Below, piece by piece: positions 1 to 44,664 of a stretch of 44,664 nucleotides of DNA; position 1 is the stretch's first letter; each line of letters starts with the position of its first letter. A model generated the notes under the pieces. That model ran no database searches. It saw only the letters and a program-made list of their open reading frames with translations, and was not told the origin of the DNA. Source of the stretch: Alphaproteobacteria bacterium. Lineage in GTDB: Bacteria > Pseudomonadota > Alphaproteobacteria > Micavibrionales > Micavibrionaceae. The stretch is from assembly GCA_030426925.1 (NCBI GenBank), contig JAUHXT010000006.1, positions 1 through 44,664 of the forward strand. The letters are read 5' to 3'. Position numbers and translations under genes: made by a program.

Positions 1-443
1 TCGCGTTTGTCGTGATTGTTTACAAGCTGGCCGGTAAGACCATTGTCGGTAAGCTGGACGCGAAAATCGAGGAAATCAAACGCGAGATTAACGAAGCCGA
101 GAACCTGCGTGTTGAGGCACAGGAATTGCTGGCGCAGTACCAGCGCAAGCAACGTGATGCGGAGAAAGAAGCCGAAGCTATTATCAAGAATGCCGAGGCG
201 CATGCGGTAAAAATCCGTGAGAAAGCTGAAGCAGATTTTTCACAGCTGATGGCCCGCAAGGAAGAACAGCTGGCGGAGCGCCTTAAACGCATCGAAGACA
301 ACGCGATTGCCGATATACAGAACCATGCGGCGGAACTGGCCGTGCGTGCGACATCACAGATTATCGAAGAAACGTTGTCGTCCGATGTCGATAAAAAGCT
401 GAAAGAAAAAACAATCGCGTCGGTGGCGCAGAACCTGAACTAA
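1..443 (+). CDS. atpF: ATP synthase F0 subunit b, 5'-truncated by window edge
   Basis: Subunit b forms the peripheral stalk of the F1Fo ATP synthase, linking the membrane a/c part to F1. The frame is open from base 3 and runs to TAA at 441-443. It begins inside the single N-terminal membrane helix (residues reading AFVVIVYKLAG) and continues as a long charged coiled coil rich in Glu, Lys, Arg and Ala, as in the family. The ATG-like GTG at 12 is internal, so the true start lies upstream of the window. In alphaproteobacteria b' and b are adjacent at the end of the Fo operon. This is the last gene, so it is called b, but b' is not excluded. Confidence 0.85.
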   Translation, partial: AFVVIVYKLAGKTIVGKLDAKIEEIKREINEAENLRVEAQELLAQYQRKQRDAEKEAEAIIKNAEAHAVKIREKAEADFSQLMARKEEQLAERLKRIEDNAIADIQNHAAELAVRATSQIIEETLSSDVDKKLKEKTIASVAQNLN

Positions 444-512
444 CAACTCCGGTCGCCGACGAAAGGCTATACAAACTCCCTTCCCTCACTTAATCTTATT
501 TTTTATGGATAT

Positions 513-1796
513 ATGCTTATGAGTGAGGCTCATCAAATTCAATCAGACATTTCCTTTATGGACCAGGCAGGACCGGCCCTGAAACTTGCTGCGTCTTCTT
601 TGGCTAAGGCTGACACAGCGCAAATTGATGCCGTGCTGCATGCGTTGGCGGATAAATTGCGCGCTGCTATCCCTGCTCTCCTCGAAGCCAATGCGCAGGA
701 TGTTGCGCGGGCAAAGGAAAACGACCAGACGGATGCGTTCATCGACCGCCTGACCCTAACGGAAGAGCGGATACAGGGGATTAACCAAAGCGTTGAGGCT
801 ATCGCGGCACTGGACGACCCGTGCGGGCATGTGCTGGAGGACTGGACGCGACCGAACGGCCTTCATATCCAGAAAGTGGCTGTGCCGATTGGTGTTCTGG
901 GCATCATTTATGAATCCCGCCCGAACGTGACCATTGATGCAGCGGCGTTATGCCTGAAATCCCACAATGCGTGCTTGCTGCGCGGCGGATCGGACAGCCT
1001 GAACACTGCGCTTGTCATGCATTCGCTGATTGAAGAGGCGCTTAAAGAAAACGGTTTGCCGGGAGAAGTCGTGTCCATGATTAAAAGTGGCGAGCGCGCG
1101 CTGGTGGGAGAGATGCTGAAAGCGTACCAGTATATCGATGTTATCGTGCCGCGCGGCGGCCGCGGATTGATTGAGCGCATTATGAATGAAGCGACGATGC
1201 CGGTTTTTGCGCATCTGGACGGGAACTGCCATATCTTCGTTGATAAGGATGCGAATCCTGCCATGGCAGTTGATGTTGCGGTCAATGCCAAGTTGCGCCG
1301 GACGGGTATTTGCGGGGCGGCAGAGTCCCTGCTCTTCCACCAGGATTTGCCGAAGGAAACTGCCGCCGCGATTATCACCGCCCTCCTGGATAAAGACTGC
1401 GCCGTTGCTGGCGATACGCAAACGCAGACGCTAGATAGCCGTGTGAACGCGGCCAGTGACGACGACTGGTCGACGGAATACCTGGACAGCAAAATCAGTT
1501 GCAAGTATGTCGCAAGTGTTGATGAGGCTATCGCGCATATCAACCGTTACGGGTCACACCACACGGATGCGATTATCACGGACAACGCGGATGCCGCGGC
1601 GCAGTTCCAGAAAGAGGTTGATAGCGCGATTGTGCTGCATAACGCGTCAACGCAGTTCGCGGATGGCGGCGAGTTCGGCTTTGGCGCAGAAATCGGGATT
1701 GGAACGGGTAAGCTTCATGCACGCGGGCCGGTTGGTGTGCGGCAACTGACGACGTTTAAATACATCATTCACGGTAACGGGCAAACCCGGCCATGA
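513..1796 (+). CDS. proA: Glutamate-5-semialdehyde dehydrogenase (gamma-glutamyl phosphate reductase)
   Basis: ProA reduces gamma-glutamyl phosphate to glutamate-5-semialdehyde with NADPH, the second step of proline synthesis, in the cytosol. The 427-residue length fits the family. Diagnostic stretches are GVLGIIYESRPNVT, CLLRGGSD, VPRGGRGLI and the catalytic-Cys region TGICGAAESLL, with a typical C-terminal end (TGKLHARGPVGVRQLT). There are two in-frame ATGs at 513 and 519; neither has a clear ribosome binding site, so the start may be the second. The stop overlaps the nadD start (ATGA, 1793-1796), so the two are probably translationally coupled. No proB is visible nearby. Confidence 0.96.
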   Translation: MLMSEAHQIQSDISFMDQAGPALKLAASSLAKADTAQIDAVLHALADKLRAAIPALLEANAQDVARAKENDQTDAFIDRLTLTEERIQGINQSVEAIAALDDPCGHVLEDWTRPNGLHIQKVAVPIGVLGIIYESRPNVTIDAAALCLKSHNACLLRGGSDSLNTALVMHSLIEEALKENGLPGEVVSMIKSGERALVGEMLKAYQYIDVIVPRGGRGLIERIMNEATMPVFAHLDGNCHIFVDKDANPAMAVDVAVNAKLRRTGICGAAESLLFHQDLPKETAAAIITALLDKDCAVAGDTQTQTLDSRVNAASDDDWSTEYLDSKISCKYVASVDEAIAHINRYGSHHTDAIITDNADAAAQFQKEVDSAIVLHNASTQFADGGEFGFGAEIGIGTGKLHARGPVGVRQLTTFKYIIHGNGQTRP

Positions 1797-2428
1797 CGAA
1801 GCCTTCTGTCTTTGCATCGCCGACATTGCATGAAGGTCACCGCTGGGCCGGGAAACGTATCGGGTTGCTGGGCGGTTCCTTTAATCCGCCGCATGCCGGT
1901 CACTTGCATATTGCGCGGCTGGCGCGGCGGAAGCTAGACCTCGATTTTATCTGGTGGATTGTGACCCCGCAAAACCCGCTGAAAGACCGTAAGGGCATGG
2001 CGCCCTATGCCGAGCGGTACAAGGCGGTCGAAGAGATGTTATCGCCCTACCCTTACCAAATTCCCACGCACCTCGAAGACCAGTTGGGAACCAGCTATAC
2101 TTACGAGACGATTTTGAGCCTGCGTCACCATTTTCCAAAGACGGATTTCATCTGGATCTGCGGGATGGACAATGCCCATATCTTTCACAAGTGGGACCAC
2201 TGGAAAGAGCTGATCCAGACTGTGCCTATTGTGTTTATCGCCCGCCCGCCGGCGCAGACGCTGATCAAGGGGGCGCCGATCCGAAACATCGATACCGTGC
2301 CGCATTACCACATTTCGCAAGGACATCGCTTAAACCTCAAAATTCCTTCAATTTCATGGATGATTGGCACAAAAATGCTTGATATTTCATCCACACAAAT
2401 AAGAAATAAATCATTAAAAAACAAATAG
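1793..2428 (+). CDS. nadD: Nicotinate-nucleotide adenylyltransferase
   Basis: NadD transfers AMP from ATP to nicotinate mononucleotide to make deamido-NAD. The N-terminal nucleotidyltransferase motif GGSFNPPHAGHLHIA lies at about residues 27-41 and the C-terminal ISSTQIR-type motif is present (DISSTQIRNKS). The length of 211 aa is slightly above the usual size because of about 20 extra N-terminal residues before the GLLGGSF strand. It overlaps proA by 4 bp. The last 60 bases are visibly more AT-rich than the rest of the gene. Confidence 0.95.
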   Translation: MTKPSVFASPTLHEGHRWAGKRIGLLGGSFNPPHAGHLHIARLARRKLDLDFIWWIVTPQNPLKDRKGMAPYAERYKAVEEMLSPYPYQIPTHLEDQLGTSYTYETILSLRHHFPKTDFIWICGMDNAHIFHKWDHWKELIQTVPIVFIARPPAQTLIKGAPIRNIDTVPHYHISQGHRLNLKIPSISWMIGTKMLDISSTQIRNKSLKNK

Positions 2429-2465
2429 ATAGATACTTTTGTGTGCGACTGCACATGCGATTTTA

Positions 2466-2494
2466 TTGATGATTAACCGAATCCGCGGTAAAAT
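2466..2494 (+). promoter_or_regulatory. Probable sigma70 promoter for rsfS operon
   Basis: TTGATG (2466-2471) and TAAAAT (2489-2494) are separated by exactly 17 bases. They sit in the 243-base gap between nadD and rsfS, which otherwise has no convincing gene. The promoter would drive rsfS-rlmH-envC-like and possibly ctpA onward. This is called from pattern only. Confidence 0.5.
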
Positions 2495-2671
2495 AAGGGT
2501 ATGGACGTTGTGTTTTATGTACGCATTCCAGTATACGAAAGTGGGGTTCAGTGAGGGTTAAGAGGCTGACGCACCATTATCCCTTCGATTTCCGGAACAA
2601 TCTGGCTGATCTGAAACTGAATGTTGTCATTCAGAATGCAATGACCTATTTTCCTTTAAACCTGAATAGAA

Positions 2672-3073
2672 ATGGAGGCTTTGACCATTCTCACATCAAC
2701 CGTGAGCGGACGGCTTGACCCATCCGCATTAAAAGACTTAGTCGTTAGCGCTTTGGACAACGACAAAGCTTTGGACATAGAAATCATCGAACTGAAAGAT
2801 CAGTCTGCACTTGCAGATTACATGATCGTTGCCTCGGGAACATCTTCCCGCCAGGTTATTGCACTGGCAGACAAGCTCAAAGACAGGCTGAATATTTACG
2901 GCTACAAAGACATCAAGCTGGAAGGCCTGAATGAAGGTAACTGGGTGATACTCGATGCCGGTGATATCGTCGTCCATCTGTTCCGCCCGGAAGTCCGGGA
3001 CTTTTATCAGATTGAAAAAATGTGGCGCGTACCGCCCGTCCATGCTTCAACTGAAGGATACAGAACAGCTTAA
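2672..3073 (+). CDS. rsfS: Ribosomal silencing factor RsfS
   Basis: RsfS binds ribosomal protein L14 (uL14) and blocks 30S-50S joining. The core is clear: IIELKDQSALADYMIVASG, TSSRQVIALADKL, EGLNEGNWVILDAGDIVVHLF and the C-terminal REFY-like stretch RDFYQIEKMW. It is 133 aa from ATG 2672. Compared with short family members about 15 N-terminal residues are extra. A perfect GGAGG lies inside the first codons (2674-2678), 8 bases before an ATT codon, so the true start is less certain than the gene. nadD-rsfS-rlmH is a common alphaproteobacterial order. Confidence 0.95.
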   Translation: MEALTILTSTVSGRLDPSALKDLVVSALDNDKALDIEIIELKDQSALADYMIVASGTSSRQVIALADKLKDRLNIYGYKDIKLEGLNEGNWVILDAGDIVVHLFRPEVRDFYQIEKMWRVPPVHASTEGYRTA

Positions 3074-3084
3074 AGCGAATTACT

Positions 3085-3528
3085 ATGCTTCAAATCGAAG
3101 TGATAGCCGTCGGAAAGTTCCGTCGCGGCGGACATTTTCAAGACTTGTGGAATCAATATGAAAAGCAGCTCGGCTGGCCGCTCAAACTCATTGAGCTGGA
3201 TACGGCAGACGCGGCAAACGAACACAAGGCCATTTCTTCCAAACTTAAAGACAACGCCTATGTCATCGCCCTTGATGAACGGGGAAAATCACTCAAAAGC
3301 CTTACTTTTGCCAAAGAGATGGAGCAGTTTCAGGATAGCGGGCGTCCGCTGGTGCAGTTTATTTTGGGTGGCGCGGACGGTTTAAATGATGATATTCGTA
3401 ACAGGTGCGATAAAATCATCAGCTTCGGTTCCCAAACCTGGCCGCACATGCTGGCCCGCGTTATGTTGATTGAGCAGATTTACCGGAGTCAGCAAATTTT
3501 AAAAGGCCACCCGTACCACAGAGAATAA
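3085..3528 (+). CDS. rlmH: 23S rRNA (pseudouridine1915-N3)-methyltransferase RlmH
   Basis: RlmH is a SPOUT methyltransferase that methylates pseudouridine 1915 in helix 69 of 23S rRNA. It is 147 aa with the family's knot-forming C-terminus: FILGGADGL followed by SFGSQTWPHMLARVMLIEQ and the terminal GHPYHRE. The 11-base gap after rsfS and the TAATG overlap with the next gene point to one operon. Confidence 0.96.
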   Translation: MLQIEVIAVGKFRRGGHFQDLWNQYEKQLGWPLKLIELDTADAANEHKAISSKLKDNAYVIALDERGKSLKSLTFAKEMEQFQDSGRPLVQFILGGADGLNDDIRNRCDKIISFGSQTWPHMLARVMLIEQIYRSQQILKGHPYHRE

Positions 3529-4694
3529 TGCGTTTATTTTGGTTTTTCATTTTATGCCTGCTTGTCGCACCTGCCGCCCGTGCGGAGGTGCCTGTGCCCT
3601 CTTCCCGGCAGCAGGCGTTGGAGGAAACCGAACAAGACCTGAAAGCCAAGAAGGCGGAAATCAAAGAGCTGGAGGCCAAGGCGGCTGAGCTATCCAAACA
3701 ATTACAATCGACGCAAAAAGACCTGGTGTCTGTGGCGGAAAAGATTACGGCCAAGGAAACAAGCCTGAACGACCTGGAACGGAAGATCGCTACATATAAG
3801 GATGAACAGAAAGATATTGAAACGCGGCTGGATAAAGACCGCGGGTCTATGGCCGCGATGATTTTGGCGGTGGAGCGTATTGAACGCGTGCCGCCGGAGG
3901 CGCTTATCCTAAAACCCGAAGCCCCATATAAAACCGCGCAGACAGCAATGTTGTTACAGTCCGTTTTGCCACAAATCCATGAGCGCTCCGAAAGTTACAA
4001 GCAAGATGTTGAGCGGCTGGATACTGTTTTAAAGGAACTGGCGCAGGACCAGAAGAAAGTACTGGCGGAGAAAGCCGCGCTGGAAAAAGAATACGCATCC
4101 ATGCAGACGCTGGTCGACAAGCGTAAATCCATGGTGGCGCGCAGCCGTTCGGATTTTGACGAGCGGCAGCAGGAGATCAAGGCAATTTCCCAGCAGGCGG
4201 CGACTTTGAAGGAGCTTGTGCGCAAGCTGGAAGAAGACAAAAAGCGGCAGGAAACGCGTGCTGCCGTTAAAAAGGCCGTGTACCAGCAACCCAAAAACCT
4301 GCCGCGTGTCGGCAATGCCCAGTTGCCGATATCCGGGTTTATTCTGACCGGTTTCGGGGAAACGGATGATATCGGTGCGCAGTCACAAGGCGTGCGCGTG
4401 GAAGGCCGAAAAAGCGGAATTGTTGTCGCCCCCATGGCCGGGCGTGTCCAGTTTGCCGGAACATTCAAGAATTATGGCCAATTGATTATCCTGGAACATG
4501 AAAAAGGGTATCACAGTCTCATTGCAGGATTGGACAGGATTGATATAGTGGTAGAACAAATGGTAAAAGCTGGAGAGCCAATGGGTCTTCTTCCTTCTGA
4601 TCAGGACGGTGAAAAGCCGGTTTTATATTTTGAACTCAGGAAGAACGGTAAACCCATCAACCCGGCTGACAAGATTGCTAATTTAAAATCGTAA
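3528..4694 (+). CDS. EnvC-like murein hydrolase activator (degenerate LytM/M23 domain)
   Basis: This 388-aa exported protein has a signal peptide (MRLFWFFILCLL...ARA, cut near residue 20), a long coiled coil of about residues 25-250 rich in Lys, Glu and Gln, and a C-terminal LytM-like domain of about residues 270-385. The usual zinc ligands are missing: the first His/Asp site reads QSQGVRVEG, and the HLHFE-type strand is replaced by VLYFELR. That fits EnvC, which activates amidases at the division site rather than cutting peptidoglycan itself. It starts one base inside the rlmH stop (TAATG) and is followed by a carboxy-terminal protease gene, a conserved pairing in alphaproteobacteria. Confidence 0.88.
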   Translation: MRLFWFFILCLLVAPAARAEVPVPSSRQQALEETEQDLKAKKAEIKELEAKAAELSKQLQSTQKDLVSVAEKITAKETSLNDLERKIATYKDEQKDIETRLDKDRGSMAAMILAVERIERVPPEALILKPEAPYKTAQTAMLLQSVLPQIHERSESYKQDVERLDTVLKELAQDQKKVLAEKAALEKEYASMQTLVDKRKSMVARSRSDFDERQQEIKAISQQAATLKELVRKLEEDKKRQETRAAVKKAVYQQPKNLPRVGNAQLPISGFILTGFGETDDIGAQSQGVRVEGRKSGIVVAPMAGRVQFAGTFKNYGQLIILEHEKGYHSLIAGLDRIDIVVEQMVKAGEPMGLLPSDQDGEKPVLYFELRKNGKPINPADKIANLKS

Positions 4695-4720
4695 CTGGTA
4701 ACCCTACACAGGCAAAACTT

Positions 4721-6100
4721 ATGACAAAAAACACAATGCTCCGTTATTCCCGTTCCATTTTGACCGGATTTGCCGCGCTCGGTATTATCGGGACTTCATT
4801 CCTTGCGGGAACAGTCGTGACACAGGCGCAGGCGCAGGAAGATGAAAGCAGGACGGCAAAGGTTACACGGGAAAGCGACCCCGAAGCTTTTGACACGTAT
4901 CGCCAGTTAAACCTGTTCGGTGACGTGTTTGAGCGGGTGCGCGGGCAGTATGTGGAGGAAGTCAGCGACGAAGAGTTGGTTGAATCAGCCTTGAACGGCA
5001 TGTTGGTCAGTCTTGATCCCCACTCCGGTTATCTGGACGAAGATGATTATCAGGACATGCAGGTCAATACGCGTGGTGAGTTTGGCGGTCTTGGTATAGA
5101 AGTTACCATGGAAAACGGCTTTGTGAAGGTTGTGTCCCCTATTGATGAAACGCCCGCATTCCGCGCGGGAATTCAGGCCGGTGATTATATTACGCACCTT
5201 GATGACGAACCTGTGCTGGGCCTGTCGTTAAGTGAAGCGGTTGATAAAATGCGCGGTAAAATCGGTACAGATATCAAGTTGACTGTCCGCCGTGAAGGTG
5301 TTGATGAGGCGATCGAGGTGAATGTTACCCGCGATGTTATCCGTATCCGTGCGGTGCGCCACCATGTCGAACAAAAAGACGTAGGCTATATCCGGATTAC
5401 ACAGTTTAACCAGAACACCATGGATGGTGTTGAGAAAGCCATTTCCGAAATCAAGAAGGAAACAGGCGGGGATCTGATCGGTTATGTGATTGATTTGCGG
5501 AACAACCCCGGTGGTTTGCTGGATCAAGCAATTTCCGTGTCGGATGCGTTCCTTGATAAAGGTGAAATCGTGTCGACGCGTGGTCGTAGTGAAAAAGACA
5601 CCAAGCGTGACAACGCAACACCAGGCGATATGGCGGATGGAAAGCCTATTGTTGTGCTGATTAACGGCGGGTCTGCTTCCGCTTCTGAAATTGTGGCCGG
5701 TGCGTTGCAGGATCACCGCAGGGCTTTGCTGCTGGGCACGCAGTCTTTCGGTAAAGGGTCTGTTCAGACCGTCATGCCTATTCCCGGTCACGGTGCTATC
5801 CGTTTGACGACTGCGCGCTATTACACGCCATCCGGGCGTTCTATTCAGGCCAAGGGCATTGAGCCGGACATTATGGTCGAACAAGCCCGGCTGGAAGAAT
5901 TCTCCGATGCGGAACGTATGCGTGAAGGTGACTTGCGCGGTGCGTTACGCAACACGGATCCTGATGACGAAAAAGGTAACGCGGCTGGCGGTGAAACCGG
6001 CGGCGAAGGCGATGAAGAAGAACAGGATTACCAGCTTTTGCGCGCGGTTGACCTGCTGCGCGGAGTAACAATGTACAGCCAGCGCTTAGAGCAAAAGTAA
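4721..6100 (+). CDS. ctpA: S41 family carboxy-terminal processing protease
   Basis: This periplasmic serine/lysine protease trims C-termini of envelope proteins. Residues 1-39 form a signal or anchor segment (hydrophobic stretch around 14-33, then TQAQAQ). A PDZ domain lies around residues 115-200 (RGEFGGLGIEV, PAFRAGIQAGDYI). The S41 domain carries the nucleophile Ser in GGSASASEIVAGAL and the Lys general base in GTQSFGKGSVQT. A charged Gly/Glu-rich tail follows at about 415-440 (GNAAGGETGGEGDEEE). It is 459 aa, normal for CtpA. The gene sits 26 bases after the EnvC-like gene and 7 bases before the deacetylase gene. Confidence 0.93.
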   Translation: MTKNTMLRYSRSILTGFAALGIIGTSFLAGTVVTQAQAQEDESRTAKVTRESDPEAFDTYRQLNLFGDVFERVRGQYVEEVSDEELVESALNGMLVSLDPHSGYLDEDDYQDMQVNTRGEFGGLGIEVTMENGFVKVVSPIDETPAFRAGIQAGDYITHLDDEPVLGLSLSEAVDKMRGKIGTDIKLTVRREGVDEAIEVNVTRDVIRIRAVRHHVEQKDVGYIRITQFNQNTMDGVEKAISEIKKETGGDLIGYVIDLRNNPGGLLDQAISVSDAFLDKGEIVSTRGRSEKDTKRDNATPGDMADGKPIVVLINGGSASASEIVAGALQDHRRALLLGTQSFGKGSVQTVMPIPGHGAIRLTTARYYTPSGRSIQAKGIEPDIMVEQARLEEFSDAERMREGDLRGALRNTDPDDEKGNAAGGETGGEGDEEEQDYQLLRAVDLLRGVTMYSQRLEQK

Positions 6101-6107
6101 GCCGCCC

Positions 6108-7169
6108 ATGAGTGACGCCGCAGTTCAAAACGAGGATGAGTTATCGTCGATAAAAGTCCCCGGCTACGCGTCCGTTCCTTTTTCGCTGCCTGCTTTTTTG
6201 CAGGGACTTGCTGGTGTTGTTTTTCTTTTTATCGTTTTTGCCGTTTGGGCTTTTCTTCGTACGGATGAAGCCTATGAGCATCATCAGGACAAGCTGGCGT
6301 CCAAAACGGTCATTGTTGAAAAACCCGTAGAAATCGCCGCTGTCGAAGTGGAAATGATAGAAGAGGACGTGGAATCTCTTCCTGCCGCCCCTATGGACGG
6401 TTTATACGAAGACGGTGAGTTCGGCATGCTTCCTGTTTTGCGTGACAGTGACGGCCTGAAACCTTTTGATGCCTACAAAAAGCCTTTTGAACCTGTACAG
6501 GGGCGCGCGATGATCGCGCTGGTGGTCGTTGATCTCGGGCTTTCTGAAAAATCAACACAGAATGTTTTCCGCTCACTTCCTTCCGTTGTTTCTTTTTCCT
6601 TTTCCCCTTATGCCCGCAAAGCGGAAGCGCTGGGGCAGCTTGCCCGTGCTTCCGGGCATGAAATATGGATGGACCTGCCGCTGGAAACGGAGACGTTCGG
6701 GGAAAGTGACCCGGGCTCGCGCGCTATTCTTCGCAATGCATCTTTGGAACAAAATGCGGCGCATACTTTGTGGCTGCTATCGCGTTTGCAGGGGTATTCC
6801 GGTGTTATCCTGCCTGAAAACCATATTTTCCGTTCCGATATCACCGACATCAAAGTCGTGGTAGATGAATTGATCGGCCGGGGACTGGGTATTGTTGAAA
6901 TGAACGAGCTTGGCTCGCCGGAGATCTCCGCCCGTGCCTATCAGGACGAGTCTCCTTATGATGTCGGGGATTTCATCATGGACTATGAATTGAACAGCCG
7001 CAGGATTGCCCAGAACTTCAAAGCGCTGGAATTGCGCGCTTTAAAAAATGGCAAAGCGATCGGGTTTATCCACCCTCACCCGCTTAGCCTTCAGGTGACC
7101 AAGCGCTGGATAGATTCACTGGAAGACAAAGGTGTACAGCTTGCACCGCTTTCCGCTGTCGTAAAATAA
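6108..7169 (+). CDS. Divergent polysaccharide deacetylase family protein
   Basis: The domain family is PF04748 (YibQ-like), related to polysaccharide deacetylases but with an altered active site; its biochemical role is unclear. One N-terminal membrane helix (about residues 24-47) is followed by an acidic linker to about 125. The conserved core starts at MIALVVVDLGLSEKST and includes SFSFSPYA, HEIWMDLPLE, YSGVILPEN and IGFIHPHPLSL. In most family members the first strand reads IVIDDLG; here the second Asp is lost (VVVDLGL). It lies between ctpA and rppH, the usual alphaproteobacterial order. An envelope location is inferred from the helix. Confidence 0.88.
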   Translation: MSDAAVQNEDELSSIKVPGYASVPFSLPAFLQGLAGVVFLFIVFAVWAFLRTDEAYEHHQDKLASKTVIVEKPVEIAAVEVEMIEEDVESLPAAPMDGLYEDGEFGMLPVLRDSDGLKPFDAYKKPFEPVQGRAMIALVVVDLGLSEKSTQNVFRSLPSVVSFSFSPYARKAEALGQLARASGHEIWMDLPLETETFGESDPGSRAILRNASLEQNAAHTLWLLSRLQGYSGVILPENHIFRSDITDIKVVVDELIGRGLGIVEMNELGSPEISARAYQDESPYDVGDFIMDYELNSRRIAQNFKALELRALKNGKAIGFIHPHPLSLQVTKRWIDSLEDKGVQLAPLSAVVK

Positions 7170-7172
7170 CCT

Positions 7173-7637
7173 ATGTCTAAATTATACAGATCATGTGTCG
7201 GTATTGCCCTGTTTCACCCGGATGGCCGTGTGTTTACCGGCGAGCGTATTGATACGCCCGGGGCATGGCAGATGCCGCAGGGCGGCGTTGATCCGGATGA
7301 GGATATAGAAGTGGCGGCCTTTCGGGAGTTAAAAGAAGAAATAGGTACGGACAAGGCGGATATCCTGCGTGTCCATGACACGACATTCCGCTATGACCTG
7401 CCGCCTGACCTACAGGCCTCGTTATGGGGCGGGAAATATGCTGGACAGGAACAAACATGGATTGCCATGCGTTTTACCGGCAATGATGAGGATATAGTCC
7501 TGGATGCTGATGATCATCCGGAGTTCAGTGCGTGGCAGTGGATGGTATTTGATGACATCCTGCCCCTGATCGTTCCGTTTAAACGGGACATCTATTTAAA
7601 GGTGCAGGACGCCTTTTCCGATATTGCCGGTTCCTAG
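7173..7637 (+). CDS. rppH: RNA pyrophosphohydrolase
   Basis: RppH removes pyrophosphate from the 5' end of mRNA and so starts 5'-dependent decay. At 154 aa it has the full Nudix box: G-x5-E-x7-RELKEEIGT, beginning at the GG after MPQ (about residue 37). N-terminal [10 protein letters not shown] and MPQGG are typical of the RppH subgroup. The stop TAG at 7635-7637 shares the palindrome CTAG with the stop of the converging tolB gene. Confidence 0.95.
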
Positions 7638-8950
7638 GGATTCAGCGGTGACCATGCCGGGTCGGAACCGTCACGCGGTGTGCTCAATTCCCGTTCATTG
7701 TATCCGGTCAAGTCGATTGTGTAGAGCTTGGCGCTTCGCCCCTGCCCTGTCGGTGTTTCCTTGAAATATGTCAGCACGCGTCCGTTCGGAGACCAGCTGG
7801 GTCCTTCCACGTGATAAGCAGATGTGATCAGGCGTTCACCGGAACCGTCGGGGCGGATAACGCCGATATAAAACTTGCCCTGTAGCATTTTGGTGAACGC
7901 GATAAGGTCGCCGCGTGGTGACCAGACCGGGTTACCGTAACGGCCATTGCCAAATGTAATACGGCGCACGTTGCCGCCATTGCCGTCCATCACATATAGC
8001 TGCTGTGTGCCGCCACGGTCGGATTCAAAAGCAATCTGGCGACCGTCCGGTGCATATGAGGGGGCAGTATCAATGGCGCTGTTGGTCGTCAGGCGACGGG
8101 ATTTACGGTTTCGCAGATCCATTTCATAAATGTCGGTGTTTCCATTTCCGGCCATGCTCATAATCACCTTGTTGCCGTCGGGTGAAAAGCGCGGGGCGAA
8201 GGTCATGTTCGGGAAATCGCCCAGAAGTTCCTGACGGCCTGTATCAATGTTGTAAAGGTAAACGCGCGGGCGGTTGTTGCGGTATGACATGTACGTGATT
8301 TCCTGCGCTGTCGGTGAAAAGCGTGGGGTTAACACCAGCGTCCCTGCTTCGGTCAGATAACGGTGATTGGCGCCGTCCTGATCCATAATGGCCAGACGCT
8401 TGACGCGGCGATTGGCCGGCCCAGTTTCCGAAATATAAACAACACGGGTGTCAAAATAACCGTCTTCGCCGGTAATGCGCTTGTATACTTCATCGGAAAT
8501 AATATGCGCGATGCGGCGCCAGTTTTGCGGCGTGGTCATGTACGCCATGCCGGTGAGCTGCTGCTGCGAAAATACATCCCATAAGCGAAATTCCACACGT
8601 GTGCGGCCATCTTCTGCACGCGTAACGGAGCCGGATACCAGTGCCTGTGCGTTCAGGGCGCGCCATTCAGCGAAGCGCGGGCCGTCCTTTTCCAATGATT
8701 GCGGGTTCTGAATAAAGGCGTTCTGGTTTATCGGGTTGAAAAGACCTGAGCCGCGCAGGTTGTTGGTGATGATTTCGGGGATATCGCTCGCCAGCTGGTT
8801 GAATTCCGGGCGTTCCGCATAAAACTGACTGACAGCCATTGGCAGGGCTTCGAGTTTACCGGACGTAATGTCAAACTCAGCCTGCGCATGGGCCTTTGAA
8901 ACACCAAGGGTCATAACCAAAAGGGTTAGTGTAAAAAATCTGGCAATCAT
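7634..8950 (-). CDS. tolB: Tol-Pal system translocation protein TolB
   Basis: TolB is the periplasmic beta-propeller of the Tol system, needed for outer-membrane constriction at division. The start is set at ATG 8950: the encoded product opens with a clean signal peptide ([22 protein letters not shown]) and leaves a 10-base gap to tolA, whereas the longer open frame would overlap tolA. The N-terminal domain is followed by propeller blades with repeats such as PRFSPDG, PSYAPDG, PVWSPRG and PSWSPNG. It has 438 residues, the usual size. No pal gene follows; the gene instead converges on rppH with overlapping stops. Confidence 0.96.
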
Positions 8951-8960
8951 GTCTGTATCC

Positions 8961-9857
8961 TTACAACATCTGGCTCGGGTTAAAGTTAAATATCGAGTCT
9001 TTCCAAAATTCATGTTTATCCGGCGGCAAATCCAGTACCTGGCAGGCCGGGTGACGTATGGCCCTCATGGCATTGTCCGCAGCGGCTTTAAAAAAGCTAT
9101 CCGTGTTATAGCGTATTTGATCGACAATATGAACATCTCTTACAGTTCTGTCCGGATTGATAAACAGGCGGACTTTGACGTTGATGTCTTCGGCATATTT
9201 TGCACCGGCGCTTAGGTTCCAGCAATTGCCGAATTGCCGGTTCAGCGCTGCTTTCATTGCATCCATTTCACTTTGGGTGACGCGGTTTGAAAATTGCGCC
9301 AATGGTGAAATCTGATTTTCCGGGGCTATTTCTTCCACTTCCTGCGGGGTTTCTTCCGGTGCGCCGTCCTGAAGGTTTTTCAGCAAGGACAGGAATTGCT
9401 CCTGTTGCTGTTCCTCCACGATTTCTTCCTTTTCCTCAGGTTTGGGTTCGGGTTTCTTCAGTTCCTCTTCTTTGGGCGGTGGCGGGACTGGTTTTGATTT
9501 CGGTTTGACCTTTTCGGGTTCCGGCTTGGGTTTCGGGTCGGGTTCCGTCACTTTTGGCGGGGCCTGTAAATCGACCTTAGGCGGTGCGACGGGCTTATCT
9601 TCTTTCGGCTCAATCTTTTTTTCGATTGGCTTCGGTTCATCTTTGGGGGCGGCCGCCCGTTTGTTTGTCTGGGTTATTTCGTCGATTTCCACGATTTCCA
9701 CGCTGATAGGTTCCGGCGGTAAAACCGGACGGCGAATATAGGGCAGTCCCAATGTTCCGATAATGACCAGAAAGCCATGGAACAGGAAGGACAAAACCAC
9801 GGCGCTGGACATCGTGGTTTTTATCGGGTTTGTATCTATGGGCAAAGCCGTGCTCAT
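8961..9857 (-). CDS. tolA: TolA / TonB-like energy-transducing envelope protein
   Basis: TolA spans the periplasm and links the TolQR motor to TolB/Pal. It is 298 aa: a single membrane helix at about residues 18-38, a long Pro/Lys/Glu-rich linker at about 60-150 (many KPEPK-type units), then a C-terminal TonB/TolA-like domain from about 195 ([27 protein letters not shown]). Identity as TolA rather than TonB rests on the tolQ-tolR-tolA-tolB order. The linker composition is typical of alphaproteobacterial TolA. Confidence 0.9.
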
Positions 9858-9890
9858 GGCGATATGGAATACACTCCGTTTATGGCGACT

Positions 9891-10334
9891 TTATGGGTTT
9901 TTCGCGGAAGGATTGGAGATCAGCGCCACTTTTTTATAGCCAGCGCCGTTTATAGAACCAAGAATATCCATAACTCTTCCGTAGTCCAGGTCTTTGTCGG
10001 CGCGTATGTAAATGCGGCTTTCCTTGTTCAGGTCGGGCATAGTGCTGAGAATTCCGATCAGGCGGTTGCGGGGCGTTTCCGTTTCGCCAAGGAATATGTT
10101 TCCTTCCCGGTCGAGGGTTATTTCCAGAGGCTTGTCGTCTTCCTGCGATATGGCCTGCGCTTCCGAATCCGGTAAGTCGATTGTGACCCCTGCGGTCAGC
10201 AGCGGCGCAGCCACCATGAACACCACCAGCAATACCAGCATGACGTCCACGAACGGTGTGACGTTGATTTCGGACATTTGCCGGAAATCCCGTCCGCGGC
10301 GGCGTCCTCCGCCCTGATTTAACGAAGCACCCAT
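9891..10334 (-). CDS. tolR: Tol-Pal system protein TolR (ExbD family)
   Basis: TolR is an inner-membrane motor subunit using the proton gradient. It is 147 aa with the ExbD/TolR N-terminus SEINVTPFVDVMLVLLVVFM, where Asp in FVDV is the conserved proton-relay residue, and a periplasmic domain ending in an SNP-type C-terminus. It lies 5 bases after tolQ. Confidence 0.95.
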   Translation of the reverse strand: MGASLNQGGGRRRGRDFRQMSEINVTPFVDVMLVLLVVFMVAAPLLTAGVTIDLPDSEAQAISQEDDKPLEITLDREGNIFLGETETPRNRLIGILSTMPDLNKESRIYIRADKDLDYGRVMDILGSINGAGYKKVALISNPSAKNP

Positions 10335-10339
10335 GGTTC

Positions 10340-11110
10340 TTACGCTACCTTTTTATGCGGCTTTTTTGCCTGCTGCGATTCCAGATGGCGGGACAGGATG
10401 GCAGAAAAGTCACTGACAAACCCGTCCAGACGATCGCCGTAGCGGCCAAGGCGCGAGCTGAACCCGTTATAGGCGACAACGGCCGGGATAGCCGCCACAA
10501 GGCCAAGGGCAGTCGCAAACAAAGCTTCGGCAATCCCCGGCGCAACAACGGCCAGTGATGTGTTGTTGGTTGTCGCAATTGCGGTGAAGGAGCTCATAAT
10601 CCCCCAAACAGTTCCGAACAGCCCGATAAACGGTGCGGTGGAGCCGACAGTCGCCAAAAACGTCATGCCGCGTTCCAGTGCGTGCATTTCGCGGTTGATG
10701 GTGGTGGCCATGGCGCGTTCGACACGCTGGCGCAAGGATGCCTGCAAATCTTCCTTATCCGGAATACCAGTTGATACCGTATTCTGCCATTCTTCCATTC
10801 CGGCAGAAAAAGTTTTCAGCATCGGATCGTTAGAGCTTTTCTTAATACGTTGGTAGAGTTTGTCCAGCGGTTCGCCTGACCAGAAGGCATCTTCGAAGCG
10901 GTTGGCGCGTTTGGCCAGCTTTGCCAATGTGCCGCGTTTTTCCAGAATAATGGCCCAGCTCCATACCGAGGAAAACACCAGGATCATCATAACGCATTTG
11001 ACGATGATATCGGCGCTCAGGAAAAGCGACCACATGCTCATGTCTCCTGCATGGACAGCCGACCCGGCCAAATCCACTGCATCTACTGTTCTATCTGCAA
11101 TCTCGTTCAT
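10340..11110 (-). CDS. tolQ: Tol-Pal system protein TolQ (ExbB family)
   Basis: TolQ is the proton-channel subunit paired with TolR. At 256 aa it has three membrane helices: about residues 25-50, 147-170 and 190-212. Conserved stretches are LATVGSTAPFIGLFGTVWG and APGIAEALFATALGL. An N-terminal segment of about 20 residues precedes the first helix. The C-terminal tail is lysine-rich. It is the first Tol gene after ybgC, with a 12-base gap. Confidence 0.95.
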   Translation of the reverse strand: MNEIADRTVDAVDLAGSAVHAGDMSMWSLFLSADIIVKCVMMILVFSSVWSWAIILEKRGTLAKLAKRANRFEDAFWSGEPLDKLYQRIKKSSNDPMLKTFSAGMEEWQNTVSTGIPDKEDLQASLRQRVERAMATTINREMHALERGMTFLATVGSTAPFIGLFGTVWGIMSSFTAIATTNNTSLAVVAPGIAEALFATALGLVAAIPAVVAYNGFSSRLGRYGDRLDGFVSDFSAILSRHLESQQAKKPHKKVA

Positions 11111-11122
11111 ACTTTTAATCTC

Positions 11123-11524
11123 TTACTGACAAAATTTTGTTATATCCTGCCTCAAGCTGTCCGGAATGCGAACGGGTTTACCCGTTTCATCCACACAAAC
11201 CGCCGTGACCTTCATGTTAAAAAGCACATCATCATGGCGAAAAATTGACTGTTGCATAATAAATGACGTGTTTTTCATCTCCGCAACACAGCTTTCGACC
11301 GTTAACATATCTTCGAGCTTACAGGATTTGAGGTAATCGGCCTCCAGGTGGCGGATGACGAACAAAATGCCTTCCTTTTCCTGAATATGGGCGCAGCTGT
11401 GGCCTATTTCACGCATAAATTCGGTGCGTCCGCGTTCACAGAAATTGATGTAGTTGCCGTGATACATGATGCCACCGGCATCGGTATCTTCGTAGTACAC
11501 CCTGTAATTGACCTGGTGTTTCAT
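11123..11524 (-). CDS. ybgC: Tol-Pal system-associated acyl-CoA thioesterase YbgC
   Basis: YbgC is a hot-dog-fold thioesterase encoded with tol genes in most Proteobacteria. It is 133 aa with the active-site region YYEDTDAGGIMYHGNYINF, Asp being catalytic in this family. Its start overlaps the stop of the upstream GIY-YIG gene (ATGA), so it can be read by termination-reinitiation from that gene. It also has a tight link to tolQ. Confidence 0.95.
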   Translation of the reverse strand: MKHQVNYRVYYEDTDAGGIMYHGNYINFCERGRTEFMREIGHSCAHIQEKEGILFVIRHLEADYLKSCKLEDMLTVESCVAEMKNTSFIMQQSIFRHDDVLFNMKVTAVCVDETGKPVRIPDSLRQDITKFCQ

Positions 11525-11973
11525 GCGCGTTTTTTTCTGACGTTCAGTGTCTCATAATTTGAGACAAGATACTCTTCTATCTCTTTTCTTCCAAAGGGTA
11601 CCGGTAATGCCTTTATTTCTAAATTTTTCAGGTAAATAACCAGCTCTTCTTCCCAACTGTCGGGATATTTAATTTTTGATGTGGCCTTAATATAGTTTTT
11701 GCGATTGGAGAATAATTTATGTCCCACAGTTCGTCTCAGGGAGTGATGCCTTGTATTCCATAAATCTTTTAATCTTTTGCGTAAACAGCCAGTCTCTCCA
11801 ACATAGATTAGTTCGCCATCTTCAAATATTGCATATACGCCAGCAGCTTCCGTGTGAATTTTTAACCACTCAGAATTAAAATCTAAATTTATTCGTCCGC
11901 TCTCATTTTGCACTAGTTCTTTTTCATAGTGTTCGAGGAGCTCTTTTATTTTATTTTCGTTTAAAAAGGCCAT
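11521..11973 (-). CDS. GIY-YIG nuclease superfamily protein (likely acquired)
   Basis: This 150-aa protein has an N-terminal helical region (residues 1-40) and a GIY-YIG-like core at about 44-115: GVYAIFEDGELIYVGETG, then C-L-R-K-R-L with the conserved Arg pair, and a later Glu-rich stretch (SWEEELVIYL). GIY-YIG domains cut DNA in homing endonucleases, UvrC and repair nucleases; the specific target here is unknown. The gene is much more AT-rich than ybgC and ruvB and uses more A/T-ending codons, which suggests transfer. Even so it overlaps ybgC by 4 bases and lies 6 bases downstream of ruvB. I do not recognise a named subfamily. Confidence 0.8.
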   Translation of the reverse strand: MAFLNENKIKELLEHYEKELVQNESGRINLDFNSEWLKIHTEAAGVYAIFEDGELIYVGETGCLRKRLKDLWNTRHHSLRRTVGHKLFSNRKNYIKATSKIKYPDSWEEELVIYLKNLEIKALPVPFGRKEIEEYLVSNYETLNVRKKRA

Positions 11974-11979
11974 AATTCT

Positions 11980-13014
11980 TTATTCCTCAAATAATCCCGC
12001 CTGTGGGGCCTTTTTGGGTTTCAGTCCAAAATAGCCGTAGCCTTTTTCGCTGATGACGCGCCCGCGCGGGGTACGCTGTATCAAACCCTGCTGGAGCAGA
12101 TAGGGTTCAATGACGTCTTCAATAACATCTCTTTGTTCGGATAGATAGGCCGCGATTGTTTCAATCCCCACGGGGCCGCCGCCGTAATTGTCGATGATGC
12201 AGTTCATGTATTTGCGGTCCATTGAATCCAGTCCCGATGAATCGACGTCCAGCCGCTTTAACGCTTCATCGGCCAGTTTTGATGTAATGCTTTTCTCACC
12301 GGAGACATCGCAGAAGTCGCGGACACGGCGGGTCAATCGGCCGGCAATACGCGGAGTTCCGCGCGAACGTTTGGCGATTTCCAGCGCCCCGCCTGCATCC
12401 AGTGGCATGCCCAGCAGTTTCGCGCTACGCGTTACGATGTCGGTCAATTCATCCGATGTATAAAATTCCAGCCGCAGGGGAATACCAAAACGGTCGCGCA
12501 ATGGATTGGTCAAAAGGCCGCTGCGCGTTGTTGCGCCAATCAGTGTAAAAGGTGGCAGTTCGATTTGGACTGAGCGCGCGGCCGGCCCTTCGCCAATCAC
12601 GAGGTCAAGCTTCCTGTCCTCCATGGCCGGATACAGGATTTCTTCCACTGCCGGGTTCAGGCGGTGGATTTCGTCGATAAACAGGACATCGTGTTCTTCG
12701 AGATTGGTGAGGATGGCGGCGAGGTCACCCGCTTTTGCAATCACCGGGCCTGATGTGGCGCGAAAGCCCACACCCAGTTCGCGGGCGATAATCTGCGCCA
12801 GCGTGGTTTTTCCAAGTCCCGGGGGGCCGAACAACAAAACGTGGTCCAGCGCATCGCCACGTGCTTTTGCCGCATTGACGAATACCTTCAGGTTATCTTT
12901 AAGCTCCGCCTGACCTATAAAATCATTGAACTGCAAGGGGCGCAGGGCAACATCGTCCCCCTGCCCGTCCTTTTGAGCATCCAGTATATCGTTTTTGTGT
13001 AAAGGTTCTGCCAT
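11980..13014 (-). CDS. ruvB: Holliday junction branch migration DNA helicase RuvB
   Basis: RuvB is the hexameric AAA+ motor that drives branch migration with RuvA. It is 344 aa with N-terminal [12 protein letters not shown], Walker [10 protein letters not shown], Walker [12 protein letters not shown], sensor GATTRSGLL, the RDRFG Arg-finger region and a winged-helix C-terminus ([17 protein letters not shown]). It is normally next to ruvA; here an 810-base gene on the other strand separates them, so ruvB must have its own promoter in the AT-rich 13015-13120 gap. Confidence 0.97.
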
Positions 13015-13120
13015 AGATTTAAATAATAACGCCCAATTATAAAAAACGAAGCTTTTCTTTTCATAGTGGTGAATAATAGTTAGTATTTTCGCAGGTTAGG
13101 AAATTTTAGAAAGGGTCGCC

Positions 13121-13930
13121 ATGTCTGCTATCAAGGTTTTTGAGACTGTTGGAAATGCTTACAGTTATAGTTTCCAGAATATAGAATATTTTTTCAGGTC
13201 GATGGTTTATATTTTGCCGCTGATTGTTGCGACGAACTATCTTACGTCCCAACTGGAAGGTGACAGCCCTTCTATCAGTGCGGCGCTTGTTATGCTTGTT
13301 ATATTTATTCCGACCTTTCTGGCGAACGCGGCCTTTGCCTATACGTGGCATAACAATGCACTGTCCGGTAATACGGGGGTGCATAATCCGTTCAAATTTA
13401 CGTCAGATTTTGTGCTGTTCATCAAAAAAGCGCTATGGATTGCGTTCATCGGTTTTGCCTTGATGTTTGGGGTTGTGGTACTTGGTTTTGGCGTTACAGG
13501 GGCACTGGCCGCTACTATGCCGCCTGCCGGGTTTGTTGCCGGGCTTATTACACTTGGTGCAATTGTTTATCTTATGTACTGGTTGATGGGGTATATGTTT
13601 GCACTGCCTGCTGCCGCGCTGGGTAAAAACCTGAAAATCAAGGATGCCCGTATCGACAGCAAGCCATACCGCCTTAAATATGTCCTTTCTATTTTCGTCG
13701 CAGCCGTACCCATCATGATCATTACGATTGTTAGCGGAATTATTTTCAGCCTTTTGGGTTTGATAGGCCCGGGTTCTAACATGATCATTGCGGTTGTTGC
13801 TTATATACCGCTTAGTATTATCCAACTGTTCGGAACAACAGTCGGGGTCGTTATTTTATGCAGTTGCTACAAAATCATCTTCGGTGTGTCAAACGAGATG
13901 ATTGCGAATGCTGAAAATCTCAGGCGCTGA
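13121..13930 (+). CDS. Hypothetical multi-pass membrane protein inserted between ruvB and ruvA
   Basis: This 269-aa protein is not recognised. It has about six strongly hydrophobic segments: roughly residues 26-42, 52-73, 102-128, 136-162, 188-212 and 220-248. The N-terminus (residues 1-25) is amphipathic and cytosolic-looking. The layout resembles bacterial DUF-type membrane proteins of the 'glycerophosphoryl diester phosphodiesterase membrane domain' kind, but no motif proves this. A good ribosome binding site (AGAAAGGG) sits 5-6 bases before ATG. It lies opposite the ruv genes, and its 3' end overlaps the 3' end of ruvA by 11 bases (13920-13930). Confidence 0.85.
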   Translation: MSAIKVFETVGNAYSYSFQNIEYFFRSMVYILPLIVATNYLTSQLEGDSPSISAALVMLVIFIPTFLANAAFAYTWHNNALSGNTGVHNPFKFTSDFVLFIKKALWIAFIGFALMFGVVVLGFGVTGALAATMPPAGFVAGLITLGAIVYLMYWLMGYMFALPAAALGKNLKIKDARIDSKPYRLKYVLSIFVAAVPIMIITIVSGIIFSLLGLIGPGSNMIIAVVAYIPLSIIQLFGTTVGVVILCSCYKIIFGVSNEMIANAENLRR

Positions 13931-14540
13931 GTTCCTTTAACGCCAGTCGTATGAGCGTTTGAAGGCTTTCATTATCGTTGGCTTTTGCCTTGGCCTGCAT
14001 GACGGCTGCGTAAGCATCTGTACGCCCGTACCCAAGATTGACCAGCGCCGATACAGCATCCTGATCAATGCCGGTCGTTTGTGGCTGCCCTTCACATACC
14101 TGCACTTGTTGCAAGGCAGGGGAAGTCGCGAGATCCATTTTTCCAGCCTTGTCTTTTAATTCGGTGAGGATACGCGCCGCGATTTTAGGGCCGATGCCGT
14201 CTGCTCTCGTCAATGCTGCCTTGTCACCCGAGGCTATCGCAAAGCCAAGTTGTTCCGGCGGCGTTACGCCCAATATCGCCATGCCTGCTTTTGCGCCTAC
14301 GCCCTGAACGGACGTTAACAACCGGAACCATTGTTGTTCGGCCTTGTCCGGAAAACCGAACAGCGTAATGGCGTCTTCACGGACATTGGTGTCGATTAAC
14401 AAGGAGGCCGGATCGCCTTTTTGCCCGATACGGGCCAATGTACGCGGCGAACACTGCACCTGATAGCCGACGCCATTTACGTCGAGAATAATGAAATCCT
14501 CGAATATCTCATCAATTATGCCGGACAGTTTTCCGATCAT
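13920..14540 (-). CDS. ruvA: Holliday junction branch migration protein RuvA
   Basis: RuvA tetramers hold the four-way junction and load RuvB. The start is set at ATG 14540 (MIGKLSGIIDEIFEDF), which overlaps the ruvC stop by ATGA; the longer open frame runs back into ruvC. The N-terminal OB domain, helix-hairpin-helix region (TSVQGVGAKAGMAIL, ADGIGPKIAARILTELKDK) and C-terminal RuvB-binding domain (VSALVNLGYGRTDAYAAV) are all present. It has 206 residues, normal size. Confidence 0.96.
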   Translation of the reverse strand: MIGKLSGIIDEIFEDFIILDVNGVGYQVQCSPRTLARIGQKGDPASLLIDTNVREDAITLFGFPDKAEQQWFRLLTSVQGVGAKAGMAILGVTPPEQLGFAIASGDKAALTRADGIGPKIAARILTELKDKAGKMDLATSPALQQVQVCEGQPQTTGIDQDAVSALVNLGYGRTDAYAAVMQAKAKANDNESLQTLIRLALKELSA

Positions 14541-15040
14541 GATACTTTTGCTCCGATCCTGTGAATACGGGACGCCGCGTGGTGCGCGTGGCAAATTGCC
14601 ACGGCCAGCGCATCGGCTTCATCTTCGCTTATACCCTTGGGAATGGACGGTAGCAATGTTTTGACCATCATACCCATTTGAGCCTTCGCGGCGTGACCGC
14701 TGCCGACGATTGATTTTTTGACCTGATTGGCGGAGTATTCGGCGACCATCAGCCCTGCCCTTGCGGGCACGACCATGCCGACCCCCCTTGCCTGTCCCAG
14801 CTTTAGCGCGGATGCCGGGTTTTTATTGACGAAGGTTTCCTCGATCGCTGCTTCATCGGGTGAAAAGTTGCTCAGGACATCGGACAGGCCACTATCCAGT
14901 GTGCGCAGGCGTTCGCATAGCATTGCCTTGGAATCTGTTTTTATCAGGCCACAGGATACGAAAGACAGCGCATTGCCATGCACTTCGATGATGCCCCATC
15001 CGGTTTTCTGTAGTCCAGGGTCTATTCCGAGAATTCTCAT
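14537..15040 (-). CDS. ruvC: Crossover junction endodeoxyribonuclease RuvC
   Basis: RuvC resolves Holliday junctions with a two-metal RNase H-like active site. It is 167 aa, with the first catalytic Asp in MRILGIDPGLQKTGWG, Glu in AAIEETFVNKNPASALKLGQARG and the C-terminal acidic residues in SEDEADALAVAICHAH. It overlaps ruvA by 4 bases and lies 1 base after yebC. Confidence 0.96.
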   Translation of the reverse strand: MRILGIDPGLQKTGWGIIEVHGNALSFVSCGLIKTDSKAMLCERLRTLDSGLSDVLSNFSPDEAAIEETFVNKNPASALKLGQARGVGMVVPARAGLMVAEYSANQVKKSIVGSGHAAKAQMGMMVKTLLPSIPKGISEDEADALAVAICHAHHAASRIHRIGAKVS

Positions 15041-15041
15041 C

Positions 15042-15797
15042 TTATGATGCTAGCAGTTTCTCCATAATGTCGTCACTCACATTCATGTTGTGAGTCACAG
15101 ACTGCACATCGTCGCTGTCTTCGAGTGATTCGACGAGGTTCAGGACTTTTTGCGCTGTTTCTTCATCGACGTCGGAATGAGTGTTCGGGTTCCAGGCAAG
15201 GCCTGAATCCTCATGCGCTTCGCCGAATTTTTCTTCAAGAGTGGCGCATACATCGCCGTAATCATCGGGTTCGCATGTGATTTCATGCATGCCGTCAGAC
15301 GTTTCGCAATTTAACGCGCCTGCCTCTACAGCTGCTTCGAACATTGCATCAGAGTCCGCGACGCTGTCCGGGAATATAATCATGCCGACGCGATCGAACA
15401 TGAAAGACACTGCGCCGCTGTCGCCTAAATTACCGCCACCTTTGGAAAAAATTGTACGGACTTCGGATACGGTGCGATTGCGATTATCTGTCATGGTGTC
15501 AACGATCACGGCCACACCGTTCGGGCCGTATCCCTCGTAACGGATTTCTTCGTAATTATCACCTTCTCCGCCTCCGGCCCCTTTTTCAATCGCCTTCTTG
15601 ATCCCGTCATTTGGCATGGACTGTTTGCGGGCTTTTTGAATGGCCAGACGCAGGCGTGGATTCATGTCCGGATCAGCACCGCCAAGCCGTGCAGCGGTAA
15701 TGATTTCACGTCCCAGTTTTGTAAATAATTTTGCCCGCTTTTTGTCCTGCGCGCCTTTGCGGTGTTGAATGTTTGCCCACTTGGAATGACCGGCCAT
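15042..15797 (-). CDS. yebC: YebC/PmpR family protein (TACO1-like)
   Basis: Family members bind DNA or act on ribosome stalling as TACO1-like factors; the role in this organism is not shown by sequence. It is 251 aa with the hallmark N-terminus MAGHSKWANIQHRKGAQD, then RLAIQKARKQSMPND, YEGYGPNGVAVIVD, TDNRNRTVSEVRTIFSKGGG and an acidic C-terminus. It is the first gene of yebC-ruvC-ruvA, a standard order. Confidence 0.96.
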   Translation of the reverse strand: MAGHSKWANIQHRKGAQDKKRAKLFTKLGREIITAARLGGADPDMNPRLRLAIQKARKQSMPNDGIKKAIEKGAGGGEGDNYEEIRYEGYGPNGVAVIVDTMTDNRNRTVSEVRTIFSKGGGNLGDSGAVSFMFDRVGMIIFPDSVADSDAMFEAAVEAGALNCETSDGMHEITCEPDDYGDVCATLEEKFGEAHEDSGLAWNPNTHSDVDEETAQKVLNLVESLEDSDDVQSVTHNMNVSDDIMEKLLAS

Positions 15798-15951
15798 TTA
15801 TATCCTCGTTTTTTGTAATATCTAGAAATTATTGCTATATAAATTAGATAATTCGTTCTAATATGCAAACTCTTTTAAAATTATTTATTCGCTTGATTTA
15901 GTAAGCAGACTCAATTAGTTGGAAATTTTTTAAGTTTAATTTATAAAATTG

Positions 15952-15966
15952 TTAAGTTTTGTTTAA
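15952..15966 (+). promoter_or_regulatory. Possible CtrA-type site upstream of response regulator
   Basis: TTAA-N7-TTAA (15952-15955 and 15963-15966), about 30 bases before the response-regulator start, matches the half-site spacing of the alphaproteobacterial cell-cycle regulator CtrA (TTAA-N7-TTAAC). The final C is T here. The 199-base gap 15798-15996 is very AT-rich, so a chance match is quite possible. The gap must also contain the yebC promoter; a weak TTGCAT/TAATTT pair is present on the minus strand. Confidence 0.3.
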
Positions 15967-15996
15967 TAATATGTAGATTGAGGGTATCATTGTTAT

Positions 15997-16578
15997 ATGG
16001 CATATCAATTTAATAACATTTGCGTCTTAGTTGTTGAAGACAACCTCCCGATGCTAGAGATAACCAAATCTCTGCTTCGTACTTTTGGTGTAGGAAAAAT
16101 TATCACGGCCAAAAACGGGCGTGAAGGCCTTCAAAAAGTGAAATATTACAATCCTGATATTATTATCGCCGACTGGATGATGAAGCCAGTGGACGGCATT
16201 TCATTTACCCGTTACGTGCGTCAGGACACGCAAGGTATCAACCCTTATGTTCCTATTATCCTGATGACCGGCTTTAGCGAAAAACGCCGGGTGATTCAGG
16301 CGCGTGATGCTGGGGTAACCGAATTTCTGGTGAAGCCTTTTAATGCGCGGGATTTATACAAGCGCATTTTGCAGATTATTGAACGTCCGCGTCAGTTTGT
16401 GAAGTCAGATAATTTCTTTGGCCCGGACCGCCGCCGCAAGAAAATGTACGGCTTTATGGGGCCATACAGACGTGACGATGATAGCACAGATTTTGATGAG
16501 CCGGCCCCAAGCAAAAAGAAAGTCAGCGGTAAAAAGCAAAACCATATTGACGATATCGCCATGATAGACAGGAAATAG
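15997..16578 (+). CDS. Single-domain response regulator with basic C-terminal extension
   Basis: This 193-aa protein has a receiver domain of about residues 6-125: acidic pair in LVVEDN, phosphoacceptor Asp in IIADWMMKPVDG, Thr/Ser switch in ILMTGFS and Lys in FLVKPFNARDL. The last 65 residues have no known output domain but carry two arginine-rich GPDRRRKK and GPYRRDDD units, then a Lys-rich tail. It is therefore a signalling receiver that acts by protein contact, not by DNA binding. It is followed after two bases by an HPt-like gene whose ribosome site (AGGAA) lies inside this gene, so the two are coupled. Confidence 0.88.
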   Translation: MAYQFNNICVLVVEDNLPMLEITKSLLRTFGVGKIITAKNGREGLQKVKYYNPDIIIADWMMKPVDGISFTRYVRQDTQGINPYVPIILMTGFSEKRRVIQARDAGVTEFLVKPFNARDLYKRILQIIERPRQFVKSDNFFGPDRRRKKMYGFMGPYRRDDDSTDFDEPAPSKKKVSGKKQNHIDDIAMIDRK

Positions 16579-16580
16579 TA

Positions 16581-17123
16581 ATGTCAGCTTCTATTTACAA
16601 ACAACCGCGCAGACGCAAGGCGGAATTTATTACTCCTCCCAATGTTCTGAAGGAAAAAGTTGGTACAGGCGGATTGAGCGAGGAGATTCTTGATAAGGCG
16701 CAGACGTTACTTGAAAACAACGCTGTTGATTTTCGTCCGCTCGGAGACATGTACCTTGAATCTCTCGAAAACGGCATTGCCTATGCCAAACGCGCGGCAC
16801 GTAACGGAGACGACCATGAGGCGTTAATAGCTACGATGTTGTATCCGTCTATGCAACTGAAAGCCCATGGCGGTATGTTCCATTATCCGCTGATTACGCG
16901 TATTGCGGACAAGCTGATCCAGTTTCTGGAAGTTATCGAACGCCCGGATCTGGAAGTGCTGGAAATCGTTCGAGCTTTCCATACCTCTATCCGTGCTATC
17001 CTGCATGGCGGTATTAAAGGGGATGCCGGGCGCTATGGTGATGAGCTGGAAAAAGCGCTGGTTGATGCCTGTTTCCGATACTTTGAAAAATTTCCTGATA
17101 ATAAAACAGACCTGCCGAATTAA
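16581..17123 (+). CDS. HPt-like helical protein coupled to response regulator
   Basis: This 180-aa protein is mostly predicted helix. The central stretch LKAHGGMFHYPLITRIADKL (about residues 94-113) resembles a group of alphaproteobacterial phosphotransfer (HPt)-like proteins in which a His precedes a KGQGG-F-YPL motif. In this protein the position expected for the phospho-accepting His is a Met, so classical phosphotransfer is doubtful. The family placement is from memory of the pattern and is an inference. The tight coupling to the receiver gene is seen directly and suggests the pair works together. Confidence 0.7.
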   Translation: MSASIYKQPRRRKAEFITPPNVLKEKVGTGGLSEEILDKAQTLLENNAVDFRPLGDMYLESLENGIAYAKRAARNGDDHEALIATMLYPSMQLKAHGGMFHYPLITRIADKLIQFLEVIERPDLEVLEIVRAFHTSIRAILHGGIKGDAGRYGDELEKALVDACFRYFEKFPDNKTDLPN

Positions 17124-17125
17124 TC

Positions 17126-17923
17126 TCAGGCAGCTGCCAGCTTTCCGCCGCGGCGAATGGGCCTGATGCCCAGGGTTTTTCCTGTGCTGTCATCCGTTTC
17201 GATATATACGCATGACAGCGTGGCCTCGCCTTCCGCGGGGACCAGCATGCGGGGCATTTGTTTTACCATGCGGTCTATGGCGTCACCTTTTTGCGCGCCG
17301 ATGACGCTATCGTAATCGCCGGACATGCCGGCATCTGTCTGATACCCTGTGCCGCCCGGCAAAATCATGGTGTCTGCTGTCGGTACATGTGTGTGTGTGC
17401 CGAGAACGGCTGATGCCCGCCCGTCCAGATAATGTCCCATTGCCATCTTTTCGCTTGTGGCTTCAGCATGAAAATCAACGAGAACGGACGTGCCGTTTCC
17501 GATTTTATGTTTTTCAAGATAGCGGTCTGCCGCGGCGAAAGGGTCTTCTATCGGGTTCATAAACACCCTGCCCTGTAGATGCAGGACTTTCATCGTCCTT
17601 CCGTCCGAAAGCTGTTTTTCCCAGCAGCCCGCCCCCGGTGTGCCTTGTTTGTAATTCATGGGGCGGATCAGGTTTTTATCACGGGCGATATAGGAAATGA
17701 TTTCGCGTTGGTCCCAGACATGATCGCCGGAAGTAATAACGTCCGTGCCACAGGCATAGAATTCTTCGCAGATTTTTTCCGTGATACCCCGGCCATGCGC
17801 CGGATTGTCACCATTGACCACGACGATATCCAGTTCCAGTTCCCGGCGGAGTTCCGGCAGGTGCTTTTGCAAGGCGTCTCGTCCAGACCGGCCGAAAATA
17901 TCGCCTACGAACAAAATTTTCAT
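17126..17923 (-). CDS. YmdB-type metallophosphoesterase (TIGR00282 family)
   Basis: YmdB proteins are dinuclear-metal phosphodiesterases that hydrolyse cyclic nucleotides in Bacillus. It is 265 aa with MKILFVGDIFGRSGRDAL (Asp8), the FHAEATSEK His152 and GTHTHVPT His177/His179 metal ligands, and QTDAGMSGDYDSVIG. Two expected ligand positions differ: the usual NGEN Glu39 is Asp (VNGDNPAHG), and the usual GNHVWD Asn67 is Asp (SGDHVWDQ). Both are still able to bind metal. It lies 17 bases downstream of the cyclo-ligase gene on the same strand and ends beside the HPt-like gene (convergent, 2-base gap). Confidence 0.92.
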   Translation of the reverse strand: MKILFVGDIFGRSGRDALQKHLPELRRELELDIVVVNGDNPAHGRGITEKICEEFYACGTDVITSGDHVWDQREIISYIARDKNLIRPMNYKQGTPGAGCWEKQLSDGRTMKVLHLQGRVFMNPIEDPFAAADRYLEKHKIGNGTSVLVDFHAEATSEKMAMGHYLDGRASAVLGTHTHVPTADTMILPGGTGYQTDAGMSGDYDSVIGAQKGDAIDRMVKQMPRMLVPAEGEATLSCVYIETDDSTGKTLGIRPIRRGGKLAAA

Positions 17924-17940
17924 GCTTACCTTAAGCCCTC

Positions 17941-18507
17941 CTAAGCAATGTGCCTGTGATCTATGGCAGATTGCGGTGTTATAATCCAGTCCATTTGCTG
18001 GTCGTGATCTTCCACTGGCAGGTTGAACAACACGGCCTGCTGGCTATATGCTACCCCTACGGCTGTTACTGCCCCTGTATCTCTTAAATCCCTAATAGTG
18101 GCGTCATAATATCCGCCGCCATAACCCAGGCGGTAGCCGTGCCGGTCAAAGGCCAACAAGGGTGTGATAATGATATCGGGAGTCACGAACTCTGTTTCCT
18201 CGGGTTGCAGGATACCAAACGTTCCTTCCTGTAAAGGCTGCCCATCCGCCCATAGAGCGAATTTCAGGATACGTGTATTTTTCTGAATAACAGGAAGCGC
18301 ACAGCGGCAGCCCAGCTTCATTGCTTCATCCAATATCGGACGGCAGTCAAATTCCCGCCCCTTTGGCCAGTATCCGGCGATGATCTGCCCGGCTTCGGGC
18401 CGGATAGCATCAAGAAAATAAGGGATAGCGTCTTCGGGATGATCGTCCGCGGGGTCGATGAAGTCACGGTGACGACTGGCTTCCTTGCGCAAACTCTCTT
18501 TGTCCAT
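17941..18507 (-). CDS. ygfA: 5-formyltetrahydrofolate cyclo-ligase
   Basis: The enzyme converts 5-formyl-THF to methenyl-THF with ATP, recycling a folate storage form. The start is set at ATG 18507 (MDKESLRKEASRHRD); the longer open frame upstream runs through the 6S RNA. Motifs include GYWPKGREFD and the ATP-binding LAFDRHGYRLGYGGGYYDA. It has 188 residues, normal. Its position right behind 6S RNA is one of the most conserved arrangements in Proteobacteria, where the two are often co-transcribed. Confidence 0.94.
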   Translation of the reverse strand: MDKESLRKEASRHRDFIDPADDHPEDAIPYFLDAIRPEAGQIIAGYWPKGREFDCRPILDEAMKLGCRCALPVIQKNTRILKFALWADGQPLQEGTFGILQPEETEFVTPDIIITPLLAFDRHGYRLGYGGGYYDATIRDLRDTGAVTAVGVAYSQQAVLFNLPVEDHDQQMDWIITPQSAIDHRHIA

Positions 18508-18521
18508 GACTTGAAATATAA

Positions 18522-18675
18522 AGTGCCGCGAGAGCCGTGTACAGATCATTATCCGCAAATGGCCCTGTAAAACAGGTGGGCACCGCATAACCGGACCACG
18601 GTCCGGACAGAGGCAGCTCCCTTGCGATAAGATATCGGCCAACGGGATTAAAGCGTATCACGCACTCCGCAGCTT
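18522..18675 (-). ncRNA. ssrS: 6S RNA
   Basis: 6S RNA binds sigma70 RNA polymerase by mimicking an open promoter. The gap between zapA and the cyclo-ligase gene (215 bases) is where alphaproteobacterial ssrS lies. On the minus strand it forms a closing stem (GCTGCG near the 5' end with CGCGGC near the 3' end), a GGCCGATATCTTATCGCAAG segment resembling the E. coli 5' arm, a strong apical hairpin (CCGGACC..GGTCCGG), and a side hairpin CCTGT-TTT-ACAGG. Ends are estimated from the promoter and the closing stem and may be off by 10 bases. Confidence 0.78.
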
Positions 18676-18682
18676 GTGTGTG

Positions 18683-18710
18683 TATATAGAATTAACCCCG
18701 CAAGATGCAA
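18683..18710 (-). promoter_or_regulatory. Promoter of 6S RNA
   Basis: On the minus strand TTGCAT (18710-18705) and TATATA (18688-18683) are spaced by 16 bases, placing a transcription start near 18675, at the predicted 5' end of 6S RNA. It lies between the zapA stop and ssrS. Confidence 0.55.
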
Positions 18711-18722
18711 GGAAAAGGCGAT

Positions 18723-19064
18723 TTAAGAAACTTTTTGAATAGAACCGGCGATGCTGTCGATGCGGTTGGCAAGGTAGTCAATCGCGTTCACAAAGCGCTG
18801 TTCTTCATCACCGTTCATGGACGCGCCGTTTTTGGGTGCCACTGCCTCCTGTCCGCCGTTTTCCAGCAGGTCGAAAACTTCATCGGCCAGAACCAGCAAT
18901 GTTAAAACCATCAGGTGGGATTCGTTATTGGCTGCCCCGGCGCGGGAAATATCGCGCAGACGTTCATCAACATATTTTCCAAGATCGAGAACGCGTTGTT
19001 CCTGACCATCATCACAGGCAATTCCGAATGTGCGCCCGTTTATCGTTACATTGACTTCAGCCAT
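18723..19064 (-). CDS. zapA: Cell division protein ZapA
   Basis: ZapA cross-links FtsZ filaments at the Z ring. It is 113 aa, with the N-terminal VNVTINGRTFGIACDDGQEQRV and LGKYVDERLRDI typical of ZapA, a central helix (SHLMVLTLLVLADEVFDLLE) and a C-terminal coiled-coil segment. It lies 6 bases after a small coiled-coil gene and just upstream of 6S RNA. Confidence 0.93.
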   Translation of the reverse strand: MAEVNVTINGRTFGIACDDGQEQRVLDLGKYVDERLRDISRAGAANNESHLMVLTLLVLADEVFDLLENGGQEAVAPKNGASMNGDEEQRFVNAIDYLANRIDSIAGSIQKVS

Positions 19065-19070
19065 AATACC

Positions 19071-19304
19071 CTAACCTTCTTGCAGAATTTTTTCGATTTT
19101 CGAGATAGCGCTGTCCAGCTTGTCGGCCATGGCTTTCGCCTTTGCGCCGTTGTCGTTGCTTTTACGGCCGCCGGTCATTGCGCTAAACAAATCACTTTGA
19201 TTTCCACCGTCCTGTGCTGCTTTCATGCGCGTGTCAATGACAGACTCCAGCTTGTTTACGGCCTGATCGAGTTTTGTCAGAGATGTTTTAATTGCTGCGC
19301 TCAT
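19071..19304 (-). CDS. Small coiled-coil protein upstream of zapA (DUF4164-like)
   Basis: This 77-aa protein has two amphipathic helices (about 4-30 and 52-76) joined by a short Gly/Asn/Lys-rich linker. Alphaproteobacteria commonly encode a small coiled-coil protein (DUF4164) directly before zapA; assignment rests on position and composition. It could act as a ZapB-like partner, which is inference. The ribosome binding site GAGGGAA lies 8 bases before ATG. Confidence 0.75.
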   Translation of the reverse strand: MSAAIKTSLTKLDQAVNKLESVIDTRMKAAQDGGNQSDLFSAMTGGRKSNDNGAKAKAMADKLDSAISKIEKILQEG

Positions 19305-19348
19305 GATCGCGGTTCCCTCAAATAAAATGTGAACTGATATAACGCTGT

Positions 19349-19376
19349 ATTATGTCGCTCCATTAGTTTTGGTCAA
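19349..19376 (-). promoter_or_regulatory. Promoter for coiled-coil gene-zapA
   Basis: On the minus strand TTGACC (19376-19371) and CATAAT (19354-19349) are separated by 16 bases, about 45 bases before the small coiled-coil gene. Both hexamers match sigma70 consensus at five of six positions. The rest of the 19305-19510 gap holds the tkt leader; no equally good plus-strand promoter is seen there. Confidence 0.55.
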
Positions 19377-19510
19377 GGAATTTGCGATAGAATATCAGGA
19401 AAATTGTGTATGGCTGTGGATGGAATTTCCTAAATGCGCCAGACTTGACCAAAGCCGCACAAAACTGCATTGTACGGGCATATATTTTTATAACTTCAAA
19501 GGGTAAATTG

Positions 19511-21505
19511 ATGTCTCAGGCGCTTGCGGAAAACGCGCAAAACGAACTTTCACTCAACTTCAAAGACATGGCGAATGCAATTCGCTTTCTAGCGCTGGAT
19601 GCAATCAAGGCCGCCAATTCAGGCCATACAGGCATGCCCATGGGGATGGCGGATATTGCAACCGTCCTGTATTCCAAATTTTTCAAATTTAACCCGAAAG
19701 ATCCCACCTGGGCCAACCGCGACCGGCTGATTGTTTCCAACGGGCACGGCTCGATGCTCCCCTACTCGCTCGCCTACCTGACAGGCTATGAGAAGATGAC
19801 GATCGAGCAGATCAGGAATTTTCGCCAGATCGGTTATCATACACCCGGTCACCCGGAAGTGGATTTTGAATGTGGCATTGAGACAACCACCGGTCCGCTG
19901 GGGCAAGGAATTTCCAATGCCGTGGGTTTTGCGGTAGCGGAGCGCGTTTTAAACGCACGGTTCGGTGACGACCTGTTGAACCACTACACTTACGTGTTCA
20001 CTGGTGACGGCTGTCTGATGGAAGGCGTGTCGCATGAGGCCTGTTCACTGGCGGGGCACTTAAAACTCAGCAAGCTGATCGTGTTTTATGATGATAACAA
20101 CGTTACAATTGACGGCACGATCGAGATTTCCTTTACAGAAGATGTGAAGAAGCGCTTTGAAGCCTATGGCTGGGACGTGCAGGAAATTGACGGGCATGAC
20201 CCGGTCCAGATTGAAAATGCGATTGCCAAGGCACAGACCACAGACACGCCGAGCTTTATCGCCTGTAAAACCAAGATCGGTTTTGGTACGCCAACACAGG
20301 AAAGCCAGCCATCCGCGCATGGCGCGATTACCAATGACGATGAGATTGCCGGAACACGCAAGAACCTTGGCTGGGACCACGAACCGTTTGTTATTCCGGA
20401 CGATATTTTGAACCAGTGGCGCGATGTTGGTGAACTGAACAAGCAGGAGCACCATGACTGGACCAACCGTTTGAACCACTCTGACCAAAAGGATGCGTTT
20501 GAACATGCGTTCCGCGGTGATCATGCCAAATGTATTGCCCCGGTTATCCAGGCCGTGAAGGAAAAGATTGCGGCGGAAAAACCCAGCGATGCGACCCGTA
20601 AATCGTCCGGGCGCGTTCTGGAAAAACTGATCCCTGTTATGCCGGAAATGGTTGGCGGGTCTGCCGACCTTACCGGGTCCAACAATACCAAGACCAAATC
20701 CTCAACCGTTATCGACCGTAACAATTACGCGGGTAATTATATCAATTACGGTGTACGCGAACACGGTATGGCGGCTGCCATGAACGGTATGGCGCTGCAT
20801 GGCGGGATTATCCCTTACGCAGGGACATTCCTGCAATTTGCGGATTATTCCCGTCCGGCCATTCGCCTGGCGGCGCTGATGAAGCAGCGCGTCGTTCATG
20901 TCATGACCCATGATTCGATCGGTTTGGGTGAAGACGGGCCGACCCACCAGCCGGTGGAGCATTATGCGGCCCTTCGCGCTATTCCTAACCTGTATTTCTA
21001 CCGCCCGTGTGACGGTATTGAGACGGCTGAGAGCTGGGAGCTCGCGATAGAGAGCAAAGATGCCCCGTCTGTGCTCGCCCTGACCCGTCAGAATGTCCCG
21101 ACGGTCTGTGAGGCGCGCAAAGAAAATATGGTCGCCAAGGGCGCTTACATCCTGAAAGACGCCAGCGATCCAGATGTGACAATCTTTGCCAGCGGTTCGG
21201 AAGTACACCTGGCGCTGGAAGCGTCCGAAAAGATCGATGCGAAAGTGCGTGTTGTCAGCGTTCCCTGTTTCGAGCGCTTCGCCGAACAGGACGGTTCCTA
21301 TTATCAATCGCTGGTTTGCAACAAAAGCATCAAGATAGGGGTTGAGGCCGGTGTGCGTTTCGGCTGGGATGCCATTATCGGCGCACACAGCACATTTATC
21401 GGCATGAACAGCTTTGGTGAATCAGCGCCGTCAGAAGTCCTGTTTGAACATTTCGGGATAACGACGCAGGCAATCGTCGATGCCGCCAATCAAAAACTGA
21501 AGTAA
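19511..21505 (+). CDS. tkt: Transketolase
   Basis: Transketolase moves two-carbon units between sugar phosphates with thiamine pyrophosphate (pentose phosphate pathway). The start is set at ATG 19511, preceded by AAAGGG 6 bases upstream; a longer frame begins at 19406 without support. It has 664 residues. Motifs: AANSGHTGMPMGMADI, ETTTGPLGQGISNAVG, TPP-binding GDGCLMEGVSHEACSLAGH...NNVTIDG, and the pyrimidine-domain VREHGMAAAMNGMALHGG and DSIGLGEDGPTHQPVEH. A strong terminator follows directly. Confidence 0.97.
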   Translation: MSQALAENAQNELSLNFKDMANAIRFLALDAIKAANSGHTGMPMGMADIATVLYSKFFKFNPKDPTWANRDRLIVSNGHGSMLPYSLAYLTGYEKMTIEQIRNFRQIGYHTPGHPEVDFECGIETTTGPLGQGISNAVGFAVAERVLNARFGDDLLNHYTYVFTGDGCLMEGVSHEACSLAGHLKLSKLIVFYDDNNVTIDGTIEISFTEDVKKRFEAYGWDVQEIDGHDPVQIENAIAKAQTTDTPSFIACKTKIGFGTPTQESQPSAHGAITNDDEIAGTRKNLGWDHEPFVIPDDILNQWRDVGELNKQEHHDWTNRLNHSDQKDAFEHAFRGDHAKCIAPVIQAVKEKIAAEKPSDATRKSSGRVLEKLIPVMPEMVGGSADLTGSNNTKTKSSTVIDRNNYAGNYINYGVREHGMAAAMNGMALHGGIIPYAGTFLQFADYSRPAIRLAALMKQRVVHVMTHDSIGLGEDGPTHQPVEHYAALRAIPNLYFYRPCDGIETAESWELAIESKDAPSVLALTRQNVPTVCEARKENMVAKGAYILKDASDPDVTIFASGSEVHLALEASEKIDAKVRVVSVPCFERFAEQDGSYYQSLVCNKSIKIGVEAGVRFGWDAIIGAHSTFIGMNSFGESAPSEVLFEHFGITTQAIVDAANQKLK

Positions 21506-21510
21506 TAAAA

Positions 21511-21537
21511 AACCCGCCTGATCCGGCGGGTTTTTCT
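21511..21537. terminator. Bidirectional rho-independent terminator between tkt and FTR1-fusion gene
   Basis: Eight-pair stem AACCCGCC/GGCGGGTT with a 6-base loop, T-run on the plus strand (TTTTT) and A-run on the left (AAAAAA), which is a T-run on the minus strand. It is 5 bases after the tkt stop and 7 before the stop of the converging gene, so it can serve both. Confidence 0.9.
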
Positions 21538-21543
21538 TTGATA

Positions 21544-23067
21544 CTAGAATTCGTATTCGAGATTGAGTTTTAGCGTTGCATCGGGTGCGGCATCGGATAT
21601 CCCCACCAGTATACCGGCATCGTATCCAATTGGCCCTATATCACCATATGCGGTCGGGCCAATACGGTGGGACTGTCCATCATAATTGGTCGTAGTGTCG
21701 CCAAAATCGCCATAGTATTCGAAACCCGGCTCAAAATTTGAACTGTATCTGTATTTTGTTTTCCATGCGACTTCATACGCTTCGTTGTCGCTGGAGTTTT
21801 CTCCGACTTCGCGGCTGATACCCAGATTGGCCAGATGTTCCCATTCCTGCAGTTTTTTGCCGAATAGCAGTTTTGCGCCTACAGAATCCGTTCCAGCGGA
21901 AAGGCTGTATTCATACCCTACCTTCAGGCCCGTATCGACAAAATATTCCCCTGTTTCCGTTAACTGAAACTTGGCTTCAATTTCTGCCTTTTTGGTTTCC
22001 AGATCGTTTCCGGCCTTATCTTCGAACTCAATAGCAGCTTCTACTGCCATAAAATCCGTGACGCCATATTCGACTTCGAAAGATTGTTCAACTTTTTCAT
22101 TGGCGGCATCATCATCGATATCGATCTGGGTTTTTGACTCGATTTCCAGTTCACCCAGTTCCACATAAGGGCTTGTTACACTTTTGCCGGCCAACGCGCT
22201 CTGCGGTGAAAAGATGAGGAACAACGCCAAAGCCGCAGTAGCTGCCCCGGCAGATACGGTCTTGCCGTTTTTATAGTCAATCATCTTGAGAGCAGAAACC
22301 AATACCATCAGCGTTATAACATAGCCAATTAGCTGAACAACACTTGGCCGTGAGGTGTAGCCGACGAGGACTGAGAGTGTTTCGCCAACAATGCCCTGCT
22401 CGCTCAGTAACCATGCACTGTCCCACACAGTTTTCTGCATGGTTTCAAACAACCCGGCAGCGCTCAGGAAGCCAATTCCCTGCGATACCATGCCTGCGAC
22501 CAGAAACATCAGCAGGATGGATGTGACGGTGAAGAATACGTTTAACGGCAGGCGTATCATACCCATGTATAGCGTCAGACCGAGAATAAACCCGCCCAGG
22601 CCGCCGATCAGGCCGCCCATAGCGATGCTTTGCATGGTTTCCCCTGCGGCCAGCATGCCATAGGAAAACAGAACAATTTCTGAACCTTCGCGCCAGACAG
22701 CCAGCGCAATAATGACGGATAATGTGATGTAGGAAGCACGTCCGCTTTTGATTGCGTCACCTACTTCCTTAAACTTCGCGCGCATTTCGTGAGCATGCTG
22801 TTTCATCCAGATGAGTGTCCATCCAATGAAGCCGGCAGCCACGAAAAGGATCGTGGCATTCATGTATTCCTGCCCCAGACCCTCACCAAATTCTGAGATC
22901 GTGTCTGTGAAATAAGCAATGACGGCCGCACCGGCGATACCGCCGATGAAGCCAAAGCTTATGGCTTTTGCCCTATTTGGCATGTCGCGTGTTGCCGCCA
23001 GCACCACTCCGACGATCAGGACAATTTCAAAAATTTCACGAAATACTATGATCGCGCTTGATAACAT
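21544..23067 (-). CDS. FTR1-family iron permease fused to a beta-barrel-like C-terminal domain
   Basis: FTR1 permeases import iron across the inner membrane. Residues 1-265 hold the permease: about seven membrane segments, with the two R-E-x-x-E iron motifs REIFE (10-14) and REGSE (126-130). The frame continues without a break: residues 262-293 read like a complete signal peptide (Met262, Lys-containing n-region, hydrophobic core, SALA-G cleavage-like site), and residues 294-507 are rich in alternating polar/hydrophobic strands with many Tyr, Glu and Asp, ending in EYEF, the aromatic C-terminus typical of outer-membrane barrels. Ordinary FTR1 proteins end near residue 265-280. An internal ATG at 22284 (Met262) could start the barrel alone but has only a weak ribosome site. 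It lies 10 bases after the cupredoxin gene, behind a Fur-like site. Confidence 0.88.
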   Translation of the reverse strand: MLSSAIIVFREIFEIVLIVGVVLAATRDMPNRAKAISFGFIGGIAGAAVIAYFTDTISEFGEGLGQEYMNATILFVAAGFIGWTLIWMKQHAHEMRAKFKEVGDAIKSGRASYITLSVIIALAVWREGSEIVLFSYGMLAAGETMQSIAMGGLIGGLGGFILGLTLYMGMIRLPLNVFFTVTSILLMFLVAGMVSQGIGFLSAAGLFETMQKTVWDSAWLLSEQGIVGETLSVLVGYTSRPSVVQLIGYVITLMVLVSALKMIDYKNGKTVSAGAATAALALFLIFSPQSALAGKSVTSPYVELGELEIESKTQIDIDDDAANEKVEQSFEVEYGVTDFMAVEAAIEFEDKAGNDLETKKAEIEAKFQLTETGEYFVDTGLKVGYEYSLSAGTDSVGAKLLFGKKLQEWEHLANLGISREVGENSSDNEAYEVAWKTKYRYSSNFEPGFEYYGDFGDTTTNYDGQSHRIGPTAYGDIGPIGYDAGILVGISDAAPDATLKLNLEYEF

Positions 23068-23077
23068 CTCAGTTCCT

Positions 23078-23413
23078 CTATTTTACGACCACTTTGCCCT
23101 GGGCAGTGTCTTCATTAAATTCGCCGAAAAACGGGTATGTGCCCGGCTCCAGCGGTCCGATGAAAACAATTCCCTGCTTGCCGCCCTTGATGATTTTTTC
23201 GCGGTTCAGTTCATGGCTTTCGAATTCTTCCGGTGTAGGGTCCTGGTTATCTATGACCAGTTTTACTTTTTGTCCGGCCGGGATTTCCACAGTATCGGGA
23301 ATAAATTTGTGGTCTTTGATGACCAGGCTGATTTCTTCTACCGCATAGGATTGCGGGACAAAGGTAAACATAGTCAGTACTGTCAGGATTGCCGTTAATA
23401 GTGTTTTTTGCAT
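23078..23413 (-). CDS. Periplasmic cupredoxin-domain protein of FTR1 iron-uptake pair
   Basis: This 111-aa protein has a signal peptide (MQKTLLTAILTVLTMFTFVPQSYA) and a cupredoxin-like domain (DHKFIPDTVEIPAGQKVKL, ESHELNREKII, PGTYPFFGEF). Such proteins pair with FTR1 permeases as copper-binding iron oxidases or electron carriers. The classical C-terminal Cys-His-Met copper loop is not obvious (no Cys or Met after the signal peptide), so metal binding would differ from plastocyanin. It is the first gene of the two-gene operon. Confidence 0.85.
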   Translation of the reverse strand: MQKTLLTAILTVLTMFTFVPQSYAVEEISLVIKDHKFIPDTVEIPAGQKVKLVIDNQDPTPEEFESHELNREKIIKGGKQGIVFIGPLEPGTYPFFGEFNEDTAQGKVVVK

Positions 23414-23438
23414 GATGCCACCCTTTTGATTTCAAAAA

Positions 23439-23453
23439 TGATAATTGTTCTCA
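23439..23453. promoter_or_regulatory. Fur-box-like operator
   Basis: TGATAAT-T-GTTCTCA is a 7-1-7 inverted-repeat match to the Fur consensus (TGATAAT-N-ATTATCA), 25 bases upstream of the cupredoxin start and between it and gapA. Iron repression of the iron-uptake pair is the natural reading; Irr or another Fur-family member is possible in alphaproteobacteria. Confidence 0.65.
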
Positions 23454-23517
23454 ATTAGACTAATGCCCCTCGGGATGTCAACTATTTTCAACTTTATCCC
23501 AAATCGACATGCATGCC

Positions 23518-23548
23518 TTGACTTTGGGCAAGATCGCGGGAATATATG
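23518..23548 (+). promoter_or_regulatory. Probable gapA promoter
   Basis: TTGACT (23518-23523) is a strong -35 match. The -10 is either AATATA (17-base spacing) or TATATG (19-base spacing) within 23541-23548. A start about 25-30 bases before the gapA ATG would follow. Confidence 0.4.
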
Positions 23549-23581
23549 CCACAAAGAGACTTTGTTGGAAAAGGAATCATT

Positions 23582-24616
23582 ATGACAGTAAAAGTAGCTA
23601 TTAACGGATTTGGCCGTATCGGCCGGAATGTGTGCCGGGCCTTGTTTGAATCAGGCCGCACGGATGTCGAAATCGTTTGCATTAATGATCTTGCACCGCT
23701 GGAAACAAACCGCGTGCTGCTGCAATACGATTCAGTGCATGGCACATTCCCGTTCAAGGTTGAACGTATCGACGAAGACACCATCATTATCGACGGCCAC
23801 AAAATTGATGTGGTGCAGGAACGTGATCCGACCGCCCTGCCCTGGAAAGAAAAAGGCGTGGACATCGTTCTGGAATGTACAGGTATTTTTACGAAACGCG
23901 ATGATGCGGCCAAACACATTGCAGCCGGCGCAAAGAAAGTGCTGATTTCCGCTCCGGCAACGGATGAGGACCTTACCGTCGTGTATGGTGTGAACTCCGA
24001 TCAGTTGAAGGCCGAGCACCAGATTGTTTCCAACGCGTCCTGTACCACGAACTGTCTGGCGCCTGTTGCAAAAACGCTGAACGATGCAATCGGCATTGAA
24101 AGCGGATTTATGACGACCATCCACTCCTACACTGGTGACCAGCGTATTGTTGATACGATGCATAAAGACCTGCACCGTGCACGTGCGGCTGCACTGAACA
24201 TGATTCCAACGTCTACAGGTGCCGCGAAAGCCGTGGGCAAGGTATTGCCGGAACTGAATGGCAAGCTGGATGGTGTGTCCATGCGAGTGCCCACCCCGAA
24301 CGTGTCTGTGGTCGATTTCAAATTCATCGCGAAAAAGAACGTTACAGCAGAAGAAGTGAACAAAGCGATTCTGGCGGCCGCCGGTGGCGATATGGACGGT
24401 GTTCTGGGCACTTATGATGATCCGCTGGTATCCGGTGACTTCAACCATAACCCGCTGTCATCTGTCTTTGCCGTGAATGAAACCAAGGTTATCGACGGCA
24501 AGCTGGTGCGTGTGATGAGCTGGTATGACAATGAATGGGGTTTTTCCAACCGTATGCTGGATACAGCCGCGAAAATGCATGCCGTGGGCTATAACAGCAA
24601 GGCGCAGGCTGCATAA
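23582..24616 (+). CDS. gapA: Type I glyceraldehyde-3-phosphate dehydrogenase
   Basis: GAPDH oxidises glyceraldehyde-3-phosphate to 1,3-bisphosphoglycerate with NAD(P). The start is ATG 23582 with AAAGGAA 5-6 bases upstream; the frame also opens at 23546. It has 344 residues. Motifs: INGFGRIGRNVCRALFE, active-site SNASCTTNCLAPVAK, HSYTGDQRIVD, and MSWYDNEWGFSNRM. pgk, its usual downstream neighbour, is absent; a small open frame and class I aldolase follow. Confidence 0.97.
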   Translation: MTVKVAINGFGRIGRNVCRALFESGRTDVEIVCINDLAPLETNRVLLQYDSVHGTFPFKVERIDEDTIIIDGHKIDVVQERDPTALPWKEKGVDIVLECTGIFTKRDDAAKHIAAGAKKVLISAPATDEDLTVVYGVNSDQLKAEHQIVSNASCTTNCLAPVAKTLNDAIGIESGFMTTIHSYTGDQRIVDTMHKDLHRARAAALNMIPTSTGAAKAVGKVLPELNGKLDGVSMRVPTPNVSVVDFKFIAKKNVTAEEVNKAILAAAGGDMDGVLGTYDDPLVSGDFNHNPLSSVFAVNETKVIDGKLVRVMSWYDNEWGFSNRMLDTAAKMHAVGYNSKAQAA

Positions 24617-24634
24617 ACGCCATATTTTTCTTTC

Positions 24635-24669
24635 AAAAGGCCGGAGCGTAAGCGTTTTCGGCCTTTTTT
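24635..24669 (+). terminator. Rho-independent terminator after gapA
   Basis: Stem AAAAGGCCG/CGGCCTTTT with a 15-base loop and a T-run, 18 bases after the gapA stop. It separates gapA from the downstream small gene and aldolase gene. Confidence 0.8.
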
Positions 24670-24738
24670 ATGCCCGAAATTTGCATTTCGCCCCTGTGTT
24701 TTGCTTTACTAAGGGTAAGAAAACAGGAGGTATAGGAT

Positions 24739-24873
24739 ATGGGAATACTAAAAGCAGATTTTATTTCAGCCCATGAAGGGCCGCAAGGAGGAGCTTTGGG
24801 CGTAGTTTCCGAAGTTACAGGTCTCCGGCTTGGCGGGACTTCTATTGGTAAAGGACCTTTGGGTACAAGATAA
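24739..24873 (+). CDS. Candidate 44-residue small protein
   Basis: An ATG with a perfect AGGAGG 8 bases upstream (24725-24730) opens a 44-residue frame starting MGILKADFISAHEGPQGG and ending GKGPLGTR. It is glycine-rich (about a quarter of residues), has no membrane segment, and fills the gap between the gapA terminator and the aldolase gene. It is too short for usual gene callers. Function unknown; it could be an independent small protein or a leader peptide of the aldolase mRNA. Conservation in relatives would decide. Confidence 0.5.
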   Translation: MGILKADFISAHEGPQGGALGVVSEVTGLRLGGTSIGKGPLGTR

Positions 24874-24919
24874 AATGATCCCGATTTCTTCTTTATTCCT
24901 ATCGCTTACTTTGCTATCC

Positions 24920-24941
24920 CTTGTAGTCCAACGATTACAAG
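24920..24941 (+). promoter_or_regulatory. Inverted repeat overlapping aldolase ribosome binding site
   Basis: CTTGTAGTC-CAAC-GATTACAAG forms a 9-pair hairpin (one G-U) with a 4-base loop. Its 3' arm overlaps the AAGGAAG ribosome binding site (24939-24945) of the aldolase gene, so in RNA it could partly hide the site. It could equally be a DNA operator. Confidence 0.4.
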
Positions 24942-24953
24942 GAAGTTTTAAGT

Positions 24954-25868
24954 ATGAGCAACCAGGAACAATTCGACAAAATCGCCAACGCTAACGGCTT
25001 TATCGCAGCCCTTGACCAGAGCGGCGGGTCTACCCCGAAGGCGCTGGCCCAGTATGGTGTTTCAGAAGATTCCTATTCCGGTGATGATGAAATGTTCGCG
25101 GCCGTTCATGCGATGCGCAGCCGAATCATTACTGCCCCGGCTTTTGACGGCAAGCAGATTATCGGCGCAATCCTGTTTGAAAAGACCATGGATGGCGAAA
25201 TTGAAGGCAAGCCGGCTGCCCAATATCTCTGGGAAAATGTGAACGTTGTTCCGTTCCTGAAAATCGATAAGGGGCTGGCCGATGAAAAAGACGGCGTGCA
25301 GCTTATGAAGCCTATGCCGGAGCTTGATGCTTTGCTGGAACGCGCCGTTGCCGCCGGTATCTTCGGCACGAAAATGCGTTCCGTCATCAATGCAGCCAAC
25401 GAAGCTGGTATTAAGGCCGTGATTGATCAGCAGTTTGAAGTGGGCGGGCAGATCCTCGACCACGGGCTGGTTCCAATCATTGAGCCTGAGGTTAGTATCG
25501 GCAATGCTGACAAGGCGGAATGTGAAGCCATTATGAAGGCTGAAATCCTGAAACACCTCGATGCCCTGCCCGACGACCGCAAAGTAATGCTGAAGCTCAC
25601 TTTGCCTGAAAAAGCCAATTTCTTTGCCGACCTGATCGCGCATAAGAATGTGGTGCGTGTTGTCGCCCTGTCCGGCGGGTATGACCTTGAAGAAGCATGC
25701 AAACGCCTGTCAGAGAATGACGGTATGATTGCCAGTTTCTCGCGGGCGCTTAGTAATGATCTGCGCGCCTCGCAAAGTGATGAGGAGTTTAATTCAACTC
25801 TGCAGGCCGTGATTGACAAAATCTACAAAGCCTCGGTCGGTGCCGATGCCAAAACCCAGGCCGCTTAG
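24954..25868 (+). CDS. fda: Class I fructose-bisphosphate aldolase
   Basis: This enzyme cleaves fructose-1,6-bisphosphate by a Schiff-base mechanism (class I, metal-free). It is 304 aa with [15 protein letters not shown] near the N-terminus, [41 protein letters not shown] and MLKLTLPEK, where Lys residues of the last two regions include the Schiff-base Lys, and [12 protein letters not shown] phosphate loop. AAGGAAG precedes the start. The next gene begins inside its last codons. Confidence 0.94.
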
Positions 25869-26334
25869 CCCAAAGAACCTGTTTGCGGGCGCCATACTGC
25901 TGTTCTCGCTTGTGGCGGGAATAGCCATGATTGATCCGCAGAAGCTCGCTACAGTCGAGCGGGACCTTACGGAAGCACAGGAAGTCCATCCCTATTCCGA
26001 AACGGCGGAAACACCGCGTCTAGAAGCTGACTGGGACCATATTCTGTTCGGCGATGAAACGGGTGGCGGGCATCTGCACGGTACAGGCAAGCCCTGCAAA
26101 TCCGAATTTCCGGCAGACTGGACGACCGAGCGCATACGCCAGACCGTGACCTACATGGCGGCCAACGACAATGCGGACTGGCGGCAAGAGAATAATGGCT
26201 ACCTGGTGAGTGAGCAGATCGACGATAACCTTAAAATCCGTATCGTGATGAACCCGGAAACGGCGGAAATTGTGACCAGTTACCCGGTAAATGTGCCGCG
26301 CAACCCCTGCCCATCCCCGGCAAATGATCGTTAA
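25846..26334 (+). CDS. Membrane-anchored or exported EndoU-type nuclease domain protein
   Basis: This protein has 162 residues from ATG 25846; an earlier TTG at 25813 is possible. Residues 11-30 form a hydrophobic signal or anchor. Residues 62-148 match the bacterial EndoU domain seen in polymorphic toxins: [19 protein letters not shown] with His65 and His76, Lys82/Lys85, then [18 protein letters not shown] with the Thr/Ser-Tyr-Pro end motif. EndoU enzymes cut RNA, often tRNA in contact-dependent toxins. Here the domain is a short stand-alone protein, not the tip of a large toxin, and it overlaps the aldolase gene by 23 bases. No obvious immunity gene is next to it; L31 follows. Periplasmic or surface location is inferred from the N-terminus. 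Confidence 0.8.
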
Positions 26335-26398
26335 AACCCTTGATTTTTTGGGAAAAGCCGCGTAAAAGCACACCAGAATTCAAGAAACGGAGCTAAAA

Positions 26399-26644
26399 AT
26401 GAAAGCGGATACGCATCCAGATTACCATGAGATCACTGTTGTCATGACAGATGGCACGGAGTTCAAAACCCGCTCTACGTATGGGAAAGAAGGCGAAGTC
26501 CTGAAACTGGACGTTGACCCGAAATCTCACCCGGCATGGCAGGGTGGAACCCATAAAGTGGTTGAAAAAGGCCAGCTTTCCAAGTTCGAGAAGCGCTACG
26601 GCAGCTTCCTTACATCTGGCGGCAAGGACGAAAAAGCCAACTAA
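26399..26644 (+). CDS. rpmE: 50S ribosomal protein L31
   Basis: Ribosomal protein bL31, 81 aa. The N-terminus [19 protein letters not shown], then [22 protein letters not shown] and SKFEKRYG match alphaproteobacterial L31. The zinc-binding cysteines are absent, as in the zinc-independent form. A GGAG lies 7 bases before ATG. Confidence 0.93.
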
Positions 26645-26656
26645 TACGGGGTATTT

Positions 26657-26929
26657 ATGACCTTATCACACGCAATATTCGGAAGTGCTGTCCTGTTAAC
26701 GGTGGCTATCCTGTTTGCGTCCCTGAACCCTGCTGAAAGCCAGCGCCGTGCGGACGGCTATATGATTGCCTCATCCGGCACAAACGGCCAGTTTGTCTGG
26801 CGCGTGAATACCACGACCGGCGCTGTTTCTTATTGTATTCGCAAAGACAATTCCCTGGACCGGGACTTTATCGCGGAGCGTCCGCCTTATTGTTCAGCGT
26901 CTTCTCCACCTTTAAATTCAGGCCAGTAA
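26657..26929 (+). CDS. Small exported hypothetical protein
   Basis: A 90-aa product with an N-terminal signal or anchor (residues 5-24) and a short domain containing DGYMIASSGTNGQFVWRVN and VSYCIRKD with two Cys residues (in SYCIR and PPYCS) that could form a disulfide. Not recognised. It lies 12 bases after rpmE, so co-transcription is likely. It converges with valS. Confidence 0.7.
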   Translation: MTLSHAIFGSAVLLTVAILFASLNPAESQRRADGYMIASSGTNGQFVWRVNTTTGAVSYCIRKDNSLDRDFIAERPPYCSASSPPLNSGQ

Positions 26930-26951
26930 CAATCGCGTTAGCGTTACTTCC

Positions 26952-29609
26952 TTAGGCCGCTTCTTCGAGCTGTTTGAGCGCTTGTGAGAGCTTTGTGACG
27001 ATGCCTTCCGCGTTGGTACGGCGGCTTTTCTGCTCTTCAATAACCTCATCAGGCGCGTTCTCAATAAACTTCTTGTTTTCAAGCTTTTGATTGATTTTCT
27101 TAATGTCATCTTCGAGTCTTTGAATCTCTTTTTGAAGACGTGCGCGTTCCTTATCCAGGTCAATAATGTCGGCAATCGGCAAGATTAGTGTGGTTTTGTC
27201 GATGACTGTCTGGATTGAGCCTTTCGGAGCATCCCCGTCAATCAGTTCTATGGTCTCAATACGGGCCATTTGCTTGATAATACCTTCATAAGCGCTCAGG
27301 CCTTCTTTCGTAGCGTCACAGGCATCCTTGACCATCAGGGCAATTTTGGCGCCCGCCGGCACGTTCATGTCGGCGCGGACGGAGCGGATTTCACTGATGA
27401 TACGAATCAACCAGCCGATTTTCTGTCCGGCGTCCTCGTTTTTCAGGTTTTGCGCGTAATCCGGCCATTTGGAGGTAATCAGCCGTTCCTTGTTCTTCAG
27501 CAGGGATTCCTGCAGTTCTTCGGTAATATACGGCATGAACGGGTTCAGCAGCAGCAGGATTTGTTCAAGCACCCAGCCCGTTGTGGCCTTTGTTTCGGCC
27601 TTCAGCGCTTCGTCATCGCCGTTCATAACGGGTTTTGTGAATTCCAGGTACCAGTCGCAGAATGTACCCCAGACAAACTGGTAGATTGCGTTTGCGGCTT
27701 CGTTGAAGCGGTATTGTTCCAGCGCGCTATCAATTTTGTCCTTGGTGTCGGCGACCGAGTGGACAATCCAGCGGTTTAGCGTGCTTTCTACACCCGACGG
27801 GTCAAAGCCGTTTTGCGGCAGGGCTTCGTTCATTTCGCAATAACGTGCGGCATTCCACAGCTTGGTGGCGAAGTTCCGGTATCCTTCGACCCGGTCTTCT
27901 GAGAGTTTGATGTCCCTACCCTGCGCGGCCATGGCTGTCAGTGTGAAGCGCAGCGCGTCAGCACCATATTTTTCAATGATATCGAGCGGGTCAATGACAT
28001 TGCCTTTGGATTTGGACATTTTCTGTCCCTTCCCGTCACGTACCAGCGCGTGAATATAGACCTTTTTGAACGGGACATCGTCCATGAAGTGAATGCCCAT
28101 CATCATCATCCGGGCAACCCAGAAGAAGATAATGTCAAAGCCGGTGATAAGGACATCGCCGGGATAGTATTTTTTCAGTTCCGGCGTTTCTTCCGGCCAG
28201 CCCAACGTTGAAAACGGCCACAGGGCCGACGAAAACCATGTATCCAGAACATCTTCGTCACGGGTGATGTCTACAGGGCCGTCATAATGTTTGTTGGCCT
28301 GTTCCTGTGCTTCTTCTTCGGTTTCGGCGACGAAAACTTCACCGTTCGGGCCGTACCATGCCGGGATCTGGTGTCCCCACCAGAGCTGGCGAGAAATACA
28401 CCATGGCTGAATGTTTTCGAGCCATTCGAAATACGTGTTTTCCCAGTTTTTCGGGACGAATTCTGTCTTACCGCTACGCACTGCTTCCAGCGCAGGTTTG
28501 GCCAGAGTTTCGGCATCGACGTACCATTGATCGGTCAGGTATGGCTCGATGATAACGCCCGAACGGTCGCCATACGGCACCTGGTGCACGTGGTCTTCGA
28601 TTTTATCGAGCAGACCCAGTTCATCAAAGTCATCCACGACTTTCAGGCGGGCTTTTTCGCGGGAAAGGCCTATATAATCGGCCGGGCAGTTTTCATTCAT
28701 AACCGCTTCATCGGTGAACAGGTTGATGAGCGGAATATTGGCGTCTGGATGACGCGAAGCGACGGCAAAGTCGTTATAGTCATGCGCAGCTGTGATTTTA
28801 ACCGCTCCCGAACCAAAATCGGCCTTCACGTATTCATCGGCAATAATGGGAATTGCACGGTCGACGATCGGCACGATGACTTTCTTGCCAACCAGATCCT
28901 TATAACGTTCGTCATCCGGATGAACGGCAACCGCGCCGTCGGCAAGGATTGTCTCAGGCCGCGTGGTGGCAATGGCGATGTATCCCGTTCCATCCTCGTA
29001 CGGATAGCGGAAATGGTACATTTTTCCCTTGATATCGCGGTGTTCGACCTCAAGATCTGAAATAGCGGTTTTCAGTTTCGGGTCCCAGTTCACCAGGCGC
29101 TTGTCGCGGTAAATCAGGCCTTCCTTGTATAGCTGGACGAATGTTTTCAGCACAGCGGCGGACAGGCCGTCATCCATGGTAAAACGTTCGCGTTCCCAGT
29201 CCGGTGTCGCGCCAAGCTTACGCAGCTGTCCTGTAATCGTGCCGCCTGAATATTCTTTCCATTCCCAGACTTTTTCTAAGAACTTGTCCCGTCCCATATC
29301 GCGGCGGTTTTGCCCCTGCTCGTCCAGCTGGCGTTCTACCACCATCTGTGTAGCGATTCCCGCGTGGTCCGTACCGGGCATCCATAGCGCGTCATCCCCT
29401 TTCATCCGTTTATAGCGGGTCAGGATGTCCTGAAGCGTCATGGTGAGAGCATGGCCCATATGCAGCGACCCCGTCACGTTCGGTGGGGGCATCATAATGG
29501 TGTGAGGCGCGGCATTGCCTTCCGGATGTGCGCGGAACGCCCCGGACTTCTCCCATTCCTCATAGAATTTGTCTTCAATCTCAGCCGGTGAAAATGTCTT
29601 ATCCAGCAT
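26952..29609 (-). CDS. valS: Valyl-tRNA synthetase
   Basis: ValRS charges tRNA-Val and edits threonine. It is 885 aa, class I, with the HIGH-type motif as HMGH (NVTGSLHMGHALTMTLQD), the editing domain (TTRPETILADGAVAVHP, ADFGSGAVKITAAHDYND), KMSKSKGNVIDP, anticodon domain and a C-terminal coiled coil at about 815-880 (KERARLQKEIQRLEDDI). It lies downstream of popZ on the same strand. Confidence 0.98.
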   Translation of the reverse strand: MLDKTFSPAEIEDKFYEEWEKSGAFRAHPEGNAAPHTIMMPPPNVTGSLHMGHALTMTLQDILTRYKRMKGDDALWMPGTDHAGIATQMVVERQLDEQGQNRRDMGRDKFLEKVWEWKEYSGGTITGQLRKLGATPDWERERFTMDDGLSAAVLKTFVQLYKEGLIYRDKRLVNWDPKLKTAISDLEVEHRDIKGKMYHFRYPYEDGTGYIAIATTRPETILADGAVAVHPDDERYKDLVGKKVIVPIVDRAIPIIADEYVKADFGSGAVKITAAHDYNDFAVASRHPDANIPLINLFTDEAVMNENCPADYIGLSREKARLKVVDDFDELGLLDKIEDHVHQVPYGDRSGVIIEPYLTDQWYVDAETLAKPALEAVRSGKTEFVPKNWENTYFEWLENIQPWCISRQLWWGHQIPAWYGPNGEVFVAETEEEAQEQANKHYDGPVDITRDEDVLDTWFSSALWPFSTLGWPEETPELKKYYPGDVLITGFDIIFFWVARMMMMGIHFMDDVPFKKVYIHALVRDGKGQKMSKSKGNVIDPLDIIEKYGADALRFTLTAMAAQGRDIKLSEDRVEGYRNFATKLWNAARYCEMNEALPQNGFDPSGVESTLNRWIVHSVADTKDKIDSALEQYRFNEAANAIYQFVWGTFCDWYLEFTKPVMNGDDEALKAETKATTGWVLEQILLLLNPFMPYITEELQESLLKNKERLITSKWPDYAQNLKNEDAGQKIGWLIRIISEIRSVRADMNVPAGAKIALMVKDACDATKEGLSAYEGIIKQMARIETIELIDGDAPKGSIQTVIDKTTLILPIADIIDLDKERARLQKEIQRLEDDIKKINQKLENKKFIENAPDEVIEEQKSRRTNAEGIVTKLSQALKQLEEAA

Positions 29610-29655
29610 GAATCATCCTTTTCAATACGAATAAATGAGTAATCTGGATAAGGTT

Positions 29656-30147
29656 TTAGTCGTCTAAAGCCTTGCGGGCAAGCTTTTCCAGCTCTTTTTG
29701 GACCAGGCGTTCGACCATGGGTGACAGGTTGCCGTCGACCCATTCGCGCAGCATAGGGTTCAGAAGCTCCCGTACGATGTCTTCAACCGTTACGCCGCTA
29801 TAGCCTTCCCGGCGATTGATGGGCATATTGCCGGTCAATTTCGTCAGGCTGGCCAAGGCTTCGGCTGCCACAGGTTCGGAGATAATACCGCCGACGGTCT
29901 CTTCCATATCTATTTCATCGACAGGTTCCGGCTCCGGTGCAGGCTCATCCCGCATTTCTTCCGTCAGTTCAAATACGTCTTCGGGTTCCGGCTCCGGTGC
30001 AGGTTTGGGTTCTGGCGTGGGCTCAGGAGTTGGTTCCTGCTCGGGCGCAGCAGCTTGTTCCCCCTCATCATCATCAGCAATGATTTGGCGGATAGAAGCG
30101 AGGATTTCCTCAATTGACGGTTCCTGATCAGGTGATTGATCTGACAT
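29656..30147 (-). CDS. popZ: PopZ-like polar organizing protein (DUF2497)
   Basis: PopZ forms polar condensates that anchor the chromosome origin in Caulobacter. It is 163 aa with the three PopZ parts: an N-terminal amphipathic helix (PSIEEILASIRQIIADD, residues 10-26), an acidic Pro/Glu-rich linker at about 35-85 (EPTPEPTPEPKPAPEPEPE), and a C-terminal helical oligomerisation region (VEDIVRELLNPMLREWVDG, ERLVQKELEKLAR). The valS neighbour is the usual context. Confidence 0.9.
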   Translation of the reverse strand: MSDQSPDQEPSIEEILASIRQIIADDDEGEQAAAPEQEPTPEPTPEPKPAPEPEPEDVFELTEEMRDEPAPEPEPVDEIDMEETVGGIISEPVAAEALASLTKLTGNMPINRREGYSGVTVEDIVRELLNPMLREWVDGNLSPMVERLVQKELEKLARKALDD

Positions 30148-30198
30148 ATTGAAATCGATAACTAGAATAAGTGAATGTTAAGAATACGCTATTTACAG

Positions 30199-30225
30199 TT
30201 TCTATCATCCATGAGGGCTTGTCAA
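30199..30225 (-). promoter_or_regulatory. Possible popZ promoter
   Basis: On the minus strand a perfect TTGACA (30225-30220) is followed after 15 bases by TAGAAA (30204-30199), about 50 bases before the popZ start. The spacing is short, so this is tentative. Confidence 0.35.
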
Positions 30226-30276
30226 AACCGTAAATGCTTCAATCCTCATAATAATTTATAAAACGGTCATAAACCC

Positions 30277-30936
30277 TTATAATTGGAAATCGTGCTTGGG
30301 CTCAAAACCCTGTAAATATGGTAAAGAAGAATCGAAAAGAACACGGTCCGAAAAGGCATCGCCAGAGCGGACGTAAAGCACCGCGCAGCCCTGCGCCCTT
30401 TCCTTCGGCCTGACAATGGCGACAAGCCGTCCGCCATCCCTGATCTGGTTTAACAGGGCCTGTGGGACATAAGAAACCGCCCCGTTAAGTAATATAGCAT
30501 CGTATAGCGCATGTTTTTCCAGCCCGGAGCGCATGGATGAACGGAACGACACGATATTTGAGCATCCAAGAGAATTCCAAAGAGGTTCAGCTTTTTCCGG
30601 AAATCCGCCCAACTCTTCGAGAGTAATTACAGTGCCGGCCAGCCTCGACAGAACCGCAGCGGAATAGCCGGTAGAATCGCCGATGTCCAGTACTGCGTGT
30701 CCGGGCGTTAATTCCAATGCCTGAACCAACCGGGCATGCGTTGTTGCGTCCATAAGGAAGCGCCCGTCAGGCAGCCTGATTTCGTCATCTATATAGGCAA
30801 TTCCGCGCTTTTCTTCAGGCAAGAACTGCTCGCGCGGCAACGTCTCGTAAGCGTTTAAAAGATCTGCCGAAACAACCCCTTGCGGGTGGATCTGACAGTC
30901 GACCATATTGGCTCTGGCTTGTTCGTAATTCATCAT
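30277..30936 (-). CDS. Protein-L-isoaspartate O-methyltransferase family protein
   Basis: This 219-aa SAM-dependent methyltransferase has N-terminal YEQARANMVDCQIHPQGV, LPREQFLPEEKRGIAYIDDEI and the SAM motif AVLDIGDSTGYSAAVLS. Family members repair isoaspartate, but this alphaproteobacterial branch may have another substrate; the usual G-x-GSGY loop reads GDSTGY. Two adjacent Met codons make the start uncertain by one residue. It is often found with tolC and DUF2497 genes; tolC is absent here. Confidence 0.88.
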   Translation of the reverse strand: MMNYEQARANMVDCQIHPQGVVSADLLNAYETLPREQFLPEEKRGIAYIDDEIRLPDGRFLMDATTHARLVQALELTPGHAVLDIGDSTGYSAAVLSRLAGTVITLEELGGFPEKAEPLWNSLGCSNIVSFRSSMRSGLEKHALYDAILLNGAVSYVPQALLNQIRDGGRLVAIVRPKERAQGCAVLYVRSGDAFSDRVLFDSSLPYLQGFEPKHDFQL

Positions 30937-31037
30937 GGCAAGGATATTAAAACATAAGGGGTGGCAGGAATAGCCGCTTTTTCAAAAAATCGCTGGAATT
31001 TTTATCGCTTATCCTCTAATTCTCTTAGTTCTTAAGC

Positions 31038-31111
31038 GGCGCGGTGGCAGATTGGTCATGCAGAGGATTGCAAATCCTTGTAAGCCGGTTCGATTCCGGC
31101 CCGTGCCTCCA
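31038..31111 (+). tRNA. tRNA-Cys (GCA)
   Basis: Acceptor arms GGCGCGG/CCGTGCC pair over 7 positions, T discriminator (typical of tRNA-Cys), encoded CCA. The anticodon loop contains GCA within GATTGCAAATC, and the TTCGATTCC T-loop is present. Confidence 0.95.
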
Positions 31112-31165
31112 TTATACAAATTTTCCCAACATTTGCATTTTTTGCAGACAACGACCAAGAAATTA

Positions 31166-32452
31166 CTAGAATTTAAGGCAATGCCGGTCCTGATATTTCA
31201 GATAGTTTTTTGAAGTAAATCCTGTCCGGCCATCCGGCCCTGTAACCAATGCCCACTGTTGCCCCAGATGATTTGTATAGTCGGCGTGGATTGTTACCAC
31301 ATCCCCTGCTTTCAGCGCTGAGGGTTTGTCTTCTAGTTCCGCCAACATGCCGTGGTCTGTCGCCGGGCCGTAGCGACGGTTCAGGCCGCTGTCTTCAGCA
31401 ACGGTTACGGTCGCTTGTTGCTCTGCAGGAAAACAAGCATCATACCCTGTTTCCTTCGCCTGCAGGAAGGGGACTGTCAGCAACATTATGTTGTCCAAAG
31501 CTGTGCTAAAGGCCTTTTCTGGCTGAGGTTCTGTATTCGTATGGGGTTGCACGCCACTATTAACAGCAAATACCACGGGCTGACCGTTGCTATTAAGTTT
31601 TATGGCGCCACCTGTTTCATCTACTTCGAAGTTAGGGCCGCCACTGGCACGCGGTGAAATATCGCCGACTGATGTGATGACGCTATGCCGATTGAACGAC
31701 AGAATATCTACACGCTCGTGTGTAGTGAGGCCGCTTTTATCGCCGGAAAAGCCAGCCATTGTGATCCTTGACGACTGTGACGTATGTTCCTGTTGCTGTT
31801 GGGTGGCGCTGTTAAAGTCTTTTTCAATATCGCGCCAGAATTTTTCCAAGTCTACGGCTTCAAATAATGCTGGCTTTACCTGCGCCGGAGTTACTGTAGT
31901 CGTAAAAATAAGTCCTATGTCAGCACGTGAATCCACGTGCCCCTCAGATACACCTATGTTGTAGTCTTCATAGAACGGGTGGATCCATGTCCCTTCGGCC
32001 TGCATAGCGTATTCCCAGACCACATTGTTTTGCTGGTAGTCGCCGTGCATAACAATATTTGACGGATCAACATCTTTGAGACAGTGGGCAGCGGTAGCGA
32101 TTATTGACCCTCTTTTCGTGGCTTGATAGCCCTCAAATTCTACGATTGTTCCGGTGCAGATATTATTGCCGTCGATCGAGAGGCTTACGACAGCGTTGTA
32201 TTCGGTTTCTTCCTGTAGGACAGGGCGTCTTTCATCAACCGGTCCAATACTGCCATGATCAGCGTTGTTCAATGCTGATATTCTCCACATTTTGACATTG
32301 GTTTCGTTGTTGAAATCAGACGCCAGAAAGTGTTCAAACAGCTCGTCAGTATCGAGCATGTCATGGCTATGTGTGTCCGATGCGACCAAAGGCAGCACTA
32401 TTACCACCGATGTTGCCAGCTTTTTTATTGTCTTAAATAACCCTCTATTCAT
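31166..32452 (-). CDS. Exported trypsin-like serine protease with C-terminal SH3-like domain
   Basis: This product has 428 residues from ATG 32452; a GTG at 32470 is an alternative. A signal peptide covers residues 1-30 (hydrophobic SVVIVLPLVAS). The S1 fold shows the His motif IATAAHC, the Asp in SRADIGLIF and the Ser motif as RASGGPNF instead of the usual GDSGGP: Ser is kept but Asp before it is Ala. The last 60 residues (about 370-428) form an SH3-like module (LKAGDVVTIHADY, QQWALVTGPDGRTGF), perhaps for peptidoglycan binding. It is divergent from the AlgE-like gene across an 81-100-base gap. Confidence 0.85.
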   Translation of the reverse strand: MNRGLFKTIKKLATSVVIVLPLVASDTHSHDMLDTDELFEHFLASDFNNETNVKMWRISALNNADHGSIGPVDERRPVLQEETEYNAVVSLSIDGNNICTGTIVEFEGYQATKRGSIIATAAHCLKDVDPSNIVMHGDYQQNNVVWEYAMQAEGTWIHPFYEDYNIGVSEGHVDSRADIGLIFTTTVTPAQVKPALFEAVDLEKFWRDIEKDFNSATQQQQEHTSQSSRITMAGFSGDKSGLTTHERVDILSFNRHSVITSVGDISPRASGGPNFEVDETGGAIKLNSNGQPVVFAVNSGVQPHTNTEPQPEKAFSTALDNIMLLTVPFLQAKETGYDACFPAEQQATVTVAEDSGLNRRYGPATDHGMLAELEDKPSALKAGDVVTIHADYTNHLGQQWALVTGPDGRTGFTSKNYLKYQDRHCLKF

Positions 32453-32496
32453 TGGTTTTACATATACCACAACGTGGATATTTTACAAATAAATTA

Positions 32497-32524
32497 TTGA
32501 TATTAAGGCATGTTCCTGTAAAAC
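32497..32524 (+). promoter_or_regulatory. Possible promoter of AlgE-like gene
   Basis: TTGATA (32497-32502), 16 bases, then TAAAAC (32519-32524), about 28 bases before the start codon. Moderate match only. Confidence 0.35.
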
Positions 32525-32551
32525 GGGCTATATGAACAGAGTAGTTTTACG

Positions 32552-35068
32552 ATGCTTTTGTACAATGTAAAGGATTTCGGTGCTGTTGGGGACGGTGTCA
32601 CCGATGATACAGCTGCTATACAGGCCGCTCTGAACGCTGCGCGGGATGCTGGTGGCGGACAAGTCTATTTACCTTCCGGAACCTATATCATTACTGGTAA
32701 TGACTTTGCCCATGAAGGGTCGCTGAACGTCTACAGCAATACAGAGCTGTTTGGCGACGGTATGGGACTTACCGAGATCAAGATGCAGGACGGCTGGGAC
32801 ACTAAAGTCACCGGCATGGTTCGCACGCCTTACGATGAAGTGACCGAGAACGTCATAATCCGTGATTTAACGCTGAATGGGAATCGAGAGAACGTCCCTG
32901 ATGAAGTCGATGGTATTATGACCGGGGTTGATCCGGGCAACCCGGCCGCCGACAATAATATCCTGATCGAACGTGTTGAAATTTACGATGTTTCGCGCAT
33001 TGCCTTTAACCCGCACGAGCAGACGACCAACCTGATCATCCGGGACAGTGTCGCCCACCATAATTCCTGGGACGGGTTCGTCGGCGATTTTGTTACCAAT
33101 GCGCTTTACGAAAACAACGTTGCGTATGAAAACGGACGGCACGGCTTCAATATTGTGACGCATAGTTCGAACGTTGTGTTGCGTGATAACCAGGCCTACG
33201 ACAACGGGGGCAACGGTATTACGATCCAGAAAGGCCAGGGAAGCCAGACGATCGAGGGGCATGAAAACCTTCTGAATACCGATATTCTTATCATTAATAA
33301 TGAAAGCTACCGCAACCGCCGCGGCGTGCTCACCAAGCACAGCGAGAATGTCCAGGTCATCAATAACACCGTCTATGATAATGTCTTTGAAGGCATCTAT
33401 ATGGAAGGTACGCGCGGCAGTATTGTCGACGGCAATACTGTCAGCGGACAATATCAGGGGATCGAATTGCTGGAATATCTTGGCTCCATCCCCGGCCCCA
33501 AGGAAACCTTCGATAACCTGGTTATCAATAATTTTATTATAGATTCCGTTGAAGCTCTGTTTGAACGCGGCGATGTCACGACTGTCTATAACAACATTTA
33601 CGCCGGAAATATTTATGATCCGGACGATCTTACTGTTCTGTTCGAAGCGGCAACATTGGAAGATGATTCCACGCCCTATACTTACAGTTTACTTGAAATA
33701 ACAGTTGACGTTCCGCCCAATTACGGCGCAGTGGCCGAAGGACAGGGTTTCCCTGCCGATGAGCCGGAACCAGAGCCTGAACCAGAGCCTGAACCAGAGC
33801 CTGAACCAGAGCCAGAACCTGAGCCTGAACCTGAGCCGGAACCTGAGCCAGAACCTGAGCCAGAACCAGAGCCCGAACCAGAGCCCGAACCAGAGCCCGA
33901 ACCAGAGCCCGAACCAGAGCCCGAACCAGAGCCCGAACCAGAGCCTGAACCAGAGCCTGAACCAGAGCCTGAACCAGAGCCTACAGCTCCCCTCACCCTT
34001 CGTGGGACGGATGACGCGGAAACTCTCACCGGTCAAGGGGGAAATGACACTCTGAAAGGCTATGCCGGTGATGATATCCTCATTGGCTCCGGCGGCGATG
34101 ATACCCTATGGGGCAATGACGGGGACGATATCCTCATCGGTGGTGAAGGCGCAGACTGGATCAAAGGCAGTGGCGGTGCCGATACCTACAAATATTTGTC
34201 GGTAAACGATGCGGGCGATACGATTGCCGATTTCCGCCCGGACGACAACGAGCGGATTGATTTATCCGCTATCTTTGGTTTCCTGCCGTTTGCAGGTACA
34301 AATCCGGCGCAACTGTTTCAAGACGGGTATATTTGGCTGGTCCAGAACGGCCAGGATGTCGAAATTTACATCGATCCGGATGGATATGGCGGTGAATTGT
34401 TCGGTGAAACACTCCTGGCGACGCTGAACAAGGCCAATGCCGATGAGATCGGGCTGGAACATTTTGTCTTCGCTTCTGACGAGATTGTTCCAGAACCGGA
34501 GCCAGAACCGGAGCCAGAACCGGAGCCAGAACCGGAGCCAGAACCGGAGCCAGAACCGGAGCCAGAACCGGAGCCAGTGTCTACGGACCCTCTTGACCTC
34601 CGTGGGACGGATGACGCGGAAACCCTTACCGGTCAAGGCGGAAATGATGTTTTGAAAGGCTATGGCGGTGATGATGTTATTTATGGCGGCGCAGGCGATG
34701 ATATTTTGTGGGGCAATGACGGCGATGACCGCCTGATCGGTGGCGCGGGCGCTGACTGGATCAAGGGCAGCGGCGGCATCGATACCTATGTCTATGAAGA
34801 CCTGATTGATGCCGGGGACGTCATTGTTGATTTCCGTGAGGGCGAGAAGCTGGATATTTCAAAGCTAACCGAGATCTTTGTGGGCGCCCCGCAAACGGCT
34901 GAGGCGCTGGAAAGCGAAGGATTCGTACAATTTGTACAAAACGGTAACAGCCAGACCGATGTTTATGTCGATCCGGATGGTGATGGTGGCGCCGCCTCTT
35001 CCGTACTGCTTGTAGAATTGAAGACCAACAGCGGCGATACGGTTGATGCCGGTGATCTGATCATCTGA
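32552..35068 (+). CDS. AlgE-like right-handed beta-helix protein with two RTX modules (mannuronan C5-epimerase family)
   Basis: This 838-aa protein is likely exported by a type I system: no signal peptide and glycine-rich calcium repeats. Residues 1-395 form a beta-helix module closely like Azotobacter AlgE A-modules ([69 protein letters not shown]). Then come a 74-residue Glu-Pro repeat, an RTX module (about 478-640; [17 protein letters not shown]), a 29-residue Pro-Glu repeat, and a second RTX module (about 680-838). Residues matching AlgE4 Tyr149, Asp152 and Lys117 are Ile150, Asn153 and Glu118; His155, Asp179, Arg196 and His197 are kept. Activity may therefore be altered or absent. No type I transporter is nearby. 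Confidence 0.88.
33761..33982 (+). repeat. In-frame 12-bp tandem repeat array encoding (Glu-Pro)37
   Basis: 222 bases of 6- and 12-base units (variants of GAGCCTGAACCA), including six identical consecutive copies of GAGCCCGAACCA. It encodes 37 Glu-Pro dipeptides joining the beta-helix to the first RTX module. Unit length keeps the frame, so copy number can change without breaking the protein. Confidence 0.95.
34490..34576 (+). repeat. In-frame 12-bp tandem repeat array encoding Pro-(Glu-Pro)14
   Basis: Seven perfect copies of GAACCGGAGCCA (34493-34576) after one CCA codon, joining the two RTX modules. Codon use differs from the first array, so it expanded separately. Confidence 0.95.
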
Positions 35069-35088
35069 TGAAAACGCCCGACTTACGC

Positions 35089-35118
35089 TTGACAAAGGCT
35101 AATGATTTTAGGCATAAC
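35089..35118 (+). promoter_or_regulatory. Promoter of tRNA-Asn
   Basis: Perfect TTGACA (35089-35094), 18 bases, CATAAC (35113-35118). The start would fall about 8 bases before the tRNA. Confidence 0.6.
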
Positions 35119-35132
35119 AACGCCTTGAGTGT

Positions 35133-35207
35133 TCCTCGATAGCTCAGCGGTAGAGCAGTTGACTGTTAATCAATTGGTCGCAGGTTCGAATCCTGCTCGG
35201 GGAGCCA
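35133..35207 (+). tRNA. tRNA-Asn (GTT)
   Basis: Acceptor arms TCCTCGA/TCGGGGA pair, D-arm AGCTCAGCGGTAGAGC, anticodon loop with GTT (GACTGTTAATC), T-loop GGTTCGAATCC and encoded CCA. Confidence 0.97.
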
Positions 35208-35214
35208 TTCTTTT

Positions 35215-36519
35215 CTATTTCGATGCCACTTTCCTGTTTTCGTGAATGGTTCCTATCAGGATAGCCCCTTCGAGGTTGGCGCTGTCGAGATTCGCATCCC
35301 TTAAATCCGCTTTGGACAGATCGGCGCCACTGAGATCGGCATTGCTCAAGTTTGCTCCCACAAGTGATGCATATGTGAGATCAGCATTTTTAAAGATCAC
35401 ATTACTGAAATTAGCGCCGTCCATATCCACATAGGCCATGCTGGCATCCGAGAGATTAGCTTTTTGCAGGATGGAGGATCCGTCCGGCTTTTTAAAAATC
35501 AGGGCGCTGAAGTCCGCGCCGATCAGGTTTGCGCGCGTGAAAAAAGCCCCCTGACATGACGATCCGCGGAAATCCGTATTACGCATATTGCAGTCTTTAA
35601 AATCTGTATGATCAAGGTATGACGCCTGCATCATTGCGCCTTCCATGTTCAGGCCTGTAAAGCGGCATTTTTTTGCAATAACGGCTGTCAGTTTTTCAGA
35701 TTTCAGGGCTTTTTCCTTACTGAGGTCGAATTCCTCCAGGATCATCTGCTCCCCTTCTGCGCCGGCTGTCTCAACCCAGAGCATGTGACTTTCAAGAAGT
35801 TTGCCCAAAGACAACCCGGCAGATGATAGAGTCTGCTTTTTATTCTGCTCGGACACAGTGTTCTCAAGATCGGAGCCATTGGCATCCACGTTGTAGAAAA
35901 CGGTATCTTCGACAATTGCGCCGTTGCTTTTGCTGCCGTTCAAATTACACCCTGTAAAATCCGCGTTAGAGAGATTTGCTCCTTCCAAATTGGCGTCGCG
36001 CAAGTTGGCGTGCTTGATAATCATACCTGTCAGGTTTGCCTCAGAGAAATTGACGCCCTGAGCCATCACATTGGTCATGTTTGTGTCGCGAATGATGGAG
36101 CCCGACATCACGGTGTGACCGCGGTTTTGCCAATCCACGTTGGCGTATTCCTCGTTGCCCTGATAATTAAAAATGACACCCTGACGTAAATCGGCGTTCG
36201 TAAAATTGGCTTCCGTCAGATCCGCACTGATGATTTGCGCCCCCCTTAAATCGGACCGGGTGAAGTCAGCTTTTGATAAATTTGCATGGTGCATATCGCA
36301 GCCAAAAAATGATGTGTTGATACAGGTTGTGCCGCTTAAATTCGCACCATTCAGGCGCGAGCCGGTAAAATCCGCGTCCCGCAAGTTGGCAGACTTAAAA
36401 TCCAGATTGCTCAAATCCATAAATTTCAGGACACAGCGAGCGCCACCCTTGTAGCCCTCAATAAACAGCCTGTGCTTTTTCAAGAGTTTGATTAACTCAT
36501 CCTGATTTAATTTTTCCAC
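35215..36519 (-). CDS. Pentapeptide-repeat protein with two modules
   Basis: This 434-aa protein starts at GTG 36519, with AGGAGGGG 4-6 bases upstream. Pentapeptide repeats of the A(D/N)Lxx type (ANLRDADFTG, ADLTEANFTNADL) form a right-handed quadrilateral helix. The protein is duplicated: each half opens with a short helical unit of the form L-x-x-LL-x-x-H...G-x-x-G...DLS (residues about 7-37 and 236-266), followed by repeats. No signal peptide, so cytosolic. Partner and function unknown; such proteins can mimic DNA or form scaffolds. It lies 8 bases beyond the 3' end of tRNA-Asn, convergent with it. Confidence 0.88.
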   Translation of the reverse strand: MEKLNQDELIKLLKKHRLFIEGYKGGARCVLKFMDLSNLDFKSANLRDADFTGSRLNGANLSGTTCINTSFFGCDMHHANLSKADFTRSDLRGAQIISADLTEANFTNADLRQGVIFNYQGNEEYANVDWQNRGHTVMSGSIIRDTNMTNVMAQGVNFSEANLTGMIIKHANLRDANLEGANLSNADFTGCNLNGSKSNGAIVEDTVFYNVDANGSDLENTVSEQNKKQTLSSAGLSLGKLLESHMLWVETAGAEGEQMILEEFDLSKEKALKSEKLTAVIAKKCRFTGLNMEGAMMQASYLDHTDFKDCNMRNTDFRGSSCQGAFFTRANLIGADFSALIFKKPDGSSILQKANLSDASMAYVDMDGANFSNVIFKNADLTYASLVGANLSNADLSGADLSKADLRDANLDSANLEGAILIGTIHENRKVASK

Positions 36520-36641
36520 AGAACCCCTCCTGGAAAAAACTTATAGTTGAACCATGATAGTTAATAAATTTTAACTAGCGAACCCCCAAAATCTATTTTA
36601 TGACTTTTATTATAATTATTACTTAATCCCCTTGTTTTCTA

Positions 36642-37685
36642 ATGCCTTTCGAAACCGTTGCCCTTAAAACCATTGAATATCTCTCCGTGCCGTCAGTCGT
36701 TGGACATGAATGGCATTTTTTACGTTACCTTGAAGAAGATTTTGAAAAACTCGGATTGAATGTCACCTTACATAACGGGGCTATCGAAGTTTGTGGAGAC
36801 GGCAGTCATTCGTCAATCATCACGGCGCATGCCGACCGTCACGGGCTTATCAGCCTTGGTGATGGTGAATACGCCTATGCCGCCCAGTATGTGAAGGAAA
36901 TCAAGTACGGGGAAAACAACCAGCCTTCCATCAAAACATTACAGCAGATCAGCAGGCGTTTTATGGACGAACTGGTTTTTGCGTACGATGCGCAAGACGG
37001 TGCCAAGCTGGCCGCTGGCTCGATTGAGAGTTGCCTGCCGTGCATGGCCAACGGGGATTCCGTATTCTGGATTCATGAAATGGACCATCAGCCCATCGAT
37101 ACACCAATAGCCTATGCCCGAACGGCGGTGACAGACGGGCCTTATTTAAAAGGGCAGATAGATAACGCCATTTCGCTGGCAGTTATTTATGTTTTATTTC
37201 AGAACGGCTACCAGGGTACGGCGCTGATTACGACGGAAGAAGAAATTGGATACAGCTGGAAGCATATAGCGGACTGGCTGGAACATAAGGGGCTTGAGAC
37301 GCAGTCCCTACTCGCCCTTGATACAAGCCCGTTCAAGGACAGTGATCCGGTGAAGGAAGGGCAGATTATTTTCCGCACGCGCGATAAAAGCGACAACTTT
37401 AATACCGGCCTTGTCTCCCGGCTTACAGCGCGATGTCAGGAACTGGACTTTCCCTATCAGGTAAAGGACCAAAAGCTGCTCGCCGCCGGAATAGCCATAG
37501 AAGACCTTGGATCAACGGAAATGGGAAAGCTTATCCTGAATACCGAAGGGCGCTGGTCCGGAGCGACAGTCCAGATACCAACGCTTGAATATCACACCAG
37601 CTATGAGACAACCAGCCGTGTCTGTATCGAGAGTTTTTATGCCTTCCTGCAAAGCGCATTGATAACCGATCCTGTGATTTCTTAA
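36642..37685 (+). CDS. M42-like zinc aminopeptidase family protein
   Basis: This 347-aa protein has the dinuclear-zinc ligand pattern of M42/M20/M28 peptidases: AHADRHG (His and Asp), GQIDNAIS (bridging Asp), TEEEIG (Glu-Glu), LDTSP (Asp) and a final His in EYHTSYE. N-terminal SVPSVVGHEW resembles M42 glutamyl aminopeptidases. No signal peptide. No ribosome site stands out before ATG. Substrate unknown. Flanked by an AT-rich 120-base gap and a 410-base AT-rich region. Confidence 0.82.
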   Translation: MPFETVALKTIEYLSVPSVVGHEWHFLRYLEEDFEKLGLNVTLHNGAIEVCGDGSHSSIITAHADRHGLISLGDGEYAYAAQYVKEIKYGENNQPSIKTLQQISRRFMDELVFAYDAQDGAKLAAGSIESCLPCMANGDSVFWIHEMDHQPIDTPIAYARTAVTDGPYLKGQIDNAISLAVIYVLFQNGYQGTALITTEEEIGYSWKHIADWLEHKGLETQSLLALDTSPFKDSDPVKEGQIIFRTRDKSDNFNTGLVSRLTARCQELDFPYQVKDQKLLAAGIAIEDLGSTEMGKLILNTEGRWSGATVQIPTLEYHTSYETTSRVCIESFYAFLQSALITDPVIS

Positions 37686-37954
37686 ATCCGGTTATCCCCA
37701 GCCTTTAAGTAAATAAAATCCCCCCATTGCCGTAACTTTGTATTTTATTAAGTTATTATTATTAAAAGTAAAAAGGTACAAATAAAATGTATAATTACTT
37801 GATCATTTAACTTATTAAATAAAAATATATACTGAGAAGAAGAAAAATCATTTAAAAGTATGCTTGCTAACTACCATTTATTTCTTAAATATTACATTTC
37901 ACTTATATGAATATTAGATTTTTAAAAAAAATTACGTTTTTTTACATTTTTCTC
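37686..37954. other. AT-rich non-coding gap
   Basis: Strongly AT-rich stretch after the peptidase gene with many short A and T runs. No reading frame with a ribosome site, tRNA or hairpin terminator seen. One DnaA-box-like TTATCCCCA near 37692 stands alone. The right part of the same gap carries the promoter and terminator listed next. Confidence 0.6.
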
Positions 37955-37983
37955 TTGAATTATTTCGTATCCTGGCCTATAAC
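37955..37983 (+). promoter_or_regulatory. Promoter of candidate small RNA
   Basis: TTGAAT (37955-37960), exactly 17 bases, TATAAC (37978-37983). It lies just upstream of a terminator with no coding sequence between. Confidence 0.5.
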
Positions 37984-37989
37984 AAACTT

Positions 37990-38051
37990 ACACACCCTCT
38001 ATTACCGCCGTTTGTCCGGAAATCATTTCGATGATTTCCGGACCTTTTTTT
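37990..38051 (+). ncRNA. Candidate 60-base small RNA
   Basis: Between a good promoter (37955-37983) and a perfect rho-independent terminator (38014-38051) lies only about 25 bases of unpaired leader rich in C and A (ACACACCCTCTATTACC). A transcript of about 60 bases is predicted: a C-rich single-stranded 5' segment plus terminator hairpin, the layout of many trans-acting sRNAs. Ends are estimates. Confidence 0.45.
38014..38051 (+). terminator. Strong rho-independent terminator with TTCG loop
   Basis: 13-pair perfect stem GTCCGGAAATCAT/ATGATTTCCGGAC closed by a TTCG tetraloop and followed by seven T. It is 330 bases beyond the peptidase gene, too far to be its natural end, and ends 45 bases before the next gene. 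Confidence 0.9.
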
Positions 38052-38122
38052 CCTGAATTGTTTTTTTACCCCTTTGTGAGACAATAAGAGTGTGATTGTT
38101 AGCGCGGGGGAACACACACAGG

Positions 38123-38437
38123 ATGGAACTACTCTTAATCATTGCAGCAATCTGGCTGTACAACGTTTACCGCAAAGCTGACGATGCTACCAAAAAACGT
38201 TACAAAGCCAAACTAATGCAGACATATGACCGCGTTCTGAGCGAAACGCAGAAGAATTCTTCGGACAACCGTACATCAGCCTGGAAGAGTTCTGAGCGTG
38301 AACGCCCCATACAGCGTTCGCTGGAACTGGATAATGTCACGGATTACCACCGCCCCCGCCCAGACCAGCCTATTAATCCGGATGGCCCTACAATTCAGCG
38401 CACACGGCGTTTTTTCGGGCCAAATTACGAAGATTGA
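38123..38437 (+). CDS. Small hypothetical protein with N-terminal hydrophobic segment
   Basis: This protein has 104 residues from ATG 38123; a TTG at 38096 would add nine. A short hydrophobic N-terminus (MELLLIIAAIWLYNVY) could be a membrane anchor. The rest is highly charged, ending in a Pro/Arg-rich tail (RPRPDQPINPDGP, RRFFGPNYED). Not recognised. It ends 7 bases before the converging tRNA-Arg. Confidence 0.6.
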   Translation: MELLLIIAAIWLYNVYRKADDATKKRYKAKLMQTYDRVLSETQKNSSDNRTSAWKSSERERPIQRSLELDNVTDYHRPRPDQPINPDGPTIQRTRRFFGPNYED

Positions 38438-38444
38438 TGAAAAA

Positions 38445-38521
38445 TGGCGATCCCGGCAGGACTCGAACCTGCAACCCCCGGCTTAGAAGGCAGGTGCTCT
38501 ATCCGGTTGAGCTACGGGACC
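38445..38521 (-). tRNA. tRNA-Arg (TCT)
   Basis: Minus strand: GGTCCCG/CGGGATC acceptor pairing with one G-U, D-arm AGCTCAACCGGATAGAGC, anticodon loop CTTCTAAG giving TCT, T-loop GGTTCGAGTCC and encoded CCA. Confidence 0.96.
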
Positions 38522-38528
38522 GTGAGCC

Positions 38529-38834
38529 TTAAGCCCGTTCTTCTGATGGAGGAATATAGCGGAAATTATCGCCATAATTGCGCGGCTTGACCTTGCGTTC
38601 CCTCACCTTTGCTACAGAATACGTCATACCGTTTTTTTGCGCAAATGCAATGGCTGCCTGCTTTGTGTCGAAATACAGCTTCACCTGGTTCAGCGTATCG
38701 CCGGAAGATGTCCAGCCCATAAGAGGCTCCGGCCCCCTTTTGCTGGTGGTTTCATATTCCAGCACCCACTCCTTGGTTTTACCGCGGGCGGACTGCATGG
38801 CTGATTTACAGGGTTTATAAATTCGTGCTCTCAT
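38529..38834 (-). CDS. NADH dehydrogenase accessory subunit, NDUFS4-like (ETC_C1 domain)
   Basis: This 101-aa protein matches the alphaproteobacterial homologue of mitochondrial complex I subunit NDUFS4: MRARIYKPCKSAMQSARG, WVLEYETTS, PLMGWTSSGDTLNQVKLYF, and AIAFAQKNGMTYSV. It lies on the peripheral arm of complex I. The gene is found only in alphaproteobacteria and eukaryotes, supporting the taxonomic call. It is 7 bases from tRNA-Arg on the same strand. Confidence 0.93.
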   Translation of the reverse strand: MRARIYKPCKSAMQSARGKTKEWVLEYETTSKRGPEPLMGWTSSGDTLNQVKLYFDTKQAAIAFAQKNGMTYSVAKVRERKVKPRNYGDNFRYIPPSEERA

Positions 38835-38864
38835 TCTTAGAAAAATATCAAAAGCTTGCAGAGC

Positions 38865-39506
38865 TTACCAGCGGAATATCTTGCGGGCGAAAATTCCAAA
38901 TATGATACCGATAACGATAAACGGTACAAAATGCATCAGGAAGGCGTGAGAGAAGCTGTCCATTCCACATGTCAGCCTTAATCCGGCCCATCCCAGCCCG
39001 GAGAAAGACAGTACAGTCATAAAGGCCGATAATTGCGGGTGTGTGGTAGCCCCCTGGCGGGAAAAGAACGTCAGGACACCTATGGGCAGTATCAGCATGA
39101 ATATACCGTCCAGCGTGCAGTGGTTCAGATGGAAGTGAAAGTGGTCATCGACCTCGAACGCCATGCGCAATACCGCCCAGAACAGAAAGACGGCAGTCAA
39201 AGTAAACGGAATTGCTACAATCCATTTTTGTCCGCGCATATCGGGTACGGACAACCAGCCAAGCGCCAGTCCGGCCGAAGCGGACACAGACAGCGCCAAA
39301 ACAAATTCGAACAGGAACTGGATGTCGTGAAACATTTTGATCATCCAGTCATCGCGTATGCCTAAAAGAGCGATCACAGCCAAAACATAGGTAAAGGATA
39401 CGAGAATCAACGGAAACATGCGCGCCAAAGGATGCGGCATGGGTTTCACCGGCTCCAGCTCTTCACTCAAACTGCCAATCAGTGCGTCGAGTTTGTCTGA
39501 ACTCAT
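38865..39506 (-). CDS. nrsF: NrsF-type anti-sigma factor (DUF1109)
   Basis: This 213-aa protein has six membrane helices: about residues 30-50, 62-85, 97-115, 130-147, 158-176 and 188-208. The two conserved cysteines of the NrsF family are present: Cys130 (LNHCTLDG) and Cys180 (LTCGMDSFSH). In Caulobacter NrsF holds the ECF factor SigF inactive and releases it on chromate or other stress. The start overlaps the sigma-factor stop (ATGA), as expected for a sigma/anti-sigma pair. Confidence 0.88.
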   Translation of the reverse strand: MSSDKLDALIGSLSEELEPVKPMPHPLARMFPLILVSFTYVLAVIALLGIRDDWMIKMFHDIQFLFEFVLALSVSASAGLALGWLSVPDMRGQKWIVAIPFTLTAVFLFWAVLRMAFEVDDHFHFHLNHCTLDGIFMLILPIGVLTFFSRQGATTHPQLSAFMTVLSFSGLGWAGLRLTCGMDSFSHAFLMHFVPFIVIGIIFGIFARKIFRW

Positions 39507-40051
39507 TCTAATAAACCTCTCAGTTTCTTCATCGTTCTATGGGCCGATACCTTGACGGCCGATTCATTCATCTTCATTTCATTGGCGACTTCCTGTGTGG
39601 AGTACCCTTCAATCTTCAGCATAGTGAAAATACGCCTTTGTTGTTCCGGCAGCGTTGAAAGCGCCGCTTCTATATCCTTATATTCGCCTGCATGCTCCGG
39701 TTTGGTTACACCGGATTCATAAAAATCTGCATGTTCCAGCGGTGCGGACTTGTTGTCTTTGCTTGAATAGTATTTGCGTAAATAATCGGTACGGCGGAAC
39801 GATATGATGGAATACAGCCACGGCTTGAACGGACGGTCGGGGCTATAGGTGTTCAGGGACTTGTGAACGGAAATCAGGACTTCCTGCGCAATATCGTCTG
39901 CCGCATCGGCGTTGGACAGGCTTTTCATCAGAACATTACGGATATAAGGCGTTATGGCACGTAAAAGCTGCGTGTAAGCTTTCTTATCGCCGTCTTGCGC
40001 GGCGCGGGCATATTCGCCCCAATATTCACTGTCACTGGATTCTGACACCAT
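39503..40051 (-). CDS. ECF-family RNA polymerase sigma factor
   Basis: This product has 182 residues from ATG 40051, with AGGG 6 bases upstream; a GTG at 40069 adds six residues and almost touches tRNA-Pro. Region 2: DAADDIAQEVLISVHKSL and PWLYSIISFRRTDYLRK. Region 4: LPEQQRRIFTMLKIEGYSTQEVANEM and ESAVKVSAHRTMKKL. It pairs with the NrsF gene, so it is SigF-like (the group controlling oxidative or metal stress in Caulobacter). Confidence 0.92.
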   Translation of the reverse strand: MVSESSDSEYWGEYARAAQDGDKKAYTQLLRAITPYIRNVLMKSLSNADAADDIAQEVLISVHKSLNTYSPDRPFKPWLYSIISFRRTDYLRKYYSSKDNKSAPLEHADFYESGVTKPEHAGEYKDIEAALSTLPEQQRRIFTMLKIEGYSTQEVANEMKMNESAVKVSAHRTMKKLRGLLE

Positions 40052-40074
40052 ACGGACCCTATCTGACACCCAAA

Positions 40075-40151
40075 TGGTCGGGGTGGAGGGATTCGAACCC
40101 CCGACATCCTGCTCCCAAAGCAGGCGCGCTACCAGACTGCGCTACACCCCG
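40075..40151 (-). tRNA. tRNA-Pro (TGG)
   Basis: Minus strand: CGGGGTG/CACCCCG acceptor pairing, anticodon loop TTTGGGA giving TGG, T-loop GGTTCGAATCC, A discriminator and encoded CCA. Confidence 0.96.
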
Positions 40152-40203
40152 TAAAAGGTCAAGAACATGGGTTTACATGAGTTTTTTTATACCCGCAAGC
40201 CAA

Positions 40204-40668
40204 TTACTTAAAAAATCGCTGTTTTACTAGGTCTCCGGGCTCAATTCCCAGTTCCTTTGTCCGCCCGCCCGGTATTTCAAGGACGGCCGCCACAGGGCCG
40301 CCAGACGGGATGCCCGTTAAATCATGCGGATGAGCATTTTCATGGATGTGGCGGATTGTTCCATCCTTGCGGATAAAAACCATGTCGAGGGGGATGAGCG
40401 TATTTTTCATCCAGAATGACTTCGGGCTTTCCTCCCCACCAAACCAGAACAGCATGCCATGGTCTGGCGCCAGATTTGTGCGGCCCATCAGCCCTTTTTG
40501 TATCTGCAGGGGCGATAAGGCCAGTTCGACCTCAAACTTATGCTTTTGGCCGTTCTGTGTCTGGATAACCAGCTTGTCTTTCATTAGCCCCGAGGCGGAT
40601 GCGGGAGTATCGGGTTTGCAGCCAAAAAATAAAAAAGCCGCCAGCAGGATCAGGATTGTCTGTTTCAT
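40204..40668 (-). CDS. DUF192 family lipoprotein
   Basis: This product has 154 residues from ATG 40668; the longer open frame lies inside the transporter gene. Signal peptide with a lipobox-like end (LAAFLFFGC). The DUF192 domain follows: VELALSPLQIQKGLMGRTNLAPDHGMLF, SFWMKNTLIPLDMVFI and AAVLEIPGGRTKELGI. Function unknown in the family. It follows the transporter by 1 base, so same operon. Confidence 0.88.
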   Translation of the reverse strand: MKQTILILLAAFLFFGCKPDTPASASGLMKDKLVIQTQNGQKHKFEVELALSPLQIQKGLMGRTNLAPDHGMLFWFGGEESPKSFWMKNTLIPLDMVFIRKDGTIRHIHENAHPHDLTGIPSGGPVAAVLEIPGGRTKELGIEPGDLVKQRFFK

Positions 40669-40669
40669 C

Positions 40670-42016
40670 TTACGGCAAGAGTACAAACCAAAAGTAGATC
40701 GTTGCAATAACATTAGTTGCAATCATCAACGGAAAGCCGAGCACAAGGAATTTCATAAAGGAAATACGCTGCCCTGCCCGTTCGGCGAAGCTGGCGACCA
40801 TCACATTGGCGCTGGCGCCGATCAGGGAGCCGTTGCCACCCAGACACGCCCCCAGTGATAGCGCCCACCACAGGGGCATTAAGGCGTCTTCTCCGCCGAA
40901 CACCTCGCTTGTTGATTCAATCATCGGGATCATTGTGGCGACGAACGGGATGTTGTCGACAATGGCCGAGATAATGGCCGACGACCATATGACGACAAGA
41001 CCCGTTGTATGCAGGTCACCGCCGGTTACGGCCAGCAGTTGCTCACCCAGATATTCCAGCAGACCCGTATGCTCCACCCCGTAAACAAGGACAAAAAGCC
41101 CCAGGAAGAAGAAGATCGTTTCCCATTCTACCTGCCCGAAGGCCTTATGAACTTTCTGGGATTGTACCTCCGGTTTGAATTTGTAGATGTCGAGCAGCAT
41201 GAGAAGTGCGGCCCCGCTCAGCGCAACCGTGCCCGGCATAATGCCGTGGTCGTGCCCGGCGATAAACCCAAACAGTACTAATGCCAATACGCCCATTGAT
41301 TTGATCAGAAGCTCTTTATCTTCCAATGCTTCTGCCGGGCGGTAGCGCAATAGGTGCGCCCGTGCGCGGTTCGTTGTTTCAAGCTTGCGCCCCCAGACCA
41401 CGTCAAAAAAGACGAGCAGGAATATCATAATGAGCAGTGAGGCCGGGCCGACATTGTAGACAAAGTCCATAAAGCTGAGGCCGACGGCGGAGCCAATCAG
41501 GATGTTCGGCGGATCACCGATCAGGGTTGCCATGCCACCGACGTTGGACGCAAAAATCTGCGAAAACAGGAACGGGTAAGCTTTTAGTTTTAACTGCTCA
41601 GTCAGCAGCAAGGTAATGGGGACAACCAGCATAACCGTTGTCACGTTGTCCAGCAGCGCGGAGAACACCGCCGTAACCAGCGCCAGCGATACCAGCAGCA
41701 GGCGCGGATTGGCGCGCACCATCTTGGCCGACAGAATGGCCACAAACTGGAAGACGCCGGATTGCTTGGTAATGCCTACAATCACCATCATGCCGATTAA
41801 CAGGAAGAGCGTGTTGAAATCGATACCCTGAATGACCAGTTCGTGGTTCAGTACACCAAGAAAAACCAACGCGCCGGCACCTAATAGCGCCACAACCGCA
41901 CGGTTGATCTTTTCCGTTATAATAAAGGCGTATGACGCAACCAGGACAGTTGTCGCGACGACAACAGGTTCCCATCCGAATAGCACTTCCGGTGCGTGAT
42001 GCACTGCATGTTCCAC
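40670..42016 (-). CDS. ArsB/NhaD-superfamily ion transporter
   Basis: This 448-aa protein starts at GTG 42016, with AGGAGGG 7 bases upstream. About ten to twelve membrane segments. Two inverted halves carry the ion-transporter signatures SALLDNVTTVMLVVP and SAIVDNIPFVATMIP, with NVGGMATLIGDPPN and GACLGGNGSLIGASANV loops. It resembles the P-protein/ArsB/NhaD group; substrate (Na+, arsenite or anion) cannot be told. The upstream CBS gene suggests nucleotide-controlled transport. Confidence 0.9.
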   Translation of the reverse strand: MEHAVHHAPEVLFGWEPVVVATTVLVASYAFIITEKINRAVVALLGAGALVFLGVLNHELVIQGIDFNTLFLLIGMMVIVGITKQSGVFQFVAILSAKMVRANPRLLLVSLALVTAVFSALLDNVTTVMLVVPITLLLTEQLKLKAYPFLFSQIFASNVGGMATLIGDPPNILIGSAVGLSFMDFVYNVGPASLLIMIFLLVFFDVVWGRKLETTNRARAHLLRYRPAEALEDKELLIKSMGVLALVLFGFIAGHDHGIMPGTVALSGAALLMLLDIYKFKPEVQSQKVHKAFGQVEWETIFFFLGLFVLVYGVEHTGLLEYLGEQLLAVTGGDLHTTGLVVIWSSAIISAIVDNIPFVATMIPMIESTSEVFGGEDALMPLWWALSLGACLGGNGSLIGASANVMVASFAERAGQRISFMKFLVLGFPLMIATNVIATIYFWFVLLP

Positions 42017-42047
42017 TGATTTACCCTCCTAAAATTACCGCGCGGGC

Positions 42048-42542
42048 CTAGCCGACTTCTTGCTGAGTGTTTTCCTCTTCCATCTCACGGATGATTTTTT
42101 TGAAATCTGTGATCAGCGACTGCTCGGTAACAATGCCTAAAAGTTTGCCGTTTTCTTCATTTACAACCGGGATCGGGCTTGCGTACTTGACGATCAAGCG
42201 GACAGCTTCCCATGTTGGTGTGTTGGGGTGGACGACACAGCATTCGGTGTCCAATACTTCGTCCACGAGTTTGGGATAAAGTTTTTTCAAACGTTTGGCG
42301 ACGCCGGGGGCTGCGCCAATGATAAAGTCCAGCTTTTGCAGGCCGTCTTCCATGCGCGCCGAAACCGGCAGCAGGTTGTCCAATATCTGGTCGTAACCAA
42401 AAAGGCCAAGCAGGACATTGTTGTCGTCAACGATTGGAACACTTCGGATGTGTTTTTCTTCCAGAAGCGTGATGAGTTCTTCGACTGTTTGCCCCTTCTT
42501 ACCCACTACCGGGTCGGGCAAAATTGCATCTTTACACGGCAT
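42048..42542 (-). CDS. CBS-domain protein
   Basis: This product has 164 residues from ATG 42542, with AGAGGG 7 bases upstream; a 27-base longer frame lacks a ribosome site. Two CBS motifs: LLEEKHIRSVPIVDDNNVLLG and EAVRLIVKYASPIPVVNEENG. CBS pairs bind adenine nucleotides. It lies directly before the transporter gene and probably regulates it. Confidence 0.86.
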   Translation of the reverse strand: MPCKDAILPDPVVGKKGQTVEELITLLEEKHIRSVPIVDDNNVLLGLFGYDQILDNLLPVSARMEDGLQKLDFIIGAAPGVAKRLKKLYPKLVDEVLDTECCVVHPNTPTWEAVRLIVKYASPIPVVNEENGKLLGIVTEQSLITDFKKIIREMEEENTQQEVG

Positions 42543-42604
42543 GTTCGCACCCTCTGACCTTACATACACAGTTTTTATATCTTTGAAATATAATTTCGTG
42601 CGGC

Positions 42605-42632
42605 ACTATACGCCCTTTTCATCGCAATGCAA
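42605..42632 (-). promoter_or_regulatory. Promoter of CBS-transporter-DUF192 operon
   Basis: On the minus strand TTGCAT (42632-42627), 16 bases, TATAGT (42610-42605), about 65 bases before the CBS start codon. Confidence 0.5.
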
Positions 42633-42670
42633 CATTTCTATCTCATGCCTGATATGTAATAGGCGCATAT

Positions 42671-43474
42671 TTATTCGAGTGTGCTTAAAAACTCCAGAAC
42701 GGCAGGAACAGAGCCGGACAGGTGTAAGTTAGAGTGCCCTGCGCCGGGGAATATTTTGAGGGTTTTTTGTTCCGACTTTGCCGCTTCGTGCATAGCTTTT
42801 CCATGGCCCGGGGGGATCAGTGTGTCGTTCTCTCCGTGCATAATCAGCAGCGGACGATCAAAGTTCGCGATCTTGTTAATGCTCTCATAGCGGTCTTTCA
42901 TCAGCAGGCCAACCGGAACGAACGGGTATTTTTCCCGCGCCACGTTGACGGTGCTGGTATATGGGGCTTCGATAATCAGGGCCTTCACGTCCGGGTCGCC
43001 CACAGCTGTTTCCACTGCCACGCCTGAGCCCAGTGATTCCCCATAGAGCACGATGTCATGGCCCGCGTCTTTTACTGCCTGCACATAGGCGCGGGCATCT
43101 GCGTACAGCCCCTGCTCTGCCGGTTTTCCCGGATTGCCTGCATATCCGCGATAGCCTGCCAGTAATACGCCGTAGCCCTGTTTCATCCATTCAACAACGG
43201 CGACGACGCGGTAGGCGTGGTGCTGGGCGTTGCCATGGAACCATATGATGACCGGTTTGTCCACATCGTCAGGCGCTTTGTACCATCCGGTAATGTTCAG
43301 CCCGTCTTCGGTTGTGACCGCGATTTCCTCCATCCCCTTCACGCCCGCATCCCTGATGTCGGGTTTGTGACGGTTCGGAAAATACATCATGTTGCGCTGG
43401 TTCATGTACAGCGCGACGACCAAAGCAATGTAGATGACAGCAATCCAGAATAGATACTTGCCGATGATTGCCAT
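42671..43474 (-). CDS. Membrane-anchored alpha/beta hydrolase (ABHD13/BEM46-like)
   Basis: This 267-aa protein has an N-terminal membrane helix (residues 6-24) and an alpha/beta hydrolase fold: oxyanion HGNAQHH, nucleophile elbow GESLGSG (Ser), acid Asp in HGENDTLIP and His in GAGHSNL. All three catalytic residues are present. Substrate unknown; ABHD13-like proteins are mostly esterases. It lies 2 bases after the ABC exporter gene on the same strand. Confidence 0.88.
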   Translation of the reverse strand: MAIIGKYLFWIAVIYIALVVALYMNQRNMMYFPNRHKPDIRDAGVKGMEEIAVTTEDGLNITGWYKAPDDVDKPVIIWFHGNAQHHAYRVVAVVEWMKQGYGVLLAGYRGYAGNPGKPAEQGLYADARAYVQAVKDAGHDIVLYGESLGSGVAVETAVGDPDVKALIIEAPYTSTVNVAREKYPFVPVGLLMKDRYESINKIANFDRPLLIMHGENDTLIPPGHGKAMHEAAKSEQKTLKIFPGAGHSNLHLSGSVPAVLEFLSTLE

Positions 43475-43476
43475 GC

Positions 43477-44664
43477 CTATTCCTTGAACCCGGCCCTGTA
43501 CATACGGGCATAGACCCCATCTTCTGTGGCCATCAGGCTGTTATGGTCACCAGATTCAATAATATGCCCGTCATCCAGCACCAAAATCTGGTCTGCGTTC
43601 TGGACTGTGCTGAGGCGGTGGGCAATAACCAGAGTCGTGCGGCCAAGGCGGAAGCGGTTCAGGGTTTCCTGTATTGCGCGTTCTGATTCATTATCGAGGG
43701 CGGACGTGGCCTCATCCAATAGCAATATCGGCGCATCGCGCAGAATGGCGCGGGCAATGGCAATGCGCTGGCGCTGTCCGCCGGACAGTCGCAGCCCCTC
43801 TTCGCCCAGCCTTGTGTCGTATCCATTGGGCAGGCCTTCGATAAAGTCGTGGGCTTCTGCTGCCTTGGCGGCGGCCACCACTTCTTCATAACTTGCACCG
43901 GCGCGGCCATAGGCGATATTGGCATGGGCGGTATCGTCAAAAATCGTGATGTCCTGTGATACCAGCGCTATGCGCGAGCGCAGTTCGGTCAGACTCATAT
44001 CCCGTAAATCTGTGCCTTCCAGCAGAATATGGCCGTTTGTGACGTCAAAGAAGCGCGGGATAAGGTTCATAATGGTCGTCTTACCACTGCCCGAAGCCCC
44101 GACCAGCGCCGTTACCTTGCCGCCGGGAATATCAAAGGTGATGCCGTTCAGCGCCTTTTGCTCATCATCATGGTACTGGAACTCGACGTTTTCGAACTGA
44201 ATGGTCGGTGCTTTGACTTTCTCGGTGCGAATTTCCGGCTGATCGATAATGGTGGCTTTGGTATCCAGTATGTCGAACAGGCGTTCGGCGGCGCCCAGCC
44301 CGATTTGCAGCTTGTTGTTCAGCTTGGCAAGGCGCTTGAGCGGTTCATAGGACATGATAAAGGCGGTGATAAAGGACATCAACGCTCCGGCCGTTGTACG
44401 GTCGTTCGCAACTTCCCAGCCGCCATACAGCAAAATGCCGAACAGGATGAGGCCCGCCAGGAATTCATTCACCGGGGTCGACAAGTTGGCGATTTTCTCG
44501 GTCTTGATGACAACATCGCGCAAGGCATCAATCTTCTTATCCGCGCGCTCTATTTCATGGTTTTCCATGCCATAGGCCTTAACAAGCCGCACGCCCTGAA
44601 AAATCTGAGACAAATGGTCTGACAAATCCGCCATGCCAGTCTGGATCTTGCCGGATTGCTTTCT
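43477..44664 (-). CDS. ABC exporter (MsbA-like), 5'-truncated by window edge
   Basis: The frame stays open to the window end (upstream codons continue SGKIQTG), so the N-terminal half of the membrane domain is missing. The visible part shows the last membrane helices (about LAGLILFGILLYGGWEV and ALMSFITAFIMSYEPL), then the ATPase domain: Walker A GASGSGKTT, Q-loop VSQD, signature LSGGQRQRIAIARA, Walker B ILLLDEATS and the His switch IAHRLST. It fits MsbA-type lipid exporters; the exact cargo cannot be told. Confidence 0.9.
   Translation of the reverse strand, partial: RKQSGKIQTGMADLSDHLSQIFQGVRLVKAYGMENHEIERADKKIDALRDVVIKTEKIANLSTPVNEFLAGLILFGILLYGGWEVANDRTTAGALMSFITAFIMSYEPLKRLAKLNNKLQIGLGAAERLFDILDTKATIIDQPEIRTEKVKAPTIQFENVEFQYHDDEQKALNGITFDIPGGKVTALVGASGSGKTTIMNLIPRFFDVTNGHILLEGTDLRDMSLTELRSRIALVSQDITIFDDTAHANIAYGRAGASYEEVVAAAKAAEAHDFIEGLPNGYDTRLGEEGLRLSGGQRQRIAIARAILRDAPILLLDEATSALDNESERAIQETLNRFRLGRTTLVIAHRLSTVQNADQILVLDDGHIIESGDHNSLMATEDGVYARMYRAGFKE

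Follow-up and report, generated by a model that had tools for sequence, protein, structure and literature searches.

Why an iron permease of the inner membrane should be encoded in one piece with an outer-membrane beta-barrel is the question raised by a locus in the window, the whole stretch of 44,664 nucleotides analysed here from an alphaproteobacterium of the Micavibrionaceae (contig JAUHXT010000006.1). Passage of ferrous iron across the outer membrane is usually ascribed to general porins. A channel that is time and again either fused to a Fur-controlled FTR1 permease or encoded beside it would name a dedicated outer-membrane partner, testable with one gene. The best reading of the gene product, based on comparative sequence evidence, is a polyprotein from which signal peptidase I splits the permease from an outer-membrane channel. 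We assign a probability of roughly 0.6 to the fuller proposal that this polyprotein serves iron uptake, with the permease, a LepB-cut barrel acting as a ferrous-iron channel, an iron-receiving cupredoxin and Fur control. One cleavable protein of this kind points to a route reserved for iron through the inner and the outer membrane. It would be an example from nature in which a transporter of the inner membrane and a barrel of the outer membrane arise from a single translation product, of relevance to the question of how an internal signal peptide engages Sec a second time and delivers its cargo to the Bam pathway.

The permease-to-barrel reading frame described in the initial annotation is present and uninterrupted, and lies on the minus strand; it starts with the ATG at 23067, has no stop inside and terminates with the stop codon at 21544–21546. 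The following features make up the operon:

21544–23067, minus strand: FTR1-barrel fusion reading frame, 507 amino acids, span including the stop codon; the same fusion occurs in 27 other loci.
23073–23078, minus strand: Shine-Dalgarno sequence GAGGAA of the fusion gene.
23078–23413, minus strand: secreted cupredoxin of the FtrB/EfeO N-terminal type, first of the two operon genes (PF13473, E = 6.2e-31).
21507–21536, no strand assigned: intrinsic terminator hairpin, common to the convergent transketolase gene (fold -20.6 kcal/mol, z -5.1).

The end of the cupredoxin gene is separated from the start of the fusion by 10 bases, and thus the two are considered one operon. It is flanked by the transketolase gene on one side and by a divergent gapdh gene on the other.

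The N-terminal half carries three features:

22273–23067, minus strand: FTR1/EfeU iron permease domain (PF03239), residues 1–265, with seven helices assigned from a low-confidence model and the orientation read from loop charges.
23026–23040, minus strand: first RExxE motif, REIFE, residues 10–14, kept in all FTR1 relatives except one that ends at a contig end.
22678–22692, minus strand: second RExxE motif, REGSE, residues 126–130, with R126, E127 and E130 invariant in alignment A3.

Residues 1–259 match PF03239 with an E value of 4.8e-30 (105.3 bits against a curated cut-off of 25.3). The RExxE motifs that mark helices 1 and 4 of this family are both found, as R10–E14 and R126–E130, as had been claimed from the sequence. 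By family this domain is an iron permease, for which transport is predicted. Against the EfeU equivalog NF041756 it scored 130.4 bits, below the NCBIfam cut-off of 255, and a search of the PDB by sequence gave no match. The charge bias of the loops (positive-inside) indicates an N-out/C-in topology, with the C-terminus of FTR1 in the cytoplasm. A full-length AlphaFold2 model built from 10 alignment rows reached a pLDDT of 58 overall with a poor permease half, and the tethered or free arrangement of the two halves is unreadable from it.

Beyond the permease, the frame continues into:

22189–22269, minus strand: internal signal peptide with an AxA site, approximately residues 267–293, recognised by alignment with stand-alone barrel precursors.
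22189–22197, minus strand: signal peptidase I site A291-L-A293, with the cut predicted before G294; A291 and A293 are invariant in alignment A3.
21547–22188, minus strand: 12-stranded outer-membrane beta-barrel domain, residues 294–507.

The C-terminal 214 residues, modelled by AlphaFold2 with 17 aligned relatives, gave a confident barrel (pLDDT 93.1, pTM 0.86) of 12 antiparallel strands; the outer-membrane barrel that had been proposed for this part is thus borne out, with 12 strands in place of the suggested 8 to 10. The best match among solved structures is FapF, a polypeptide exporter (Z 22.7 over 210 residues, 2.4 Å), next to the COG4313 channel Pput2725 (4RL8; Z 21.7, rmsd 2.5, 211 of 214 residues), and these are followed by the 12-stranded porins KdgM and NanC with Z values of 18–19. 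Judged from the model, the relation to COG4313 is one of shared fold only. No Pfam family matched the window's barrel domain, and PF13557 (Phenol_MetA_deg) gave weak matches in three of 17 barrel members (best 3.4e-5) and none for the window's barrel; a search of the PDB by sequence found no match. An even number of strands, their antiparallel order, a terminal aromatic residue (EYEF) and a Sec signal peptide in the stand-alone homologues all place the barrel, by prediction, in the outer membrane. When positions were assigned as inward or outward by strand parity, from DSSP strands and hydrophobicity and not from coordinates, the family mean was 21 acidic and 9 basic inward-facing residues compared to 2 acidic and 3 basic outward-facing ones, and about 20 inward positions were acidic in more than 60% of the family members. 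The lumen is therefore predicted to be acidic, lined by approximately 21 acidic residues.

The first gene of the operon encodes the cupredoxin that had been named as a partner of the permease. Among solved structures this protein is closest to Brucella FtrB (8VUK, E = 6e-13), in which E84, E86, E93 and D119 bind an Fe2+ mimic and D118 is required for copper binding (PMC11966278). In the window's protein E84, E86 and E93 are kept and Glu stands at the place of D119, but the copper ligands D118 and H121 are replaced by Gly and Asn. The same Gly and Asn are found in most fused operons, whose cupredoxins mostly carry a GEFN motif, with DDFH kept in three. The claimed partner stands as an FtrB-like protein with its iron glutamates, without the copper ligands of FtrB, and its sequence suggests an iron-binding role and not that of a copper oxidase. 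The adjacency of an FtrB-type secreted cupredoxin to an FTR1 permease resembles FtrB and FtrC of the FtrABCD systems of Brucella and Bordetella, and by analogy the two proteins would act like the FtrBC pair. The likeness ends there: PF10634 (P19/FtrA) has no match in the whole genome, no FtrD was recognised within the operon, and FtrABCD as described in PMC11966278 names no porin component, whereas here a barrel is fused to the permease. EfeUOB is similar in its FTR1 permease with both RExxE motifs and in a cupredoxin of the EfeO N-terminal type, but differs in that the window's operon has two genes, neither of EfeO or EfeB size, and an extra barrel.

Whole-genome searches identified the fusion in 28 distinct loci, including that of the window, from at least seven GTDB-level family codes. 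An architecture that had been considered only in the window's genome is hence real but not confined to it, and apparently widespread and recurrent. The fusion was found in the window's family (G010, G046, G006 and G059), order (G090, G091 and G092) and class (G465, G368, G150 and G209), and elsewhere in the phylum in eleven genomes of one family (f194). Named loci include Micavibrio sp. DHS20C02, Micavibrio sp. UBA5703 and a Rhodospirillaceae MAG in which the frame ends at a contig end. Judged by what these relatives are called, the organism of the window belongs near Micavibrio in the Alphaproteobacteria. A single-sequence search of genome contigs gave no match and a search with the barrel alignment gave 16 loci; viral contigs gave none. 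One of the fusions (L109, JACPXM010000008.1) lies in a MAG labelled Candidatus Omnitrophota and may be mis-binned or transferred.

Stand-alone barrels beside FTR1, which the initial annotation had proposed to look for together with the fusion, were found as well. The separate genes occur in the orders cupredoxin-barrel-FTR1 (G068, G077, G080, G089 and G396), cupredoxin-FTR1-barrel (G204, G212, G758 and G783) and FTR1-cupredoxin-barrel (G446 and G369), and cupredoxin and barrel occur without an adjoining FTR1 in G079, G338 and G717. Where the barrel is a separate neighbour of FTR1 it carries its own signal peptide. The well-supported branches of the barrel tree require at least six switches of the fused state, and a single clade of all fusions was rejected (AU p 1.2e-5, barrel tree, quick tree); at least seven changes are forced in the FTR1 tree. 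These changes may be gains or losses alike.

The Fur-like site claimed upstream of the operon is weak in the window itself:

23434–23452, minus strand: weak Fur-box-like site GAGAACAATTATCATTTTT, 13 of 19 positions (shuffle p 0.055).

No match to the E. coli Fur consensus, three mismatches allowed, was found within the window. Other operons have strong boxes in the orthologous position: sites of at least 15/19 precede 20 of 26 fused operons, compared to 26 of 1060 random stretches of equal length from the same loci. Such boxes were also found upstream of 4/12 adjacent-gene operons, 2/20 cupredoxin-FTR1 operons without a barrel, and seven of 31 stand-alone barrels (nine of 31 at a threshold of 14/19). 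Boxes of at least 15/19 are found upstream of stand-alone barrel genes that lie away from FTR1 (L181, L183, L184, L186, L076, L086 and L161), and thus the barrel may be iron-regulated by itself.

According to the mechanism that we propose, the permease would insert with its C-terminus in the cytoplasm, and the internal signal peptide would re-enter the Sec translocon and carry the barrel to the periplasm. LepB would cleave after A293, and the released barrel would reach the outer membrane by the Bam pathway, where it would act as a cation channel that admits ferrous iron along its approximately 21 acidic lining residues. The cupredoxin would take over the iron in the periplasm, and FTR1 would move it inward. 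Through the fusion, the two membrane components would be supplied 1:1, with Fur in control of both. The link to iron is supported by the FTR1 partner, the FtrB-like cupredoxin with its glutamates, the Fur boxes and the predicted acidic lumen, and it is reasonable to infer that the barrel conducts Fe2+.

A different cargo is the strongest competitor: polyprotein and cleavage would be as proposed, but the barrel would pass an iron chelate, a hydrophobic compound or another metal, or serve a structural or sensing function. For Pput2725, lateral diffusion of hydrophobic molecules, and not of ions, has been proposed (PMC4493636), and this mechanism is the main rival for the function of a barrel whose closest folds are the COG4313 channel and an exporter of polypeptides. 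Many members of the barrel family do not adjoin FTR1, some FTR1 operons lack a barrel, and some barrels have little net charge (+2 in one paralogue from G092). Against this, the barrel is repeatedly fused or adjacent to FTR1 and an iron cupredoxin, Fur boxes accompany it even at stand-alone loci, and a role in hydrophobic uptake is at odds with its FTR1 partner and with a lumen predicted to be acidic. We consider another cargo unlikely, though deserving of serious attention. A second, stand-alone barrel paralogue was also observed in each of two genomes that carry the fusion (L084 in G092, the paralogue of little net charge, and L085 in G046).

The remaining alternatives concern the joint. Residues 271–286 are hydrophobic and are followed by A291-L-A293|G, the h-region and small residues at -3 and -1 of a signal peptidase I substrate. 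Since loop charges indicate an N-out/C-in permease, an extra hydrophobic stretch would return the chain to the periplasm. This topology, and the single chain encoded, would also permit an uncut protein in which the stretch forms the eighth membrane-spanning segment as an anchor, so that the permease remains tethered to the barrel as a bridge across the periplasm. When the 28 fused loci were aligned on the cleavage site, however, position -1 was Ala in all of them (entropy 0 bits), -3 was Ala in 26 with Thr and Ser in the other two (0.44 bits) and -6 was Pro in 20 (1.26 bits), while entropies lay between 2.1 and 3.6 bits in the remaining columns from -30 to -2. An anchor has no need of these residues, and in the model about 13 residues separate the site from the first strand, too few to span the periplasm; an uncut fusion is thus very improbable. 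In alignment, the ordinary signal peptides of stand-alone barrel genes fall on the joint of the fused proteins, which corroborates the internal signal peptide with a SALA-G site that had been read from the window.

Separate synthesis of the barrel from a start codon inside the FTR1 gene, the other product suggested at first, finds an ATG at 22284 (M262), 31 residues before the cleavage site. This ATG is not conserved and lacks a Shine-Dalgarno motif; a candidate start with a Shine-Dalgarno motif occurs in only 3/28 fused loci, and G368 has no ATG, GTG or TTG in the 14–40 residues before the site, whereas stand-alone barrel genes often have both start codon and Shine-Dalgarno sequence. We regard an internal start as hardly credible. 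An artificial joining of two genes, by faulty sequencing or assembly or an overlooked stop, for which one might cite adjacent separate genes such as those of G758 with one TAA in the joint match, has a negligible chance, because the same open fusion in 28 independent loci from different genomes and families is far beyond chance. Cleavage of a single polypeptide by signal peptidase, as first proposed, is favoured on comparative grounds by the barrel model, the invariant site, the signal peptides of stand-alone barrels and the separate barrel-FTR1 neighbours.

Two genomes were ruled out as carriers of the fusion, the genes being separate and adjacent. In G758 (L178) the FTR1 and barrel genes are in fusion order with the single TAA reported inside the joint match, possibly an intermediate between the separate and fused states. 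G490 includes two FTR1-barrel neighbourhoods about 20 kb apart (L179 and L180), with the barrel match split over two frames.

Profile searches of the window's genome (2.14 Mb, 99.84% complete) gave no match for the TonB receptor barrel or plug domain, nor for FeoB_C, P19, Nramp or SBP_bac_6; in the absence of FeoB_C, matches to FeoB_N were taken for ordinary GTPases. The plug domain is absent in all five Micavibrio-family fusion genomes tested. It is also absent in many members of this family without the fusion, and fusion genomes in other families have TonB receptors. From the gene content of this genome, the operon is a candidate for the main iron importer of this organism, with other routes possible, and likewise for the main iron route of Micavibrio-type bacteria without TonB receptors. 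Tentatively, and at slightly less than even odds, the fusion may define an importer class in which signal peptidase splits one polyprotein into a permease and an outer-membrane channel dedicated to Fe2+, and by which such bacteria would take up most of their iron.

Fold and permease are already known; the combination of FTR1 and barrel is absent from the literature searched. In agreement with the first impression that no such system had been described, that literature, with most subscription papers outside the search, held no description of an FTR1-barrel fusion and no bacterial polyprotein that joins an inner-membrane permease to an outer-membrane barrel. FbcH of Bradyrhizobium, a cytochrome b/c1 polyprotein, also joins an inner-membrane protein to an exported partner through a signal peptide cut by signal peptidase, but that partner is a periplasmic-facing cytochrome of the same inner-membrane complex. 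The 12-stranded barrel is shared with the COG4313/Phenol_MetA_deg channels. A functional parallel, a porin feeding FTR1, is found in Synechocystis, where cFTR1 resides in the inner membrane and selectivity for iron has been proposed for the outer-membrane porin Slr1908 (PMC8707739, PMC11221513). The cyanobacterial genes are separate, however, their SLH/OprB porins belong to another family, and no fusion is described in these two papers.

The joint looks modular from sequence comparison. In G191 (L158, 4475–5600) and G299 (L166), FTR1 is joined through a similar signal-peptide-like stretch, ending in ARAAE and AMAAE respectively, to a different small domain of about 75 residues with the motif CWxSYEEFExxxPHxDLxRCPED, to which no confident Pfam family could be assigned. 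In a congener, G465, the barrel is found in this place.
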